From Haloarcula sp. DT43 (lineage in GTDB: Archaea > Halobacteriota > Halobacteria > Halobacteriales > Haloarculaceae): 64,000 bases of DNA. Position 1 is the first letter of the stretch; each line of letters opens with the position of its first letter. The DNA is taken from positions 496,001 to 560,000 of the forward strand of contig NZ_JAYMGZ010000004.1 of assembly GCF_037078405.1 (NCBI RefSeq). The letters are read 5' to 3'. Both the position numbers and the translations under genes were made by a program. Positions 1 through 64,000 of the stretch are shown here, piece by piece. A model generated the notes under the pieces. It searched no databases. It saw nothing but the letters and a program-made list of their open reading frames with translations, and was not told the origin of the DNA.

Positions 1-175
1 CTACCTCCTCCTGACGGAGCCGTACAGCATCGGCGACGAGGTCGTCATCGGCGACCAGCGCGGCATCGTCCAGGAGGTGGACATCCTCGTGACGCGCATC
101 GAGAGCGACGGCGAGGAGTACATCATCCCGAACAAGCGCGTGTTCAACGCGGGTATCGTCCGCATCCGCGGCTGA
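1..175 (+). CDS. MscS-family mechanosensitive channel, 3' end only
   Basis: The last 57 codons of a gene that begins before the window, read from base 2, with TGA at 173-175. Residues such as YSIGDEVVIGDQRGIVQEVD followed by a stretch ending IIPNKRVFNAGIV match the beta domain of small-conductance mechanosensitive channels, which lies just after the pore helix and usually reads like 'GD.V.I....G.V.eI....T.I'. The short ending after this domain suggests a compact MscS protein without the large cytoplasmic cage, a form common in haloarchaea. The membrane part cannot be seen, so the family call rests on this domain alone. Confidence 0.75.
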   Translation, partial: YLLLTEPYSIGDEVVIGDQRGIVQEVDILVTRIESDGEEYIIPNKRVFNAGIVRIRG

Positions 176-176
176 G

Positions 177-695
177 TCACGCCCGGTCGGTCGCCGTCCC
201 GTCCCCGTCAAGCGGTTCGGCCGGGACGCCGGCGACGGTCGTCTCCGGCGGCACGTCGGCTGCCACCAGCGAGTTCGCCGCGACCTGTGCGCCCGCGCCG
301 ATTTCGACGCCGGGGAGTACGACCGCGCCCGCGCCGACCATCGCCCGCTCGCCGACGACGACCGCCCCGGTCCGGTACTCTTCCTGGAGGAACTCGTGGC
401 ACAGCAGCGTCGCGTCGTAGCCGATGATGGCGTGGTCCTCGACGGTGATGAGTTCCGGCCAGAACACGTCCGGCGTCGACTCCAGGCCCCAGGCGACGCC
501 GTCGCCGACGGTGACACCGAGCCGGGAGAGCAGCCAGTTCTTCAGCCGGAGACTCGGCGAGACCCGACAGACGAGGATGACGGCGTAGTTGACCATCACC
601 CGGAGCGGGTGTTTGGCGTCCGGCCACGGGAACAGGGAGTTGTGCGGACCGGGCGTCGGCGTCCGGGTCAGTCGGTCGTGTCGTGAACCACTCAC
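177..695 (-). CDS. acyltransferase with hexapeptide (left-handed beta-helix) repeats
   Basis: A protein of about 172 residues, started at GTG 695; a TTG at 725 is possible but less likely, and ATG at about 599 would remove the conserved 'PTPGPHNSL' N-terminus. The C-terminal half shows the hexapeptide pattern of left-handed beta-helix transferases (VVVGERAMVGAGAVVLPGV, then 'IGAGAQVAANSLV'), ending in 'TVAGVPAEP', the usual close of the NeuD/LacA/CysE-type fold. It should transfer an acetyl or acyl group to a sugar or small molecule; the substrate is unknown. It follows trkH on the same strand with a gap of about 46 nt and may share its transcript. Confidence 0.8.
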   Translation of the reverse strand: MSGSRHDRLTRTPTPGPHNSLFPWPDAKHPLRVMVNYAVILVCRVSPSLRLKNWLLSRLGVTVGDGVAWGLESTPDVFWPELITVEDHAIIGYDATLLCHEFLQEEYRTGAVVVGERAMVGAGAVVLPGVEIGAGAQVAANSLVAADVPPETTVAGVPAEPLDGDGTATDRA

Positions 696-741
696 GTCCG
701 TCGTGTACGGGGCCGCGGTAATCAAACCCGTCGGCTCGCGG

Positions 742-2238
742 TCACCGCCGCCAGAACGTCGGCGTCAGCAACACCAGCACGGGCACGATTTCGATGCGGC
801 CGACCCACATCAGCAGTATCATCAGCACCTTGCTCGACCGGGCAAAGCCCTCGTAGGTCCCGTAGGGGCCGGCCTGACCGAACGCCGGCCCGATGTTGAA
901 GAACATCGACGCGGCGGCGCTTAACCCCTCGAACTCGGTAATCGGGACGCCCGCCCGCTCGCCGTCGGCGACGAGCAGGACGGTCCCGACGATGAAAAAC
1001 ACCAGCGCGATGAGCGTGTAGGCGTACACGTCCCGGACGGTGCTCTCGCTGATGGCCTCGTTGCTGAGCCGGACCGGGCGGACGCTGTTGGGGTGCGCGG
1101 AGACGTTCAGGTCCCGCCAGAAGGACTTGGTGACGACGAGCCAGCGGAGCGTCTTGATGGAGCAGGTGGTGCTCCCGGCCATCCCGCCGATGAACATCAT
1201 GACGAACAGGACGTTCTTCGCCCCGGCCGACCAGGTGTTGAAGTCCGTCGAGGCGTAGCCGGTCGTCGTGACGATGGCGGCGACCTGGAAGACGGCGTGG
1301 CGCACCGTCTCGCCCGCGCCACCGGTGTACCCCGGGTCGACCACGAGCAGACCGGTGACCAGCAGTGAGCCGACGCCGAGAATCGACAGATAGAAGCGGA
1401 ACTCCTCGCTGTTTCGCAGCCGCCCGGTGTCGCCCCGGACGAGCGCGTACAGCAACACGAAGTTCGTCGCGCCGACTATCATGAACAGCGTGACCGCCCA
1501 CTGGACGGCCGGCGAGAACGCGCCGATGCTCTCGGCCCGCGGGGAGAACCCGGCGGTGGCGATGGCGGTGAACGCGTGTGCCACCGCGTCGAAAAGCGTC
1601 ATCTCCGGGGCGAGGCCGCTGGCCCCCAGACCGACGAGAATCAGCGCCGCCGCCACGGTCAGCCCCAGGTACAGCAGTCCGAGAATACGCGCCGTCTGCT
1701 CGATGCCGGGGGTGAGCTTCGTGACGTTTTCCGTCCGTGCCTCGGTCTCCATGAGCTGGGCCCCGGCGACGGAGAGCCGCGAGAGCACGGCCGTCGCAAG
1801 CAACAGGACCCCGAGCCCGCCGAGCCACTGGAGGACCTGCCGCCACATGAGCAGCGCCTGCGAGTGGGCGTCGAAGTCCCTGATGACCGTCGCGCCGGTG
1901 GTCGTGATGCCGCTCATCCCCTCGAACAGGGCGTTGACCGGGCTGTCGAACACGCCCGTCCCCTCGATGTACAGCGGTATCGCGCCGACGACGGCGATAG
2001 TCAGCCACGCCAGCGACACCGTCAGGAACGCCTCGCGGTCGCTGATGCGGTCGCGTCGCAGTCGGGTCAGCGCCGTGCCGATGCCGAGCGTAATCGCTAT
2101 CGCGACGAGGTACGGCCACGGCGACTCGGCGTAGAGCAGGGCCACTAGCGTCGGAATCGCCAGCGGGACGGCCAACCACTGCATAATCGCCCCGAGAACG
2201 TTCAGCGCGGACCGAACGTCGACGGTCGTCAGTGCCAC
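742..2238 (-). CDS. trkH: TrkH-family potassium uptake channel subunit
   Basis: A 498-residue membrane protein with four repeated membrane-pore-membrane units. The four potassium filter loops are recognisable: 'GITTTGATVI', 'TAIATAGFS', 'VTTTGYAST' and 'GGMAGSTTCSIKT'. Proteins of this family form the K+ pathway of Trk/Ktr systems and work with a cytoplasmic NAD-binding TrkA ring, which is not in this window. Haloarchaea keep molar K+ in the cell, so TrkH is a central osmotic gene. The start is GTG at 2238; it lies 52 nt downstream of purD on the same strand. Length is normal for the family. Confidence 0.93.
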   Translation of the reverse strand: MALTTVDVRSALNVLGAIMQWLAVPLAIPTLVALLYAESPWPYLVAIAITLGIGTALTRLRRDRISDREAFLTVSLAWLTIAVVGAIPLYIEGTGVFDSPVNALFEGMSGITTTGATVIRDFDAHSQALLMWRQVLQWLGGLGVLLLATAVLSRLSVAGAQLMETEARTENVTKLTPGIEQTARILGLLYLGLTVAAALILVGLGASGLAPEMTLFDAVAHAFTAIATAGFSPRAESIGAFSPAVQWAVTLFMIVGATNFVLLYALVRGDTGRLRNSEEFRFYLSILGVGSLLVTGLLVVDPGYTGGAGETVRHAVFQVAAIVTTTGYASTDFNTWSAGAKNVLFVMMFIGGMAGSTTCSIKTLRWLVVTKSFWRDLNVSAHPNSVRPVRLSNEAISESTVRDVYAYTLIALVFFIVGTVLLVADGERAGVPITEFEGLSAAASMFFNIGPAFGQAGPYGTYEGFARSSKVLMILLMWVGRIEIVPVLVLLTPTFWRR

Positions 2239-2290
2239 AGTCGCTCACCGCCCGTGACGTCGGGCATCTGCTGGCGATGCCACCACGCGC

Positions 2291-3643
2291 TCAGTCCGCG
2301 CCACCGCGGATGTCGTCCATGTGGTCGATGCGCTGCTGGACGAGGGCCGCCGTGCCGATGTCGTGGCGGACCCGCAGGCCCTCCGTCCCGGCACGCTCCA
2401 AGGCCGCCTCGGCGATGGACTCCGCCTCAGCGATGGACTCGGCGAGGCCGACCACGGCGTAGGACCGCGAGGTCGTGGTGTAGATGCCGTCCTCGCGGTC
2501 GTCGACGCTGGCGTAGAACAGCAGCGCCTCGGGGGCCGTCTCCGCGTCGTCGCCGGCCTGCTCGCGGCGGTCCGCGACGACCTCCGCGACGACCTCGTCG
2601 TCGATTGTGACCTTCGCGCCGGCGTCGGGGTCCGCGGGATAGCCGTCCGGGACGGCGTACTTGCAGACGGTCGCCAGCGGGCGGAAGGACAGTTGCGGGA
2701 GCGGGTCGTCGTCGCGGGCGGCCGTCAGCACGTCGAGGAAGTCCGTGTTGAGGACCGGGAGCGTGTTCATGGCCTCGGGGTCGCCGAAGCGGGCGTTGAA
2801 CTCCACGACGCGCGGTCCCGTCTCGGTGAGCATGAACTGGCCGTACAGCACGCCTTTGTAGCCGTCGAGGGCGTCGACCGTCGCGCGGAGCACGTCGACG
2901 GCGTCCATGTAGTCGTCCTCGTCCATGAACGGCAGGTGGAGGCTGGCATCGGAGTAACTGCCCATGCCGCCGGTGTTCGGCCCCTCGTCGCCCTCGTAAG
3001 CGCGCTTGTGGTCCTGGACGGCGGGCGTGACCCGAAGCTGGCCGTTGGCGACGAACGCCTGGACGGTGAACTCCTCGCCGACGAGGCGCTCTTCGAGGAC
3101 GACCCGGTCGTAGTCGGAGTCACGGAGGTAGTCCTTGGCCTCCGCGGCGGTACACTGGTCGCCGATGACGCGGACGCCCTTGCCGCCGGTGAGGCCGGCG
3201 GGCTTGACCGCGAGGTCGCCGTCGTACTCGTCGATGTACTCGCAGGCGGCGTCCATGTCCTCGAAGGTCTCGAAGTCCGGGCAGCCCGGGATGTCGTGTT
3301 CCCGCATGAAGCGCCGCTGGAAGGCCTTGTCCGTCTCGATGCGGGCCTCCTGCTCCCGCGGCCCGAAGGTGTAGACGCCGGCGTCGTCCAGCGCGTCGGC
3401 GACCCCGGCGGCGAGTGCCGCCTCGGGGCCGACGACGGCCAGCGTGGCGTCGACCTCCCGGGCGTAGGTCGTCACGGCCTTCGGGTTGGTCGTGTCGAGT
3501 GCCTCGAAGCCGTCGGCGAGGGCGACGATGCCCGGGTTCCGGTTGCCGGCACAGGCGTACAGCTCCCCCGGCGAGTCCGCAAGCGAGCGCGCAATCGCGT
3601 GTTCCCGGCCGCCGCCACCCACGAGCAGCACTGTCTCTGACAT
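2291..3643 (-). CDS. purD: phosphoribosylamine-glycine ligase
   Basis: This 450-residue enzyme makes glycinamide ribonucleotide from phosphoribosylamine, glycine and ATP, the second step of purine synthesis. It opens with 'VLLVGGGGREHAIA', the typical PurD N-domain, and has the ATP-grasp region 'LAVKPAGLTGGKGVRVI' near residue 145, then 'NTGGMGSYS' and 'FNARFGDPEAMN', all PurD hallmarks. Length is a little above the bacterial 430 residues because of an acidic haloarchaeal insertion near residue 350. It is the first gene of a minus-strand run with trkH and the acyltransferase; no other purine gene is adjacent. Confidence 0.95.
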   Translation of the reverse strand: MSETVLLVGGGGREHAIARSLADSPGELYACAGNRNPGIVALADGFEALDTTNPKAVTTYAREVDATLAVVGPEAALAAGVADALDDAGVYTFGPREQEARIETDKAFQRRFMREHDIPGCPDFETFEDMDAACEYIDEYDGDLAVKPAGLTGGKGVRVIGDQCTAAEAKDYLRDSDYDRVVLEERLVGEEFTVQAFVANGQLRVTPAVQDHKRAYEGDEGPNTGGMGSYSDASLHLPFMDEDDYMDAVDVLRATVDALDGYKGVLYGQFMLTETGPRVVEFNARFGDPEAMNTLPVLNTDFLDVLTAARDDDPLPQLSFRPLATVCKYAVPDGYPADPDAGAKVTIDDEVVAEVVADRREQAGDDAETAPEALLFYASVDDREDGIYTTTSRSYAVVGLAESIAEAESIAEAALERAGTEGLRVRHDIGTAALVQQRIDHMDDIRGGAD

Positions 3644-3788
3644 ACCCGAAGGCCGGTCTGGCTCTCACGTAAGTATTGTCTTTTCGCCGGTTTTCGCTGA
3701 CTGTGGCGGTCGTTTCGAGCGCGCTCGTGGCCGAGTCGCCGGGCGGAGACCGGGAGCTACTTTACCCGACCGGCAGACACACACGTGC

Positions 3789-4052
3789 GTGACCCCTCCC
3801 CGCCCATTCATCGACCCCGCAACAGGAGAACTAGACACGGCCCAGATACTCTCGGAGGCCGTTCCGCTCGCGAAGCTCGTCGGCGTGTTCGTCGCCGGAA
3901 GCCTCCTCCCCTACGCCATCGTGTTCTTCGGTTCGGAGGGGACCGTACTGGGTGCAGTACTGGCCCTGCTCGGTGATTTCGTCCTCGCCGTCGGAGCCGG
4001 TGTCGTCCTCATGTACGTCGTCGCCCGTGGCATCCGGCTGGCCGGCGAGTGA
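3789..4052 (+). CDS. small membrane protein of unknown function
   Basis: An 87-residue protein started at GTG 3789, about 30 nt after a TATA-like box near 3757 (ctactttacc), as expected for a leaderless message. Residues about 28-50 and 55-80 form two hydrophobic segments separated by a short loop, so it should span the membrane twice. The N-terminal 25 residues are polar. I do not recognise a family. It lies alone between the divergent purD and the YyaL-like gene, with 51 nt to the next start. Confidence 0.65.
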   Translation: MTPPRPFIDPATGELDTAQILSEAVPLAKLVGVFVAGSLLPYAIVFFGSEGTVLGAVLALLGDFVLAVGAGVVLMYVVARGIRLAGE

Positions 4053-4103
4053 GGCGTCGCCGGCGTCGCGTTGCTTTTCAGCGCGGCGCTCCCAGCCACG
4101 GGT

Positions 4104-6302
4104 ATGAGCGACGCCACGGACCCGACGGCCCGAAACCGACTCGACGAGGCCGAAAGCCCGTATCTCCGCCAGCACGCGGACAATCCCGTCAACTGGCAGC
4201 CCTGGGACGAGACGGCGCTTGCGGCCGCAAAGGAACGGGACGTACCCATCTTCCTCTCTATCGGCTACGCGGCGTGTCACTGGTGTCACGTCATGGAGGA
4301 AGAGAGCTTCGAGGACGAGGCCATCGCCGAGCAACTCAACGAGCACTTCGTCCCGATAAAGGTCGACCGCGAGGAGCGCCCGGACCTCGACTCCGTGTAC
4401 ATGAGCATCTGCCAGCAGGTCACCGGCGGCGGCGGGTGGCCGCTGTCGGCCTGGCTCACGCCGGAGGGGAAACCGTTCTACGTCGGGACCTACTTCCCGC
4501 CGGAGGAGAAGCGCGGCCAGCCGGGCTTTGGCGACCTGCTCGAACGGCTCGCCGATTCCTGGTCGGACCCCGAACAGCGCCAGGAGATGGAGAACCGCGC
4601 CCAGCAGTGGACCGAGGCCATCGAGAGCGACCTCGAAGCGACGCCGGCCGACCCGGCGGACCCCGCAGAGGACATCGTCCAGACCGCCGGCACGATTGCC
4701 CACCGCGGGGCCGACCGCCAGGACGGCGGCTGGGGTTCCGGCGGGCCGAAGTTCCCACAGAACGGGCGGCTCCACGCGTTGCTGCGAGCGCACGCCGATG
4801 GTGGACAGGCGGACTACCTGACCGTCGTCGAGGAGACGCTGGACGTGATGGCTGACCGGGGGCTGTACGACCACGTCGGCGGCGGCTTCCACCGCTACGC
4901 CACGGACCAGCAGTGGGCCGTCCCTCACTTCGAGAAGATGCTGTACGACAACGCCGAGATTCCGCGGGCCTTCCTCGCCGGCTACCAGGCCATCGGCTCG
5001 GAGCGCTACGCGTCGGTCGTCCGGGAGACCTTCGAGTTCGTCCAGCGCGAACTCCAGCATCCCGACGGCGGCTTTTTCAGCACGCTGGACGCCGAGAGCA
5101 CGCCGCATAGCGAGTCGCGAGACGGTTCGGAACAGTCGAGCGGGGGCAGCCCGCCCGACGACCCCGGCGGCGAGACGGAGGAAGGGCTGTTCTACGTCTG
5201 GACGCCCGAGCAGGTCCGCGACGCCGTCGACGACGAGACGGACGCCGACATCTTCTGTGACTACTTCGGCGTCACGGAGCGAGGTAACTTCGAGGGCGCG
5301 ACGGTGCTGGCTGTCCGGAAGCCAGTAGGTGTGCTGGCCGAGGAGTACGAGCGAAGCGAGGACGAAATCACGGCGAGCCTCGAGCGCGCTCTGAACCAGA
5401 CCTTCGAGGCCCGCGAAAAGCGGCCACGGCCGGCCCGCGACGAGAAAATCCTGGCCGGCTGGAACGGCCTGATGATACGGGCGCTCGCGGAGGGCGCTAT
5501 CGTGCTGGACGACCAGTATGCCGACGTGGCCGCCGACGCGCTCTCGTTCGTCCGCGAGCACCTGTGGGACGCCGACGCGGGGCGACTCAGCCGCCGATAC
5601 AAGGACGGCGACGTGGCCATCGACGGCTACCTAGAGGACTACGCGTTCCTCGGGCGGGGCGCGCTCACGCTGTTCGAGGCGACCGGTGACGTCGAGCACC
5701 TCGCGTTCGCGATGGACCTCGGACGGGCCATCACGGAGGCGTTCTGGGACGACGAGCAGGGGACCCTGTTCTTTACCCCGACCGGCGGCGAGTCGCTGGT
5801 CGCCCGCCCGCAGGAACTGACCGACCAGTCGACGCCGTCCAGCACCGGCGTCGCCGTCGACCTCCTGCTGTCGCTGTCCCACTTCGGCGGCGTCCGCTTC
5901 GAAGACGTTGCCGAGCGGGTCATCCGGACCCACGCCGACCGCGTCGCCTCGAACCCGCTCCAGCACGCCTCGCTCACGCTGGCGACGGACAGCTACGAGC
6001 AGGGCGCGCTGGAACTCACGCTGGTCGGCGAGCGGTCGGAGTACCCCGACGAGTGGGCGGCGACGCTCGCCGAGCGGTACGTCCCGCGCCGGCTGGTAGC
6101 CCACCGGCCGGCCGACGCGGAGCGCTTCCAGCAGTGGCTCGACGCGCTGGAGTTGGACGAGGCCCCGCCCATCTGGGCCGGCCGTGAGCCGGTCGACGGC
6201 GAGCCGACGGTGTACGCCTGCCGGAACTTCGCCTGTTCGCCGCCGAAACACGACCTCGGGGCGGCGCTCGACTGGGGCGCGGGAACTGACGACGCGGCGT
6301 GA
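4104..6302 (+). CDS. YyaL/DUF255 thioredoxin-domain protein (spermatogenesis-associated protein 20 family)
   Basis: A protein of 732 residues started at ATG 4104. The N-terminus 'ESPYLRQHADNPVNWQPW' and 'IGYAACHWCHVMEEESFED' is the signature of the DUF255 thioredoxin-like domain, with a CHWC motif in place of CxxC. The rest has the alpha-toroid glycosidase-like body ('ARDEKILAGWNGLMIRALAEGA'). A central acidic insertion around residues 330-365 is rich in Ser, Gly and Asp. The biochemical role of the family is not established; a redox or sugar-related role is often guessed. It converges with the thioredoxin-like gene at 6306, only 3 nt between stops. Confidence 0.9.
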   Translation: MSDATDPTARNRLDEAESPYLRQHADNPVNWQPWDETALAAAKERDVPIFLSIGYAACHWCHVMEEESFEDEAIAEQLNEHFVPIKVDREERPDLDSVYMSICQQVTGGGGWPLSAWLTPEGKPFYVGTYFPPEEKRGQPGFGDLLERLADSWSDPEQRQEMENRAQQWTEAIESDLEATPADPADPAEDIVQTAGTIAHRGADRQDGGWGSGGPKFPQNGRLHALLRAHADGGQADYLTVVEETLDVMADRGLYDHVGGGFHRYATDQQWAVPHFEKMLYDNAEIPRAFLAGYQAIGSERYASVVRETFEFVQRELQHPDGGFFSTLDAESTPHSESRDGSEQSSGGSPPDDPGGETEEGLFYVWTPEQVRDAVDDETDADIFCDYFGVTERGNFEGATVLAVRKPVGVLAEEYERSEDEITASLERALNQTFEAREKRPRPARDEKILAGWNGLMIRALAEGAIVLDDQYADVAADALSFVREHLWDADAGRLSRRYKDGDVAIDGYLEDYAFLGRGALTLFEATGDVEHLAFAMDLGRAITEAFWDDEQGTLFFTPTGGESLVARPQELTDQSTPSSTGVAVDLLLSLSHFGGVRFEDVAERVIRTHADRVASNPLQHASLTLATDSYEQGALELTLVGERSEYPDEWAATLAERYVPRRLVAHRPADAERFQQWLDALELDEAPPIWAGREPVDGEPTVYACRNFACSPPKHDLGAALDWGAGTDDAA

Positions 6303-6305
6303 GGG

Positions 6306-6695
6306 TCAGGCCATCGCGTCTTCGATTTTGTCGGCGAGGTACACCGCGATGGGGACCGGCTCCTCCTCGACGAAGCGGGCTATCTCCTCGCCGTCGTGTT
6401 CGACGACGACCGTCGGGATGAGTTCGATGTCGTACGCCTCGACTTCCGGTCCGGTCTTCGAGCCGTCCTCCTCCTTCTCGACCGGATAGTGGTGAATCTG
6501 GTCCTCGGGGACGCCGGCGGCTTTCAGGGCCGCCCCGAAGTCGGGGAGCTGTGCCCGGCAGTCCTTGCACCAGTCGCCGCCCCAAATCTTGTACTCGAAC
6601 TCGTCGGCGTAGCGCGTGAGAACGTCGACGGTGTCGGAGTAGGCGTCTTCGACCCACACCGGATTCGGCTCCATGGTTTCGAGCGTCTGACTCAT
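6306..6695 (-). CDS. thioredoxin-like protein
   Basis: A 129-residue soluble protein. 'WGGDWCKDCRAQLPDFGAAL' gives a WCxxC redox pair (Cys-Lys-Asp-Cys), and 'YDIELIPTVVVEHDGEEIARF' contains the cis-proline of the thioredoxin fold (IPTVVV). It should reduce disulfides or act as a bacilliredoxin-like protein; the target is unknown. The Asp inside the CxxC motif is unusual compared with CGPC of classic thioredoxins. It stands convergent to the YyaL-like gene, which also has a thioredoxin domain; whether they cooperate is a guess. A TATA-like stretch (tatatgtatt) lies just before the start. Confidence 0.85.
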   Translation of the reverse strand: MSQTLETMEPNPVWVEDAYSDTVDVLTRYADEFEYKIWGGDWCKDCRAQLPDFGAALKAAGVPEDQIHHYPVEKEEDGSKTGPEVEAYDIELIPTVVVEHDGEEIARFVEEEPVPIAVYLADKIEDAMA

Positions 6696-6798
6696 GTCCG
6701 GCTATATGTATTCAGGGGGCTTGAAATCCCCGGCCGCGGATTCCCCGTCTCAGACCCGTTTCGGCAGACGAACGGGTGGTTCGGACCACGTGGCGGGG

Positions 6799-8907
6799 CT
6801 ATCGGTCGAACGCCACAGTCGTCCGAACGTCCCGCGACGACCGGCCGAGTTCGACCGTGTACGTTCCCTCGTCGACCGTCCAGCCGGAATCAGAGTCGTA
6901 CCGCGAGAACGCGAGGTCGTCGAGCGAAAGCGTCACCGTCCGCCGCTGGCCGGCGTCCAGCCGGATTGCCTCGAACCCGGCGAGTTCGCGCTCGGGTCGC
7001 TCGACGCCGTCGACGGCCGGCGGCCGGACGTAGGCCTGGACGACCTCCCGGCCCGGCCTGTCGGCGACGTTCTCGACGAGCACCGAGACGGTCTGGTCGT
7101 CGACCACCTCGGCGTCGCCGTACTCGAAGGCCGCGTAGGAGTGCCCGTGGCCGAACGGGTAGGTCGGGGACGCGTTCGCGTCGTCGAAGTGGCGGTAGCC
7201 GACGAACACGCCCTCGTCGTAGTGAACTTCGTCGTCGACGCCGGGGAACCGCCGTTCGGTCGCGGCGGTCGGGTACTCGCTCTCAGGCGCGAACGTCACC
7301 GGGAGCCGGCCGCTCGGGTCCCGGTCGCCGTAGAGGACGGCCGCCGCCGCGTCGCCGTCGCCCTGGCCGGGGTACCACTGTTCGAGGACCGCGGCCACGT
7401 CCTCGCGCCAGGGGAGTGCCACGGGGCCGCCGGACCGGACCACGACGACGGTGTTCTCGTTGGCGGCGGCGACGGCCGAGACGAGGTCGTCCTGCCGGCC
7501 CGGTAGCGCCAGCGAGTCGCGGTCCCGGGCCTCCGTCGTCGCGTCGCGGACGAACACGACGGCGACGTCTGCCGCCGCGGCCGCGTCGACGGCGTCGTCG
7601 AGCGACGGGTCCCGCTCTGCGGTGTCGTCCTCGCCGGCGTCCCCGTCCTCCCCGACGAACGGCAGGAGGTCGAACAGCGAGACGGACGCTATCCGCGGGA
7701 CGCCGACCGCCGACGAGACGTCGCCCTCGGCGCGGGCCTCGATGCCCTCGACCGGCGACACCGACCGGAACGGTGTCGTCTCCGAGGAGCCGCCGCCGCC
7801 CAGTTTCGGCTCGTCCACGTTCGGCCCGATGACGGCCACGTCGGCCCCGTCGTCGAGCGGCAGGACGCCGTCGTTGTCGAGCAGGACGGTCCCACGGGCC
7901 GCCACCTCCGTGGCGAGGTCACGGTGGCGCTGGCTGTCGAGTTCGCCCGCGTCGTCGCCCGTCCCCTGGCTCCCGTCGAGCCGGCCGAACCGGTCCATCT
8001 GCCCGAGCACCCGCCGGACCATGTCCGTGAGGCGGTCGGCCGGCACCTCGCCGGCGTCGATGGCGTCGGCGAGCGGGTCGCCGAACAGGCCCGCGCGCGT
8101 CGCGTCCGGGATGCCGTCGGGCCACTCGAAGCCCTCGTCGCCGTCGGCCGCCCCCGGAGCCGCCACGCCGGGCATCTCCAGGTCCAGTCCGGCGTTGGCC
8201 GCGCCGACGGTGCTCTCCAGCCCGTACCAGTCCGAGACGACGTAGCCGTCGAACCCCCACTCGCCTTTCAGCACGTCGCCGACGAGCCGTTCGTGGTCGC
8301 TCATGTGCGTGCCGTTGACCCGGTTGTACGCCGTCATCACCGAGCCGACGCCGGCGTCGACGGCCGCGCGGAACGGCGGGAGGTACAGCTCGCGGAGCGG
8401 CCGCTCGCCTATCTCGGCGCTGACGGTCGTTCGATGGGTCTCCTGATTGTTGGCCACGAAGTGCTTGACGGTAGCGACGACGCCCGCGGACTGGATGCCG
8501 TCGACGAGGGCCGCACCGATGTCGCCCGCGGCGACCGGGTCTTCGGAGAGGTACTCGAAGTTGCGGCCACACTGCGGGACTCTGACGAGGTTCACGCCGG
8601 GCGCGAGCAGCGCGTCCTGTCCGAGCGCCGCCGCTTCGCGCCCCATCGCCGCCCCCTGTCGCCGGGCGAGGTCGGGGTCGAACGCCGCCGCGGTCGCAAT
8701 CGACGCGGGGAAGGCGGTCGCACGCTCGCCCTCGGCGCGGATTCCCAGCGGCCCGTCGACGAGGCGAAAGGGCGGAATCCCGGCCTCGTCGACGCCCGGC
8801 AGGTACCCCGTCGCCGTGCCCTCGGGGTCGGTCGCGCCCCGGACGAGCGCGAGTTGCTGTGTCCGGGACAGTCGGTCGAGCAGCGCCTCGATGTGGTCGT
8901 CAGTCAT
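6799..8907 (-). CDS. glycoside hydrolase family 3 (beta-glucosidase-like)
   Basis: A 702-residue enzyme with the three GH3 parts in order: the N-terminal barrel with 'VKHFVANNQETHR' and the nucleophile motif 'YVVSDWYGLEST' (Asp of SDW, near residue 227), the alpha/beta sandwich ('GTVLLDNDGVLPLDD', a classic GH3 signature), and a C-terminal fibronectin III-like domain ('YPFGHGHSYAAFEY'). Such enzymes cleave terminal beta-glucosides or xylosides. No signal peptide is visible, so it probably acts in the cytoplasm. A TATA-like box (agtataagg) lies about 27 nt upstream, fitting a leaderless mRNA. The downstream remains of the histidine kinase lie 26 nt upstream of its start. Confidence 0.93.
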   Translation of the reverse strand: MTDDHIEALLDRLSRTQQLALVRGATDPEGTATGYLPGVDEAGIPPFRLVDGPLGIRAEGERATAFPASIATAAAFDPDLARRQGAAMGREAAALGQDALLAPGVNLVRVPQCGRNFEYLSEDPVAAGDIGAALVDGIQSAGVVATVKHFVANNQETHRTTVSAEIGERPLRELYLPPFRAAVDAGVGSVMTAYNRVNGTHMSDHERLVGDVLKGEWGFDGYVVSDWYGLESTVGAANAGLDLEMPGVAAPGAADGDEGFEWPDGIPDATRAGLFGDPLADAIDAGEVPADRLTDMVRRVLGQMDRFGRLDGSQGTGDDAGELDSQRHRDLATEVAARGTVLLDNDGVLPLDDGADVAVIGPNVDEPKLGGGGSSETTPFRSVSPVEGIEARAEGDVSSAVGVPRIASVSLFDLLPFVGEDGDAGEDDTAERDPSLDDAVDAAAAADVAVVFVRDATTEARDRDSLALPGRQDDLVSAVAAANENTVVVVRSGGPVALPWREDVAAVLEQWYPGQGDGDAAAAVLYGDRDPSGRLPVTFAPESEYPTAATERRFPGVDDEVHYDEGVFVGYRHFDDANASPTYPFGHGHSYAAFEYGDAEVVDDQTVSVLVENVADRPGREVVQAYVRPPAVDGVERPERELAGFEAIRLDAGQRRTVTLSLDDLAFSRYDSDSGWTVDEGTYTVELGRSSRDVRTTVAFDR

Positions 8908-8933
8908 ACCGGCAGTTCACAGCCGAGCGGGCC

Positions 8934-9111
8934 TTATACTGTCGACTGCGTCGGCCGGTCGGCGGCCTCGTGTTCCAGCCCCGAGACGACGAGCTTCGCG
9001 CCGCCCGACCGGCTCTCGGCCATCTCGACGGTCCACCCGTGGGACTCGACGACGTGCTGGACGATGGCCAGTCGGAGGCCGGTCCCCGACTCGGAGCTGG
9101 TGACGCCGTGT
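8934..9111 (-). pseudogene. sensor histidine kinase, C-terminal fragment cut off by an IS element
   Basis: Read on the minus strand from 9111 to a TAA at 8934, this piece encodes GVTSSESGTGLRLAIVQHVV and then 'ESHGW', the G-box and end of the HATPase_c ATP-binding domain of a histidine kinase. It has no start of its own. The first part of the same gene lies at 10511-11499, beyond the inserted tnpB element. Joining the base at 9111 to 10511 keeps the frame and gives VFTHGVTSSESGTG, the normal haloarchaeal sequence at this point. The second box reads GLRLAIV rather than the usual GLGLAIV. Confidence 0.85.
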
Positions 9112-9160
9112 GTAAATCGCCTCGGGGTTAAGCCCCGAGGCTTTCGCGTGGACTCCCGTT
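9112..9160 (-). ncRNA. probable 3' part of the TnpB guide (omega/re) RNA and right-end hairpin
   Basis: Just after the tnpB stop codon the minus strand holds the right end of the element, with a perfect 8-bp hairpin (9120-9127 pairing with 9133-9140) that ends 8 nt before the boundary. In studied TnpB systems the guide RNA scaffold overlaps the end of tnpB and this right end, and the guide is the next 15-20 nt of host DNA. Here that guide would begin acacggcgtcaccagc, which is histidine kinase sequence. The RNA itself is inferred from family knowledge; only the hairpin and position are seen. Confidence 0.5.
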
Positions 9161-10378
9161 CTATGCCTCAATCGAGGCAGGGGGTGCGTATTCCCCACTC
9201 ACGTTCAACGTCCCGCGATTCAAGCGCACATCTACGGGTGCGCCTCCGTCGCCTGCGTTTTGCCTGCGACGGAGATACTGCAAACCGATGTTCTTCGAGG
9301 CGTTGTAGTCGGCGTGGTTCTCGTACCCACACTGCTGACACTCGAACGACTCTCCCGACCGATTATCGTCGTGGGTAAACCCACACGTTGAACACCGATT
9401 CGACGTGTTCCGCGGGTCAACCTGCACGGCTTCGATGCCCTGTTCTTCGGCCTTGTATTCGACGTACTCGTAGAGGCGTCGGAACGCCCAGACGTGTTGC
9501 CACGTCGCCTCAGGGATGTTCTCCCGAATGTGGGTCAAATCCTCGAACACGATGTGCGAACAATCGTTTTCGACGGCCTCCTCGATAAGTTCGTTCGCCA
9601 CCGTGTGCAGGTATATCTCGAAGCGTCCGTACTCTTTCTGCCCGACTGATTCGATGTTTTTGTGGGCGTGACGCGAACCACACTGCTGGAGCGAACCCCG
9701 GCGTTTCTCGTATTCACGACGCCAGTGGTTGAACTCGTCTGCCGACCAGAATCGCCCCGTCGAAGCGACGGCGAGGTTGTTGACGCCCAAATCCACACCA
9801 AGGACTGTTCTGTGCTTGGACTCGGATTCAGACGATTCCTCGTCGGGGTCGACTTTCCGCATCGAGGTGTGGAGATACCAGTCACCGTCGCGGTACTGGA
9901 GGTGAGCCATCCGAAACTCGAAGTCCTCGTCGGAGACGTACTTGGTCGGCGGTGTCTCCGAGTCGTCGGGGAGGATGTAGTCACACTCGACGCGCCCATC
10001 TACGGTCGAAAGGGAAACGTGGTCGCGGTGGAACGTCGCACTCCGCTTGTCGTACACCGCGCTGTCCGCTGAGAAGTGGGGTCGTGACGTGTTCTCTCCA
10101 CGTTTGAGGCGTTCGACTCCGCTCTTGACGGCTTCGACGGCCCGCCTGATACCTTTCTGGACGAGGTTGGCGGTGAGGTCGGTTTCCTCTCGGAGTTGGT
10201 CGTAAAGGGCACGTTCGGCTTTAGCTTTGGATGTGACGTGGTATCCGTCGTCGCCGCGCCAACACCACTCACTCGCGGTGTTGGCGCAGTGTTTGAACTG
10301 CTCGACCGTCTCTCGAAGCGAATCGTTGGCTCCTTCGGGAGTGTCGAGTTTGATGACGGCGGTACGACGGTATTCCAC
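9161..10378 (-). CDS. tnpB: TnpB RNA-guided endonuclease
   Basis: A 405-residue TnpB started at GTG 10378. The RuvC nuclease triad appears intact: Asp in 'GVDLGVNNLAVA' (near residue 195), Glu in 'IVFEDLTHIRENI' and Asp in 'NHADYNASKNIG'. A four-Cys zinc finger (CSTCGF then CQQCGY) sits before the last Asp, as in the family. TnpB proteins of IS200/IS605 elements cut DNA guided by an RNA made from the right end of the element and its flank. The gene looks complete and recent. There is no partner tnpA. A TATA-like box (agtatatg) precedes it. Confidence 0.95.
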   Translation of the reverse strand: MEYRRTAVIKLDTPEGANDSLRETVEQFKHCANTASEWCWRGDDGYHVTSKAKAERALYDQLREETDLTANLVQKGIRRAVEAVKSGVERLKRGENTSRPHFSADSAVYDKRSATFHRDHVSLSTVDGRVECDYILPDDSETPPTKYVSDEDFEFRMAHLQYRDGDWYLHTSMRKVDPDEESSESESKHRTVLGVDLGVNNLAVASTGRFWSADEFNHWRREYEKRRGSLQQCGSRHAHKNIESVGQKEYGRFEIYLHTVANELIEEAVENDCSHIVFEDLTHIRENIPEATWQHVWAFRRLYEYVEYKAEEQGIEAVQVDPRNTSNRCSTCGFTHDDNRSGESFECQQCGYENHADYNASKNIGLQYLRRRQNAGDGGAPVDVRLNRGTLNVSGEYAPPASIEA

Positions 10379-10472
10379 TGTGATTTCACATATACTGCTG
10401 GTGTTACTTATACGTGGGGGAGTCGGCCAGCCATCGTCGCGTGGTTTGTGTCATCGGTTGTCGGCTTCCTCC

Positions 10473-10489
10473 CCGACCTCAAGGGTCGG
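10473..10489. repeat. left-end subterminal hairpin of the tnpB element
   Basis: ccgacc (10473-10478) pairs with ggtcgg (10484-10489) around a 5-nt loop, 21 nt inside the proposed left boundary. Elements of the IS200/IS605 family use such imperfect palindromes as recognition sites for the TnpA transposase. Confidence 0.6.
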
Positions 10490-10510
10490 AGCATCCGCCT
10501 CGTACCGCCT

Positions 10511-11499
10511 GTGAACACCGCCTCCCGCTGCTCCGGTGACACGCCGGGGCCGTCGTCGCTGATGGTGAACCCGTCGGGAGTGGCGTCGACGCGTATCGTC
10601 ACCGCCCCGTCAGCGGCGTCGGCCGACCGCCCGCTCGCAGTCTCGTGGTCCGCGCTGTCGGCGGCCCCCGTCCGACTACCCGTGGAGCCGTGCTCCACGC
10701 TGTTGCGGAACACGTTCTCGAACAGCTGGAGGAGTTGGTCGCGGTCGCCGACGACCGTGCGGTCGGTGCCGACCTGCAGTGTCGCCGACCCGGTGTCGAC
10801 GTGCCGCCAGGCCGCCTCCGCCAGCGCGGACAGCCGTAGCTCGGTCGCGTCGGTCGTCTGCTCGTCGCGGGCGAAGGCGAGCACCTCGCCGATGAGGGTA
10901 CTCATCCGTTCGTGGGCCGCCTCGACGCGGTCGAACTCCTCGGGGTCGTTCCGTTCCCGCGCCAGCGCCAGGCGGCCGGAGGCCACGTTCAGCGGGTTCC
11001 GAAGGTCGTGTGAGAGGACCGCGGCGAACTGGTCGAGCTGCTGGTTCCGGCGTTCGAGCTCCCGCTCGCGTTGCTTCTGCTCGGTGATTTCGTGGACGAG
11101 GAACACGCGCCCCACCAGGGCGTCCCGGGAATCGAACAGCGGGGAGAGCTGCACGTCGAAGAACCGGCCCTCCTGCTCGATGACCGCCTGCGTCTCCGCG
11201 GCGTCGTCGTTCAGGCCGCGGTACTTTCCGAGTAGCTCCGGCGACGCTTCGAGCGCGGTAGCGACGGACTCCCCGACGACGGGACCGCCGCCGAGCAGTC
11301 GGCGGCCGGCGTCGTTGGCCTCGATTATCGTGTCGTTCGTGTCGACGACGAACACGGCGCTGTTGAGCGACTCGACGACTTCCCGATACGCGACCGGCGA
11401 GATGTCGAGCAGCCGGCCCCAGGCGTAGGCCGACAGCGTCCCGATGACGACGGCCACGACCAGCAGGAAAAAGGCGTACGCGACGAGCAGCGTGGCCAT
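10511..11499 (-). pseudogene. PAS-domain sensor histidine kinase, N-terminal fragment interrupted by the tnpB element
   Basis: From ATG 11499 the gene encodes an N-terminal membrane helix (residues about 5-28), a PAS domain ('SAVFVVDTNDTIIEANDAG'), a HisKA dimer helix with the phospho-accepting His in 'FAAVLSHDLRNPLNVASGRL', and most of HATPase_c, with the N-box 'LLQLFENVFRNSVEHG' and 'ISDDGPGVSPEQREAVFT'. The original frame ends at the TTCAC target; reading on into the element adds about 34 foreign residues before a stop at 10408. The missing G2 box and end lie at 8934-9111. The truncated product would lack part of the ATP-binding site and is probably inactive as a kinase. Confidence 0.9.
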
Positions 11500-11579
11500 T
11501 GCTGTACAATCCGCCCGGGCGAGTAAATGGGTTCCGCCGCTTCGAGGGATTTACCCACTCGCTCGGCATACCCGCGGGT

Positions 11580-11849
11580 ATGCCTGTCGACAAACGTGAG
11601 TTCGACGACCTGCTGTCGTTCGAACTCCACGAACCCGCCGACGTTCTCGACCCCGACAAACTGTACACCATCCCGGAGCTGGCCCGCCTCCTGCAGGGCC
11701 TCCCGGCCGACGCCGAACTCAGCGAGGCCAACGAGTCGGTGTTCATCGACTGGGCCATCCCGTGGATGATATACAACCAGGACGACCTCGTGATAGCCGA
11801 CCCGCAGGACGACGACGTGGTCGGGCTGTACGGCCTCGCCGAGCAATGA
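11580..11849 (+). CDS. conserved haloarchaeal-type small acidic protein
   Basis: An 89-residue protein started at ATG 11580; longer readings begin inside the divergent kinase promoter. It is soluble and acidic, with 'LYTIPELARLLQGLPADAEL' and 'FIDWAIPWMIYNQDDLVIA' as its most regular parts, suggesting a small helical domain. I do not assign a family. Its stop overlaps the start of the next gene (ATGA at 11846-11849), so the two are very likely translated together. The divergent kinase start is only 80 nt away. Confidence 0.75.
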   Translation: MPVDKREFDDLLSFELHEPADVLDPDKLYTIPELARLLQGLPADAELSEANESVFIDWAIPWMIYNQDDLVIADPQDDDVVGLYGLAEQ

Positions 11850-12670
11850 ACCTCCTCGTCGCCGGCAACGACCGCGTCGACGCGGGCAAGACCACGTTCA
11901 GCGTCGGCCTGCTCGAACGGACCAGCGCCCAGGGGTTCAAGCCCAGAGCGGGCAACAACTACTGGTTCGACCACGACGACTACCAACGAGCGACGGGCGA
12001 GGGGCGGCTGTACGGCAAGGACGCCAAGCGCCTCGCGGCCGCGTCCCCGGGCGACGTGGTCCCCGAAGAAATCAATCCGATTCACCGGCTGTGGCATCCC
12101 TCGCCGGGGGCGGAGACGGGCCTGCTCGGGAAGGAGAACCAGCAGTTCGTCGTCGACCGGGTCGGCCGCCCGAGTTCGGACCCGGGCGTCGAGTACGTCG
12201 TCAACGGGACCGTCGACCTGCCCGACTCCGTCGCCGACCGGCTCCCGCTCGCCGACGCGCCGCGGGTCACCTCGGTCGCCGACTTCAACGACCTGATGCG
12301 GGTGATGCACGTCGAGGCCCTGGAGTCGCTCGCCACGGACATCGAGTCGGCCGACCGGGCGGTCGTCGAGTCCTACGGCGACGTGGCCCGGCCGCTGTCG
12401 GGCGTCGAACCGGACGCCGTGGCCGTCGTCGAACCGGGCCGGGCGCGCATCTACGACGGCGACCGGTACAGCAAGGCCTGCCAGATAGCCACCGGCGGCC
12501 CCGGCGACGGCCAACTGGAGGAGCGGGTGCCCAAGGTCGTCGACCTCATCGAGCAGGTCGCCGCGGTGCGCCTGCCCGCTCTCGACAGCGACCAGCGGGG
12601 CGACCCGGTAGCCGTCGCCGACGCGTACGGCCACGCCTACGACGCCCTGCTGGCCTGTGCGTTCGACTGA
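11846..12670 (+). CDS. P-loop ATPase of unknown role
   Basis: A 274-residue protein. The N-terminus 'NLLVAGNDRVDAGKTTFSVG' is a Walker A motif (GNDRVDAGKTTF), of the kind found in SIMIBI/MinD-like and dethiobiotin synthase-like NTPases. Later segments ('RVTSVADFNDLMRVMHVEAL', 'VVESYGDVARPL', 'AVAVVEPGRARIYDG') look like the core strands of that fold. A phosphate-binding loop is clear; the substrate is not. It overlaps the 89-residue gene by 4 nt, forming a two-gene operon. It could be a ligase-like or regulatory ATPase; no experiment-based function is known to me. Confidence 0.8.
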   Translation: MNLLVAGNDRVDAGKTTFSVGLLERTSAQGFKPRAGNNYWFDHDDYQRATGEGRLYGKDAKRLAAASPGDVVPEEINPIHRLWHPSPGAETGLLGKENQQFVVDRVGRPSSDPGVEYVVNGTVDLPDSVADRLPLADAPRVTSVADFNDLMRVMHVEALESLATDIESADRAVVESYGDVARPLSGVEPDAVAVVEPGRARIYDGDRYSKACQIATGGPGDGQLEERVPKVVDLIEQVAAVRLPALDSDQRGDPVAVADAYGHAYDALLACAFD

Positions 12671-12700
12671 GAACGGCTGTCGCGGCCGACCGCGACGGGC

Positions 12701-13276
12701 TCAGAATTTCGCGGCCTGCAGCGCCAGTTCGATGTCCCGGTACGGCGCGTCGGTGACGCTCGGACCGTGGCCGGTGTGCATCTCCGCCAAGCCCTCGTCG
12801 GTGACGGACAGCACCCGCTCGATGCTGTCGACGAGCAGGTCCCGGTCGCCCTCTTCGAGGTCGGTCCGGCCGAAGCTCCCGTTGGCGAACACGAGGTCCC
12901 CGGCGAACAGGACGCCGGCATCCGCCGAGTAGAAGCAGAGGTGGTCGTTCTTGTGGCCGGGCGTGTGCAGCGCCCGGTAGTCGTGGTCGCCGAGCTGTAT
13001 CGTCTCCGCGTCGGCGATGGCGTGCTCGATGCCGTCTTGGTCGGTGTCGTAGCCGTACACCGGCACGTCGTAGGCGTCGACGACGCTGTCGAGGTTCTCC
13101 ACGTGGTCGTAGTGGGTGTGGGTGACGGCGACGGCGTCGATGTCGTCGACGTGTTCATCGACGGCCGACACGACGTCGAACTCGTTGCCGACGTCGACCA
13201 GGACGGTTCGGGCCCCCGTGACGAGGAACACGTTGCTCGTGAACGCCTGTTGCCCACGGGCGAGATTTCGAATCAT
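12701..13276 (-). CDS. MBL-fold metal-dependent hydrolase
   Basis: A 191-residue protein started at ATG 13276; an upstream in-frame start at 13378 would add a non-conserved leader. 'AVTHTHYDHVENL' is the HxHxDH zinc motif of the metallo-beta-lactamase fold, followed by 'LHTPGHKNDHLCFY' and 'LFAGDLVFANGSFGRTDL', which supply further metal ligands, and 'MHTGHGPSV' near the end. The pattern is that of glyoxalase II or persulfide dioxygenase-like thiolester hydrolases. Actual substrate unknown. It is convergent with the P-loop ATPase and divergent from the response regulator. Confidence 0.88.
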   Translation of the reverse strand: MIRNLARGQQAFTSNVFLVTGARTVLVDVGNEFDVVSAVDEHVDDIDAVAVTHTHYDHVENLDSVVDAYDVPVYGYDTDQDGIEHAIADAETIQLGDHDYRALHTPGHKNDHLCFYSADAGVLFAGDLVFANGSFGRTDLEEGDRDLLVDSIERVLSVTDEGLAEMHTGHGPSVTDAPYRDIELALQAAKF

Positions 13277-13398
13277 TACCCGCCTATTGACCGTCGTCTC
13301 GGATGTGGGTATCGTTCCAGTACGGCCGGAAACGCAGCCCAGCGACGCACCCACAGGGCTATGTACGTGGATATGCAAACGGGGGATAGTAGAACATC

Positions 13399-13983
13399 AT
13401 GTCAGATTCGGACCTACCTGTAGTGCTTATAGTCGAAGACGAACCAGACGTTGCCGAGACGTACAAACTGTGGCTGCAACAGGAATACGAGGTCCGTATG
13501 GCACAGAACGGCGACGAGGGCCTGGAGCAACTGGACGCCGATGTCGACGTCGTCCTGCTCGACCGGATGATGCCCGGCCTCTCCGGGGACGAGGTACTGG
13601 AGCGCATCCGGGAGCGGGACCTCGGTTGTCGGGTGGCGATGGTAACCGCCGTCGAGCCCGATTTCGACATTCTGGAGATGGGATTCGACGCGTACCTCTC
13701 GAAGCCGATTCGGAGCGAACAGCTCCACGAGACCGTCGACAACCTGCTCGACCGCTCCGAGTACGACTCCCTGTTACAGGAGTACTACGCGCTCGTCGAG
13801 AAGCAGGCGACACTCGAAGCGACGAAGTCAAGCGCGGAACTGGCCGAAAGCGACCAGTACGACGAACTGAGCCAGAAAATCGCGGGGATGCGAGACGACC
13901 TCTCGGAGACGCTCGGCGGTATCGAAGACGACTCCGATTTCATCGCAACGCTTCGCGGACTGAGCGACGATGAAGACAACTGA
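13399..13983 (+). CDS. response regulator with HalX domain
   Basis: A 194-residue two-domain protein. Residues 1-120 form a receiver domain: acidic pocket 'IVEDEPDV', phospho-accepting Asp55 in 'VDVVLLDRMMPG' and Lys102 in 'AYLSKPI'. The C-terminal 70 residues ('EYDSLLQEYYALVEKQATLE' and 'FIATLRGL') match the HalX domain, a helical coiled-coil module seen mainly in haloarchaea. No DNA-binding domain is visible, so it may act through protein contacts. A RecA-like ATPase gene follows 10 nt later. Its cognate kinase is not obvious; the nearest kinase is the disrupted one 1.9 kb away. Confidence 0.92.
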   Translation: MSDSDLPVVLIVEDEPDVAETYKLWLQQEYEVRMAQNGDEGLEQLDADVDVVLLDRMMPGLSGDEVLERIRERDLGCRVAMVTAVEPDFDILEMGFDAYLSKPIRSEQLHETVDNLLDRSEYDSLLQEYYALVEKQATLEATKSSAELAESDQYDELSQKIAGMRDDLSETLGGIEDDSDFIATLRGLSDDEDN

Positions 13984-13993
13984 GCGACAAACA

Positions 13994-14653
13994 ATGTATG
14001 ATCTCACCTCAGTACTAGAGTTCGATGCGCTCAGGGAGGTCCGGCCAGGGTCCAGCATCCTGATTTCCGGCCCAGCAATGAGCGGGAAGGAACGGCTCGC
14101 ATACGATATGCTTGCCGACGGCATGGGCAACGGGGACGGTGCGGTGGTCGTGACGACCGGCGACGGCGCGGGCAGCGTCGTCGAGGAGTTCCGCTCGCTC
14201 GTCCCCGACCTCGACGACTCCCAGCTCGGCGTCATCGACTGCCGAGGGGAGGGCGGCACCGACGAGGACGCAATCGGCAACGCCCACGTCCACCACGTCT
14301 CCTCGCCCGGGGACCTCACCGGCATCGGTATCGGCATCACGAAGGCCCTGGAAGGGCTGCACAACGCCGGCAACGAGCGGGGCCGGCTGGCGCTCGTCTC
14401 GCTGTCGACGATGCTGACATACACGGACAAGAAGACCGTGTTCAAGTTCTGTCACGTGCTGTCCTCGCGGCTGGACTCCGCGGGGTACATCGGCGTGTTC
14501 ACCATCGACTCCGGGGCCCACGACGACCAGACCCTGCAGGTCATCAAGCAGGCCTTCGACGGGATGATAGACGTGCGCGACGCGGAGGGCGGCGGCCGCG
14601 AGGCCCGCGTGCTCGGCCTCGCTGGCGAACCGACCGACTGGCAGAAAATCTGA
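13994..14653 (+). CDS. RecA/KaiC-like ATPase (haloarchaeal 'HTR-like' family)
   Basis: A 219-residue protein started at ATG 13994; ATG 13970, inside the previous gene, is an alternative. 'SSILISGPAMSGKERLAYD' is a Walker A loop, 'GNERGRLALVSLSTMLTY' looks like the Walker B strand, and the end 'GYIGVFTIDSGAHDDQTLQ' fits the RecA/KaiC core. Such short KaiC-like proteins are common next to haloarchaeal receiver-domain genes. It follows the HalX regulator at 10 nt and is almost surely cotranscribed, which suggests a joint signalling output. Precise role unknown. Confidence 0.82.
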   Translation: MYDLTSVLEFDALREVRPGSSILISGPAMSGKERLAYDMLADGMGNGDGAVVVTTGDGAGSVVEEFRSLVPDLDDSQLGVIDCRGEGGTDEDAIGNAHVHHVSSPGDLTGIGIGITKALEGLHNAGNERGRLALVSLSTMLTYTDKKTVFKFCHVLSSRLDSAGYIGVFTIDSGAHDDQTLQVIKQAFDGMIDVRDAEGGGREARVLGLAGEPTDWQKI

Positions 14654-14728
14654 CCGGCCCACAGGTGGTCCGGACGCCGTCTCGACCCGGTGAGGAAGTA
14701 TTTTCCCGCTCCGGGTCACCCACCCGAT

Positions 14729-15472
14729 ATGGACGTAAAGCTTCTTGAGGCGACGGACGACCCCGAAGCGCTCATCTGCAAGGCGGCGCGCAACGACTAC
14801 AGCGACACCTCCGTCGGCAGCCAGTCGTTCGAGGCGACGATGGCCGAGGTCGACGGGGATACCCTCGAAGAGAAGAAGGAGACGCTCATCGGGCACCTGC
14901 TGGACCACGGTCACTTCGGCCCCTTCGAGCACGCGCAGGTGACCTTCGCCGTCGAGGGCGTCTCCCGCTCCTGTATGGCCCAGATAACGCGGCACCGACA
15001 CGTCTCCTTCGACGTGCAGTCGATGCGGTACGTCTCCTTCGACGACGTCGACCCCGAGGCCGTCCGCGAGGGCGAACTGGTCGTGACGCCGCCGTCCGCG
15101 ACGGACCCGGACTGGGTCGGGCGAAACCAGAAGAAAGCGAGCGTCTCCGACGAGGAGTTCGAGGAGCGGACCGAGATATTCAAAGACACAATCGAGCAGG
15201 CGGTCGAGTCCTATCAGGACCTGCTCGAGTTGGGCATGCCGCCGGAGGACGCCCGGTTCGTCCTGCCCATCGGCACGAAGGTCAACATCGTGATGTCGAT
15301 GAACGCCCGGATGCTCATGCACGTGGCGGACATGCGGGCCGCGGCGGACGCCCAGTGGGAGATACGGGAGATGACCGAGGAGATGCTCGACTTGGCGGCC
15401 GACTGGTGTCCCCTGACCTTCGAGTACTACGAGCGGGAGATGAAAGGCCGCAAGAACCGGCTCGCGCCCTGA
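14729..15472 (+). CDS. thyX: FAD-dependent thymidylate synthase
   Basis: ThyX makes dTMP from dUMP using methylene-tetrahydrofolate, FAD and NADPH. The 247-residue protein started at ATG 14729 carries the ThyX motif RHRHVSFDVQSMRY at residues 88-101 (pattern RHRxxSxxxxSxRY). Near the end 'RMLMHVADMRAAADAQWEIR' matches the conserved dUMP-binding helix. A TATA-like box (agtatttt, about 14697) lies about 27 nt before the start, so the mRNA is probably leaderless. No thyA is seen nearby. Confidence 0.95.
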   Translation: MDVKLLEATDDPEALICKAARNDYSDTSVGSQSFEATMAEVDGDTLEEKKETLIGHLLDHGHFGPFEHAQVTFAVEGVSRSCMAQITRHRHVSFDVQSMRYVSFDDVDPEAVREGELVVTPPSATDPDWVGRNQKKASVSDEEFEERTEIFKDTIEQAVESYQDLLELGMPPEDARFVLPIGTKVNIVMSMNARMLMHVADMRAAADAQWEIREMTEEMLDLAADWCPLTFEYYEREMKGRKNRLAP

Positions 15473-15633
15473 CGGCCGCCAGCGCCGAACGGCAGTCGTG
15501 CAATCGGCCCTGATACGCACGACGGAAATTGCGCGACCGGCGTCGTCTGGCCGGGGGAGCCGGCGACCGTCGGAGTATCAAAAGACGAAACGAGTACGAC
15601 ACATTCATTACCGCACATCCTAAATGAACAATT

Positions 15634-15807
15634 GTGTCTTACGAGGTTGAACGTCCCACCCGTCGGTCGGGAACTGCGTCTGATGTGATGTGTGCTGTCG
15701 ACGACGTCGACGGCCAGCAGCGGTTTGTCATCGCCGATATTGCCCACGACGACACCTGGGTCTCGATGGTAGCGGACGACACCTGTACACTCGCCGCCTG
15801 GCGCTGA
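15634..15807 (+). CDS. small haloarchaeal protein (57 residues)
   Basis: A short gene started at GTG 15634 and ending TGA 15805. The core 'VDDVDGQQRFVIADIAHDDTWVSM' followed by '...TLAAWR' at the C-terminus resembles a family of roughly 50-residue haloarchaeal proteins that pattern as 'D..d...rlViAD.s.dd.Wls......L..WR'; I recall them as a DUF but do not insist on a number. A relaxed reading could use the internal ATG 15688. AT-rich sequence (taaatgaacaattg) lies just ahead. Function unknown. Confidence 0.6.
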   Translation: MSYEVERPTRRSGTASDVMCAVDDVDGQQRFVIADIAHDDTWVSMVADDTCTLAAWR

Positions 15808-15941
15808 CGGGCGGCCACCGGCGAGTACGGCTTCTGTGGATTATCTCCGGACGGTGCCGGCCCGCGGGTCGACAGTGACCGGAAAGCCGCCCCGACAATC
15901 CGTATGAAAAGTTTTTGTCGACCGCTCCGTGACCTACGGGT

Positions 15942-16346
15942 ATGGAGTACGACGACATGCTCGACCGGGCGATGGAAGAGACACCCGACATCGAGGGCAC
16001 GAGCGAACGCTTCGAGGTGCCGGACCCGGACGTACGACAGGAGGGGAACGCCACCGTCTACGAGAACTTCCAGTCGACGTGTTCCCGGCTCGGGCGCGAG
16101 GACGACCACGTGATGAAGTTCCTCCAGAACGACCTCGGGACGAGCGGCCACATCGACGAGAGCGGGCGGGCGCGGCTGACCGGCGAGTTCGACGCCGGCC
16201 GCATCGGGGCCGCTATCGACGAGTACGTCGACGAGTTCGTGCTCTGCTCGGAGTGTGGCCTGCCGGACACCCAACTGGAACGGGAGCAGGGGGCGCTGTT
16301 GCTCCGCTGTGAGGCGTGTGGCGCACGCTCGGCGACGAGCGAGTAG
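15942..16346 (+). CDS. translation initiation factor aIF2 subunit beta
   Basis: A 134-residue archaeal aIF2 beta. It has the N-terminal helix region, the core domain ('NFQSTCSRLGREDDHVMKFL', then 'LGTSGHIDESGRARLTGEF') and a C-terminal zinc ribbon with CSEC and CEAC pairs. The protein joins the aIF2 heterotrimer that delivers initiator Met-tRNA to the ribosome. A TATA-like box (gaaaagtttt) near 15905-15914 sits about 30 nt ahead, consistent with a short or absent leader. It is convergent with the 59-residue zinc protein, with no gap between stops. Confidence 0.95.
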   Translation: MEYDDMLDRAMEETPDIEGTSERFEVPDPDVRQEGNATVYENFQSTCSRLGREDDHVMKFLQNDLGTSGHIDESGRARLTGEFDAGRIGAAIDEYVDEFVLCSECGLPDTQLEREQGALLLRCEACGARSATSE

Positions 16347-16526
16347 CTACTGCAGCCCTTTCAGCGTCCGCAAGTCGTTTTCCGTGCGCGTGAAGACGGC
16401 GAGCCGGTGGCTCGCGTGACAGTTGGGACAGTGAAACGTCGTGTCGTGTCGCGGCAGGGCCGTCGGTGTCGACTCCCAGTCCTTCTTACACTCGGGACAG
16501 AGCAACCGCACGTACGCTTCCTCCAT
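16347..16526 (-). CDS. small zinc-ribbon protein (59 residues)
   Basis: Started at ATG 16526 and ending TAG immediately beside the aIF2 beta stop. The protein contains LLCPECKKDWESTP and 'TTFHCPNCHASHRLAVFTRT', two CPxC knuckles 24 residues apart, so it should bind one zinc ion. It is basic for a haloarchaeal protein in its middle, which would fit nucleic-acid or ribosome contact, but this is inference. An AT-rich stretch (tcataaaaag, 16549-16560) 25 nt upstream on this strand can serve as the promoter. Confidence 0.75.
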   Translation of the reverse strand: MEEAYVRLLCPECKKDWESTPTALPRHDTTFHCPNCHASHRLAVFTRTENDLRTLKGLQ

Positions 16527-16593
16527 GTATGTTACTCACACACATAGCCCATCATAAAAAGCCTTGTCGTCTCCCCACGGTCTGTTCCCCGGC

Positions 16594-17565
16594 TCAGGCC
16601 GGAAGGTCCTCGGCCTCGAGCAGTTCCTTGTAGCGGTTTCGGATGGTCACTTCCGAGATGTCGGCCACGTCGCTGACCTGGCTCTGGGTGACTTTCTCGT
16701 TTGTCAGCAACGCGGCGGCGTAGACGGCCGCGGCGGCGATGCCGACCGGCGACTTGCCGGAGAGCAGCCCCGACTGGCGGGCCCCCTCGACGAGGTCGCG
16801 GGCCTGTCGCTGTGTCTCCTCCGAGAGGCCGAGGTCCGAGATGAACCGCGGGAGGTAGTGCTCCGGGTCGGCCGGCTGGACTTCGAGGCTGAGTTCGCGG
16901 ACGATGTAGCGGTAGGTCCGCGTGAGTTCCATCTTCTCGACGCGGGAGACGCGGGCCATCTCGTCGAGGGACCGGGGATTGCCGGCCATGCGGGCGGCCG
17001 CGTACAGCGCCGACGTGGCGACGCCCTCGATAGAGCGGCCCGGGAGCAGGTCGTCGCCCAGGGCGCGCCGGTAGATGACGCTGGCCGTCTCACGGACGTT
17101 CTGCGGGAGCCCCAGCGCGGAGGCCATGCGGTCGATTTCGCCCAGGGCCTGCTTGAGGTTGCGCTCCTTGGAGTCGCGGGTCCGGAACCGCTCGTTCCAG
17201 GTCCGGAGCCGCTGCATCTTCTGGCGCTGCTCGCTGGAGAGGGAGCGCCCGTAGGCGTCCTTGTTCTGCCAGCCGATGTTCGTCGAGAGGCCCTTGTCGT
17301 GCATCATGTTCGTCGTCGGCGCGCCGACGCGGGACTTGCGGTCCTTCTCGGCGGAGTTGAACGCGCGCCACTCCGGCCCGCGGTCTATCTCGTCTTCCTC
17401 GATGACCAGGCCACAGTCCTCACAGACCGTCTCGCCGTGTTCGGTGTCTGTGACGACGTTACCGCTGCACTCGGGGCAGGCCTCGACGGCCTCCGATTCC
17501 GTCGACTGTTCGGTTATTCGCTCGTCTCGTTCTCGGGTGGTCGTCCGGGTTGTTGATTCGCTCAT
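16594..17565 (-). CDS. tfb: transcription initiation factor TFB
   Basis: A 323-residue TFIIB homologue that bridges TBP-bound promoters and RNA polymerase. The N-terminal zinc ribbon (CPEC then CEDC, residues 35-56) is followed by the B-reader/linker ('DRGPEWRAFNSAEKDRKSRVGAP'-like region) and two cyclin repeats, the last ending in a helix-turn-helix that reads BRE ('TQSQVSDVADISEVTIRNRY'). Haloarchaea carry several tfb copies; which one this is cannot be told here. The long spacer upstream holds two TATA-like boxes on this strand. Confidence 0.95.
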   Translation of the reverse strand: MSESTTRTTTRERDERITEQSTESEAVEACPECSGNVVTDTEHGETVCEDCGLVIEEDEIDRGPEWRAFNSAEKDRKSRVGAPTTNMMHDKGLSTNIGWQNKDAYGRSLSSEQRQKMQRLRTWNERFRTRDSKERNLKQALGEIDRMASALGLPQNVRETASVIYRRALGDDLLPGRSIEGVATSALYAAARMAGNPRSLDEMARVSRVEKMELTRTYRYIVRELSLEVQPADPEHYLPRFISDLGLSEETQRQARDLVEGARQSGLLSGKSPVGIAAAAVYAAALLTNEKVTQSQVSDVADISEVTIRNRYKELLEAEDLPA

Positions 17566-18058
17566 GATTGGGGTGTTGTGTTCTGCCGGGTGCAGAAATT
17601 TTAAGACCGTTTGGGGAACTGTCTTACCCTATAGTTAGTCCGTAAAGTATATAAACCTTTCGCCTCAGAATCGACAGACAACGCCGTGATAGCGTGTCGC
17701 ACGCCTCGGATCATCGGTATATATCCTTGGCGGTTTTCGCCGCCCGCCGCCAGCGGCGCACGCTCGGAACGTGCCCCGTGACGCCGTCGGTTCGCCGACG
17801 GCCTGCGGGCCCTCACCGCGGGACGAACGCCCCGTGGAATGGGGCGGCGAGCCGGTCCCGGAATCGTCGGGTCGGCGGGAATCGAGGTGTGGTTCCGCAC
17901 ATCGTGGGGGGGTGATGTGATATAAAAAGCGATGTTACCAGTTGACACAGTTTTGTTACGTCTACGTACCAGATACGAACGCGTCGGCGACGGCAAGGAC
18001 CCGAGAGACGTCCCGACGACCGCTCAGCCAATAGTGGACGGGGCCGTCGTCGGACAGT
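17566..18058. other. gene-free, hairpin-rich spacer upstream of tfb
   Basis: No convincing protein gene was found in these 493 nt. Close to tfb the minus strand has TATA-like boxes at about 17648-17657 and 17716-17726, likely tfb promoters. The part 17729-17905 is GC-rich and folds strongly: ggcgg/ccgcc (17729-17733 with 17740-17744), an 8-bp stem with loop ttcg (17783-17802), and a 6-bp stem 17828-17833 with 17841-17846. Another TATA-like box, gatataaaaag at 17919-17929 (tttttatatc on the minus strand), could start a transcript of this folded part. I tested it by eye for RNase P RNA, SRP RNA and H/ACA features and found no good match. Confidence 0.5.
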
Positions 18059-18343
18059 TCAGACAGTGAACAGGTGGCCGTCGGTCGGCACGTCGAAGAG
18101 GCCGATTCGCGCGCCCGCGTCCAGCCACGCGTGCCCGTACGAGAACGACGCCAGGGCGTTGACGAGGTCGTCGTCGTCCCTGAAGTGACGACCGTCCTCC
18201 AGGTACGACGCTGCCATCTCCGCACACTCCAGGGCGGCGTCGTGCATGGGCGTCCCGTCCGGCGGCGCGACTGACGCCGCGTCGAGTGCCTCCGCGAGCA
18301 GTCCCTCGTAGCGGTCCGTCTTCTCTTCGAGGTCGGCGGCCAT
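18059..18343 (-). CDS. DUF357 family protein
   Basis: A 94-residue helical protein. 'DRYEGLLAEALDAASVAPPD', then 'CAEMAASYLEDGRHFRDDDD' and 'NALASFSYGHAWLDAGARIGL' match the archaeal DUF357 pattern, a small helical-bundle family of unknown function ('...Ya.sFL..GD...AlasfsYa.gwLDa..rlGl'). The start at ATG 18343 follows a TATA-like box (ccttaggc on plus, near 18370). It is divergent from trxB. Confidence 0.85.
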   Translation of the reverse strand: MAADLEEKTDRYEGLLAEALDAASVAPPDGTPMHDAALECAEMAASYLEDGRHFRDDDDLVNALASFSYGHAWLDAGARIGLFDVPTDGHLFTV

Positions 18344-18443
18344 ACCCCCAGCAGCGGCGGCAGCGGCCTAAGCGTGTCGCCACAGTTCCGGTTTGGCGCA
18401 CGACAACACAAGCTAAATACGCCCCGGTAGTCTAGCTTGGCCA

Positions 18444-19493
18444 ATGACAGAACCGGTCGAACACCGACGACTCATCGTCGCTGGCACGGGCGCGGCGGGA
18501 CTGACAGCGGCCATCTACGCCGCCAGAAGCAACAACGACCCGCTCGTCCTAGAGGGCGACGAACCGGGCGGACAGCTCACGCTGACCAGCGAAGTCGAGA
18601 ACTTCCCCGGCTTCCCGGAGGGACTCTCCGGCCCGGACCTCATCAACAACATGAAAGAGCAGGCCGAGCGGTTCGGTGCGGAGCTCGAACACGGCATCGT
18701 CGCCGACATCGACGACAGCGAGCGCCCGTTCCGCGTGGAACTGTCCAACGGCGACATCTACACCTGCGACGCCTTCATCGCCGCCTCGGGGGCCAGCGCC
18801 CGCACGCTGGGCGTCCCCGGCGAGGACGACCTGATGGGCTACGGCGTCTCGACGTGTGCCACCTGCGACGGCGCGTTCTTCCGCGGCGAGGACATGCTCG
18901 TCGTCGGCGGCGGCGACGCGGCCATGGAGGAAGCCCACTTCCTCACGAAGTTCGCCGACACCGTCTACATCGCACACCGCCGCGAAGAGTTCCGCGCCGA
19001 GGACTACTGGATCGACCGCGTCCAGAAGAAGGTCGACGAGGGCGACATCGAAATCATGCGCAACACCGAACTGCTGGAGATGCACGGCTCCCCCGAGGAC
19101 GGGGTCACCCACGTCACCCTCGCACGGAACGACGAGGGCTATCCCAGCGAGAAGCTCGACGACGACGGGACCGAAACCTTCGACTTCGACGTGGGAGCCG
19201 TCTTCATCGCCATCGGCCACACGCCTAACACGGACTACCTCGAAGACACCGGGGTCGAACTGGACGACACCGGCTACATCCAGACCCACGGCGGCACCGG
19301 CGGCGACCAGACCGCGACCGACGTGGACGGCATCTTCGGTGCCGGCGACGTGGTCGACTACCACTACCAGCAGGCCGTCACCGCCGCCGGGATGGGCTGT
19401 AAGGCCGCCATCGACGCCGACGAGTACCTCGAATCCCAGGCAGAAGCCGCCGCCGAGGCGGAGTCCGAAGCCGCCGCGGAAGCCGACGACTAG
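18444..19493 (+). CDS. trxB: thioredoxin-disulfide reductase
   Basis: A 349-residue FAD/NADPH enzyme that reduces thioredoxins. It has the FAD-binding GTGAAG loop at residues 14-19, the redox pair CATC at residues 138-141, the NADPH-binding 'VVGGGDAAMEEA' and the closing FAD motif 'GIFGAGDVVDYHYQQAVTAA'. The last 20 residues are an Ala/Glu-rich acidic tail typical of halophiles. The region between the two FAD motifs is normal in length. A TATA-like box (gctaaatacg) lies about 27 nt upstream. Possible substrates include the thioredoxin-like protein at 6306. Confidence 0.94.
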   Translation: MTEPVEHRRLIVAGTGAAGLTAAIYAARSNNDPLVLEGDEPGGQLTLTSEVENFPGFPEGLSGPDLINNMKEQAERFGAELEHGIVADIDDSERPFRVELSNGDIYTCDAFIAASGASARTLGVPGEDDLMGYGVSTCATCDGAFFRGEDMLVVGGGDAAMEEAHFLTKFADTVYIAHRREEFRAEDYWIDRVQKKVDEGDIEIMRNTELLEMHGSPEDGVTHVTLARNDEGYPSEKLDDDGTETFDFDVGAVFIAIGHTPNTDYLEDTGVELDDTGYIQTHGGTGGDQTATDVDGIFGAGDVVDYHYQQAVTAAGMGCKAAIDADEYLESQAEAAAEAESEAAAEADD

Positions 19494-19555
19494 CACGGTC
19501 GCGTTTCCGGTCACACATCCACAGACCCTTTAGGACAGCCCCCGGAGACAGTGGC

Positions 19556-19843
19556 ATGGCACCCGACACTGTCACGCTGACCATCGACGACGGCGAGGAG
19601 ACCGACGAACTCACAGTCCCGAGCGAACTCGTGGACATCCTCCGCGAGTCGCCCGAGGAGACGGACCCCCAGGTCGTCGGCGACATCGCGATGTTCGGCA
19701 TGACCCAGCGGATTCACAGCGCCGTCCACCACGCACAGGGCGAGCCGGACGAGCAAATCGTCGCGCTCGAAGAGCAGACGAGCGAGCTGTTCGAGGAGCG
19801 GTTCGGCCAGTCCTTCGCCGAGCTGACCGGCCACGACCACTGA
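19556..19843 (+). CDS. conserved haloarchaeal protein, 95 residues, unknown function
   Basis: Small acidic soluble protein. It starts with a beta-rich part ('TVTLTIDDGEETDELTVPSE') and continues as a helical domain ('GDIAMFGMTQRIHSAVHHAQ', 'EEQTSELFEERFGQSFAEL'). No motif identifies an activity. The start ATG 19556 is about 27 nt after a TATA-like stretch (accctttag, near 19527). It converges with the riboflavin-pathway reductase at 19860, with 16 nt between stops. Confidence 0.75.
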   Translation: MAPDTVTLTIDDGEETDELTVPSELVDILRESPEETDPQVVGDIAMFGMTQRIHSAVHHAQGEPDEQIVALEEQTSELFEERFGQSFAELTGHDH

Positions 19844-19859
19844 TTCTGCGGGCCAGTTC

Positions 19860-20519
19860 TCAGAACTGCCAGTGCAACACCACGCCGTCGTCGACCCGGT
19901 CGACGCCGGCCAGTTCCGGCTCCGGGAAGTCCTCGATGAAGCCGTCGCCGTCGGCCAGCGTCGGCGCGTCCCGGCCGCCGATGACCTTCGGGCCGACGTA
20001 GACGAAGAGTTCGTCGACCAGCGCCTCCTCTAGCAGGCCGAAGATGAGTTCGCCGCCGCCCTCGACCATGAGCTGGTCGATGCCGTCGCCCTCCAGTTTG
20101 GCGAGGGTGGTCCGGAGGTCGACCCTGTCCTGGCCGGCGGCGATGACGTACGCCCCGGCGTCTTCCATCTCCTCGATGAAGTCCGGCGGCGCGGCTTCGC
20201 TGACGAGGAGGTAGGTCTGTGCGCGGCCGTCCAGGACCGTGGCGTCCGGCGGCGTCCGGATGCGGGAGTCGGCGACGACGCGGGCGGGGTTCTCCGGGTC
20301 GCCGCGCTCGACCCGGGCCGCGCGGCGGTCGGCGTCGTCGACGGTCAGGGAGGGGTCGTCGGCCAGGACCGTGCCGACGCCGACCATCACCGCGTCGCTG
20401 TCGGCCCGGAGCTGGTCGACGCGGTCGAAGTCCTCCGGCCCGGAGATGGCTATCTGTTCGCGGCGGCGGGAGGAGAGCTTCCCGTCGACACTCATCGCGG
20501 CGTTGACGACGACGTGCAT
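19860..20519 (-). CDS. arfC: 2,5-diamino-6-ribosylamino-pyrimidinone 5'-phosphate reductase (RibD C-domain type)
   Basis: A 219-residue NADPH-dependent reductase of archaeal riboflavin and F420 synthesis, related to fungal Rib7. Start at ATG 20519 gives 'MHVVVNAAMSVDGKLSSR', the expected N-terminus. 'DAVMVGVGTVLADDPSLTV' and 'IDQLMVEGGGELIFGLLEE' are the RibD C-terminal domain signatures, including the glycine-rich NADPH site. It reduces the ribose of the pyrimidine intermediate to ribitol. Not clustered with other riboflavin genes here. Stands convergent with the 95-residue gene. Confidence 0.92.
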   Translation of the reverse strand: MHVVVNAAMSVDGKLSSRRREQIAISGPEDFDRVDQLRADSDAVMVGVGTVLADDPSLTVDDADRRAARVERGDPENPARVVADSRIRTPPDATVLDGRAQTYLLVSEAAPPDFIEEMEDAGAYVIAAGQDRVDLRTTLAKLEGDGIDQLMVEGGGELIFGLLEEALVDELFVYVGPKVIGGRDAPTLADGDGFIEDFPEPELAGVDRVDDGVVLHWQF

Positions 20520-20558
20520 ACTCGACACGTGCTCGCGGCGGGGCAAACGGCTTTTGGG

Positions 20559-21023
20559 TTACGGCTGGGAGGGGGCCGTTTCGGGGCGGGTCGAGAGCTT
20601 CCGGACATCGAGTTTCCGGACCGTGCCGTCCGCGGTTTTCAGTTTCAACACCGTCTTGTTCAGGACCAGTTCGTCGGCGTCGAGCGTCGTCTCGGTGGTC
20701 CAGCCCCGGAGCCGGACCAGCCCCTTCTCGTCGATTTCGAGGAACGTCCGGGGCTTTCGCTGCGAGCCCATCGTCCACTCCTCGTCGCCGACCGAGAGTT
20801 CCTGCCCGCCGGTCGTCGCCCACCGGAACACGCAGGCGAACTGCTCGCGGGGCTCGTCGCCGCGGTCGTGGTCGACGCGGGTCCACTGCTCGAAGTCGAC
20901 GCCGAAGTGGGCGGCCCACAGCTCCAGGTACTCGAAGTCGAACTTCTTCTTGCCGTCGTCGTTCCGACCGCTCCGCCAGATGACGTGGGCGTCGGACGGC
21001 TTGGATCCGAAGATGCTCCCCAC
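20559..21023 (-). CDS. haloarchaeal protein of unknown function
   Basis: About 154 residues if started at GTG 21023, the first start that gives a compact N-terminus (GSIFGSKPSDAHVIWRSG); a longer reading from 21113 adds an Arg-rich leader. It is mostly beta in character, with 'KKFDFEYLELWAAHFGVDFE', 'CVFRWATTGGQELSVGDEEW' and a repetitive end ('LVLNKTVLKLKTADGTVRKL'). No cysteines in motif arrangement and no membrane segment. I do not recognise the family. It lies between arfC and the divergent rpa operon. Confidence 0.7.
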   Translation of the reverse strand: MGSIFGSKPSDAHVIWRSGRNDDGKKKFDFEYLELWAAHFGVDFEQWTRVDHDRGDEPREQFACVFRWATTGGQELSVGDEEWTMGSQRKPRTFLEIDEKGLVRLRGWTTETTLDADELVLNKTVLKLKTADGTVRKLDVRKLSTRPETAPSQP

Positions 21024-21259
21024 GGTTACGGCTCCGGCCGACCGCCGGGAGTCTCGGTCGCGAAGTCGTGCATCCCGGCCGACCTGATACTTCCAAAACA
21101 GGAAGGAGAACACGCTGAAAGCCCTGAAATGCGGTTTTCCATCGTACCCTAGAGATTACAGTATCACAGATAAGAATTGTGGGCGATTTGCCCGAGCGCG
21201 GACGGCGGGCGATTGCCGGCAGACAACGCTTTTGAGTGCGCCCACCGAACCGTCGGTCG

Positions 21260-22540
21260 ATGTCTCTCGAAGACCATGCCGAGGAGCTCGCCTCCGACCT
21301 CGGTGTTGACAAAGAGGAGGTCACACGCGACCTGGAGAACCTCGTGAACTACTCCGTCCCGATGGACGAGGCCAAGCAGAGCCTCAGACGGAAGTACGGC
21401 GACGGCGGCTCGGGCGGCGACGCCACGCCGTCGAGCAAGGCCATCAACGAGGTTTCGACCGACGACTCGAACGTGACGGTCACCGCCGTGGTGCTCACGT
21501 CGGGTCGCCGGTCCATCCAGTACAACGGGGAACAGCACGTCATCCGCGAGGGCGAACTCGCCGACGAGACGGGGAAGATTTCCTACACCGCGTGGGACGG
21601 CTTCTCCGGCGACCTCCAGCCGGGCCAGACCGTCCGGCTTGGCAACGCCGGCGTCCGGGAGTGGGACGGCCAGCCCGAACTGAACCTCGGCGACAGCACC
21701 GACCCCGAGGTAGTCGACGAGACGCTCAACATCGACTACGACGTGGGCGGCCACGCGGCCTTACAGGACCTCGCGCCGGGCGACCGCGGCATCACCGTCG
21801 AGGTGCAGGTGCTGGAATGCGAGCAGAAGGTCATCGACGGCCGCGACGGCGAGACGACGATTTTAAGCGGCGTCCTCGGCGACGAGAGCGGCCGACTCCC
21901 CTTCACCGACTGGGAGCCCCACGGGGAAATCGAGAAAGGGGCGTCGGTGCGTCTCGAAGAGACGTTCGTCCGGGAGTTCCGCGGCGCGCCGTCGGTGAAC
22001 GTTTCGGAGTTCTCGACCGTGACCGCGCTGGACCGCACGGTCGAGGTGGCCGAAGACGCGCCGCGGCTCTCGGTCCGCGAGGCCGTCGAGAGCGGCGGCC
22101 TGTTCGACGTGGAACTGGCCGGCAACGTCATCGAGGTGCGGGACGGCTCGGGGCTCATCGAGCGCTGTCCCGAGTGCGGCCGCGTCGTCCAGAACGGGCA
22201 GTGTCGCTCCCACGGCGCTGTCGAGGGCGAGGACGACCTCCGGACGAAGGCGATTCTCGACGACGGGACCGCAACCGTCACCGCGGTCCTGGACGACGAC
22301 CTGACCGCCAGAGTCTACGGCGGTGACCTCGACGACGCCCGCGAGCACGCCCGGGACGCGATGGACAAGGAAGTCGTCGCCGAGCGCATCGCCGACCGCA
22401 TCGTGGGCCGGGAGTACGTCGTCCGCGGGTCGCTGTCGGTCGACGAGTACGGCGCGAACCTCACCGCCTCGACGTTCGCCGAGGCCGACGACGACCCGGC
22501 GGCGCGTGCGCGGACCCTGCTACGGGAGGCCGAGCCATGA
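21260..22540 (+). CDS. rpa1: single-stranded DNA-binding protein RPA, large form
   Basis: A 426-residue archaeal replication protein A. After a helical N-terminus it shows OB-fold segments ('VTVTAVVLTSGRRSIQYNGE', 'ISYTAWDGFSGDLQPGQTVR', 'TILSGVLGDESGRLPFTDWE') and a zinc finger (CPEC...GQCRSHG, around residue 300) before a last OB-like part. It protects single-stranded DNA in replication and repair. The stop overlaps the next start by 4 nt (ATGA at 22537). The three-gene order RPA, RPA-associated protein, phosphoesterase matches an operon known in Haloferax. Start at ATG 21260 after a TATA-like box (gcttttgag). Confidence 0.93.
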   Translation: MSLEDHAEELASDLGVDKEEVTRDLENLVNYSVPMDEAKQSLRRKYGDGGSGGDATPSSKAINEVSTDDSNVTVTAVVLTSGRRSIQYNGEQHVIREGELADETGKISYTAWDGFSGDLQPGQTVRLGNAGVREWDGQPELNLGDSTDPEVVDETLNIDYDVGGHAALQDLAPGDRGITVEVQVLECEQKVIDGRDGETTILSGVLGDESGRLPFTDWEPHGEIEKGASVRLEETFVREFRGAPSVNVSEFSTVTALDRTVEVAEDAPRLSVREAVESGGLFDVELAGNVIEVRDGSGLIERCPECGRVVQNGQCRSHGAVEGEDDLRTKAILDDGTATVTAVLDDDLTARVYGGDLDDAREHARDAMDKEVVAERIADRIVGREYVVRGSLSVDEYGANLTASTFAEADDDPAARARTLLREAEP

Positions 22541-24288
22541 GCGAGTCCGGCGACAGCGGCCCCGGCCGCCGGGAGGTCGCCCACCGGCTGTTCGCCGCGG
22601 AGTTCGACGACGCCGACTTCTCGTATTCGGAGTCCGACGAGGAACGGGCCCCGAACTACGTCGTCACGCCGACCGGCGCGCGGGTCAACCGCCTGTTCCT
22701 CGTCGGCGTCCTCACCGAACTCGAACAGGTCAACGACGACGTGTTGCGCGCCCGGGTGGTCGACCCGACCGGCCCGTTCGTCGTCTACGCCGGCCAGTAC
22801 CAGCCCGACGAACTGGCCTTCCTCGAAGCCGCCGAGCCGCCGATGTTCGTGGCCGTCACGGGCAAGGCCCGTACCTTCCAGCCGGAGGACAGCGACCGGG
22901 TGTTCACCTCGGTCCGGCCCGAGAGCATCAGCGAGGTCGACGCCGACACGCGTGACCGCTGGGTCGTCCAGGCGGCCGAGCAGACCGTGGCACGCATCGG
23001 CCGGATGGCCGGCGCGAAACAGACGGGGCTCGCCGGCGAGGACCTCCGGAACGCGCTCCTCGAAGACGGCGTCGACGAGAGCGCCGCCGCCGGCATCGCG
23101 CTGGCGCTCGACCACTACGGCACGACCGGCGACTACCTCGATGCGCTCCGGACGACGGCGCTCGACGCCGCCCGCGTCGTCGCCGGCGACACGGACGAAG
23201 CCGTCGGCCTGTCGCTGTCCCCCGGGGACGGGACCGACGACCCGCTCCCGGTGCTGGCGACGGCGGACATCGACGCAACCGTGACGGCCTCCGAGTCGGC
23301 CAGTGCGGAGGGTGACGGCGCGACTGCCGACGCGTCGGCGTCGGACGCTGTCTCCGACGCCGACGGGTCAAGCGAGAGGGCGGCTGGCGAGAGCGAACCG
23401 ACGACGGACGACGTGGCCGACGCGGCCGAGACGGGTGCGCCAGCCGACGCCGCCGACGCCGAACCGGCCCCGGAATCGCCCGGCGCGCCGGCCGGCGACG
23501 CGTCGCCCGAACCGGACGCCGACGCGGCCACCAGCGACGCCCCCGTCGAAACCCCCGAGACCGCGACCGACGCGGCGGCGGACGAGACGACCGCCGGCGA
23601 CGCCGCAACCGAGGACGCCTCGACGCCCGCATCGAGCGAGCCCGTGGAGGATTCGCCGGTAGCGAACGAGCCGTCGACCGACGCGCCTGCGGAGGACGTG
23701 GCCGACGCGTCGTCCGAACCCGACGACGACGGCGACCTGGGCGACTTCGACACCGAGTTCGAACTGGACGACGACGAGCGCGAGGAGATAGAACAGGAGT
23801 ACGGCACGGACTTCCAGAGCGGGACCGAGGTCGACGAGCCCGGCGAGGCCGACATCGAGACGCCGGACCCCGAAGACCTGGCCGACGCGGCCGAGGAGGG
23901 CGCGCCAGCCGACGCCGCCGACGCCGAGCCCGCCCCCGAATCGCCCGGCGCACCGGCCGGCGACGCATCGCCCGAACCCACCGCCGACGCCGCCACCAGC
24001 GACGCGCCCGTCGAGACCCCCGAGACCGCGACCGACGCCGGAGCCGACGAGACGGCCGCCAGCGACGCCGCTGGCGAGGACGCCGCCGAGGACGTGGACC
24101 TCGAAGACGCCGTCATGGAGGTCATGCAGGACCTCGACGACGGCAGCGGGGCCGACCGCGAGGAACTCCGCTCGACGGTCGCGAGCCAGTACGGCGCGGA
24201 CGCCGACGCCGTCGAGGACGCCATCCAGGACGCGCTGATGGGCGGGCGCTGCTACGAGCCCGAGGACGGCAAGCTCACACCCATCTGA
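22537..24288 (+). CDS. rpap1: RPA-associated protein with a long acidic repeat region
   Basis: A 583-residue protein cotranscribed with rpa1. Residues 1-230 form an OB-fold-containing domain ('NYVVTPTGARVNRLFLVGVL', 'PFVVYAGQYQPDELAFLE') typical of haloarchaeal RPA-associated proteins. Residues about 240-520 are low-complexity Ala/Asp/Glu/Pro sequence with a 60-residue block present twice around a very acidic core ('FDTEFELDDDEREEIEQEYG'). The last 60 residues ('DLEDAVMEVMQDLDDGSGAD', then 'VASQYGADADAVEDAIQDAL') form a small helical domain, perhaps a winged helix. It is thought to assist RPA1 in binding single-stranded DNA. Confidence 0.88.
   Translation: MSESGDSGPGRREVAHRLFAAEFDDADFSYSESDEERAPNYVVTPTGARVNRLFLVGVLTELEQVNDDVLRARVVDPTGPFVVYAGQYQPDELAFLEAAEPPMFVAVTGKARTFQPEDSDRVFTSVRPESISEVDADTRDRWVVQAAEQTVARIGRMAGAKQTGLAGEDLRNALLEDGVDESAAAGIALALDHYGTTGDYLDALRTTALDAARVVAGDTDEAVGLSLSPGDGTDDPLPVLATADIDATVTASESASAEGDGATADASASDAVSDADGSSERAAGESEPTTDDVADAAETGAPADAADAEPAPESPGAPAGDASPEPDADAATSDAPVETPETATDAAADETTAGDAATEDASTPASSEPVEDSPVANEPSTDAPAEDVADASSEPDDDGDLGDFDTEFELDDDEREEIEQEYGTDFQSGTEVDEPGEADIETPDPEDLADAAEEGAPADAADAEPAPESPGAPAGDASPEPTADAATSDAPVETPETATDAGADETAASDAAGEDAAEDVDLEDAVMEVMQDLDDGSGADREELRSTVASQYGADADAVEDAIQDALMGGRCYEPEDGKLTPI
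23416..24078 (+). repeat. long internal duplication in rpap1
   Basis: A block of about 60 codons occurs twice in frame, at about 23416-23595 and 23881-24060, 465 nt apart. Both copies begin with gccgacgcggccgag and encode the same sequence with a few changes (for example PADAADAEPAPESPGAPAGD in both). Differences lie mostly at third codon positions, so the copies have drifted or been homogenised. The block between them is the acidic core of the protein. Confidence 0.85.
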
Positions 24289-24335
24289 CGGCCGAGCCGC
24301 GGTCCTTTTCTCTCCCGCGACCCAACGGAGTGCCG

Positions 24336-25085
24336 ATGCGCGTCGAACCGCTCCCCAGCGCACCGGCGGCGACCGTCGACACCGGCGACGAGCGACTGCT
24401 CGCGGTGGCGGACTACCACGCCGGCATCGAAGCGGGACTGCGCTACGAGGGCGTCGAACTGCAGTCCACCGCCGACGAGCGCCGCGAGCGCCTGCTGTCG
24501 TGTCTGGACCGCGCCCGCGCCGACCGGCTGGTGGTCGTCGGCGACCTGGGCCACGCCATCGGCGACCCGTTCGAGGAGGAGCGCGCGGAGCTCGCGACGC
24601 TCTTCGAGGCGCTGGACGTGCCCGTGACGGTCGTGAAGGGCAACCACGACGGCGGTCTGGCGGACGTGGTGGCAGACCTCGGGGCCGACGCCGAGGTGAC
24701 GCCGGGCCACGGGACCCGCATCGGCGCGGTCGGGTTCGCGCACGGCCACACCTGGCCCGCACCCGACCTGCTCGAAGCCGACGTGCTCTGTGTCGGCCAC
24801 GAGCACCCGGTCGTCCGACTGGAGGACAGCGTCGGCGGGGCGCGGAAACAGCGGGCCTGGCTCCGCGGCTCGCTGGCGACCGAGCCCTTCAGCGACCGGT
24901 TCGACCGGCCGGTCCCGGACGCGCCGGACGTCGTCGTCTTCCCGGCGTTCAACGACCGCTCCGGCGGGACGTGGGTCAACGTCGACGGCCAGTCGTTCCT
25001 CGCGCCGTTCCTGCCAGAAGGGATGACCAGCGTCGAGGCGTTCCTGCTCGACGGCACGCGGTTGGGCCCGTACCAGCGGATTTGA
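24336..25085 (+). CDS. calcineurin-like phosphoesterase of the rpa operon
   Basis: A 249-residue metallophosphoesterase. The metal motifs are present in order: 'LAVADYHAGIE' (DxH), 'VVVGDLGHAIGDPF' (GD), 'VVKGNHDGGL' (GNHD), 'GFAHGHTWP' and 'LCVGHEHPVV'. Such proteins cut phosphodiester bonds, and relatives include SbcD/Mre11-like nucleases. It follows rpap1 after 47 nt as the third gene of the rpa operon; a link to DNA repair is therefore likely but not shown. GTG 24330, two codons earlier, is an alternative start. Confidence 0.9.
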   Translation: MRVEPLPSAPAATVDTGDERLLAVADYHAGIEAGLRYEGVELQSTADERRERLLSCLDRARADRLVVVGDLGHAIGDPFEEERAELATLFEALDVPVTVVKGNHDGGLADVVADLGADAEVTPGHGTRIGAVGFAHGHTWPAPDLLEADVLCVGHEHPVVRLEDSVGGARKQRAWLRGSLATEPFSDRFDRPVPDAPDVVVFPAFNDRSGGTWVNVDGQSFLAPFLPEGMTSVEAFLLDGTRLGPYQRI

Positions 25086-25099
25086 TGTGACGCTGGCGC

Positions 25100-25948
25100 T
25101 TACGCGTCCGAGAGCCCCGCTTCGAGTTCGTCTACCAGTTCGGTGTTGCCGAGGAACGTTGGCGTCCGGTCGTGGAGGCCGTCCGGTTCGACATCCAGCA
25201 GGGACTGCGAGCCGTCGCTGGACGCCCCGCCGGCGGCCTCCACGAGGTACGCGAGCGGGGCCGATTCGAAGTGTATCCGGAGCTTCCCGCCGGGGTACAC
25301 CGTCGTCGCTGGGTACCCGAACAGGCCGCCGTATTCCAGCACCTGCGCCAGGTCGGCGACGGTCGCGCCGCCGTAGCGGAGCTTCAGGTCACGCTCGAAG
25401 GACTTGGCGATGTCGTTGAACGCGTCGCTTCGCTCGCTTTTCTTGCCCGCCAGACCGACCACGGTGGCCTCCGCCGGCAGTTCGAACTGGCCCCAGCGCT
25501 CGCTGTGCCCGTCCCGGAGGAGGTGTTCCTGGACGACGTCGCGGTCGGTCCTGGCGATAGTCAGCGTCGTGTAGGGGCCGTACAGCACCATCAGCGAGGC
25601 GACCATCGACCGCCCGCTCGCGGGCAGGTCGGCGTCGTAGACGCCGAGTATCGTCCCCACGGAGTTGTTCGACGCGAGATTCGCGGAGCCGTCGAGCGGG
25701 TCGATGGCGACGCTGTAGCCCTCGCCGCAGTCGACCACGTCGCTTCGCTCCTCGCTGGCGTACGCGCCGACGCCGTCGATGTACGCGAGCGCGTCGAAAA
25801 ACAGGTCGTCGGCCCACACGTCGCCGCCGACCTGTTGCTCGCCGCTGGGGTTCTCGCCGGCCGCTCTGTTGGCGTAGTTCGCCAGGTTGCCGCTGACGTA
25901 GTGGGCCGTGTCCTTGACCGCCCGTTCTATCTCGTCGAGCGTGTTCAC
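25100..25948 (-). CDS. fbp: fructose-1,6-bisphosphatase, class I
   Basis: A 282-residue sugar phosphatase of gluconeogenesis, started at GTG 25948. '[20 protein letters not shown]' followed by '[13 protein letters not shown]' is the metal site of the FBPase/IMPase superfamily (DPLDGS). '[20 protein letters not shown]' and '[20 protein letters not shown]' match class I FBPase rather than inositol monophosphatase. The length is shorter than the 330 residues of bacterial enzymes, as usual for haloarchaea. It is convergent with the rpa operon, 14 nt between stops. Confidence 0.92.
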
Positions 25949-26111
25949 AGGCCATCACCGGCCGAAAGGGCACATGCGTCCGTCATACTCCCACGTGTCT
26001 GCGGGCAGCGACATAAGGCTGTACCCGGGCAGCGCCCACGAGACCCACCGCGCCAGTGCGGGACGCGGTGACACAACGTGTTTAACCCGGTGTAGCCGCT
26101 AGGGAGCGCCG

Positions 26112-28946
26112 ATGACTGACGGGGTCGCTCGCGGCGACGACGCCTTCACCGCGCTCGGGCCGGCCGTCCGCAGTGCGCTCTCGGAGCGTGGCTTCACGAC
26201 GCCGACGGACCCACAGCGGAAGGCGATTCCGACCCTGGCCGACGGACGGGACGCGCTGGTGGTCGCCCCGACCGGCACCGGAAAGACGGAGACGGCGATG
26301 CTACCGGTCTTCGACGCGCTGGCCGAGTCCGAGGACCGATTTGGCATCGGGGCGCTGTATATTACGCCGCTCCGGGCGCTGAACCGCGACATGCGCCAGC
26401 GCCTGGACTGGTGGGGCGAGACGCTTGGCCTCGAAGTGGATGTCCGCCACGGTGATACGACGGACTACCAGCGCCAGAAGCAGGCTGACGACCCGCCGGA
26501 CGTGCTCGTGACGACGCCGGAGACGCTGCAGGCGATGCTCACCGGGTCGAAGCTCCGGCGGGCGCTCGAAGACGTGGCCCACGTCGTCGTCGACGAGGTC
26601 CACGAACTCGCCGCGGCCAAACGGGGCGCACAACTGACTATCGGTCTCGAACGGCTCCGGGAGCTGGCCGGCCGGTTCCAGCGCATCGGGCTCTCGGCGA
26701 CCGTCGGCGACCCACAGGAGGTCGGCCGCTTTCTCACCGGCGGTCGGTCGTGTGCCATCGTCGAGGTCGATATCGGGAGCCGACTCGACATCGAGGTGGT
26801 CCGCCCGCAGGTCACCGACCGCGACGAAGAACTGTCGAGCACGCTCGTGACCGACGCCAGCACCGCGAGCCACGTCCGCTACATCGCCGACCGCATCGAC
26901 GACCACGAGTCGGTCCTGCTGTTCGTCAATACGCGACAGACCGCCGAGGCGCTCGGCTCGCGGTTCAAGGAACTCGGGACGGACCTGGGCGTCCACCACG
27001 GCTCGCTGTCGAAAGAGGCCCGAATCGACGTGGAGGACCGCTTCAAAGCGGGCGACCTCGACGCCCTGCTGTGTACCTCCTCGATGGAACTGGGTATCGA
27101 CGTGGGCCACGTCGACCACGTCGTCCAGTACGGCAGCCCCCGGCAGGTCTCGCGGCTCGTCCAGCGGGTCGGCCGCGCCGGCCACCGCCGGGACCTAGTC
27201 TCCGCCGGAACGGTCGTCACCACCGACGCCGACGACACGCTGGAGGCGCTCGCCATCGCCAGACAGGCCGAGGCCGGCGACGTCGAGCCGGCAGAAATCC
27301 ACGACGGGAGCCTCGATACCGTCGCCAACCAGGTGGCCGGGCTGGTGATGGACACCGGCGAAATCCGGGCGATGCGGGCCTACGAGATACTGACCCGCGC
27401 GTACCCGTTCCGGGACCTCGACGAGAGCCAGTTCAAGGCGGTCGTCGAGGAACTGGCGGCGAACAACGTCGTCTGGCTGGACGAGGACCGAGACACCGTA
27501 GAGAAGCGCCGCGGGACCTGGCAGTACTTCTATCAGAACCTCTCGATGATTCCCGACGAGGCCACCTACGACGTCGAGGACGTGGCCTCGGGCCAGCAGG
27601 TCGGGACCTTGGACGAGAAGTTCGTCGTCAACTTCGCCACGCCCGGCGAGGTGTTCGTCCAGCGCGGGGAGATGTGGCGCATCACGAACATCGACGAGGA
27701 GGAGGAGGTCGTGACCGTCTCGCCCATCGAGGACCCCGCCGGCGAGGTCCCCTCTTGGGTGGGTCAGGAGATTCCCGTCCCCAGAGCCGTGGCGGCGGAG
27801 GTCGGCGAACTCCGGCGGGTCGCCGGGCGACAGCTACAGGACGGGGCCGACACCGAGGCCGTCGCCCGGGACGTGGCGACGCGCTACGCCGCCGGCCCCG
27901 ACACCGTCGCCGACGGCCTCTCGCAGGTCGAAAAGCACGAGGGGCCGATTCCGGACGACACGACCGTCGTCGTCGAGTTCCACGGCCGGGAGGTGGTCGT
28001 CAACGCCTGCTACGGGCACAAAATCAACGAGACGCTGGGGCGGGTGCTGTCGGCCCTGCTCGGCCAGCGGGCCGGCTCGTCGGTCGCGATGGAGGTCGAC
28101 CCCTACCGGATTACGCTCGAAGTCCCGCGGCGCATCACCGCCGGGGACGTCATCGAAGTCATCGAGGACACCGACCCCGACCACCTCCCGGCGCTGGTCG
28201 AACTCAGCCTGAAAAACGCCGACGCGCTGAAGTTCAAGCTCGCGCAGGTCGCCACGAAGTTCGGCTCGCTCAAGCGCTGGCGGGGCCGGGGGTCGACGGA
28301 CTTCGGCCGCGACCGCCTGCTGGCCGCGCTGGAGGACACCCCGATGTACGAGGAGGCCCTTCGCGAGGTCCGCCACGAGGACCTCGCCATCGAGGCGACG
28401 GCCGACCTGCTGCGGGACATCCAGCGTGGCGACGTGGCGCTGGAGACGGTGGGCGAACACACGGCCATCGGGACCGGCGGCAGTTCCTCCGGGCGGGAAC
28501 TGCTCTCGCCGGAGAACGCCGATGCGAGCGTCATCCAGACCGTCAAGGAACGCATCCAGAGCGACCGCGTCATCCTCCTGTGTTTACACTGCAAGGAGTG
28601 GGACCGCAAACAGCAGGTCAAACGGGTCCGCGACCAGCCGTCGTGTCCGCAGTGTGGCTCGACCCGCATCGCCGCACTCAATCCCTGGGCCGAGGAGGTC
28701 GTCTCGGCGGTCCGAACCGAGGACAAGGACGAGGAACAGGAGAAGATGACCGAGCGGGCCTACCGGTCGGGGTCGCTGGTCCAGAGCCACGGGAAGCAGG
28801 CGGTGGTCGCGCTGGCGGCCCGCGGCGTCGGCCCGCACAACGCCGCCCGCATCATCAACCGCCTGCGCGAGGACGAAGACGAGTTCTACCGGGACATCCT
28901 GCGACAGGAACGGGAGTACGCCCGCACCCAGTCGTTCTGGGGCTAG
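26112..28946 (+). CDS. lhr: Lhr-like superfamily 2 DNA helicase
   Basis: A 944-residue helicase. Motif I 'VVAPTGTGKTETAML' (near residue 58), the DEVH box 'VVVDEVHELAAAKRG', motif III 'RIGLSATVG' and motif VI 'RLVQRVGRAGHR' are all present, followed by the Lhr winged-helix and Lhr-core regions. A zinc knuckle (CLHCKEW...CPQCGS) near residue 822-850 precedes the helical C-terminus. Lhr proteins unwind DNA or RNA-DNA hybrids in a 3'-5' direction and act in repair. Its stop overlaps that of the convergent Spo0M gene by 3 nt. Promoter-like cgtgtttaac lies about 30 nt ahead. Confidence 0.93.
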   Translation: MTDGVARGDDAFTALGPAVRSALSERGFTTPTDPQRKAIPTLADGRDALVVAPTGTGKTETAMLPVFDALAESEDRFGIGALYITPLRALNRDMRQRLDWWGETLGLEVDVRHGDTTDYQRQKQADDPPDVLVTTPETLQAMLTGSKLRRALEDVAHVVVDEVHELAAAKRGAQLTIGLERLRELAGRFQRIGLSATVGDPQEVGRFLTGGRSCAIVEVDIGSRLDIEVVRPQVTDRDEELSSTLVTDASTASHVRYIADRIDDHESVLLFVNTRQTAEALGSRFKELGTDLGVHHGSLSKEARIDVEDRFKAGDLDALLCTSSMELGIDVGHVDHVVQYGSPRQVSRLVQRVGRAGHRRDLVSAGTVVTTDADDTLEALAIARQAEAGDVEPAEIHDGSLDTVANQVAGLVMDTGEIRAMRAYEILTRAYPFRDLDESQFKAVVEELAANNVVWLDEDRDTVEKRRGTWQYFYQNLSMIPDEATYDVEDVASGQQVGTLDEKFVVNFATPGEVFVQRGEMWRITNIDEEEEVVTVSPIEDPAGEVPSWVGQEIPVPRAVAAEVGELRRVAGRQLQDGADTEAVARDVATRYAAGPDTVADGLSQVEKHEGPIPDDTTVVVEFHGREVVVNACYGHKINETLGRVLSALLGQRAGSSVAMEVDPYRITLEVPRRITAGDVIEVIEDTDPDHLPALVELSLKNADALKFKLAQVATKFGSLKRWRGRGSTDFGRDRLLAALEDTPMYEEALREVRHEDLAIEATADLLRDIQRGDVALETVGEHTAIGTGGSSSGRELLSPENADASVIQTVKERIQSDRVILLCLHCKEWDRKQQVKRVRDQPSCPQCGSTRIAALNPWAEEVVSAVRTEDKDEEQEKMTERAYRSGSLVQSHGKQAVVALAARGVGPHNAARIINRLREDEDEFYRDILRQEREYARTQSFWG

Positions 28947-29680
28947 CGCAGGTCCCGAATCGCCGCCGCGAGCCGAGGTTCGACGGCTTCCGGGTCCGCC
29001 GCGTCGACGGTGAGTTTCGTGTGCCGTTCGTCCGCATCCGTCACCTCCGAGAGCAGTCCCGCGCTGCGGTCGACCTCGACGTACACCGCCAGCCCGTCGT
29101 CGCCGAACACCGGGACGACCTCGACCTCGTCGACCTCGCCGGCGAACTCGCCGTTCTCGGGCCGGAACTCGAACTCCTGGACGAACGTCGTTGAGGTCGT
29201 AAACAGGCTCCCGGCTGTCGCCGCACAGGAGGAGGCGTGAAGCGAGAACCCGAGCGAGGCCAGCGCGTCGAACACCGCCTGCGTGCGCCGCGTCGGCTCG
29301 ACCTCGACGTAGTCCGCGTCGCCGGGGTCGACCGCCATCGAGATGTCGAGGCCGGTCTCGATTTCGACGGCCGTCGAGCGTGTGGTCACCGGCGTCTCCC
29401 GGGGAACGTCGATAGTGGTCTCGAAGCGCCGCTCCTCGCCGGCCTCGATGGTGAACGGCTCGGTGAGCTGCCACTGGTCGATGATTGCGTCCTTCGACCC
29501 CTCGTCGGACTTGTACTCGGTCTCCAGGGCGAAGTAGACCGCGTCGACCTCCTGGTCCGTCGTCCCGCCCTCGACGTGGACTTCGGCCCGGACCGAGTCG
29601 CCGGCTCTGACGGTGTCTGTCGGGAGAATCGTGTCGACGGTGGCCGACCCGATGCCGATTCGGGAGAGGACGCCTTTCAT
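28943..29680 (-). CDS. Spo0M-like (arrestin-fold) protein
   Basis: A 245-residue protein started at ATG 29680, giving MKGVLSRIGIGSATVDTILP, the standard N-terminus of the Spo0M family. The body is all beta, with 'VRAEVHVEGGTTDQEVDAVY' and 'IDVPRETPVTTRSTAVEIET', matching the two-sandwich arrestin-like fold. In Bacillus Spo0M affects sporulation; in archaea, which do not sporulate, the role is unknown and may concern protein trafficking or stress. The 3' end overlaps the lhr stop codon. Confidence 0.88.
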   Translation of the reverse strand: MKGVLSRIGIGSATVDTILPTDTVRAGDSVRAEVHVEGGTTDQEVDAVYFALETEYKSDEGSKDAIIDQWQLTEPFTIEAGEERRFETTIDVPRETPVTTRSTAVEIETGLDISMAVDPGDADYVEVEPTRRTQAVFDALASLGFSLHASSCAATAGSLFTTSTTFVQEFEFRPENGEFAGEVDEVEVVPVFGDDGLAVYVEVDRSAGLLSEVTDADERHTKLTVDAADPEAVEPRLAAAIRDLR

Positions 29681-29783
29681 TCCTGTTGTGGAATTCGCCC
29701 ACCATGTGGCATAAACTTCGGGGGGCACCGAGAGAATCCGCGACTGCCGCGGGACTCAAGCCCGTGCACGCGCGACGGGTGGT

Positions 29784-30392
29784 ATGACCGAGCGGCGCGA
29801 GGCGTCCGACCCGGCCTGTCCCGAGTGTGGCGAGCCGCTGGAGCCGACGGCGGTGGCCTGTCCCAGCTGTGAGGCGGCGCTTCTCAGCGACGAGCAGGCC
29901 GAGATGCTCGACGAGCACTTGGCCGAGACCCTGGCGTCGATGGAGTCCGGCGCGCCGACGTGGGCCGTGGCGCTGACGGGGCTCTCGCTCGGCGTCGCCG
30001 TCGCGCCGCTCGTGCTGTACGCCGTCGTCATCGTCGCCGGCGGCCTCTCCGTTCCCGTGACCGTCGGCGTCCTGCTCGCCGGCTGGCTCGGCCCGGCCGC
30101 GTATCTCTCGCGGCTTCGGAATCCGAGCGAGGTGCTTGCCCGCGGGCTGTATCTCGTCGTCGCCGGCGTGGCCGTGGTCGTGTTCGCGGTCGGCTACGAG
30201 GTGTTCCTGGCCGACGGGCCGTCGGTGGTCTCCGAGGGGACCGCGCTCGTGTCGCTCGTGCTCGCGGTGCCGGCCGCGCTCGGGGCGCTTATCGCACGCC
30301 GCGCGGCCCGCCGGGCAGACCGGCAGGCCCGCGGCGAGCCGGGACCGCTGCGCGAGCGGTTCGGCCCCGACGACGACGAGCCCGGGAACTGA
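29784..30392 (+). CDS. membrane protein with N-terminal zinc ribbon
   Basis: A 202-residue protein. 'ACPECGEPLEPTAVACPSC' gives two CPxC knuckles in the first 30 residues (one zinc). After a short acidic helix come about four hydrophobic segments, at residues 55-80, 83-100, 115-138 and 145-165, and then a charged Arg-rich cytoplasmic tail. The zinc ribbon plus membrane block layout is frequent in haloarchaea, with no known function. The MutS-like gene starts 35 nt after its stop. Confidence 0.78.
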   Translation: MTERREASDPACPECGEPLEPTAVACPSCEAALLSDEQAEMLDEHLAETLASMESGAPTWAVALTGLSLGVAVAPLVLYAVVIVAGGLSVPVTVGVLLAGWLGPAAYLSRLRNPSEVLARGLYLVVAGVAVVVFAVGYEVFLADGPSVVSEGTALVSLVLAVPAALGALIARRAARRADRQARGEPGPLRERFGPDDDEPGN

Positions 30393-30427
30393 AAACGCCT
30401 AAGCGGGCCGCCCTTGTCACCCCGTGC

Positions 30428-32185
30428 ATGCGACTGGAGGAGTACTGGGGCATCGGCCCGAAGACGTCCGAGCTGCTCACCGAGGCGCTGGGCGTCGAGC
30501 GGGCCATCGAGGCCATCGAGTCGGCGGACACGCGCGCGCTAACCACGGCCGGCCTCTCCCGGGGGCGAGCGACGCGCATCCTCCGGCGGGCCAGCGGGGC
30601 CGAGTCGATGGACCTGCTCGCCACCAGGGACACCCGCGACGTGTACAAGGAACTGCTGGACCTCGCCGAGGAGTACGCGGTCACCGAGGACGCGGCCGAC
30701 AGCATCCGCGTGCTGACGCCGCTACCGACCCGCGAGGCGATGGACGAGCGCTTAGACGACGTGCTCGAAGCGCGGGACACGTGGGCAGACCTCGCGGAGG
30801 AAGCCCAGCGGGCCGTCCTCGGCGCGTTCGAGGACTACGACGCCGCCGGGGGCGAACTGGCCGCGGTGGACGTGGCGCTCGCGCTCCGGGACACCGGCGT
30901 CGAGAGCGGCGTGTTCGAGCCGCTCGCCGCCCTCGACCGCGACTCCCTGGCGACCGGCCGGGCTGCGCTCGCCGGTCTCGCGGGCGACGGCGACTCCGTC
31001 GGCGAGGGGGCCGACGATGAACTGGACCGCCTGCGCGACCAGCTCGCGCAAATTGAGGACCTCGCGGCCGCCTCGATGGAGGTCGTCGAGGCCGTCCAGG
31101 AGGGCGCGCGGCGGCCCGACGAGTTCCAGGACGCACTGGTGCGCCACGTCACGAGCGAGACCGGCGTCGACGCCGCCAGGGTCCGGGACGCGATGCCCCG
31201 CGAGGCGACCGACGCCCGGGACTTCGTCGACGTGGCGCTCCGGGAACTCCGGACCACGCTGCGGACCGACGTCCGGGAGCGCGAGCAGGCGGTCGCCGAC
31301 CGGCTGGAGGACGACCTCGCGGCCGCCCGGGAGGACATCGACGCCGCAATCGAGGCGGTGGACGACATCGCCTTCTCGGTGTCGCTGGCCCGCTTCGCCA
31401 TCGCGTTCGACCTGACCCGCCCCACCTTCGTCGAGGACCGCAAGACTATCGCAGTGAAACGGGCCCGCAACCTCACCATCGCCGACGCCGAGAGCGTCCA
31501 GCCGGTCACCTACGCCATCGGCGACCACACGCTGGAGCTAGACCGGGCGAACCGACCGCCCAGCGGCGACCGGGTGGCCGTCCTGACCGGCGCGAACTCC
31601 GGCGGGAAGACGACCCTGCTGGAGACGCTGTGTCAGGTCCAGTTGCTCGCCCAGATGGGGCTGCCCGTGCCCGCCGCAGCCGCCGAGGTGAGCGTCGTCG
31701 ACACCGTGGTGTTCCACCGCCGGCACGCCTCCTTCAACGCCGGCGTCCTCGAATCGACGCTGCGGTCGGTCGTCCCGCCGCTGACCGAGAGCGACCGGAC
31801 GCTGATGCTCGTCGACGAGTTCGAGGCCATCACCGAGCCCGGGTCCGCCGCCGACCTCCTGCACGGGCTGGTGACCCTGACCGTCGACCGCGACGCCCTG
31901 GGCGTGTTCGTCACGCACCTCGCCGACGACCTCGAACCCCTCCCGACGGAAGCCCGCACCGACGGCATCTTCGCCGAGGGACTGGACCAGGACCTTGACC
32001 TCCAGGTCGACTACCAGCCCCGCTTTGGCACCGTCGGCAAGTCCACGCCCGAGTTCATCGTCTCCCGGCTGGTCGCCAACGCCACCGACCCCGTCGAGCG
32101 CAGCGGTTTCGAGACGCTCGCCACGGCCGTCGGCGAGGAGGCGGTCCAGCGGACGCTCTCGGACGCGCTCTGGACCGACGAGTAA
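30428..32185 (+). CDS. archaeal MutS-like ATPase with helix-hairpin-helix N-terminus
   Basis: A 585-residue protein from ATG 30428. The N-terminus 'YWGIGPKTSELLTEALG' and 'LTTAGLSRGRATRIL' form two helix-hairpin-helix DNA-binding units. A long helical part follows, then the MutS ATPase: Walker A 'LTGANSGGKTTLLETLCQ' and Walker B 'LMLVDEFEAITEPGSAAD'. The mismatch-recognition and connector domains of MutS1 are missing, and no Smr nuclease domain is present as in MutS2. It should act in DNA metabolism, probably on branched structures; whether it takes part in mismatch repair is unknown. Confidence 0.85.
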   Translation: MRLEEYWGIGPKTSELLTEALGVERAIEAIESADTRALTTAGLSRGRATRILRRASGAESMDLLATRDTRDVYKELLDLAEEYAVTEDAADSIRVLTPLPTREAMDERLDDVLEARDTWADLAEEAQRAVLGAFEDYDAAGGELAAVDVALALRDTGVESGVFEPLAALDRDSLATGRAALAGLAGDGDSVGEGADDELDRLRDQLAQIEDLAAASMEVVEAVQEGARRPDEFQDALVRHVTSETGVDAARVRDAMPREATDARDFVDVALRELRTTLRTDVREREQAVADRLEDDLAAAREDIDAAIEAVDDIAFSVSLARFAIAFDLTRPTFVEDRKTIAVKRARNLTIADAESVQPVTYAIGDHTLELDRANRPPSGDRVAVLTGANSGGKTTLLETLCQVQLLAQMGLPVPAAAAEVSVVDTVVFHRRHASFNAGVLESTLRSVVPPLTESDRTLMLVDEFEAITEPGSAADLLHGLVTLTVDRDALGVFVTHLADDLEPLPTEARTDGIFAEGLDQDLDLQVDYQPRFGTVGKSTPEFIVSRLVANATDPVERSGFETLATAVGEEAVQRTLSDALWTDE

Positions 32186-32191
32186 CGGGGG

Positions 32192-32653
32192 TTACGCTGT
32201 GCCGGCGGTGGCCTGCACGTTGCCTTCGACTGCCTCGGCGACGTTTGCCAGGAGTCGCCGTACCTCCCGGCGGTTGTACCACCTGACCAGCGGCGCGAGG
32301 AGGGGCCCGGGGAGCGGCCCCGGGACCTCGTAGTCGACCGCGTAGGTGAGCCGCGTCCCGCCGTCTTCCGGCTCGAACCGCAACGCGATGCGGCCCGACA
32401 GGTCGCCGCTCAGGTCGTAGACGATGCGCTCGGGCGGTTCGTACGTCGACGCCGCGACCTCGCCGGTGCAGGTGACGCCGAATATCGTGTACTCGTAGGC
32501 CGCGCGGTTTCCGGCGTTTGGCAGCCGCTCGATGCGCTCGGCGCGGGTCAGGCTCGGCGTGACCGCCGCCTGGTTCGACGGCTCGTCCATGAACGCGAAC
32601 ACCGTCTCGACCGGCGCGTCGAGCCAGCGGTCGGCGGACGTGTGGACCGTCAT
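32192..32653 (-). CDS. SRPBCC (START-like) domain protein
   Basis: A 153-residue protein started at ATG 32653. 'SADRWLDAPVETVFAFMDEP' at the N-terminus and 'RIALRFEPEDGGTRLTYAVD' are the typical edges of the SRPBCC helix-grip fold, a cavity-forming domain that binds small hydrophobic ligands. The family includes CoxG-like and polyketide cyclase-like proteins; ligand and role here are unknown. It is convergent with the MutS-like gene, 6 nt apart. Confidence 0.85.
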   Translation of the reverse strand: MTVHTSADRWLDAPVETVFAFMDEPSNQAAVTPSLTRAERIERLPNAGNRAAYEYTIFGVTCTGEVAASTYEPPERIVYDLSGDLSGRIALRFEPEDGGTRLTYAVDYEVPGPLPGPLLAPLVRWYNRREVRRLLANVAEAVEGNVQATAGTA

Positions 32654-32828
32654 ACCCGACGCTTCGCGCTCCAGTGGCTCACAGGCTCGGCCCAACGGCA
32701 GGCCGGCGTGAGCGAGGGCGGTCCCGAGGGCTACAGCCGCCGGGTGCGCCGTGATTGTTCTGTGCTGTGCGAGTCGCGTCGCCGCCTACCGATGACGGCG
32801 GCGAGGTATCTCCTGTGCATCGGTGTGG

Positions 32829-32893
32829 CCTTCCCGGCAGGAGTCGAACCTGCGCCGGGCGGGGACCCGGGTCCGCATGTCAGGTTCGGGAAG
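32829..32893 (-). other. tRNA-like sequence: T arm plus acceptor stem, without anticodon arm
   Basis: On the minus strand a perfect T arm is present: 5-bp stem gcagg/cctgc around ttcgact (32837-32853). It is followed at once by cgggaag (32830-32836), then g, then cca. The seven bases at 32887-32893 read cttcccg on the minus strand and pair fully with cgggaag. The whole unit is about 65 nt, too short for D and anticodon arms, and no anticodon loop can be drawn. It may be a decayed tRNA gene or an attachment-site remnant. A related sequence lies at 33235-33290. Confidence 0.45.
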
Positions 32894-32918
32894 ACAGGGA
32901 GTGGTCGGCGGGCCGCGC

Positions 32919-33230
32919 TCACGCGTCATCGGTCACGTCGACGCGGTTGACCGCCACGACGCCGAACCCCTCCCGCAGGAGTTCGGTGCGGCCGTCGGCG
33001 GTGTCCCGCTCGTCGTCGACCCGGAGGGTCAGCGACACGTCGGCGTCGACCCGGATGTCGGTCCAGGTGGGCCGGACGCTGGTCACGCGGTCGACGGCTA
33101 CCGCTTCGACGCCGTCGACGGCCGCGAGGACGTCGGCGACACCGGCTTCGAGGGTCTCGGACCCGCCACGCGGGACGCGCAGTGATACGTCGGCCGATAC
33201 CTCGGTCGGGGGGGTCGCCTGCAGCGACAT
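32919..33230 (-). CDS. small protein of unknown function between two tRNA-like sequences
   Basis: A 103-residue acidic protein started at ATG 33230. It appears to be an alternating beta-strand protein ('EVSADVSLRVPRGGSETLEA', 'DVSLTLRVDDERDTADGRTE'), suggestive of a ferredoxin-like fold, ending '...VVAVNRVDVTDD'. No cysteines or motif residues. I do not recognise it. No promoter is evident close to the start; the nearest strong TATA-like sequence on this strand is 540 nt upstream (33773-33785). Confidence 0.6.
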   Translation of the reverse strand: MSLQATPPTEVSADVSLRVPRGGSETLEAGVADVLAAVDGVEAVAVDRVTSVRPTWTDIRVDADVSLTLRVDDERDTADGRTELLREGFGVVAVNRVDVTDDA

Positions 33231-33835
33231 AACGCCGACGGCCGGAGTCGAACCGGGCCGGGCGGGCACTCGCCGGTCGAGTCGCGTCGGTTGGGCTGCG
33301 CGGGTGGCGGGGGCGTACGTCCGGCCTGACGGCCGGGACAGGATTCCCACACCGGGACGATGGGGAACCCGACGGCTGGACAGCTGCGCGACACGGTACT
33401 GGCTGGGCTGTGTGGCGGACCGCCGGCAGGCCACGCTGGGCGGCGTGTGCCTGCCGGAGCGGAGGACACGACCCTGTCGCTCGACGGTACGTCGAAACGA
33501 ATCGCCGCCGCAGTGCGGCGTGCGTGGGCGGCCGGTCCCACGGCGGCGAACCGGTCTACGGTGCCACGAAGGGACTGTTCACCGAACGGGTGTCCGTGGC
33601 GGCCCGTCCCCGGACAAGGGGTGCGTACTCGACTGTAGCATGGCGGCTACGTTCGATGGCCGACCGCCCGCTGTACAGCCAGCGAGCGAACGACGTTGGC
33701 GCGGGAACGGGAAGTGCGTAGGTCATGGGTCACCACGTCGGTGAATGCGACGTGTCTAAACCCTGTATCGGTGATATATTAAATCTGTTTCACGGGTGGT
33801 ACCGAATGACAGATAGCCGCGCCGACGGCGGGGCG
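33231..33835. other. 605-nt stretch without a convincing gene
   Basis: No reading frame here has haloarchaeal protein character; the open frames are rich in Arg, Pro and Gly and lack conserved-looking motifs. It holds the second tRNA-like sequence at its left end. At 33772-33786 lies the strongest TATA-like sequence of the area (gatatattaaatc); on the minus strand, tttaatatatc, it could start a transcript near 33745 running about 500 nt to the 103-residue gene. In the other direction it points into the 3' end of the P-type ATPase gene. I saw none of the conserved blocks of RNase P RNA or SRP RNA. Confidence 0.45.
33235..33290 (-). other. second, weaker tRNA-like T-arm sequence
   Basis: On the minus strand a loop ttcgact (33246-33252) is held by a 4-bp ccgg/ccgg stem, and ccgacg at the 5' end (33285-33290) can pair with cgtcgg at the 3' end (33235-33240). 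It shares ggagtcgaacc and gccgggcggg (plus strand) in the same order with the copy at 32829-32893, 404 bp away in the same orientation. It is less regular than the first copy. Confidence 0.3.
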
Positions 33836-36211
33836 TCAGTCGGCCACGGCGGGTTGCTGTGGCGCGGTCGGGCGCTCTGCGTCGGCGTGTGACGCCGTCC
33901 CCGCCAGCGTCCGCGTGGAGTTCCCGACGACGAGCAGACTGCTCGCCGTCATCGCCAGCGCCGCAAACAGCGGATTGAGGACGCCAAGCAGGGCCAACGG
34001 GAGCGCTACGGCGTTGTAGCAGAACGCCCACGCGAGGTTCTGGCGGACCCGGGTGCGGGTCGCGGCCGTCACTGCGAACACGTCCGGGACGGCCCGCAGG
34101 TCGTCCGTCGTCACGACCGCGTCGGCCGCGTCGGCGGCCAGCGACGTGCCCGACGCCATGGCGATACCCACGTCGGCAGCAGCCAGCGCCGGCGCGTCGT
34201 TGCTCCCGTCGCCGACCATAGCAACGGTTCCGCGGGACTGCAGTCGCTCGACGACCTCGGCTTTCGCCTCCGGTGGGACGCCGGCGAACACCTCGTCGAC
34301 GCCGTCGTGACGGTCGAAGGGAGCGGCGGCCTCGGGGCGGTCACCGGTGATGACAACCACGTCGCGGTCGCGGGCGAGCGTCGAGACGACCGACTCCCAG
34401 TGCGGGCGGAGCCTGTCGCCCGCGACGAGTACGTCCCGTGCTTCGCCGTCCCAGCCGACCAGCGCCGGGACGCGTCCGTTCTCGGTCGCGCGTTCACACC
34501 GAGTCCGGAGGTCGCTCGGCACCTCGAACCCGAGGTCGTCGAACAGCGCCTGGGTCCCGACGACGACCCGGTCCTCGTCGACCGTCGCGCTGACGCCCTG
34601 GCCCGGGTGTTGCTCGAACTCCGAGACGGCGGCGTCGGGGGTCGGGACGGCCTCGGTCACCGCCTCGGCGATGGGATGGTCCGCGAACTGCTCGACGGCG
34701 GCCGCTCGGGCCATCGCCGCCTCGTCGGCCCGCTCCAGCAGTTCCATCTCGCCGGTCGTCAGCGTGCCCGTCTTGTCGAAGGCCACCACGTCCGCGTCGG
34801 TCGCCGTCTCGAACACCGCGTCGCCGGTGACGACGGTGCCGCCGTCCAGCGCCCGGCGGATGCCGGCCGCGGTCGCAAGCGGCGTCGCCAGCCCCAGTGC
34901 GCAGGGACAGGAGACCACGAGTACCGCCAGCCCGGTCAGCATCGCGTCCGTGGGGGTCGCGCCGGCGGCCAGGTGCGCCCCGGTGGCGACGATGGCCAGG
35001 ACGACCACCAGCGGGACGAAGACGGCGGCGATGCGGTCGACCAGCCGCTGGACGCCGCCGCGAGTGCTCTGGACCTCCCACAGCAGGTTCGTCAGGCGGT
35101 CGACGGTGCTCTCGGCGTCCGGCCCGACGCGGGCGACGACGCCGCCCTGTGTCACCAGCGACCCGCCGATGACCTCGTCGCCCTCGGTCTTCCGGACGGC
35201 CAGGGACTCGCCGGTGACGAGGGACTCGTCGAGGGCCGCGGTCCCCTCGACGACGGTCCCGTCGACCGGGACGCGCTCCCCGGACCGGACGACGACTTCG
35301 TCGCCCGGGTCGAGGTCGCCGACCGCGACGTCCTCGGTGCCCGCGTCGGTGCGCCGCCGGGCGCTGTCGGCCCGCTGTGTCGTGAATTCGGTGAGGCGGT
35401 CCAGCGCCCGCCGCCGGACCCGGTCCTGGTAGTAGTCGCCGACGGAGACGGCCATGACGATGACCGTCGCCACGTCGAAGTACACCTCCGTGTGTCCCAA
35501 AACGACGGCGACGACGCTGTACAGGAAGGCGGTCCCGGCGGCCATCGCCACCAGCAAGTCCATGTTCGGCCGGCCGGCGCGCAGGCTGACGTAGGCCCCG
35601 CGGAGCAGCGGCCAGCCGGTGTAGCCGACGACGACCCCGGTCATGACGGCCATGTTCCACAGCAGGTACGCGCCCGCCTGCCCCGTCGGGTCGAACAGCA
35701 ACAGGGACGAGTCGACCCCGAGGTAGGCCGGGTAGAGGAAGAGGACGTACCACAGCATCGTCATCATCCCGAAGAAGCCGCCGACGATGAGCCGCCCCTC
35801 CAGTTCGTACTCGTCGTCGGTCTCCGTGGCCTGGAGGCTGGCCTCGTAGCCGGTGCCGGCCACCGCGTCCGTGAGATCCGACTCCGAGAGTGCGTCGGCG
35901 TCGTAGGTGAGCTTCATCGTCCCCGTCGGGTAGCTCGCGGCCGCGGCGGCGACGCCGTCGTGGTCCGTAGCCCGCGCCTCCAGGAACGTCTCGCAGGTCG
36001 CACAGTGCATCCCCTCGACTGAGAGGAAGGCCGTCTCGCCGTCGGCCTCGTCCGGGTCCGGCCCGGTGTCGGCCGCGTCGCGGGTCTCGGTCGCCGGGTC
36101 GTCGAGCGTCCGCGCGACTTCGAGACAGCCACGACAGCAGAACGTCCCCTCGACGACCGCGTCGGTGACCGGGGTCTCGACCGGCAGGTCACAGAGCGTG
36201 CAGTGTGTCAT
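33836..36211 (-). CDS. heavy-metal (copper-type) P1B ATPase with N-terminal metal-binding domain
   Basis: A 791-residue cation pump started at ATG 36211. The first 50 residues carry CTLC and CCRGC, the extra metal-binding domain found in CcoI/FixI-type pumps. An HMA domain with GMHCATC follows near residue 90. The pump core has 'VSCPCALGLATPLATAAG' (CPC in the metal path), the phosphorylation site 'AFDKTGTLTTGE', 'HPIAEAVTEAV' and 'MVGDGSNDAPALAAADVG'. Such pumps load copper into cytochrome oxidases. It overlaps the upstream TauE/SafE-like gene by 4 nt and is divergent from the ba3 oxidase operon, supporting that role. Confidence 0.94.
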   Translation of the reverse strand: MTHCTLCDLPVETPVTDAVVEGTFCCRGCLEVARTLDDPATETRDAADTGPDPDEADGETAFLSVEGMHCATCETFLEARATDHDGVAAAAASYPTGTMKLTYDADALSESDLTDAVAGTGYEASLQATETDDEYELEGRLIVGGFFGMMTMLWYVLFLYPAYLGVDSSLLLFDPTGQAGAYLLWNMAVMTGVVVGYTGWPLLRGAYVSLRAGRPNMDLLVAMAAGTAFLYSVVAVVLGHTEVYFDVATVIVMAVSVGDYYQDRVRRRALDRLTEFTTQRADSARRRTDAGTEDVAVGDLDPGDEVVVRSGERVPVDGTVVEGTAALDESLVTGESLAVRKTEGDEVIGGSLVTQGGVVARVGPDAESTVDRLTNLLWEVQSTRGGVQRLVDRIAAVFVPLVVVLAIVATGAHLAAGATPTDAMLTGLAVLVVSCPCALGLATPLATAAGIRRALDGGTVVTGDAVFETATDADVVAFDKTGTLTTGEMELLERADEAAMARAAAVEQFADHPIAEAVTEAVPTPDAAVSEFEQHPGQGVSATVDEDRVVVGTQALFDDLGFEVPSDLRTRCERATENGRVPALVGWDGEARDVLVAGDRLRPHWESVVSTLARDRDVVVITGDRPEAAAPFDRHDGVDEVFAGVPPEAKAEVVERLQSRGTVAMVGDGSNDAPALAAADVGIAMASGTSLAADAADAVVTTDDLRAVPDVFAVTAATRTRVRQNLAWAFCYNAVALPLALLGVLNPLFAALAMTASSLLVVGNSTRTLAGTASHADAERPTAPQQPAVAD

Positions 36212-36981
36212 GTCCAGGGCATCGGCAGGGGTGGTTTCGGAACGGCGACGCCGAACGCCGCCAGCCCGTTCGACAGCGGGACGAGCGCGAGCGCGATGAA
36301 AACGACGCCCAGCGCCCGATGCAGCGTCGCCCGGTGTCCCGGCGAGAGCGTGCCGAAGGCGGTCCCGTAGGCGAACACCAGCGGAAACGTCCCGAGGCCG
36401 AGCGCGGCCAGCGAGAGGCCGCCGGTGAGCGCGGAGCCGGTGGCGAAGGCGTACAGGAACGCCGGATACAGCAGCGGACAGGGGAGCAGGCCGTGCATCG
36501 CGCCCAGCGCGACCATTCCGGGACCGTCGACCCACCGGTCGACCCTGGCGACCAGCGACGCGGAGAGCCGCTGGAACAGGTACCCGACGAGCGGCAGCGA
36601 CCGGGCCACGTCGACGGCGCGGCCACGCGAGAGGTAGCCGAGGCCCACGGAGACGATGGCGAGCCCGACGAAAACACCGACGGTGCCGCGGACGACGGTA
36701 CCGAGGCGTGCCAGCCCGGCCACGTCGTACAGTGCGCCGCCGGCAGCGCCGAGGGCGGTCCCGACGAGCGCGTAGCTCAGCGTTCGGCCGGTGTTGAACA
36801 GCGCGTGCTGGCGTATCTCGTGGCCCGACACCGGCCCGCCGTCGTCCAGCCTGTCGGCGTAGGTAGTGACTAACGGCCCGCACATGCCGAGGCAGTGGAC
36901 GCTGCCGACGAGTCCCAGCCCGACGAAGGCCGCGAGGCCGGCCGTCTCACCGGAACTCAGCCCCGCCGTCCCGAGTGGCAT
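36208..36981 (-). CDS. TauE/SafE-like (UreH/DsbD-related) membrane protein, likely oxidase assembly
   Basis: A 257-residue protein with six or seven hydrophobic segments. 'GLVGSVHCLGMCGPLVTTYA' near the N-terminus has a CxxxC pair inside a membrane helix and is typical of the SafE/UreH_2 group that is often fused or linked to CcoI-type copper pumps. 'AMHGLLPCPLLYPAFLYAFA' repeats the pattern with Cys-Pro. It may handle copper or thiol electrons for cytochrome oxidase assembly. ATGA overlap with the P-type ATPase downstream; the small membrane gene lies immediately upstream. Confidence 0.85.
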   Translation of the reverse strand: MPLGTAGLSSGETAGLAAFVGLGLVGSVHCLGMCGPLVTTYADRLDDGGPVSGHEIRQHALFNTGRTLSYALVGTALGAAGGALYDVAGLARLGTVVRGTVGVFVGLAIVSVGLGYLSRGRAVDVARSLPLVGYLFQRLSASLVARVDRWVDGPGMVALGAMHGLLPCPLLYPAFLYAFATGSALTGGLSLAALGLGTFPLVFAYGTAFGTLSPGHRATLHRALGVVFIALALVPLSNGLAAFGVAVPKPPLPMPWT

Positions 36982-36982
36982 G

Positions 36983-37159
36983 TCAGGCGGTGCTCGACTC
37001 GGTCGGTTGTGTCATCCAGAACAGGCTGCCGGCGATGATGACGACGCTGACCAGCGAGAGCGCGACGATGGAGCGCCCGGTACCCTGCATGTAGTACGCG
37101 ACGGGCGCGAGCCCGAGCAGCGCCAACAGCGTCACGATTCGAGGACTTGACGCAGACAT
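36983..37159 (-). CDS. small membrane protein (58 residues) at the head of the copper-pump operon
   Basis: Read from ATG 37159 to TGA 36983. Two hydrophobic helices (residues 7-22 and 30-49) flank 'MQGTGRS', and the end is polar. Its stop lies 2 nt after the start of the next gene's flank, so it is the first gene of the operon with the TauE/SafE-like protein and the P-type ATPase. A TATA-like sequence (ttataaaaac on plus, near 37180-37190) stands about 25 nt before the start. Its small size and position recall minor subunits or CcoS-like assembly factors, but I do not recognise the sequence. Confidence 0.7.
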   Translation of the reverse strand: MSASSPRIVTLLALLGLAPVAYYMQGTGRSIVALSLVSVVIIAGSLFWMTQPTESSTA

Positions 37160-37171
37160 ACCTGGCCGTAC

Positions 37172-37250
37172 GTTAGAGGGGTTATAAAAACAGACGGGTC
37201 GTTCCTGCCGCCTGAAAACACCGTGATGGGTTTTTTTATGAGATATACAA
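37172..37250. promoter_or_regulatory. divergent promoter region of the copper-pump and ba3 oxidase operons
   Basis: Two TATA-like elements point away from each other. gttataaaaac (about 37181-37191) is placed about 25 nt before the minus-strand start at 37159. gtttttttatgag (about 37230-37242) is about 25 nt before ATG 37262 on the plus strand. A second AT-rich piece, gatatacaat, follows at 37242-37251. Both operons could share a regulator that responds to copper or oxygen, but no clear operator was found. Confidence 0.6.
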
Positions 37251-37261
37251 TCCTCTCAGGT

Positions 37262-37336
37262 ATGGTATGGCACGAACCCAAGAGTAGTCGGGTGCCGGAT
37301 TCGAACGGCGCGATGGGGGTGCGAGGATGGCGCTGA
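37262..37336 (+). CDS. 24-codon leaderless ORF overlapping the halocyanin start
   Basis: ATG 37262 lies about 26 nt after the TATA-like box, just where a leaderless mRNA would start. The frame runs 24 codons (beginning MVWHEPKSSRVPDSNG) to TGA at 37334-37336, which is inside the halocyanin gene (start 37327), in another frame. Ribosomes ending here could restart at the halocyanin ATG. It may be a translation-coupling leader or a micro-protein, or simply chance; no homology is claimed. Confidence 0.4.
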   Translation: MVWHEPKSSRVPDSNGAMGVRGWR

Positions 37337-38541
37337 GTCGGCGACAGTTCGTCGGTGGCGCGGCCGGGACAGCGGCGCTGGCCGCGACCGGCACGGCGAC
37401 AGCACAGGAGGAACCGGACTACGGCGGCTGGTTCGACGATGTGTCGAACTACGACGGCACCGTCGACCGCCGGGGCGAGGACACCGTCACCATCTCCGTC
37501 GGCGCGCAGGGCAACAACGGCGCGTTCGCCTTCGGCCCGGCCGCGGTGATGGTCAACCCGGGCACGGAGGTCGTCTGGGAGTGGACCGGCGAGGGCGGCG
37601 GTCACAACGTCGTCTCCGACGGCGACGGCCCGCTCGACTCCGGGGACGCGGTCAGTGAGGCCGGCACGACCTACAGCCACACGTTCGAGTCGGAGGGCAT
37701 CTTCAAGTACGTCTGCGTCCCGCACGAGGCCCTCGGGATGAAAGGCGCGGTCGTCGTTCGGCCCGGCAGTTCGGGCGGCGACAGCGGCTCCGGCGGTCAA
37801 CAGCCGCAAGGCCCGCCGGCGAACCCGGACTACGGCGGCTGGTTCGAGGGCGTGTCGAACTACGACGGGACCACGGTCGACAGAACCGACGCCGACAGCG
37901 TCGAGATATCGGTCGGCGCGCAGGGCAACAACGGCGCATTCGCCTTCGACCCGCCCGCGGTTCGGGTGACGCCCGGGACCGAGGTGACGTGGTCCTGGAC
38001 CGGCGAGGGCGGCGGCCACAACGTCGTCTCCGACGGCGACGGCCCCCTGGACTCTGGGGGCGCGGTCAGCGAGGCCGGCACGACCTACAGCCATACCTTC
38101 GAGGAGATGGGCGTGTACAGGTACGTCTGTACGCCCCACGAGTCACTCGGGATGAAGGGCGCTGTGGTCGTCGGCGGCCCGCTCGGCGGCGGGAGCGGCG
38201 GCAGCGGACAGGAGGGGAGCAGTATCGAACTGTCGGGCCCGCAGTGGCTCCTGTCCGGGTCGGTCCTGCTCGCGTTCTTCTCCCCGCTGGTGTTCGCGGT
38301 CGCGATGCGACGCCGGCAGAACGGGGTGCCGTCACAGGCGGGCGGCGAACTCAAGCGGGCGACCGGTCCGACACCGGTCGAGGAGGCCGCCGAGACCGAG
38401 CCGAGCGTCGAACTGGGACACGACGAGTACGACCCGAAGGGGACGGCGGCGCTGGTCGCCTTCTACTTCGTGTTAATCGGCTTGCTGTGGGTGTTCATGT
38501 ACTTCGTCGAGTTCCTCGGTCGCGTCTCGATAATCGGGTGA
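37327..38541 (+). CDS. twin-halocyanin protein with C-terminal membrane segments (ba3 oxidase donor or subunit)
   Basis: A 404-residue protein. The N-terminus 'LSRRQFVGGAAGTAALAATG' is a Tat signal. Two blue-copper (halocyanin) domains follow, near residues 35-140 and 160-275. Each keeps the ligands His (GGGHNVVSD) and Cys-His-Met (YVCVPHEALGMKG; YVCTPHESLGMKG). After a Gly/Ser linker come a hydrophobic segment near residues 300-322 and another near 375-398. Halocyanins carry electrons to the haloarchaeal ba3 oxidase. Here the carrier is fused to a membrane tail and encoded at the head of the oxidase operon, 4 nt before subunit II. Confidence 0.9.
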   Translation: MALSRRQFVGGAAGTAALAATGTATAQEEPDYGGWFDDVSNYDGTVDRRGEDTVTISVGAQGNNGAFAFGPAAVMVNPGTEVVWEWTGEGGGHNVVSDGDGPLDSGDAVSEAGTTYSHTFESEGIFKYVCVPHEALGMKGAVVVRPGSSGGDSGSGGQQPQGPPANPDYGGWFEGVSNYDGTTVDRTDADSVEISVGAQGNNGAFAFDPPAVRVTPGTEVTWSWTGEGGGHNVVSDGDGPLDSGGAVSEAGTTYSHTFEEMGVYRYVCTPHESLGMKGAVVVGGPLGGGSGGSGQEGSSIELSGPQWLLSGSVLLAFFSPLVFAVAMRRRQNGVPSQAGGELKRATGPTPVEEAAETEPSVELGHDEYDPKGTAALVAFYFVLIGLLWVFMYFVEFLGRVSIIG

Positions 38542-38545
38542 TATC

Positions 38546-39118
38546 ATGCAGGTTCACAGATTCGAAAAGGTTTGGCTCGGGGCAGCGATACTGCTCATCG
38601 TCGGTTTCATCGCCACCATCGCGTACGGCTCGGTCGGCGTCGGTGTCGGGATGGTCGACGACTCGGGCGGACAGATAAGCGCGCAGGCGGTTCAGAACGG
38701 GAACACCGGGACACAGTTCGACGACCCCGGCGTGTACCAGGAGAGCGAGGACCACTACGTCGTCTACGTCGTCGCTCGACAGTTCCAGTTCGTGCCCGGC
38801 AGCGGTGACACGCCGATTCGCGTGCCCGCGGGCGCGAACGTGACGTTCAGAGTGACCAGTGCAGACGTGACACACGGGTTCTCCGTGGTCGAGACCAACA
38901 TCAACACGATGGTCATTCCGGGCCAGGTCTCGGAGGTCTCGGCCCGGTTCAACGAGCCCGGGACGTACGGGCTCGTCTGTCACGAATACTGCGGTGCGGC
39001 CCATCACACGATGGGCGGCTCCGTCGAAGTCGTCCCGCCGGAGGAGTACGATATGCAGCAAGAGAACATCGACCAGTCCGCGGCTGACGCACAGGCGGGG
39101 GAGGAGGCGGATAACTGA
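38546..39118 (+). CDS. cbaB: cytochrome c oxidase subunit II (CuA), ba3 type
   Basis: A 190-residue protein with one N-terminal membrane helix (residues 9-32) and a periplasm-like cupredoxin domain. The binuclear CuA ligands are complete: His in 'ADVTHGFSV' and the cluster CHEYCGAAHHTM, that is Cys, Glu carbonyl, Cys, His and Met at the usual spacings. The single helix matches the Thermus and haloarchaeal ba3 class. Its TGA overlaps the ATG of subunit I (39118). The acidic C-terminus is a halophile trait. Confidence 0.95.
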   Translation: MQVHRFEKVWLGAAILLIVGFIATIAYGSVGVGVGMVDDSGGQISAQAVQNGNTGTQFDDPGVYQESEDHYVVYVVARQFQFVPGSGDTPIRVPAGANVTFRVTSADVTHGFSVVETNINTMVIPGQVSEVSARFNEPGTYGLVCHEYCGAAHHTMGGSVEVVPPEEYDMQQENIDQSAADAQAGEEADN

Positions 39119-40806
39119 TGGTGTTCGTCGACTCCTACCCGAAAACGTCGAAGATAGTCCGTAGCGAGTTCATCGTGGCGTTCGTCGCCCTCGGAATCGG
39201 TGCGCTCTTTGGCGTCGTCCAGGCGCTGCACCGCACCGGCGTGTTCCGCGGGTTCGTCAGCTCGGCGGACTACTACACGATTCTGACCGGCCACGGCGTC
39301 CTGCTGGCGCTCGTGTTCACCACGTTCTTCATCTCGGGGCTGTTCACGTGGGCCGTCGCCAACAGCCTCGAACGCGAGCTCCCGCACCGCATCGCCTGGT
39401 CGGCCTTCTGGATAATGCTCACGGGGACGGTGCTCGCGGCCGTGTCCATCATCGGCGGCATCGCCGGTTCGCCGTCGATTCTGGGGCACGACCTCGAAGC
39501 CGACGTGCTCTTTACCTTCTACGCGCCGATGAAGGCCCACCCCGCGTTCTACATCGGGGCCGCGCTCATCATCGTCGGCTCCTGGATAGGGGGCGCGGCG
39601 TACTTCAAGGCGCTGTGGGAGTGGCGCGAGGACAACCCCGACGAGCGCATCCCGCTGCAGACGTTCATGGTGCTGACGACGATGCTGATGTGGTACATCT
39701 CCACCATCGGCGTCGCCGTTGAGGTCGTCGCCTTCCTCATCCCGTGGTCGCTCGGGCTCATCCAGAACGTCGACCCGCTGCTGACCCGGACGCTGTTCTG
39801 GTACTTCGGCCACCCGGTCGTGTACTTCTGGCTCATGCCGGCGTACCTCGTCTGGTACACGATTCTGCCGAAGCTGGCCGGCGGCCGGCTGTTCAGTGAC
39901 CCGCTGGCCCGCGTCGTGTTCGTCGCGTTCCTGCTGCTGTCGACCCCGGTCGGCTTCCACCACCAGTACACCGACCCCGGCATCCCGTCGGGCTACAAGT
40001 TCATCGCGATGACGAACACGATGTTCCTGCTGTTGCCCTCGCTGTTGACTGCGTTCACCGTGGTCGCCTCGGTCGAGCACGGCGCTCGTCAGCGGGGCGC
40101 GAGCGGCTACCTCTCCTGGCTGCGGGACCTGCCCTGGGACAAGCCGGCCTTCTCGGGCTGTATGCTCGCCGGCCTGATGTTCGCCGCCGGCGGCTTCTCC
40201 GGCATGATAAACGCCGGGATGAACATCAACTACCTCATCCACAACACCATCTGGGTGCCCGGCCACTTCCACCTCACCGTCGGGACCGCGTTCGCGCTGA
40301 CGGCGATGGCCATCAGCTACTGGCTGGTCCCACAGATTACCGGGAAGAAGCTCCGCCAGCGCGGCCTCGCCGTGTTCCAGCCTTACGTCTGGTTCGTGGG
40401 CATGGCGGTGATGTCCAACGCCATGCACCGCGCGGGCCTGGCCGGCATCCCGCGGCGGACCGCCGAACCCACCTACGACGAGTTCGCGTTCGAGGGCGTC
40501 GCCGGAACGGTCGGCGAGATGCGCCTCCAGATAGCTATCGGCGGCTTCCTGCTGTTCGTCGGCGCGGTGATGTTCCTCGTCGTCATGGCCGACACCCTGC
40601 TCGCCCGCCGGGGCGGGACACTATCGGTCAACAGCAACATCCCCGAGCCGCTGTCCGGGCCGGACCACAGCCCCCGCATCCTGGACAACTACAAGCTCTG
40701 GACGGCTATCGCCCTGCTGCTCATCGTCATCGCCTACGGGCCGCCGCTCGCCAGCATGGTCGCTGACGGGCTGCTCGCGCCCGGTAGTCCGCCGATTCCG
40801 GTCTAA
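39118..40806 (+). CDS. cbaA: cytochrome c oxidase subunit I, ba3 type
   Basis: A 562-residue heme-copper oxidase subunit with about 13 membrane helices. The metal ligands can be seen: the low-spin heme His in 'ILTGHGVLLALVF', the CuB His cross-linked to Tyr in 'FGHPVVYFWLMPAYLVWY', the CuB pair in 'FHHQYTDPG', and the two heme His residues in 'PGHFHLTVGTAFALT'. The HPVVY motif and lack of a D-channel pattern place it in the B (ba3) class. It reduces oxygen to water and pumps protons. Confidence 0.96.
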   Translation: MVFVDSYPKTSKIVRSEFIVAFVALGIGALFGVVQALHRTGVFRGFVSSADYYTILTGHGVLLALVFTTFFISGLFTWAVANSLERELPHRIAWSAFWIMLTGTVLAAVSIIGGIAGSPSILGHDLEADVLFTFYAPMKAHPAFYIGAALIIVGSWIGGAAYFKALWEWREDNPDERIPLQTFMVLTTMLMWYISTIGVAVEVVAFLIPWSLGLIQNVDPLLTRTLFWYFGHPVVYFWLMPAYLVWYTILPKLAGGRLFSDPLARVVFVAFLLLSTPVGFHHQYTDPGIPSGYKFIAMTNTMFLLLPSLLTAFTVVASVEHGARQRGASGYLSWLRDLPWDKPAFSGCMLAGLMFAAGGFSGMINAGMNINYLIHNTIWVPGHFHLTVGTAFALTAMAISYWLVPQITGKKLRQRGLAVFQPYVWFVGMAVMSNAMHRAGLAGIPRRTAEPTYDEFAFEGVAGTVGEMRLQIAIGGFLLFVGAVMFLVVMADTLLARRGGTLSVNSNIPEPLSGPDHSPRILDNYKLWTAIALLLIVIAYGPPLASMVADGLLAPGSPPIPV

Positions 40807-40827
40807 CACGACTCCACTACACTCAGC

Positions 40828-41376
40828 ATGTTCGAAGACGTCGACGGTCCGGAGCAGAAAACGCTGCTACGCATCCTCATCATCGTCGGAATCGGTCTGC
40901 CCATCCTCATCGAGGTCGTGACCTTCGGGAGTCTGCTGGGCCATCACTTGGTGGGTGACCCCGGGGGCGAGGTGGTGCCCGAAACGCCGACCGCGGAGCC
41001 GGCCGGTGCCGGCGTCGGCGACCCGATTCTCGAGTCCTCGGCTGTCTCGGCCCGCATCGAGTCAGCGTCGGTGGTCACCGCGGACGAGGGGTGGCGGTTC
41101 ACGCTCGCGGTGAACGCGACCAACAGCGGGACCGAGCCGGCGGCGGTCCGGCTCGACAGCGTCACCGCCCGCAACGGGGAGACGGTCGACGGTACCGCGA
41201 GTACCGGCCAGCTGTCCGTGGGACAGACCGAGACCGTGACCAGGTCGTGGCTCCTGCCCCCCGGCGAACGGCCCGACACCGTCTCGATAACGGTGTTGGA
41301 GTATCCGGACGACGGAGAAACGCAGTCGACCCAGTACGACGTCACGCTGGGGGACATCCCCGTGTCGAACCGCTGA
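40828..41376 (+). CDS. single-helix extracytoplasmic protein at the end of the ba3 operon
   Basis: A 182-residue protein. After 12 polar residues comes one hydrophobic segment (about 16-38), then an outward domain rich in beta strands ('WRFTLAVNATNSGTEPAAVR', 'TETVTRSWLLPPGERPDTVS') that resembles CARDB/DUF11-like Ig folds. It follows cbaA by 21 nt and is likely part of the same transcript, perhaps an accessory oxidase subunit. No metal-ligand motif is visible. It converges with the membrane zinc-ribbon gene; the two stops are a single base apart. Confidence 0.72.
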   Translation: MFEDVDGPEQKTLLRILIIVGIGLPILIEVVTFGSLLGHHLVGDPGGEVVPETPTAEPAGAGVGDPILESSAVSARIESASVVTADEGWRFTLAVNATNSGTEPAAVRLDSVTARNGETVDGTASTGQLSVGQTETVTRSWLLPPGERPDTVSITVLEYPDDGETQSTQYDVTLGDIPVSNR

Positions 41377-41377
41377 C

Positions 41378-42601
41378 TCACCCGCCGACGGGGGTGCCAC
41401 AGGACGGGCAGGCGTCAGCATCGGACGGGAGCGACTCGCCACACTCGCTGCAGTAAGACATCCCAGTGTCGCGTTTTTCGGGCGTGAAGACGGCCGTATC
41501 GTCCAGCCACGCCCCGTCGGTGGCCTCCGGGTCCGGTTCCGACTCGCTGTCCGGTGTCGCTTCCGACCCGGTGGCAGCATCCGACGACCCCGCCGAGTCG
41601 GTGGCGGGCGGGCTCGTCCGGGCGACCTCCTCGGGCGAGAACACCCGCGTCCCGGTGTGGCCCGGTTTGTCCGCATCGCTCTCTGTAGCTACGGTATCGC
41701 TCCCGCTCTCGGGGTGGTCCCGAGACGCCGGTTCGGACTCGCCACTCCGTTCGGAGTTCGCGTCGCCGTCTCGCGGCCCGGCGGCCGGCGGCATGACGGG
41801 AAACCGCTGGTCCGGGCGGCGCTGTGGGTTGGCAAGCGGCGCACGGAGCCTGACGACGGCCCCGGCCAGTAGTTGCGCCAGGAGGTACACGCTCGCCAGC
41901 ACGCCGGGACCGGCGACGAAAACCGTGGTGGCTCGGGCCGGCCCAACGGTCGTCAGCCGGAGCACCGTTTCGGCCACGGGACCGACGCCGGCCCGCGTCA
42001 ACCAAGGGGATAGCGTCGACGGGACGCCGGACGCGCCGGCCGCCGCGACCAGCCAGTACGTAGCGAAAGAGAGCGCGGTCACGAAGACCAGGAACGAAAA
42101 GAGCGGCGGATACGAGAGCGTGTACACGCGGTGCCCGTAGGCGACGGTCCGGACGACCAGATGCGCCGTCCCGAACAGCGCAAGCGCCGTGAGCGGCCGC
42201 GGCTGGCCGAGCGTGACACCGAGCAGGAGACAGCCGACGAGGACGCACCCGGGGAGCGCCAGCAACAGGCTCGGGTGGTCGAACCGGTACGCGTCGACGA
42301 GGTTGCCGTAGCCGTTCCGGAGCCGTCGGTTGACGAGCGCGACGGCCGCCAGCGACGGCACGACGAGCCAGAGCCCGGCGGCGAGCACGGTGCGAAGTGA
42401 GACCGAACGGTCAGCGAGCGTCGCGAGGACAGTGCGTTCGAGCGCCGGGAACCGCGCTACCAGGACCCCGGTCGCGAGCACCCAGCCACCGTAGGCGACC
42501 CACGCCAGGGCCACGCCGACGAACAGCCAGGTTTCGGCCCGCAGTAGCGTGACGGACTCGCGGAGTTCCGACCGTAATCGACCACGCGCCATCGGCCCCA
42601 T
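41378..42601 (-). CDS. multi-pass membrane protein with acidic linker and C-terminal zinc ribbon
   Basis: A 407-residue protein. The first 255 residues hold about six hydrophobic segments. A Ser/Asp/Glu-rich linker follows (about 270-370) with two similar motifs, 'TRVFSPEEVART' and 'DTAVFTPEKRDTG'. The end is a zinc ribbon, CSEC...CPSC. The motifs could be phosphorylated and bound by FHA domains encoded next door; that is inference. Started at ATG 42601, with ATG 42592 as an alternative. It follows the FHA/zinc-ribbon gene by 31 nt and seems part of the signalling island. Confidence 0.75.
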   Translation of the reverse strand: MGPMARGRLRSELRESVTLLRAETWLFVGVALAWVAYGGWVLATGVLVARFPALERTVLATLADRSVSLRTVLAAGLWLVVPSLAAVALVNRRLRNGYGNLVDAYRFDHPSLLLALPGCVLVGCLLLGVTLGQPRPLTALALFGTAHLVVRTVAYGHRVYTLSYPPLFSFLVFVTALSFATYWLVAAAGASGVPSTLSPWLTRAGVGPVAETVLRLTTVGPARATTVFVAGPGVLASVYLLAQLLAGAVVRLRAPLANPQRRPDQRFPVMPPAAGPRDGDANSERSGESEPASRDHPESGSDTVATESDADKPGHTGTRVFSPEEVARTSPPATDSAGSSDAATGSEATPDSESEPDPEATDGAWLDDTAVFTPEKRDTGMSYCSECGESLPSDADACPSCGTPVGG

Positions 42602-42632
42602 GTTTCCCGACCGACCGCTTAACTGTGGGTGG

Positions 42633-43577
42633 TCACGCCGCCCGGATAGTCAGCGTGGCGACGCCCGACAGTTCGAGTTCGTCGCCCGGCTGTATCGGTT
42701 CCCGGTCGCCCTTCTGCAGCAGGGTCCCGTTCAGCCGTGTCGGGTTGTCCCCGAGGTCGACGAGGTAGTACCCCTCCGGCTGGCGGTCGAACCGAACGTG
42801 TTCGCGGTGGATGCGGACCGCCTCGTCCTCCGGCCGCCCGGCGTCTAACAGCGCCGCCCTGATTTCCCGGCCGATTCTCGCCCCGTCTTCGACGGTGATG
42901 TCACGCCCCTCGACCGAGAGAACGAGCCCCTCCGGGGGCGTCGCGTCGCCCGTGGCCTGTGACACTGGCGCGTCGACGGCGTCGTCCGGTTCGGCCGTCG
43001 GCGATTCGGGACCCGAGTCAGCCGCCGCGGCCCCGCCTGCGTCGCGGTGGGCGTCCAGGTTCTCCCCGCAGTTGACACAGAAGCTGGCGTCGTCGTCGAC
43101 CGCAGTGTCACAGGACGGGCACGCGTCGAGCGCCCCCTCCTCGCCAGGCGTAACGTCCTGTACGTCGGTGCCGCAGTCGATACAGAAGTTCGCGTCGGCG
43201 TCGAGTTCCCGGTCGCAGTCCGGGCAGGTAATCGTCGCCGGCTCGTCGTCGGCCGGTGCATCGGCGTCGTCGTCCTCGTCGGCCGGTTCGGCGTCGGTTT
43301 CTGCCGCCTGCCCCGTCTCCGCCGCGTCGTCGGCCTCGACCGCCCCGATGCCCGAATCCCCGTCCGCTGCCGGTTCGTCGTTCCCGGCCGCCCCCGCCGT
43401 CTCGTCGGCCTCCGCTGCCAGCAGGTCGGCGTCGCCCGACTCCCCGTCGTCGGTGGCAGCCCGGTCGGTGTGCTGCCACTCACCGCAATCCGGGTTCGTA
43501 CACCAGCCGCCGGCGACCGTCGGGTCGAAGTCCTCGTCGCAGATGGGGCAGTTTACCGTGCGGTCGGATTCAGGCAT
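42633..43577 (-). CDS. FHA-domain protein with several zinc ribbons
   Basis: A 314-residue protein. The N-terminus has a zinc site (CPIC...CTNPDC), and two more ribbons follow near residues 115-135 (CPDC...CIDC) and 150-170 (CPSC...CVNC), separated by very acidic linkers. The last 100 residues form a forkhead-associated domain ('DGARIGREIRAALLDAG', 'IHREHVRFDRQPEGYYLVDL', 'NPTRLNGTLLQKGD'), with the Arg, His-Arg-x-His and Asn residues of a phosphothreonine pocket. It should dock to phosphoproteins made by the neighbouring kinase. It has its own promoter. Confidence 0.88.
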   Translation of the reverse strand: MPESDRTVNCPICDEDFDPTVAGGWCTNPDCGEWQHTDRAATDDGESGDADLLAAEADETAGAAGNDEPAADGDSGIGAVEADDAAETGQAAETDAEPADEDDDADAPADDEPATITCPDCDRELDADANFCIDCGTDVQDVTPGEEGALDACPSCDTAVDDDASFCVNCGENLDAHRDAGGAAAADSGPESPTAEPDDAVDAPVSQATGDATPPEGLVLSVEGRDITVEDGARIGREIRAALLDAGRPEDEAVRIHREHVRFDRQPEGYYLVDLGDNPTRLNGTLLQKGDREPIQPGDELELSGVATLTIRAA

Positions 43578-43594
43578 GAATTTCGTTAGGGAGT

Positions 43595-43620
43595 ATAGAG
43601 TCGAGAAATAAAATACTTGC
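43595..43620 (-). promoter_or_regulatory. promoter of the FHA/zinc-ribbon gene
   Basis: The 60-nt gap after the phosphatase stop holds an AT-rich box (agtattttatttc on the minus strand, about 43603-43615) about 27-35 nt before ATG 43577. A GGGAAA half site, as in the operator-like repeat before the VWA gene, lies just upstream at about 43627-43633. Confidence 0.5.
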
Positions 43621-43637
43621 CCCGCGAAACTTTCCCG

Positions 43638-44807
43638 CTACTCGTCTGTCATGATGACCGTGTCCCGCTCGGAGATGTCGATGTCGGGGTCGATGTTCCG
43701 GACGGGCAGCCCGCCGTCATCCGGCGTTTCCGGGAGCGCGCTGTCGGCGAACAGGAGCACTGAGACGTTGTCCTTCCCGCCGCGGTCGTTCGCCAGCGAC
43801 ACGAGCGTCCGGCTCGCCGCGTCGAGCGACGGCGCATCGAGGACCGCGTCCCGGAGCTCGTCGTCGGTGACGGCTTCCTCGCGGATGCGCTCGGCCGCCT
43901 CGTCGGCGCGGTCCGTCTCGGCGTACTGTTCGTACAGTTCCGGAGCGTCAGTCTGGGCGTCGACGAGTCCGTCGCTGGTCGCAAGCACCGTGTCCTCGGC
44001 GTACAGCCGGACCGTCCGCGTGTCCACCTCGACGGTCGCGTCGTCGGGGTCCTCGTAGCCGGACCCGCCCAGCGCGCGCGTGATTTCGTTCCCGTTCGGG
44101 TGGACGTGGGCCTCGACGGGGTCGATTTCGCCGCTGTCGACCCACTCCTGGACGACGGCGTGGTCCCTGGTCAGCGGCGAAATCGTCTCGCGGGCCCCGT
44201 TGACAACGTAGGCCCGGCTGTCGCCGACCCAGCCGTAGTGGAGTTTCCCGTCGGCGTAGACCCCCGCGACGACCGTCGTGTACGATTGGGTGCCGGTCTC
44301 GTCGGCGTACCGGACGATGTCGCGATGGGCGGCGGTAATCGCCTCGGCCACGGCGGCTTCGAGGTCCTGCTCGCCGGGCGGGTCCGGGAGCACGTCACGG
44401 GCCACGTCCACGTCGAAGCCGCCGGGGTAGCTCCGGGCCGCTCGAATCGCCACGGGCGCGAGCCGTTCGGCGACGGTCGTGGTCGCGATGTAGGACGCGA
44501 CGTCGCCGGCGTCGTGACCGCCGGCACCGTCGGCAACGACGAACACGCCGGCCGAGCGGTTCATCGGCCGCCCGTCGCTGTCGGCGTCGGACACGTCCGC
44601 CTCGTCGTCGGCCCCAGTATCGACCGGGTCGTCGGCCCCAGTATCGACCGGGTCGCCGCCCTCCGCCGTGGCCGGTGCCGCCGGCCTGTCCTGCCCGCGG
44701 TAGCCGTCGCGGTGGCCTTCCTCGAACACCGTGAGTGAGACGCTGTCCTCGTTGATGCCCTGTCCTCGCTTCCGGTCGCCGATGTCGTAGTTCGTGCTGT
44801 ATCTCAT
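43638..44807 (-). CDS. PP2C-family protein serine/threonine phosphatase
   Basis: A 389-residue phosphatase. The metal-binding and catalytic motifs are intact: 'GQGINEDSVSLTVF' (NED), 'FVVADGAGGHDAGDVAS' (DGxGGH), 'HYGWVGDSRAYVV' (GDSR), 'LATSDGLVDAQ' (SDG) and 'RGGKDNVSVLLF' (DN). Between the first two lies an acidic insertion with a perfect 8-codon tandem repeat. It should remove phosphates placed by the kinase encoded next to it; the kinase stop and phosphatase start overlap by 4 nt. Confidence 0.93.
   Translation of the reverse strand: MRYSTNYDIGDRKRGQGINEDSVSLTVFEEGHRDGYRGQDRPAAPATAEGGDPVDTGADDPVDTGADDEADVSDADSDGRPMNRSAGVFVVADGAGGHDAGDVASYIATTTVAERLAPVAIRAARSYPGGFDVDVARDVLPDPPGEQDLEAAVAEAITAAHRDIVRYADETGTQSYTTVVAGVYADGKLHYGWVGDSRAYVVNGARETISPLTRDHAVVQEWVDSGEIDPVEAHVHPNGNEITRALGGSGYEDPDDATVEVDTRTVRLYAEDTVLATSDGLVDAQTDAPELYEQYAETDRADEAAERIREEAVTDDELRDAVLDAPSLDAASRTLVSLANDRGGKDNVSVLLFADSALPETPDDGGLPVRNIDPDIDISERDTVIMTDE
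44607..44654 (-). repeat. perfect 24-bp tandem repeat in the phosphatase gene
   Basis: gtcggccccagtatcgaccg plus ggtc occurs at 44607-44630 and again at 44631-44654 without change. It encodes PVDTGADD twice in the acidic insertion. The exact identity suggests a recent slippage event and a possibly variable copy number. Confidence 0.9.
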
Positions 44808-46042
44808 GACTCCTCCGGATGGAACTCGAAGGTGACCCCGTAGGTCGGATGGACGAGCGACACCAGGTCGCCGTCCGTGAGCGTGACCGACTCGGGCGGA
44901 ACCGCCCCGTGTCTGTCGGTCGGGTCCTCGCCCTCGGAGCGGAGGCGCTCGCGCCCGGCGGCGGAGAGGACCCGCTGCCAGCCGGCCCCTTTCTGGACGA
45001 ACGTCCCGTTGAGGCTCCGGTCGCGGAGGGCCCAGTCACCGCCCTCGATTTCGAACTGCACCTGGACCGACGAGATGTACTCCCCCTGGGGGTCCGCTAT
45101 CGCTATCGACGCCGGCGGACCGCTCGCGCCCCGTCGGCCGATTGTGTCGCCCGGTTCGACGGTGAACCGCCTGTCGGCCTGGATGTAAGTCACCGACGCC
45201 GTCGCGGGCGGCGTGGGGTCCCGCCGTTCGAGGACCTCCTTGAGGACCGTCGCGTTCCGGTACCGGTCGCGATAGTGCGTCTGGGTGGCCCGCTCGACGA
45301 TGTCGGCCAGGTAGTCGTCGCAGTCGGCCCCGAACGCCTGTGGGTTCACGCCGTCTTTCTTCGGGACGCTCCCCTTGAGCAGGAACAGGAGTATCTTCCC
45401 GATGGAGTACACGTCCGACCACGGCCCCTGGCGAACGTCCGTCCGGCTGGCCTCCGCGACCTCGCGGGGCTTGAACGGCCCCAGAATCGTCGTCCCGCTG
45501 TTCCCGGATGCGGGGTCGCCGCTTGCGTCGAAGCCGGTCGCCGTGTTGAAGTCGATGAGCGTGGGCGTGATGTCGGGCGTGAGCATCACGTTCTCCGGCT
45601 TCAGGTCGCGGTAGACGATTTCGTTCTCGTGGAGAAAGCCCATCGCGTCCGAGAGATCGATGCCTATCTGGCGGACCTGCTCGCTGTCCTCGATGGGGCC
45701 GTGCCGGTCGATGACCCCGTCGAGTTCGATGCCATCGACTATCAGCTGGACGACCAGGAACGGAACGTCCCGCTCCGTGACCCGGTCGTAGTAGTCCATC
45801 ACGTTCTCGTGGCCGCCGGCTCGGCGGATGCGCTCCAGGGACTGCCCCTCCTTCTCGAAGTACTCCTCGATGATGTCGGGGTCGTTCTGGGATTCGGTGT
45901 AGTTGGGGTACTTGACGGCGACGGACGCCCCGGTCTCGATGTCTCTGGCGCGGAAGGCCTTCGCGAACCCCCCCTTGCCGAGGAACTCGCCGAGTTCGTA
46001 CCGGCCGGCGACGATGTCACCGCTCTCGGGTTCCCAGGGCAT
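44804..46042 (-). CDS. eukaryotic-type Ser/Thr protein kinase with C-terminal FHA domain
   Basis: A 412-residue kinase. Residues 1-280 form the kinase domain: glycine loop 'LGEFLGKGGFAKAF', catalytic Lys in 'SVAVKYPNY', and catalytic loop 'IVYRDLKPENVML'. The usual HRD is YRD and the usual DFG is DFN ('TLIDFNTATG'), so it is atypical but keeps Lys, Asp and Asn. The C-terminal 120 residues look like an FHA domain ('FTVEPGDTIGRRGASGPPA', 'DWALRDRSLNGTFVQKGAGW'). No membrane segment. It sits between the VWA gene (35 nt upstream) and the PP2C gene (4-nt overlap). Confidence 0.92.
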   Translation of the reverse strand: MPWEPESGDIVAGRYELGEFLGKGGFAKAFRARDIETGASVAVKYPNYTESQNDPDIIEEYFEKEGQSLERIRRAGGHENVMDYYDRVTERDVPFLVVQLIVDGIELDGVIDRHGPIEDSEQVRQIGIDLSDAMGFLHENEIVYRDLKPENVMLTPDITPTLIDFNTATGFDASGDPASGNSGTTILGPFKPREVAEASRTDVRQGPWSDVYSIGKILLFLLKGSVPKKDGVNPQAFGADCDDYLADIVERATQTHYRDRYRNATVLKEVLERRDPTPPATASVTYIQADRRFTVEPGDTIGRRGASGPPASIAIADPQGEYISSVQVQFEIEGGDWALRDRSLNGTFVQKGAGWQRVLSAAGRERLRSEGEDPTDRHGAVPPESVTLTDGDLVSLVHPTYGVTFEFHPEES

Positions 46043-46077
46043 GCGTCACCCGGCTCTCCGGCCCGCGACGCCGCGAG

Positions 46078-47262
46078 TCACTTCTGGATGCCCTCGTCTG
46101 TGACGATTTTCGTCGCGTCGTTCTGTTCCTTGCGCCCGCCCTCCATCACGATACGGGTCTCCCGTTCGGCCGTCTGGACGGCCTCGGTGTCCTCGCCGTG
46201 GACGCGGGTCATCCGCTCCAGTTGGGTCTGTGCTTCGGCGACGTTGCCCTTGCCGAGTTCCGTCTTGATGACGGTCTGCCGGTGGTCCAGGTCGACCTGT
46301 TCGTTGTGCGCGGCCAGTTTCGACTCGTCCTCGGTGTAGTCGACGGTGATGGCCCCGCGGGTCGTCTCGCCCCCGGCGGTCAGCGTGACCTCGGCCAGCG
46401 AGACCGAGTCCGCGACGTCGTGAGACGGTGCGTGAACCTTCAGCACGACCCGCTGGGTTTCCCGGTCGAGCAAGTCGGGCAGCGGCACGACGGCCGCGTT
46501 GTCCTCCCAGTCGGGTTCGACGGACTGGGTCTGTGGGAGCGAGCGGTACACCTCGCTGACCTCGACGCCGTCGGCCACGTCGAGTTCGATCCTGGCGTCC
46601 GGGGCGACGACCGTCCCGGCCTCCTCGACCGCGTCGCCGAAGAACGACTCGATGTCACCCGCAGCCTCCAAGTGGGTCCACTCGCCGCGGGCGACGGTGC
46701 CGAGCGTCCGGATGGTCTCCTCGCGGTAGTCGCTCCCGATGCCGGCCGCTTTGATTCGGATGCCCTCGCTGTCGATTTCGCGGGCCAGCGTCCCGAACGC
46801 CCCCGGGTCGTGGGAGTTGTCCTTCCCGTCGGAGAGCAGCAGGACTCGCCGGGCCGTGGCGTCGTCGCTCGGGAGGCCCTGTAGCGACGCCTTCGCCTCC
46901 AGGAGGCCGCTGTACATGTCGGTGCCCCCGCCGGCGGAGATGTCGGCGACCGCGTCCACTGCCGCCTCGCGACCGACAGCCCCCCACCGCGTCGGCTCCA
47001 GCACCGTCGTGACCTCGTTGTCGAAGGCGATTATCGAGACGTAGTCGTCCGCTTCGAGCAGTCCGAACACCCACTCCGCGCCGGCGCGTGCCTGCTCGAT
47101 GTCGTCGCCGGCCATCGACCCGCTGGCGTCGATACAGAGGGCTATCTGTCGCGTGGGACGGTCCTCCAACCGCCCGGGTTCGACTTCGATTTCGGCGGTC
47201 AGTTTCGCCCCGCCCGTCGGCACGTACGGTCGGTTGACCTCGGTCACGACAGTAGCGGTCAT
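46078..47262 (-). CDS. VWA-domain protein (TerY-like) heading the kinase-phosphatase operon
   Basis: A 394-residue protein. A short beta-rich N-terminus precedes a von Willebrand A domain with an intact metal site: 'CIDASGSMAGDDIEQA' (DxSxS), Thr in 'GGGTDMYSGLLEAK' and 'VLLLSDGKDN'. The C-terminal part is a beta domain ('RVVLKVHAPSHDVADSVSLA') and a long charged helix. Layout VWA, kinase, PP2C matches the TerY-P triad described in bacteria. The start ATG 47262 stands about 26 nt after a TATA-like box, so it begins the operon. Confidence 0.9.
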   Translation of the reverse strand: MTATVVTEVNRPYVPTGGAKLTAEIEVEPGRLEDRPTRQIALCIDASGSMAGDDIEQARAGAEWVFGLLEADDYVSIIAFDNEVTTVLEPTRWGAVGREAAVDAVADISAGGGTDMYSGLLEAKASLQGLPSDDATARRVLLLSDGKDNSHDPGAFGTLAREIDSEGIRIKAAGIGSDYREETIRTLGTVARGEWTHLEAAGDIESFFGDAVEEAGTVVAPDARIELDVADGVEVSEVYRSLPQTQSVEPDWEDNAAVVPLPDLLDRETQRVVLKVHAPSHDVADSVSLAEVTLTAGGETTRGAITVDYTEDESKLAAHNEQVDLDHRQTVIKTELGKGNVAEAQTQLERMTRVHGEDTEAVQTAERETRIVMEGGRKEQNDATKIVTDEGIQK

Positions 47263-47283
47263 ACTGATAGTTGGGTCGTAGGA

Positions 47284-47315
47284 AGTAATTATATGTTTCC
47301 CTCAAATCTGGGAAA
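47284..47315 (-). promoter_or_regulatory. promoter with operator-like inverted repeat before the VWA-kinase-phosphatase operon
   Basis: On the minus strand the TATA-like catataatta (47286-47295) lies about 25-30 nt before ATG 47262. Directly upstream, where TFB's BRE and activators or repressors act, is a perfect inverted repeat TTTCCC-N8-GGGAAA (47296-47301 and 47310-47315). Such a placement suits a DNA-binding regulator that controls access of TFB; the regulator is unknown. Confidence 0.5.
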
Positions 47316-47358
47316 AAAGGCCGACCGCCGTCCGGCTCCGGTAGCTCCCAACTACCGG
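47313..47358 (-). terminator. probable terminator of the DUF3179 operon
   Basis: After the stop at 47382, reading the minus strand, there is a perfect 7-bp hairpin (47352-47358 with 47338-47344, 7-nt loop) and then, about 20 nt on, a run of six T (47313-47318). Archaeal termination needs mainly the T run; the hairpin may add stability. The T run overlaps the operator-like repeat of the next operon. Confidence 0.45.
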
Positions 47359-47381
47359 CCGGCACTGGCCGTAGGTACTGT

Positions 47382-47990
47382 TTACTTCGCCGCCGGCTCG
47401 ACCCGGCTCCCGACCCAGAGGAGCGTGCCCAGCAGCGCCGCGACGCTGATGGGGAGGAGCCAGCGGAACAGCGAGAGGAGGCCGGCGCTCGCCTGGACGC
47501 CGGCGACGAGCAACACGGTGGGGCCACAGCAGGCGACCCCGGAGAGCAGTCCCGGCAGCCCTGACGCGGCCCCCGCGCCCGGGCCGAGACGGCAAGCCGA
47601 CGGGCCGCGCCACGCGACGACGGAGACCGCGAGGTTGAGTCCGACCAGCGACGCCAGCACGCCTCCGAGAAGGAGGTTCAACGGCGCGACGAGCAGTTCG
47701 ACTGGGCCGACGACGACCAGTGCAATCGGCTCCCACTGGAACGGCCCGACCGGCCGAAACGCGCGGGTGAGCGGGTTACTGACGACGGACACCGCGTAGT
47801 CCGGCGGGCCGAGCCCGAGGTGTCCGAGGCCGACGAGATACAGCAGGAAGTACGCGAGTCCAGCGGCGGCGAACAGCGTCCGGCCGTCGCGGCGAGCGAG
47901 CGCACCCCGGACCGCGACCCCGGTGTTCCGACCCAATCGTTCGAATCCAGCAGTCAGACCTGCCTCGCCCGGCTGCCGGTCAGTCGACAT
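47382..47990 (-). CDS. membrane protein paired with the DUF3179 lipoprotein
   Basis: A 202-residue protein with five or six hydrophobic segments from residue 40 on ('LFAAAGLAYFLLYLVGLGHL', 'WEPIALVVVGPVELLVAPLN', 'LLSLFRWLLPISVAALLGTL'). Cys residues at 'GPSACRLGP' and 'LSGVACCGPTVLLVAG' stand in or next to membrane helices. The ACCGPT pattern recalls copper or redox membrane proteins, but I assign no function. The start overlaps the end of the DUF3179 gene by 11 nt, so the two are cotranslated. Confidence 0.75.
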   Translation of the reverse strand: MSTDRQPGEAGLTAGFERLGRNTGVAVRGALARRDGRTLFAAAGLAYFLLYLVGLGHLGLGPPDYAVSVVSNPLTRAFRPVGPFQWEPIALVVVGPVELLVAPLNLLLGGVLASLVGLNLAVSVVAWRGPSACRLGPGAGAASGLPGLLSGVACCGPTVLLVAGVQASAGLLSLFRWLLPISVAALLGTLLWVGSRVEPAAK

Positions 47991-49074
47991 ACGTACTCTC
48001 CGGGTAGAACCCCGCCCAGGCGAACCACATCGCGTCGAAGGCCAGCGAGCGGTCCAGCGGGAGGGCGTCGGCGTCGTACGTCGTCCCGTCGAGCGTGTAG
48101 CCGTCGGCCAACGCCTCGACCGTCGCCGACTCCGGGTTCGCGTACACGTAGCCCGTCGCCAGGTCGGTGTCGGCGACGGCGACGTGCGGCGTCTCGCCGA
48201 TGTGGCCGGTCAACACGCGCTGGCTCAGCAGCGCCGCCTTGTCGAACGCGAGCGCGCCCGTCTCGGTCCGGGTCCCGACGACAACGGCCTTCGGATGCGC
48301 GCGGCTGTCCCCCTGCAGCGGCTCGAACAGCGTCCGGGGACTCGAATAGTAGCCCCGCGTCTCGTTGTACTGGCCGTACGGGTCGACGCCGTAGCGCCGC
48401 GAGAAGCCGGTTTCCTCGGTGAGTACCGCCGTCTCCGGATAGGCGCGTGCCCAGCGCTTCCACGTGGTCCAGACGACCCGGAACTCCCGCAGGGACTCGC
48501 CGGTCAGCGGGCCTTTAATCGCCGTCGCCAGTATCTGTGGCCACCAGCTGTCGGTGCCCCGGTCGTACATCGTCAGGTTCGAGTTCACCAGGCGGCCGGA
48601 GACGCCGAACTCCACCGGGCCGCGTTCGAACCCCTGTGCGGTGCCGGTCAGCGGGCAGTACGTGACGGCGACGGGGTGGCCGGCGATGGCGTCGTTGACG
48701 ATTTCGTGGTGGACGAGGATGTACTGCGGGTACGCTTTCGCGTCCCCGTCGCGGACGACGCCGAACACCGGGTCGCCCGGTTCGAGTCCCGACGGTGGCG
48801 TGTCCGCAAACTGCGGTTCGTCGATGGCCGGAATCCCGTCCTTCGGAACACCGCCGCTCACAATGTTCGCTTCGAGCGTTCCGGTGTCGTAGGCCAGATA
48901 CAATCGGTCGTCCGCCGTCGGGGGTTTCGGGCCGGCACTGCCGTCTGTCGCCGCGGTTCCGGCTTCGGATGCCGAGCCCCCGGTAGCCGCGTCGTCGCCC
49001 CCCACACAGCCTGCGCCGCCGAGCGTCGCACCGACCCCGAGCGTCATTAGGAACTGCCGGCGGGAACGGTCCAT
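47980..49074 (-). CDS. DUF3179 domain lipoprotein, Tat-exported
   Basis: A 364-residue protein started at ATG 49074. The N-terminus 'MDRSRRQFLMTLGVGATLGG' followed by AGC is a twin-arginine signal with a lipobox Cys, so the protein is anchored on the outer face of the membrane. The mature part carries the DUF3179 hallmarks 'AYPQYILVHHEIVNDAIAGH' and 'VTYCPLTGTAQGFER', with a Cys in a conserved 'TYCPLxGT' loop, plus 'RYGVDPYGQYN'. The function of DUF3179 is unknown; the Cys and His residues suggest a cofactor or redox site. Coupled to the membrane gene downstream. Confidence 0.9.
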   Translation of the reverse strand: MDRSRRQFLMTLGVGATLGGAGCVGGDDAATGGSASEAGTAATDGSAGPKPPTADDRLYLAYDTGTLEANIVSGGVPKDGIPAIDEPQFADTPPSGLEPGDPVFGVVRDGDAKAYPQYILVHHEIVNDAIAGHPVAVTYCPLTGTAQGFERGPVEFGVSGRLVNSNLTMYDRGTDSWWPQILATAIKGPLTGESLREFRVVWTTWKRWARAYPETAVLTEETGFSRRYGVDPYGQYNETRGYYSSPRTLFEPLQGDSRAHPKAVVVGTRTETGALAFDKAALLSQRVLTGHIGETPHVAVADTDLATGYVYANPESATVEALADGYTLDGTTYDADALPLDRSLAFDAMWFAWAGFYPESTYVD

Positions 49075-49176
49075 AGTATGTGTGCGGTTCCCACTCACTA
49101 AGTCTCGCGGTGAGGGGTCGGTAACCCACCGATGGGACGCCGAGCCGGCGATATCGGCGGACGGGCCAGCGGGCGG

Positions 49177-49815
49177 TCAGCTGACGAGGTCGGCGACCAT
49201 CGAGGAGACGTACGCCAGTTCGTCCTCGTTGACTCCGTGACCCATTCCCTCGTAGATGCGTTCCTCCACGTCCCCGTTCAGGCGCTCGAAGACGGCGGTC
49301 GTGACGTGGACGCGCTCTTCGGGGATGTGCGGGTCGACGTCGCTACAGCCGATGAACACCGGCGTCTCCTCGATGTCGCCCTCGTACTCGCTCTCGTCGA
49401 TGGTCTCACCGATGAGACCGCCGCTGAGGGCAACGAGACCGCCGTAGCGGCGCGGATTGCGAGCGACGAACTCGCTGGCGAGACACGCCCCCTGAGAGAA
49501 GCCCAGGACGAGCACGCGGTCAGCCGGAATCCCGGCTTCTTCGGCCTGGGTGATGGCGTCCTCGATAGCCTGCAACCCGGACGTCCGGCCGGGTTCGTTC
49601 TGCTCGACTGGCGAGAGGAAGGAGTTCGGATACCAGGTGTTGCGCGCGGCCTGGGGCGCGAGCACCGCCAGCCCGTCCTGCTGGAACTCGGCCCCCATCT
49701 GGACGATGCTTCGGGCGGTCGCGCCACGGCCGTGGACCAGGACCGCCGCCGCGCTCGCCTCTGACAGCGCGGTCCCCGCAGTCACGAGCTGTTGGCCCTG
49801 GTGCGGGCCGCTCAT
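49177..49815 (-). CDS. alpha/beta hydrolase, carboxylesterase/phospholipase type
   Basis: A 212-residue enzyme of the LYPLA/carboxylesterase group. 'AAVLVHGRGATARSIVQMG' forms the oxyanion region, 'VLVLGFSQGACLASEFVARN' holds the nucleophile Ser (GFSQG), 'VFIGCSDVDPHIP' the acid Asp and 'YEGMGHGVNEDEL' the His. It should hydrolyse short-chain esters or lysophospholipids. A 29-codon leaderless-looking ORF ends in the ATGA that starts this gene. Confidence 0.92.
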   Translation of the reverse strand: MSGPHQGQQLVTAGTALSEASAAAVLVHGRGATARSIVQMGAEFQQDGLAVLAPQAARNTWYPNSFLSPVEQNEPGRTSGLQAIEDAITQAEEAGIPADRVLVLGFSQGACLASEFVARNPRRYGGLVALSGGLIGETIDESEYEGDIEETPVFIGCSDVDPHIPEERVHVTTAVFERLNGDVEERIYEGMGHGVNEDELAYVSSMVADLVS

Positions 49816-49901
49816 CGCTGCCCTCCCCGGCCCCGTCCGGTCGTGTCCGCGTCGGTTCCCGTTCGTCCGGCACCTGCCGCCAGCCGCCGTGTCGCGTGCA
49901 T
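49812..49901 (-). CDS. 29-codon leaderless ORF coupled to the hydrolase
   Basis: ATG 49899-49901 lies about 25 nt after an AGTATC box (about 49922-49927 on this strand), the position of a leaderless start. The frame (beginning MHATRRLAAGAGRT, Arg- and Gly-rich) ends in TGA at 49812-49814, overlapping the hydrolase ATG as ATGA. A ribosome finishing here could restart on the hydrolase. May be a coupling leader, a micro-protein, or chance. Confidence 0.4.
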   Translation of the reverse strand: MHATRRLAAGAGRTGTDADTTGRGRGGQR

Positions 49902-49963
49902 ACCCCAGGTAGCGCGCGGAGATACTTGACTTGGCACATCGGTCAGTAGACCGAAACGTCGCC

Positions 49964-50797
49964 TCAGCTCCGCAGTCGGAGTTCGATGTCGTCGCCGTCT
50001 CGGACCGCGAGTCCGGCGTCGGTTTCGGAGACGGCGTAGTCCGACCGGCGGAGACGCTCGGCTGCCGTGTCGAGGGCCGCGTCGTCGGGGAGTCGCATCT
50101 CGAACCACGCCAGTCCCTGTCCCCGGTTGGGCGTGGACCGGCCCTGCCAAACGTTGGCCCCGACGTGGTGGTGGTACTCGCCGGCCGCCAGGAACACCGC
50201 GCCGTCGTACGTGGCCCTGACCCGCAGTCCGAGCGCGTCGGCGTAGAACGACCGGGCGGCCGCCACCGACGAGACCTCCAGGTGGACGTGTCCGATGTCG
50301 GACCCGTCGGGCATCGACTGGTCGCCGACCCCGGCGGCCGCGACCCCCTGCGTATCGAGTGGCTCGGTCACCATCTCGACGTGGCCGGACGGCGTCTCGG
50401 TCCACAACTCCCGGGGCCGGTCCCGATAGATTTCGACGCCGTTGCCGGCCGGGTCCGACAGATACAGCGCCTCGCTGACGCCGTGGTCCGACGCGCCGTC
50501 CAGCGTCCACTCCGAGTCGATACGCCGGAGGGCATCGCCCAGCGCCGCCCGCGATGGAACACGGAACGCGACGTGGTACAGCCCGGTCCCCGTCACGTCC
50601 CTCGCCGGTGCGTCCGGCCGATGGTTCAGAACCAGGAGTTCCTCCTCGCCCGCGCCCAGTACCGTCCGGTCGTCGTCCGCCGCCAGGACCTGCAGTCCCA
50701 CGACGTCACGGTAGAACTCGACGACCGGCGGCAGGTCGGCGACGGTCAGCGCCACCCGGCCGATTTCGGTCTCCGACGGACGTGTCGCTCGGTCCAT
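49964..50797 (-). CDS. two-domain VOC (glyoxalase/dioxygenase-like) protein
   Basis: A 277-residue protein started at ATG 50797, which stands about 27 nt after a TATA-like box (gttatgcac). It has two vicinal-oxygen-chelate modules. The first begins 'IGRVALTVADLPPVVEFYRD' and includes 'LYHVAFRVPS' and 'ALYLSDPAGNGVEIYRDRP'; the second begins 'DIGHVHLEVSSVAAARSFYA' with 'YHHHVGANVW'. His and Glu residues at the normal places suggest a metal site as in catechol 2,3-dioxygenase-like CatE proteins. Substrate unknown. Confidence 0.88.
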   Translation of the reverse strand: MDRATRPSETEIGRVALTVADLPPVVEFYRDVVGLQVLAADDDRTVLGAGEEELLVLNHRPDAPARDVTGTGLYHVAFRVPSRAALGDALRRIDSEWTLDGASDHGVSEALYLSDPAGNGVEIYRDRPRELWTETPSGHVEMVTEPLDTQGVAAAGVGDQSMPDGSDIGHVHLEVSSVAAARSFYADALGLRVRATYDGAVFLAAGEYHHHVGANVWQGRSTPNRGQGLAWFEMRLPDDAALDTAAERLRRSDYAVSETDAGLAVRDGDDIELRLRS

Positions 50798-51069
50798 ACG
50801 GGCGGTAGGCGTAGACGGTGCATAACCCTGTTCGTCAGTCGGCGACAGCAGCGCCGGGGAGACAGCGGCGGTCCGACCGGACCCATCCGCTCGGGCCTCA
50901 GTCGCACGCGACGACGGCTTTAGAGAGGGAGTAAAATGCCCCCTAATCCGAATCCAACATATTTCGCCGCGAGAAATAATCATAAACTATTACGTAGTAC
51001 TGGCAGGGTCGTGTGTTAACCTTCATCAGAGTAGTACTATAACCTTCGAGTTGTTACCTTGGGTTGACT
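50798..51069 (+). promoter_or_regulatory. upstream region of the UPF0058 gene with repeated elements
   Basis: No gene is seen in these 272 nt. The last 130 nt are AT-rich. gtagtact occurs twice (about 50995-51002 and 51032-51039), the second directly before the TATA-like ctataacc that lies about 28 nt ahead of ATG 51070. taaccttcat (about 51018-51027) recurs on the minus strand before the UPF0212 gene (51897-51906). These could be binding sites for a regulator. Confidence 0.45.
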
Positions 51070-51306
51070 ATGAAAAAGCAGGAGCTCATCCACCTTCACG
51101 GCCTGCTTGCACAGGTACAGAACCACTACGAAGCCGAATCCGGGAACGAAGTGGACCACGACGAATACGAGGAACTGGGCGTCAAGCCGACATCGATTCA
51201 CAAGTCGAAAACCGACCACAAGGCCGCTGTTTTTGCGATTGCTGACGGTATTGCCTCCGAGATGGCCGACGAAGCCAAAGAGCCTGTTTCTGCCGCCGCG
51301 GACTAA
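51070..51306 (+). CDS. UPF0058 family protein
   Basis: A 78-residue helical protein with the family N-terminus MKKQELIHLHGLLAQV and the central 'YEELGVKPTSIHKSKTDHKA' followed by 'AVFAIADGIASEM'. The family is archaeal, small and of unknown function; conserved His and Lys residues hint at nucleic-acid or metal contact. An in-frame TTG at 51064 is a less likely start. Lower GC around the start than the neighbours comes from the regulatory region. Confidence 0.9.
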   Translation: MKKQELIHLHGLLAQVQNHYEAESGNEVDHDEYEELGVKPTSIHKSKTDHKAAVFAIADGIASEMADEAKEPVSAAAD

Positions 51307-51426
51307 CGGTATCCGTAGTTTCTACGCAGTTTCCCCCGAAAAGCCGTGCCGCTATCGACCTGAGAACGGCGGTCAGAATCACAGCAGAGGGGGGTACGGT
51401 TCGGGCGGTCGTCCAGCGTATCCGGG

Positions 51427-51870
51427 TTATTCGTCGATTAATTCCTCGAACTCGGGCAACACGTCCTCGGAGTCCTCCGCCGATTGACTCGACTCGTCGT
51501 CGGCCTCGGTATCGGTGTCCTCGTCGGACTCCTCCGGGATCTCCTCGATTTCGAGCACGTCCAGCGGGATGTTCTCCAGCCGTTGCCCGATTTCCTTGCG
51601 GGCGATTCGGGCGGCGTGTTCGTCCCGTTCGACGTTGAACACGGTCATCTCCAGTTCGAGCGCGACGAGGCTCTCGTCGGCGGCAAGGAACGCAGGCTCC
51701 AGTGTCTCGCCGCAGTGCGGGCAGTGACGGTCCCCCATGTTGATTTCGACGTAGTTGAGGTCGGGGTTCAGCATCTCCCCCGTCTTCGAGATGGCGATGC
51801 GAACTGCCTCGTCCGCAGACGCCACGTCGTACACTGGGACTGCGGCCTCGACGACAACTCGGCAATTCAT
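51427..51870 (-). CDS. UPF0212 (DUF555) family protein
   Basis: A 147-residue protein started at ATG 51870. 'RVVVEAAVPVYDVASADEAV', then 'AISKTGEMLNPDLNYVEINM' and 'CPHCGETLEPAFLAADESLV' match the archaeal DUF555 pattern, with a CPHC zinc half-site. The C-terminal 35 residues are an acidic Ser/Asp/Glu tail. Function unknown. A TATA-like box (cattatattgg) is about 25 nt upstream on this strand. It faces the UPF0058 gene, and both share an upstream decamer. Confidence 0.9.
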   Translation of the reverse strand: MNCRVVVEAAVPVYDVASADEAVRIAISKTGEMLNPDLNYVEINMGDRHCPHCGETLEPAFLAADESLVALELEMTVFNVERDEHAARIARKEIGQRLENIPLDVLEIEEIPEESDEDTDTEADDESSQSAEDSEDVLPEFEELIDE

Positions 51871-52106
51871 ACTGGTATGTTCTTTTTCCAATATAATGAA
51901 GGTTAGCCCCGAAACGAGGGTCGCCACACCCCGCGTAACTCGGCGGTAGAACGCGCTATCGGGCGGTCCACACGCGAGCGACCCGACCCATCACGACGGC
52001 GAAAGGCGACGACGGAGAGCTGCCAGTGGATACCGGGCCGGGCGGACCTGCCCCGCGTGAGCGGAACTCGTAACGCCATTACTTCCGGGACCATACCACA
52101 CGGACG

Positions 52107-53015
52107 ATGGAACAGGGCGTCATCGACGTTGGGTCGCTGGCCGGCGGTATCGACCTGCAGGCAACTGTCGAGAGCGGGCAGTCGTACCTCTGGAACCGGG
52201 AGGACGGGGGGATGTACGGGCGCGAGGGGGCGACCGGTGGCGACGCGTGGTACTGGACTACGGTCCGTCGAGACGGGTCGCCGGCGGTCGTCCGCGTCCG
52301 TCAGCGGGACGGGGGCCTGGAATGGGAGTCCACAATCGACGCCGAGGCGACGCTCAGACGGCTGCTCCGTCTGGAGGACGACCTCCCCGCGATTCGTGAG
52401 ACGGCACCGGCCGACGACGTGGTCCGGTCGGCCTACGACTCGTTCTGGGGGCTGCGCCTCGTGCAGGACCCGCCGTTTGGCTCGCTCATCTCCTTTATCT
52501 GCTCGGCCCAGATGCGCGTCGCGCGGATTCACGGCATGCAGCGGGCGCTACGTGACGCGTTCGGCGAGGAAGTCGCGTTCGACGGCCGGACGTACAGCGC
52601 CTATCCGACGCCCGAGGCACTGGCCGAAACGACGGAAGAACGGCTCCGGGAGCTCGGGCTGGGTTACCGCGCGCCGTACGTCCAGCGCACCGCCGAGATG
52701 GTGGCGACCGGCGACGCCGACCCCGAGGAGGCCGTCGGCCTCGACTACGAGGACGCCAGGGAGTCGCTCACCCGCTTCGTCGGCGTCGGCGACAAGGTCG
52801 CGGACTGCGTGTTGCTGTTCTCGCTTGGCTACCTCGAAGCGGTCCCGCTTGACACCTGGATTCGGACGACCATCGAGGAGTACTACCCGGACTGCGAGCG
52901 GGGGAACTACGCCGAGACGTCGCGTGCCATCCGGGCCGCGCTCGGCGGCGAGTACGCCGGCTACACGCAGACGTATCTGTTCCACTACCTCCGGACGGGC
53001 AGCGACGAGAGCTGA
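52107..53015 (+). CDS. ogg: 8-oxoguanine DNA glycosylase-like (OGG/AlkA-type HhH-GPD)
   Basis: A 302-residue DNA repair enzyme. The N-terminal domain ('GIDLQATVESGQSYLWNRED') is the OGG_N fold. The helix-hairpin-helix 'FVGVGDKVADCVLLFSLGY' gives the catalytic Lys (GVGDKVADC) and 'EAVPLDTWIRTTI' the catalytic Asp, which together define OGG1-like bifunctional glycosylases. It removes 8-oxoguanine or alkylated bases and cuts at the resulting abasic site. It heads a same-strand run with acyP and nnr. Confidence 0.9.
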   Translation: MEQGVIDVGSLAGGIDLQATVESGQSYLWNREDGGMYGREGATGGDAWYWTTVRRDGSPAVVRVRQRDGGLEWESTIDAEATLRRLLRLEDDLPAIRETAPADDVVRSAYDSFWGLRLVQDPPFGSLISFICSAQMRVARIHGMQRALRDAFGEEVAFDGRTYSAYPTPEALAETTEERLRELGLGYRAPYVQRTAEMVATGDADPEEAVGLDYEDARESLTRFVGVGDKVADCVLLFSLGYLEAVPLDTWIRTTIEEYYPDCERGNYAETSRAIRAALGGEYAGYTQTYLFHYLRTGSDES

Positions 53016-53069
53016 CGACGTATTGCGGAAGCCGACAGTATAACGGGCTCGGCGGGCGACCCATCGGAT

Positions 53070-53345
53070 ATGGCTCGCACGCGAGCACACGTGTTCGTCT
53101 CCGGTCGTGTTCAGGGCGTCTACTACAGGGCGACCACGCGGGAGCGCGCACAGGGACAGGGCGTCGACGGATGGGTCCGCAACCTCGACGACGGCCGCGT
53201 CGAGGCGGTGTTCGAAGGCCCCGAGGCCGACGTGGAAGCGATGGTCGAGTTCTGCCACGAGGGGAGCGAACGCGCGAACGTCACCGACGTCGAAGTCGAG
53301 TACGGGGACCCCGAGGGGCTGGACGGCTTCGAAGTCAAGTGGTGA
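53070..53345 (+). CDS. acyP: acylphosphatase
   Basis: A 91-residue enzyme that hydrolyses acyl phosphates. The active-site pattern 'VFVSGRVQGVYYRATTRERA' supplies the catalytic Arg and 'GWVRNLDDGRVEAVFEGPEA' the Asn. Length and motifs are typical. It follows ogg after 54 nt and precedes the NAD(P)HX repair gene. Confidence 0.96.
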   Translation: MARTRAHVFVSGRVQGVYYRATTRERAQGQGVDGWVRNLDDGRVEAVFEGPEADVEAMVEFCHEGSERANVTDVEVEYGDPEGLDGFEVKW

Positions 53346-53385
53346 GTCCCGTAGAGTTACTTCGCTGGCGGGCGAACCCGCGGGT

Positions 53386-54819
53386 ATGCTCACCGGCTCC
53401 GAAATGGGTGTGGTCGACGAGAACGCCGCCGCGCTCGGCGTCCCGCGCAAACAGTTGATGGAGTCGTCCGGGCACGCCGTCGCCCGGGCGGTTCGCTCCC
53501 TCGCGGCCCCCGGCGACCGGGTCACTATCGTCGCCGGGCGGGGGAACAACGGCGGGGACGCGCTCGTCGCCGCCCGCTTTCTCGACGACTACGACCTCCG
53601 CGTCCTCCTGCTGGGCCGTCCGGACGCCATCTCGACGACGATTGCCAGGGAGAACTGGGACGCCCTCGAACGCGCCGAGTACCCGACGGAAACGGTCGGG
53701 GACGCCACGGCGTTCGCCCTCGACGCCCCCGACGTGGTCGTCGACGCGATGCTCGGGACCGGTATCGCCGGCGACCTCCGGGAGCCCGAAGCGACGGCCG
53801 CCGCGGCGATGAACGGGATGGCCGCGGCCGTTCTCTCCGTGGACGTGCCCTCCGGTCTCGACGCCGAGACGGGACGGCTGGCCGACAACGCCGTCGCCCC
53901 CGACCACGTCGTCACGTTCCACGACACCAAGCCGGGCCTGCCGGCCCTCGACGTGCCGGTCACCGTCGCCGACATCGGCATTCCCGACGCGGCGGAGTTG
54001 TTCGTCGAGCGGGGCGACCTCACCCGCCTCGAACGGGACCCCGCGAGCCACAAGGGGGACAACGGTGAGGTGCTGGTCGTCGGCGGCGGGCCGTACACCG
54101 GCGCGCCGGCGCTCAGCGCACAGGCGGCGCTCAGGGGCGGGGCCGACCTCGTCCGGGTCGCCTGTCCGGCCGTCGTGGCCCGCGAGATACAGTCCTACAG
54201 CGAGAACCTCATCCTGCGGCCGTTCGACGGCGACCACCTCGCACCACCGCACGTCGACCGCCTGGCCGACCTGGCCTCGGACCACGACACGCTGGTCGTC
54301 GGGCCGGGACTGGGCGACGCCGACGCGACGCTGGAGGCGGTCGCGGAGCTACTCTCGAGGTTCGAGGGCACGGCAGTCGTCGACGCCGACGCCCTGTCGG
54401 TGGTGCCGGACATCGAGACGGACGCGGAACTCGTCTGTACGCCCCACCAGGGCGAACTCCGCGGCATGGGCGGTGAAACCGATGCGGACTGGCGGGCGCG
54501 GGCGGACCTCGTGGAATCGTTCGCGTCGGAGGTCGGCCAGACGCTGCTGGTCAAAGGCCCCTACGACGTCGTCTCCGACGGCGAGCGGACCCGCGTCAGC
54601 CGCACGGGCAATCCAGGGATGACGGTCGGCGGGACCGGCGACGTGCTCGCGGGCGTGACGGGCGCGCTCGCCTGCGTGCAGGCCCCGCTCGACGCGGCCG
54701 CCATCGCTGCCTACACTGTCGGTACCGTCGGCGACCGCGTCGTCGAAGACCGCGGCTACGGACTGGTCGCGACGGACCTCTTAGAGGAGATACCGAGCGT
54801 GCTGTGGCAGCGAGACTGA
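53386..54819 (+). CDS. nnr: bifunctional NAD(P)H-hydrate epimerase / ADP-dependent dehydratase
   Basis: A 477-residue fusion started at ATG 53386. Residues 1-210 are the YjeF-N epimerase ('VTIVAGRGNNGGDALVAARF'). Residues 220-477 are the ribokinase-like dehydratase ('EVLVVGGGPYTGAPALSAQA', 'LVCTPHQGELRGMGG' and 'NPGMTVGGTGDVLAGVTGAL', where GTGD holds the catalytic Asp). Together they repair damaged hydrated nicotinamide cofactors. Same-strand neighbour of acyP, 40 nt apart; convergent with hflX. Confidence 0.95.
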   Translation: MLTGSEMGVVDENAAALGVPRKQLMESSGHAVARAVRSLAAPGDRVTIVAGRGNNGGDALVAARFLDDYDLRVLLLGRPDAISTTIARENWDALERAEYPTETVGDATAFALDAPDVVVDAMLGTGIAGDLREPEATAAAAMNGMAAAVLSVDVPSGLDAETGRLADNAVAPDHVVTFHDTKPGLPALDVPVTVADIGIPDAAELFVERGDLTRLERDPASHKGDNGEVLVVGGGPYTGAPALSAQAALRGGADLVRVACPAVVAREIQSYSENLILRPFDGDHLAPPHVDRLADLASDHDTLVVGPGLGDADATLEAVAELLSRFEGTAVVDADALSVVPDIETDAELVCTPHQGELRGMGGETDADWRARADLVESFASEVGQTLLVKGPYDVVSDGERTRVSRTGNPGMTVGGTGDVLAGVTGALACVQAPLDAAAIAAYTVGTVGDRVVEDRGYGLVATDLLEEIPSVLWQRD

Positions 54820-54820
54820 G

Positions 54821-56131
54821 TCAGGCCGACGCGCCGACGAGGTCACCGGCTTTCGCCCGGGACTGCTCGATGATGGCCGGCCGCGCCTCGAACTCGATGA
54901 CAACCTGGTCGCCGTAGTCGACCGTCTCGACGCTGGCGTGGTCGTGAATCCACGAGACGAGGCTCATCGTGTCGTCGGTCATCGGGAGGACGAGCCGCTC
55001 GCGCTCGTAGTCCGGCAGTTCGCGGTCGATGCGCTCGGCGAGGTCGTCGATGTTGAGCCCCTGCTTGGCGCTGACGGCGACGGGGTTCGGAGCCAGCGAG
55101 GAGAGGGCGTCTTTCTTGCGGCGGACCTCCTCGTCGTCGACCGTGTCAGTCTTGTTGAGCACCGTGACGATGGGGGCCTCGTTGCGCTCGTACAGCGTGT
55201 CGTGACTCGTCACCAGTTTCTCGCGGATCTCCTCGACGGACTCGGAGACGTCGACGACGAGCAAGACGAGGTCGGCGTGGTACACCGACCCTAGCGTCGA
55301 CTTGAACGACTCGACGAGCCAGTGAGGGAGGTCCTGGATGAACCCGACGGTGTCGGTGACCAGCACCTCGCGCTTGCCGACCGCCGCGCGCCGCGTGGTC
55401 GTGCCAAGGGTCGTGAACAGCCGGTCCTCGCTCTCGGCAGTCGTGTCCAGGTCAGGGTGTAAGTCGTCGTTCTCGTCGACGTCAAGGTCGTCGGCGAGGC
55501 GGCGCAGGAGCGTCGACTTCCCGGCGTTGGTGTAGCCGGCCAGCGCGACGAGGTCGAACCCGGACTCACGGCGCTGCTCCCGCCGGTGTCGCTCGGTCTC
55601 TTCGATGGAGTCGAGTTCGTCCCGGATGTTGGAAATCTGCTTTTTGATGTCCTCCTCGCGGGACTCGTCGTACTCGCCCAGGCCCATGAACCCCGGGCGC
55701 TCGTCGCGCTTTGCCAGACTCGCCTTGGCCTCGGCCCGCGGGAGTTCGTAGCGAAGCTCCGCGAGTTCGACCTGGAGCTGTGCCTTCCGCGTCCGGGCCC
55801 GCTGGCCGAAGATTTCGAGGATGAGCCGGAAGCGGTCGATGACACGCACCCGTTCCGGGAGCTCGTTCCCGATGTTGTACGTCTGGTACGGACCGAGCTG
55901 GTTGTCGAAGATGACGACGGCGGCCCCTTCGCGGGCGACGGCGTTGCTCAACCGCGTCACCTTCCCCTCGCCGAGGTGGTACGCCGGGTCCTCCGTCCGG
56001 GTCTGTGTCACCTCGTCGACGACCTCGTAGCCGGCCGCCCGGGCGAGGTCCCGTATCTCTTCGGTGTCGGCGGTGCCGCTGTCGACGCGCTTCGCGATGA
56101 CCGCCCGTTCCGTGGTGTGTGTCGCCGTCAC
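54821..56131 (-). CDS. hflX: ribosome-associated GTPase HflX
   Basis: A 436-residue GTPase. The N-terminal HflX domain ('VVIFDNQLGPYQTYNIGNEL') and a long helical hairpin precede the G domain: G1 'ALAGYTNAGKSTLLRRL', G3 'VLVTDTVGFIQDLP', G4 'TVLNKTDTV' and G5 'VAVSAKQGLNID'. In bacteria HflX rescues stalled ribosomes and in archaea it binds large subunits. A TATA-like tatttaa stretch is about 26 nt before the start, fitting a leaderless message. Confidence 0.95.
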   Translation of the reverse strand: MTATHTTERAVIAKRVDSGTADTEEIRDLARAAGYEVVDEVTQTRTEDPAYHLGEGKVTRLSNAVAREGAAVVIFDNQLGPYQTYNIGNELPERVRVIDRFRLILEIFGQRARTRKAQLQVELAELRYELPRAEAKASLAKRDERPGFMGLGEYDESREEDIKKQISNIRDELDSIEETERHRREQRRESGFDLVALAGYTNAGKSTLLRRLADDLDVDENDDLHPDLDTTAESEDRLFTTLGTTTRRAAVGKREVLVTDTVGFIQDLPHWLVESFKSTLGSVYHADLVLLVVDVSESVEEIREKLVTSHDTLYERNEAPIVTVLNKTDTVDDEEVRRKKDALSSLAPNPVAVSAKQGLNIDDLAERIDRELPDYERERLVLPMTDDTMSLVSWIHDHASVETVDYGDQVVIEFEARPAIIEQSRAKAGDLVGASA

Positions 56132-56293
56132 TCGTTACAGAACTACGGCGTCCGATTATTTAACCCCCCGGGAGGCGCACACAGCCGTCGAGAGATAACG
56201 GACTGAACGGCAGAATGGCGGATACGTCGGGCGACGGCGGGTCGGGAGGACGCGACGCCCGCCCGACAACCCAACGACGGCTACGACCTCGGT

Positions 56294-59019
<2,726 letters not shown>

Positions 59020-59025
59020 GCGGCG

Positions 59026-59754
59026 TCAGCCCCGCGTACTGATGTCGTCCTCGTCTTTGATGATGCGCGTCTCCGCCTCGCCGCTGGTGTGTTCGTTCAC
59101 CACGTCGTAGAAGTCGTTTTGCAGGCCAGCCGGGAACGTCAGCACGCCGACCCAGGAGCCGTCGGACTGCCACTCCTCGCGTTCGAGGTCGCCGAACTGC
59201 CGTATCTGTGCCTGTGCGCTCCCGGCGTAGTCGGCGGGGACCTGCACCGCGACGGTGACCTCGTCGAACCGGATGGGGATGACCGGCCGGAGCGCGTCGA
59301 GGGCGTCGTCGACCTGCGCCTCGACGGGCTCCATCGGGTCGACCCTGAAGTCGGTCTCCTCGAGTGCCGACTCGATGCGTTCGGGCGGGTGCGGCGCGTC
59401 GTCCATCTGGGGATTGACCGCGTTGCGCGTGATGCGCTGGATGAGTTGTTTGTGCTTTTGCTCCTGCATCTCGCGGCGCTGGTCGGCCGTAATCTGAATC
59501 TCCCCGCGCTTGATGACCTCGGGGATGATAGCCATCGGGTCCGTGGTGTCGAACACCTCTTCGAGCATGTTCTCGGGCGGCCGGTCCCCGCGCGAAGCGT
59601 CCTCGAACACGTCCTCTGCCGCGATGACGTCTTCGAGTTCGCCGTCGAAGTCGTCGCGCTTTATCGCCAGCGCAGCGTCCGGATCGACCAGTACCTCGAA
59701 CCGCTGGCCGTGGGATTCGAGGCGCGCCGTCACCGCCTCGTCAAGCGATATCAT
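59026..59754 (-). CDS. ribosome assembly factor SBDS
   Basis: A 242-residue archaeal SBDS/Sdo1 protein, started at ATG 59754; ATG 59760, two codons earlier, is possible. The N-domain 'KRDDFDGELEDVIAAEDVFE', the middle domain 'EVIKRGEIQITADQRREMQE' with 'LIQRITRNAVNPQ', and the ferredoxin-like C-domain are all present. SBDS releases the anti-association factor aIF6 from new large subunits. It is just downstream of psmA on the same strand, a cluster widely kept in archaea. Confidence 0.95.
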   Translation of the reverse strand: MISLDEAVTARLESHGQRFEVLVDPDAALAIKRDDFDGELEDVIAAEDVFEDASRGDRPPENMLEEVFDTTDPMAIIPEVIKRGEIQITADQRREMQEQKHKQLIQRITRNAVNPQMDDAPHPPERIESALEETDFRVDPMEPVEAQVDDALDALRPVIPIRFDEVTVAVQVPADYAGSAQAQIRQFGDLEREEWQSDGSWVGVLTFPAGLQNDFYDVVNEHTSGEAETRIIKDEDDISTRG

Positions 59755-59826
59755 ACCCATCGGTAGCAGTGGGCCAGTTAAAGGCCTTACTGCGTGGGGA
59801 CTGAAAAGGGTCCGCGGCCGGGGCGG

Positions 59827-60600
59827 TTACTCCTCGGTGTCGTCTTCGTCCGCGTCCGCGTCCTCGGCAGCCGCAAGCAGGTCGGCTTCCGTGAGGTGGG
59901 CTCGCTTCTCCTCGTCGGTCAACTGCCCGAACGTCTCCGTCTCGGCGTCGACCGTGGCGACGCCGATGCCTTCCGGCGTGAGTCCGTCGTCGGTGACAGA
60001 GGCGAGGGCCGCCAGCGCGAGGTCGACGCCCGCATCGAGGTCCATTCCCTCGTCGTAGTGCTCCTCGAGGTAGTCGCGGATGTCACCGCGGTCGGCCCCG
60101 ACGGCCAGCGCCTTCCACTCGTAGGGCGTCCCGGAGGGGTCGGTCTCGAACAGGCGGGGCTCACCGTCGACGATGCCGCCGATGATGAGTGCGACGCCGA
60201 ACGGGCGCGCGCCGCCGACCTGCGTGTACTGCTGGATGAAGTCGGTGATTTCCTTCGTCAGCGTCTCGACGCCGACCGGTTCGCCGTAGCGCAGCTGGTT
60301 CACCTGCGCCTGCCGGCGGGCGAAGTCGATGAGTTGTCGCGCGTCGGCGACGTGGCCGGCGGAGGCGATGCCGATGTGGTCGTCGGCCTTGTGAATCTTC
60401 TCGACGGAGGAGCGCTCCATCAGGGGCGACCGGATGCGCTTGTCCACGGCGAGGACGACGCCGTCGCTCGTCCTGACGCCGATACTTGCTGTGCCGCGTT
60501 TGACCGCTTCGCGGGCGTACTCGACCTGGTAGAGGCGTCCGTCCGGGGAGAAGATAGTAATCCCACGGTCGTAGGCCTGCTGTTGGTTTTGTCCCTGCAT
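59827..60600 (-). CDS. psmA: proteasome subunit alpha
   Basis: A 257-residue alpha subunit of the 20S proteasome. The N-terminus 'QQQAYDRGITIFSPDGRLYQ' followed by VEYA is the gate-forming H0 region of all alpha subunits, and 'GTASIGVRTSDGVVLAVDKR' and 'ARPFGVALIIGGI' are core motifs. The end is an acidic tail of about 30 residues. It lies 2 nt from rnp2, then 72 nt before SBDS, in the archaeal exosome/RNase P/proteasome superoperon. Confidence 0.97.
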   Translation of the reverse strand: MQGQNQQQAYDRGITIFSPDGRLYQVEYAREAVKRGTASIGVRTSDGVVLAVDKRIRSPLMERSSVEKIHKADDHIGIASAGHVADARQLIDFARRQAQVNQLRYGEPVGVETLTKEITDFIQQYTQVGGARPFGVALIIGGIVDGEPRLFETDPSGTPYEWKALAVGADRGDIRDYLEEHYDEGMDLDAGVDLALAALASVTDDGLTPEGIGVATVDAETETFGQLTDEEKRAHLTEADLLAAAEDADADEDDTEE

Positions 60601-60602
60601 AG

Positions 60603-61088
60603 TTATCGGAAATCGAGTGCTGTCGCGCCAACGAACGCGCCGTCGGAGGCCGTTTCGACGTCGTAGCGTGGCGGCCGAACAGTAGCGCTCCGGTCTGCGT
60701 TCTCGAACACGACGTGTCTCTGTTCAGTGGCTTCCGGCGGCCCGCGTATATACTTTTCTTCACAGGCGCGGACGGTGCCGCTAATCCCCCGGACGCGGAC
60801 CCGAACCTCGTCGTCGCCGACGCTGTTCAGGCAGGTCAGCGCGGCCCGTGCCGAGTCGGTCTGGCCGCGTCTGGTCCGGACGATGGCCTCGGCCGTGCCG
60901 TCGTAGTCGCGGAACTGGAGGACGGTCATGTCCGTCTCGGCGCTGCCGGTGTCGCCCAGCAGGTTCTGGGCGGCGTACCACACCTCGCGCTGGAACGCCC
61001 GGCGGTCGACGGCGGCGTCCGGCCACGTCTCGATGCCGACGGCGAGATAGCGCCACCGGGGCCGGAGGTGTTTCGGGAGGTGTTTCAT
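60603..61088 (-). CDS. rnp2: RNase P protein component 2 (Pop5)
   Basis: A 161-residue Pop5 protein. 'KHLPKHLRPRWRYLAVGIET' is the standard start of archaeal Pop5, and 'RAALTCLNSVGDDEVRVRVR' with 'SGTVRACEEKYI' the ferredoxin-like core that pairs with Rpp30 and activates RNase P RNA for tRNA 5' processing. The start codon is directly preceded by a 14-bp palindrome. It partners rnp3, from which it is separated by an unusual 226-nt spacer. Confidence 0.92.
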   Translation of the reverse strand: MKHLPKHLRPRWRYLAVGIETWPDAAVDRRAFQREVWYAAQNLLGDTGSAETDMTVLQFRDYDGTAEAIVRTRRGQTDSARAALTCLNSVGDDEVRVRVRGISGTVRACEEKYIRGPPEATEQRHVVFENADRSATVRPPRYDVETASDGAFVGATALDFR

Positions 61089-61314
61089 ATCCCAACGTTG
61101 GGACGGAACGCAATGAGCGGTGTGGTTGGGCCAGCGCAGGGCCCAGCCTGCTCACTGACCGGCCCCGCTCAGTACAGCTTGCACGTCGATGGGGGCGAGC
61201 CAGCCGTCCGTGGTCGGCACTACCCCCTCCGTCGAACAGTCCGGCGGTCGACCGCCGCAGGCGTTGCGACCGTCGCAACTCCGGAGCCTCGCCGGAGCGA
61301 GCGCCCGTCGGTCG
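61089..61314 (-). other. palindrome-rich spacer between rnp3 and rnp2
   Basis: No gene was found in these 226 nt. Closest to rnp2 is a perfect 14-bp palindrome, tcccaacgttggga (61090-61103), 1 nt from the start codon. Near rnp3 three inverted repeats stand in a row: a 16-bp palindrome 61242-61257, gttgcgac/gtcgcaac at 61263-61279, and ctccgg/ccggag at 61279-61297. They could fold in the mRNA and act as processing or regulatory sites. Confidence 0.55.
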
Positions 61315-62028
61315 TTACTCCGTGTCGCCGTCCGAGTCGGCGTCTTCCAGGCGGACACCGGGTTCGACGACGGCGTCGCTCCGGCGGTCGCGGTTGCGCT
61401 CGGCGACGCGGCCCCACTCGGCCAGGCCGTCGCGGACCGCATCGGCGTCGAAGCCGACGGTCTCGCCGACGGCGACGACGTCCCGCGGGGCGCGAAGCTG
61501 GAGGTGATTGCTCGGCGACGCCGAGACGACGAAGGGCGCGCCAGCGTCTGCGACCAGTTCCCTGAGCTTCCGGAGGGCCTTGATAGCGCGGACGCGAGTG
61601 CCGCCGGAGGCCCGGAGCACCGGCCCGAAGTCGAACTCGACGCGGACGCCGTTGTCGGCCGCCGCGTTCGCCAGCACGTGGTTGAAATCGCCGTCCTCGC
61701 GCATCGGGTGGGCGAGCACGTCGACGGTCGCCTGCTCGACGGCGAACCGGTTGATGCGCCGGTCCCCGCCGTGGACGACGACCACGGACCGGTCGTCCCG
61801 GTAGTTCCCGACGAAGCCGCTGGCCCGCGAGGGGTCCGCGGCCCGGACCTCGACGCCCTCGACCACGTCTATCCCGTACTCGTCGGCGATGGCCTCGGCG
61901 TCGTACTCGGCGGACTCGTCGCCGTGGTTCCGGACGACGATGCCGTCGTAGCCCGAGTCAGCGGCCGTCAGCGCGTGCCGAGCGACGGTGCTGTCGCCGT
62001 CGGGGTGGGCGTAGACGGCCTCGTACAT
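61315..62028 (-). CDS. rnp3: RNase P protein component 3 (Rpp30)
   Basis: A 237-residue TIM-barrel protein of RNase P, started at ATG 62028, which overlaps the TGA of the upstream gene. 'EAVYAHPDGDSTVARHALTA', 'YDGIVVRNHGD' and 'VVVVHGGDRRINRFAVEQAT' followed by 'DVLAHPM' are Rpp30 features. It works with Pop5 as a heterotetramer. An in-frame GTG one codon earlier is an alternative start. Upstream gene: an RNA-binding protein, as in other haloarchaea. Confidence 0.92.
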   Translation of the reverse strand: MYEAVYAHPDGDSTVARHALTAADSGYDGIVVRNHGDESAEYDAEAIADEYGIDVVEGVEVRAADPSRASGFVGNYRDDRSVVVVHGGDRRINRFAVEQATVDVLAHPMREDGDFNHVLANAAADNGVRVEFDFGPVLRASGGTRVRAIKALRKLRELVADAGAPFVVSASPSNHLQLRAPRDVVAVGETVGFDADAVRDGLAEWGRVAERNRDRRSDAVVEPGVRLEDADSDGDTE

Positions 62029-62453
62029 CACAACTCCTCTAGGAGCGTGCGGGCGTTCTCGACGGCTTTCTCCCGCTTTGCGGGGTAGGCCTCGACTTTC
62101 GCCCGGAGCGTGATGCCGTCGCCGCGTGCCACGTCGCCGCCGAAGGCGGCCTGCTTGTCGAAGGTGAGGAAAAACGAGCAGTTGTCGTCGACCCGGTCGT
62201 CCAGTTCCGCCCGCACCGCGTCGATGTCCGGTGCCGTAGCGACCTGTGAGAGGACGTGGCGGACGTCGTCGGCGTTCTCGACGCGCGCCGAGAGGACGAC
62301 GATGCGGTCGCCGTAGTGGCCCTCGCTCTCGGCGCGCTCGATTGGGTAGTCCTCCGGGAGAAACGTCCGGAGCGCCGCCTCGACGCGCTTGTCGTCCTCG
62401 GTCGCGTAACAGAAGGTCCGGAGGTCGACGTAGTGGAACGGAACCGACGACAT
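62028..62453 (-). CDS. RNA-binding protein (exosome-associated DUF54-like family)
   Basis: A 141-residue protein with 'VPFHYVDLRTFCYATEDDKR', then 'ALRTFLPEDYPIERAESEGH' and 'GDRIVVLSARVENADDVRHV'. This is the archaeal RNA-binding domain related to ribosomal L5-like folds and placed with RNase P and exosome genes. The gene overlaps rnp3 (TGATG). It probably acts in RNA processing; its substrate is not known. Confidence 0.85.
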   Translation of the reverse strand: MSSVPFHYVDLRTFCYATEDDKRVEAALRTFLPEDYPIERAESEGHYGDRIVVLSARVENADDVRHVLSQVATAPDIDAVRAELDDRVDDNCSFFLTFDKQAAFGGDVARGDGITLRAKVEAYPAKREKAVENARTLLEEL

Positions 62454-62460
62454 CGGGGCC

Positions 62461-62646
62461 CTACTCGTCCTCGACGGCTTCGAGGTTGTCCTCGGGGACG
62501 CCCTGCTCCTGCCCGTCCTCGAAGGAAACCGTGTAGTTGGCGTCGCCGAACATCGTCTCGACGACCTGCGTGACCGTCCCTTCCTCGCCGTCGTAGTCGC
62601 TGTGCTCGTCGTGGAGAATGACGCTGTCGTCCTCTTCGAATGCCAT
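62461..62646 (-). CDS. small KOW/SH3-like protein (DUF1918-like)
   Basis: A 61-residue acidic protein from ATG 62646. 'EEDDSVILHDEHSDYDGEEG' and 'TMFGDANYTVSFEDGQEQGV' fit a small beta barrel in which a KOW-like 'G.eG.v' turn is present. I recall haloarchaeal homologues labelled DUF1918. It precedes the RNA-binding protein by 7 nt and likely shares its transcript. Confidence 0.75.
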   Translation of the reverse strand: MAFEEDDSVILHDEHSDYDGEEGTVTQVVETMFGDANYTVSFEDGQEQGVPEDNLEAVEDE

Positions 62647-62728
62647 ACCCGGCGGTACTCGGTGGCTCGTCAAAAAGGGACTGATTCAGTGTCGAAGGCT
62701 TATAGGCACCTCGCACCAACTGCTTGCC

Positions 62729-62800
62729 ATGAGCAGCACGGCAGGGGTCCCCGGGTACTCGCCGCGGCGGCGAGCGCGCCGCCAGCGTTCGGACAGATGA
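62729..62800 (+). CDS. 23-codon leaderless ORF coupled to the Nudix gene
   Basis: ATG 62729 lies about 26-28 nt after a TATA-like box (gcttatagg, about 62698-62706), so a leaderless mRNA would begin at this codon rather than at the Nudix start. The frame (beginning MSSTAGVPGYSPRRRA, Arg-rich) ends in TGA 62798-62800, which overlaps the Nudix ATG as ATGA. It could be a translation-coupling leader, a micro-protein, or chance. Confidence 0.45.
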   Translation: MSSTAGVPGYSPRRRARRQRSDR

Positions 62801-63360
62801 CGAGCGTCGACGACCTGTGGTTTCTCGCCGACGGCGCGTGTCAGACCGCCGAGCAGACGTATCACCAGCTCCGGGAGCGGTACGGCGGCTACGTCGAGTT
62901 CACGCGGCACCGCCACGTCCCCCGCGGTCGGTTCCGTGACGTGGCCGCCGCCGCACGGAACCACGGCGCGCCCTACGGCGCACACACCCTCGCGTACCGC
63001 CCCGGCGGCGACCTCCTGCTCGTCCGCCACGAGGGCGTCGACATGTGGGTCCTGCCCGGCGGGGAACTCGACGGGAGCGAATCGCTCCGGGAGGCCGCGC
63101 TCCGGGAACTCGGCGAAGAGGGCGGCATCGAAGCGACCATCGAGGGCCTGGGGATGCTCGGCCGAGTCGAGTTCTACTGCGACGGCAACATGGCCTGGGG
63201 CGTCCTGCCGGTGTACGAGGCGCGTGCGGAGACGACCGCCGTCGCCGTCGACGACCCCGACCAGGAGATAAGCGAGGCCCGCTGGTTCGACGAACTGCCG
63301 GACGACACGCGCGACCGCGAGGAAATCGCAGCGTGGCGCGAGAAGCGGTTCGGGACGTAG
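62797..63360 (+). CDS. Nudix hydrolase
   Basis: A 187-residue protein started at ATG 62797. Residues 80-170 are the Nudix domain, with the box GELDGSESLREAALRELGEE then GG (pattern Gx5Ex7REUxEExGU), which binds Mg and cleaves nucleoside diphosphates linked to another group. The N-terminal 70 residues (an alpha-rich unit with 'FTRHRHVPRGRFRDVAAAAR') are typical of haloarchaeal Nudix proteins. Substrate unknown. It is convergent with the gene at 63368. Confidence 0.92.
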   Translation: MTSVDDLWFLADGACQTAEQTYHQLRERYGGYVEFTRHRHVPRGRFRDVAAAARNHGAPYGAHTLAYRPGGDLLLVRHEGVDMWVLPGGELDGSESLREAALRELGEEGGIEATIEGLGMLGRVEFYCDGNMAWGVLPVYEARAETTAVAVDDPDQEISEARWFDELPDDTRDREEIAAWREKRFGT

Positions 63361-63367
63361 ACCGTCG

Positions 63368-64000
63368 TCACTCCGGCCCGAACGACTGGCCCTCGCGGGC
63401 GTCGGCGTTCATCCGCCGGACGGTCGCGCGGGCGTTGCTGGCGTCGTAGCCGAACAGCACGCTCTCGGCGTACTCTTCGGCCACCTCGACGGCCTTCGAG
63501 AGGTCGTCGACATCCACGTCGACGGCGTACAGTTCGATGCTGAAGGGCGTCGAGAGGCGGTCCTGCCACCCCTTCGCCAGTATCTCCAGCCAGTAGGTCG
63601 TCGAGTAGGCCATGTCGTAGATGGGGACGACGAACTCGTCGACGTACGCGGCGATGTCGTCGACCGCGACGCCCGAGCGGGCTTCGAGGTGGCCGGGGTA
63701 GGGGTCGGGATACAGCGTGAGGTACAGGTCGCCGGGGATACGCTCGCGGGCCGCGGCGACGAACTCCGTGATGACGTTCGTGCGCCAGGCCGACCAGTCC
63801 TCGAAGTCGCTCTCGGCGAAGCGCCGCTCACAGCGGTCGCAGTGGCAGTACTCGTCGCGCGGAAAGCCCACGTCGTCGAGGCGAACGTCCTCGTTGACCG
63901 CGGCCGCCTCCTCGATGATGTCGAGCAGGCCCTCGCGGTAGCGGTCGTGGGTCGGGCAGACGTAGGTCCAGTCGAAGTACGGCTGGTTCCGGGTCGCCGG
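63368..64000 (-). CDS. conserved protein with CxCxxC motif, 5' end outside the window
   Basis: An open frame that continues past the window edge; about 210 residues are visible. 'YVCPTHDRYREGLLDIIEEA' precedes 'VGFPRDEYCHCDRCERRFAE', which looks like the 'hClC..C...f' segment found in glycoside hydrolase-like TIM-barrel proteins of archaea and bacteria. Later parts ('LYLTLYPDPYPGHLEARSGV', 'YVDEFVVPIYDMAYSTTYWL') also suit a barrel. Activity not identified. ATG at 63871 is only an internal start. Confidence 0.75.
   Translation of the reverse strand, partial: PATRNQPYFDWTYVCPTHDRYREGLLDIIEEAAAVNEDVRLDDVGFPRDEYCHCDRCERRFAESDFEDWSAWRTNVITEFVAAARERIPGDLYLTLYPDPYPGHLEARSGVAVDDIAAYVDEFVVPIYDMAYSTTYWLEILAKGWQDRLSTPFSIELYAVDVDVDDLSKAVEVAEEYAESVLFGYDASNARATVRRMNADAREGQSFGPE

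Follow-up and report, generated by a model that had tools for sequence, protein, structure and literature searches.

Judging from sequence and modelled folds, five adjacent genes in Haloarcula sp. DT43 probably encode an ArnA/ArnB-like phospho-threonine switch whose kinase and phosphatase come from the same cassette. Among known systems it is nearest to ArnA/ArnB of Sulfolobus, not to the TerY-P triad. The threonine motif T-x-[VI]-[FY] or close variants, recurring in the disordered tails of the encoded proteins, is a new finding. Archaeal phospho-dependent FHA/VWA switching is known mainly from Sulfolobus, and our literature search turned up no description of a kinase-client set in haloarchaea. 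In the present case, a single locus yields predictions of the writer, the eraser, the readers and the candidate clients, resolved to individual threonines; if they are correct, ArnA/ArnB would be one example of a more widespread FHA/VWA switch in archaea.

The cassette lies on the minus strand at 41378-47262 of the window (the whole stretch of 64,000 nucleotides that was analysed), in the order VWA protein, kinase, PP2C, zinc-ribbon/FHA adaptor (ZnR-FHA) and membrane protein. All five open reading frames are present where the first-pass annotation had placed them, a codon-usage gene caller (trained partly on them) selects the same five, and Pfam domains agree, which bears out its row of five minus-strand genes. 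The kinase gene runs 4 bp into the PP2C gene, while the intergenic gaps calculated from the coordinates are 35 bp (VWA to kinase), 60 bp (PP2C to ZnR-FHA), and 31 bp (ZnR-FHA to the membrane protein gene). The genome belongs to Haloarcula, and its kinase shares 92% identity with the H. sebkhae kinase. The neighbouring haem-copper oxidase genes were considered as linked genes and rejected, as other genera showed none of them next to the cassette.

The first gene (46078..47262, minus strand) encodes an ArnB-like VWA protein of 394 aa, identified by Pfam, AlphaFold, and PDB fold matches. Its VWA domain (51.8 bits, Pfam) has the complete MIDAS noted at first pass, with residues D45, S47, S49, T114, and D145 invariant in 31 VWA sequences. 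The AlphaFold model (pLDDT 90, pTM 0.87) consists of the VWA domain, then a beta-sandwich, then C-terminal helices, which are followed by a short tail. The top solved fold match is 4fx5 from Catenulispora (Z 35.9), followed by ArnB (8s05; Z 33.3, 351 residues, rmsd 3.1) and vWA2 (5a8j; Z 28.9), both matching over nearly the full length, after which the next PDB entry falls to Z 23.9. ArnB is also the best PDB match of this protein by sequence (E 1.5e-8). No TerY_C domain was matched on it by Pfam at E up to 1, and the region where that domain would sit is modelled as the beta-sandwich plus helices. Open frames of 790-860 aa in a related genus (g12) were considered as a VWA-kinase gene fusion, which was rejected because VWA and kinase lie in different frames; these long frames are a high-GC artefact.

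These results bear on the assignment of the first three genes to a TerY-P triad, as made in the first-pass annotation. The locus would then be a TerY-P-type triad in an archaeon, that is, a VWA/kinase/PP2C module for stress or conflict response, to which the FHA and membrane protein genes are local accessories. The same three enzyme/scaffold classes are indeed adjacent in TerY-P and in the cassette, and PP2C and stand-alone vWA genes adjoin the kinase gene in conflict systems (PMC7159879). However, the cassette differs from TerY-P in the lack of TerY_C, in the three-domain ArnB fold over the whole length of the protein in place of a stand-alone VWA domain, and in the FHA tail of the kinase. 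Whole-cassette relatives were not found in bacteria, where 75 loci with kinase relatives gave PP2C in five, a ZnR-FHA match in one, and VWA in none, and the FHA and membrane partners stay beside the triad in most genera. TerY-P is thus not the best match, and we consider this reading improbable. Nothing relevant was found in the literature on TerY together with haloarchaea.

The absence of any described function for such a combination in archaea, as the first-pass annotation had it, does not take into account the Sulfolobus pair ArnA/ArnB, a characterised switch made of a ZnF-FHA and a VWA protein, which a Ser/Thr kinase drives and PP2A counteracts (PMC6509490, PMC12852372). ArnA binds phosphorylated ArnB via its FHA domain and unphosphorylated ArnB via its zinc finger (PMC12852372). 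Both systems are archaeal and have an adaptor with ZnF and FHA; ArnB and the cassette VWA protein share the succession of VWA, beta-sandwich, and C-terminal helix bundle; and ArnA/ArnB are phosphorylated by a Ser/Thr kinase, of which the cassette has a predicted one as well. The cassette adaptor has an N-terminal zinc finger and a C-terminal FHA domain as in ArnA, although its ribbon type differs from the RanBP2-type finger of ArnA. In contrast to ArnA/ArnB, the kinase and phosphatase are encoded inside the cassette, the kinase carries an FHA domain (the Sulfolobus kinase architecture is different), a tagged membrane partner is present, and the candidate phosphosite of the VWA protein is a tail motif, whereas bundle threonines were mapped in ArnB. 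The phosphatase is a PP2C, another class than the PP2A of the Arn system, and the comparison with ArnC/ArnD and PP2A is one of architecture and class. These differences in kinase and phosphatase count against the proposed switch. Because the phosphatase class differs and the function is predicted from sequence, we do not claim the cassette as an Arn member. A 2026 ArnAB paper lists Halorubrum among organisms with structurally related proteins, and the passages of it that were covered describe no haloarchaeal kinase cassette (PMC12852372).

The second gene (44804..46042, minus strand) encodes a Hanks-type Ser/Thr kinase of 412 aa (Pkinase 93.9 bits, Pfam), and an FHA domain (PF00498, 27.0 bits) occupies residues 300-358 of its tail (44969..45145, minus strand), as had been read from the sequence at first pass. 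When the genome was searched with Pfam, no other Pkinase match passed the curated cut-off. K44, E65, D146, K148, N151, and D164 are conserved in 51-52 of 52 kinase sequences, and R303, S324, and N345 of the FHA domain are kept in all 52. The kinase has YRD for HRD and DFN replacing DFG, with the catalytic Asp and the metal Asp kept; the DFN is an observation that counts against the proposed switch. The third gene (43638..44807, minus strand) encodes a PP2C-type Ser/Thr phosphatase of 389 aa, in agreement with the earlier call (PP2C_2 46.5 bits, Pfam). An Stp1-type model scores it at 148.8 bits, which is under the cut-off of that model, and its metal-site Asp residues are conserved in 47-49 of 49 sequences.

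The zinc-ribbon/FHA adaptor (314 aa; 42633..43577, minus strand) has an ArnA-like domain order, assigned from its double zinc ribbon (DZR, 45.8 bits at 118-171) and FHA domain (30.9 bits at 253-303) by Pfam and from the alignment. Of the FHA domain and three zinc ribbons attributed to this protein at first pass, Pfam calls the FHA domain and two ribbons, while the third, an N-terminal CPIC...C...C, is read from the sequence only. In the type I clade, to which this adaptor belongs, Arg237 and Asn278 of the FHA domain are kept in the alignment and the canonical Ser is replaced by His (IHREH), which counts against the switch; the paralogous type II adaptor has the canonical Ser. In the T6SS, PpkA-PppA-Fha1 likewise bring a kinase, a PP2C, and an FHA protein together, as in the cassette, and PpkA has a VWA domain. 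No T6SS genes were seen with the cassette, and in a profile comparison the FHA match to TagH was weak, far under the cut-off (19.2 vs 120 bits).

The last gene (41378..42601, minus strand) encodes a six-TM membrane protein of 407 aa with a long disordered tail and the expected zinc ribbon at its C-terminus, as assigned from AlphaFold and Pfam. The AlphaFold model has a helical TM part, and residues 265-379 are disordered; a comparison of this fold with the PDB gave no match with E under 0.001. The ribbon (Zn_Ribbon_1, 26.2 bits) spans C384-C401 (41399..41452, minus strand) and adjoins the candidate tag described below, and its four Cys are invariant in the alignment.

The threonine motif recurs in these membrane proteins, where T-x-[VI]-[FY] occurs in 45 of 46 linkers vs 1.2 expected from shuffles, an expected value that, like the others given below, is a guide and not a p-value because the counts treat related sequences as independent. 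In the type II membrane proteins, which are only remotely similar, it occurs in nine of nine (0.13 expected from shuffles). The linker itself is hypervariable, with a mean top-residue share of 31%, but in 22 sequences it keeps T318 and V320 without exception and R319 at 95%. The tail of the DT43 protein carries two such sites, T318-R-V-F (41639..41650, minus strand) and T369-A-V-F (41486..41497, minus strand). A DNA pattern for TxV[FY][ST]P[DE] found these two membrane-protein sites only in the genome, plus one place with an in-frame stop. Among the last 20 residues of VWA proteins, T-x-[VI]-hydrophobic is found in 44 of 47 tails vs 1.0 expected from shuffles, represented here by the candidate phosphosite T384-K-I-V (46102..46113, minus strand), and type II VWA tails mostly have TTVV[YF]. 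The PP2C tail has an invariant Thr383 (49/49 in the alignment), which is the first residue of the candidate phosphosite T383-V-I-M (43650..43661, minus strand), and [DE]R[DEQ]T occurs in 37 of 49 tails (0.9 expected from shuffles). The motif is looser in PP2C, its hydrophobic form being found in 28 of 49 tails, and this looseness counts against the switch.

The actinobacterial FHA regulators GarA and OdhI are phosphorylated in ETTSVF (PMC8546545), and the candidate T-x-V-F site is close to this phosphosite, with hydrophobic residues at +2/+3. An FHA regulator and a PknB-like kinase are common to the cassette and to the actinobacterial PknB/PknG relays with GarA/OdhI, while GarA/OdhI have the motif and the FHA domain in one protein and the cassette has the motif on separate clients, adjoining a zinc ribbon. 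We infer that the motif is probably both a phosphosite and an FHA ligand. It is conceivable, but in our judgement unlikely, that it is an unphosphorylated docking motif, for instance one that a zinc ribbon takes up by beta-strand addition or that the VWA MIDAS binds, with the kinase acting elsewhere. Such docking would fit the adjoining zinc ribbons of all clients and the acidic character of the linkers, as VWA MIDAS sites bind acidic ligands. On the other hand, no residue is more conserved than the Thr, the +2/+3 hydrophobics are like those of the GarA/OdhI phosphosite, and the motif is also present in the VWA and PP2C tails, which have no zinc ribbon after it.

In the proposed phospho-threonine switch, the kinase would phosphorylate the Thr of the tail motif, T-x-[VI]-[FY/hydrophobic], on the VWA protein, PP2C, and the membrane protein, and PP2C would strip the phosphate from it. 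Both FHA domains, the one in the kinase and the one in the zinc-ribbon adaptor, would bind the phosphorylated tails, so that the adaptor and the VWA hub may assemble on the membrane protein and on other tagged clients, with dephosphorylation leading to disassembly; this cycle is suggested by the components and by the Arn precedent. The zinc ribbons of the adaptor and the clients probably provide a weaker, phosphate-independent contact, as the ArnA zinc finger does with ArnB. The relay of "write, erase, read, and anchor" put forward at first pass is in this way partly supported, by the conserved catalytic and ligand residues, the gene order, and the recurring Thr motif, and remains a prediction.

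The motif may also reach beyond the cassette. A profile of the tag plus the zinc ribbon gave more and stronger matches in G082, a genome of the same family, than in cassette-less sister genomes. Of 21 C-terminal zinc-ribbon proteins in G082, a set that includes several related beta-propellers and was partly picked through the tag profile, 15 carry the motif in the last 80 residues vs 0.8 expected, and one further zinc-ribbon protein has it farther upstream. Eleven of the 15 tagged proteins are encoded within ~40 kb that also hold three kinases, VWA, PP2C, and ZnR-FHA. As further domains, these proteins have beta-propeller, HEAT, pentapeptide, double cold-shock, and DUF7343, which by eye is winged-helix-like, and one tagged protein encoded outside the ~40 kb island has EF-Tu domains 2-3. 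As a small control, none of 20 zinc-ribbon ORFs sampled from cassette-less genomes had the motif, some of these ORFs being possibly wrong frames or internal ribbons. We tentatively suggest, with rather less confidence than for the switch itself, that haloarchaea may use a portable phospho-tag, in which an acidic tail that bears a T-x-[VI]-[FY] site, or two of them, adjoins a C-terminal zinc ribbon. Such a tag would subject otherwise unrelated proteins (membrane, beta-propeller, HEAT, pentapeptide, cold-shock, winged-helix, or EF-Tu-like) to a single kinase/PP2C pair and a single FHA/VWA hub. If so, clients could be listed from sequence via the tag. The beta-propeller, HEAT, and pentapeptide domains of the G082 proteins would also suit the conflict-response module considered above; against a role in defence, PADLOC matches the generic kinase domain only, and the other four cassette proteins give nothing.

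A kinase relative is present in 57 of 146 family genomes and in nine genera in all, including 29 of 32 Haloarcula genomes, for which "island", the earlier label of the locus, is a poor fit. Relatives were found in 39 of 293 genomes sampled from the order (E up to 1e-60), and all 10 kinase positives in a sample of the phylum belong to this same order. Control of archaellum expression by the cassette, as a functional Arn counterpart in haloarchaea, is suggested by the ArnB-like fold and the ArnA-like domain order, and archaellins are found in 40 of 41 cassette vs 38 of 55 cassette-less near-complete family genomes, a comparison that is confounded by kinship. This association is inseparable from kinship, with Haloarcula supplying most cassette genomes; moreover, the cassette is missing from many motile lineages, and the identified flanking genes are not archaellum genes. 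We therefore doubt such a role, and the link of the cassette with motility, while possible, is weakly hinted at.

Consistent with a phospho-threonine switch encoded as a unit, the VWA-kinase-PP2C-ZnR-FHA-membrane order is kept at the loci read in Haloarcula and several other Haloarculaceae genera while the flanks change, so the neighbourhood whose lack was named at first pass as refuting is conserved. At five loci (L032, L033, L047, L058, and L079), the first three genes alone are recognised by similarity. A second type of locus, found in other families and in some genomes of this family, has the order ZnR-FHA, VWA, kinase, and a longer PP2C, often with a second kinase, and a membrane protein with a C-terminal zinc ribbon adjoins most of these type II loci.

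An approximately 40-kb island in G082, a genome of the same family as the window (loci L207-L209, G082:C1:2375001-2434997), contains three kinases, VWA, PP2C, and ZnR-FHA genes, and genes for eleven tagged proteins of varied domains, which have in common the threonine motif TxV[FY] and a C-terminal zinc ribbon. The GC content of this island is 0.59-0.605, versus 0.55-0.68 in five other G082 loci. Outside the island, a minus-strand gene (L211:5084-5968) encodes an EF-Tu/eEF1A domain 2-3 protein, in which a C-terminal zinc ribbon is followed by ETRVYDP as the extreme end.

The type II (rearranged) cassettes encode PP2C proteins of 480-590 aa (e.g., L163:10275-11957), most of which, judged by eye, carry an FHA-like C-terminal stretch (IGR...H...SSSGT); Pfam made no call for this stretch in the L163 protein. 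PP2C length also differs between Haloarcula relatives, and the window gene contains a tandem repeat (44590-44650; DPVDTGAD twice).

The VWA gene has a TATA-like stretch upstream of it (CATATAATTA; window 47270-47305), and so does the ZnR-FHA gene (TATTTTATT; window 43580-43625); both were found by eye only, and two transcripts of the cassette are therefore possible. Subunits II and I of a haem-copper oxidase, together with a small protein bearing a membrane anchor, are encoded convergently to the cassette (window 38546-41376), an arrangement present only in part of Haloarcula. Because the membrane-protein and DUF3179 matches in Haloarcula rara (L083 and L073) are broken into overlapping or separate pieces, frameshifts or sequencing errors are suggested there.
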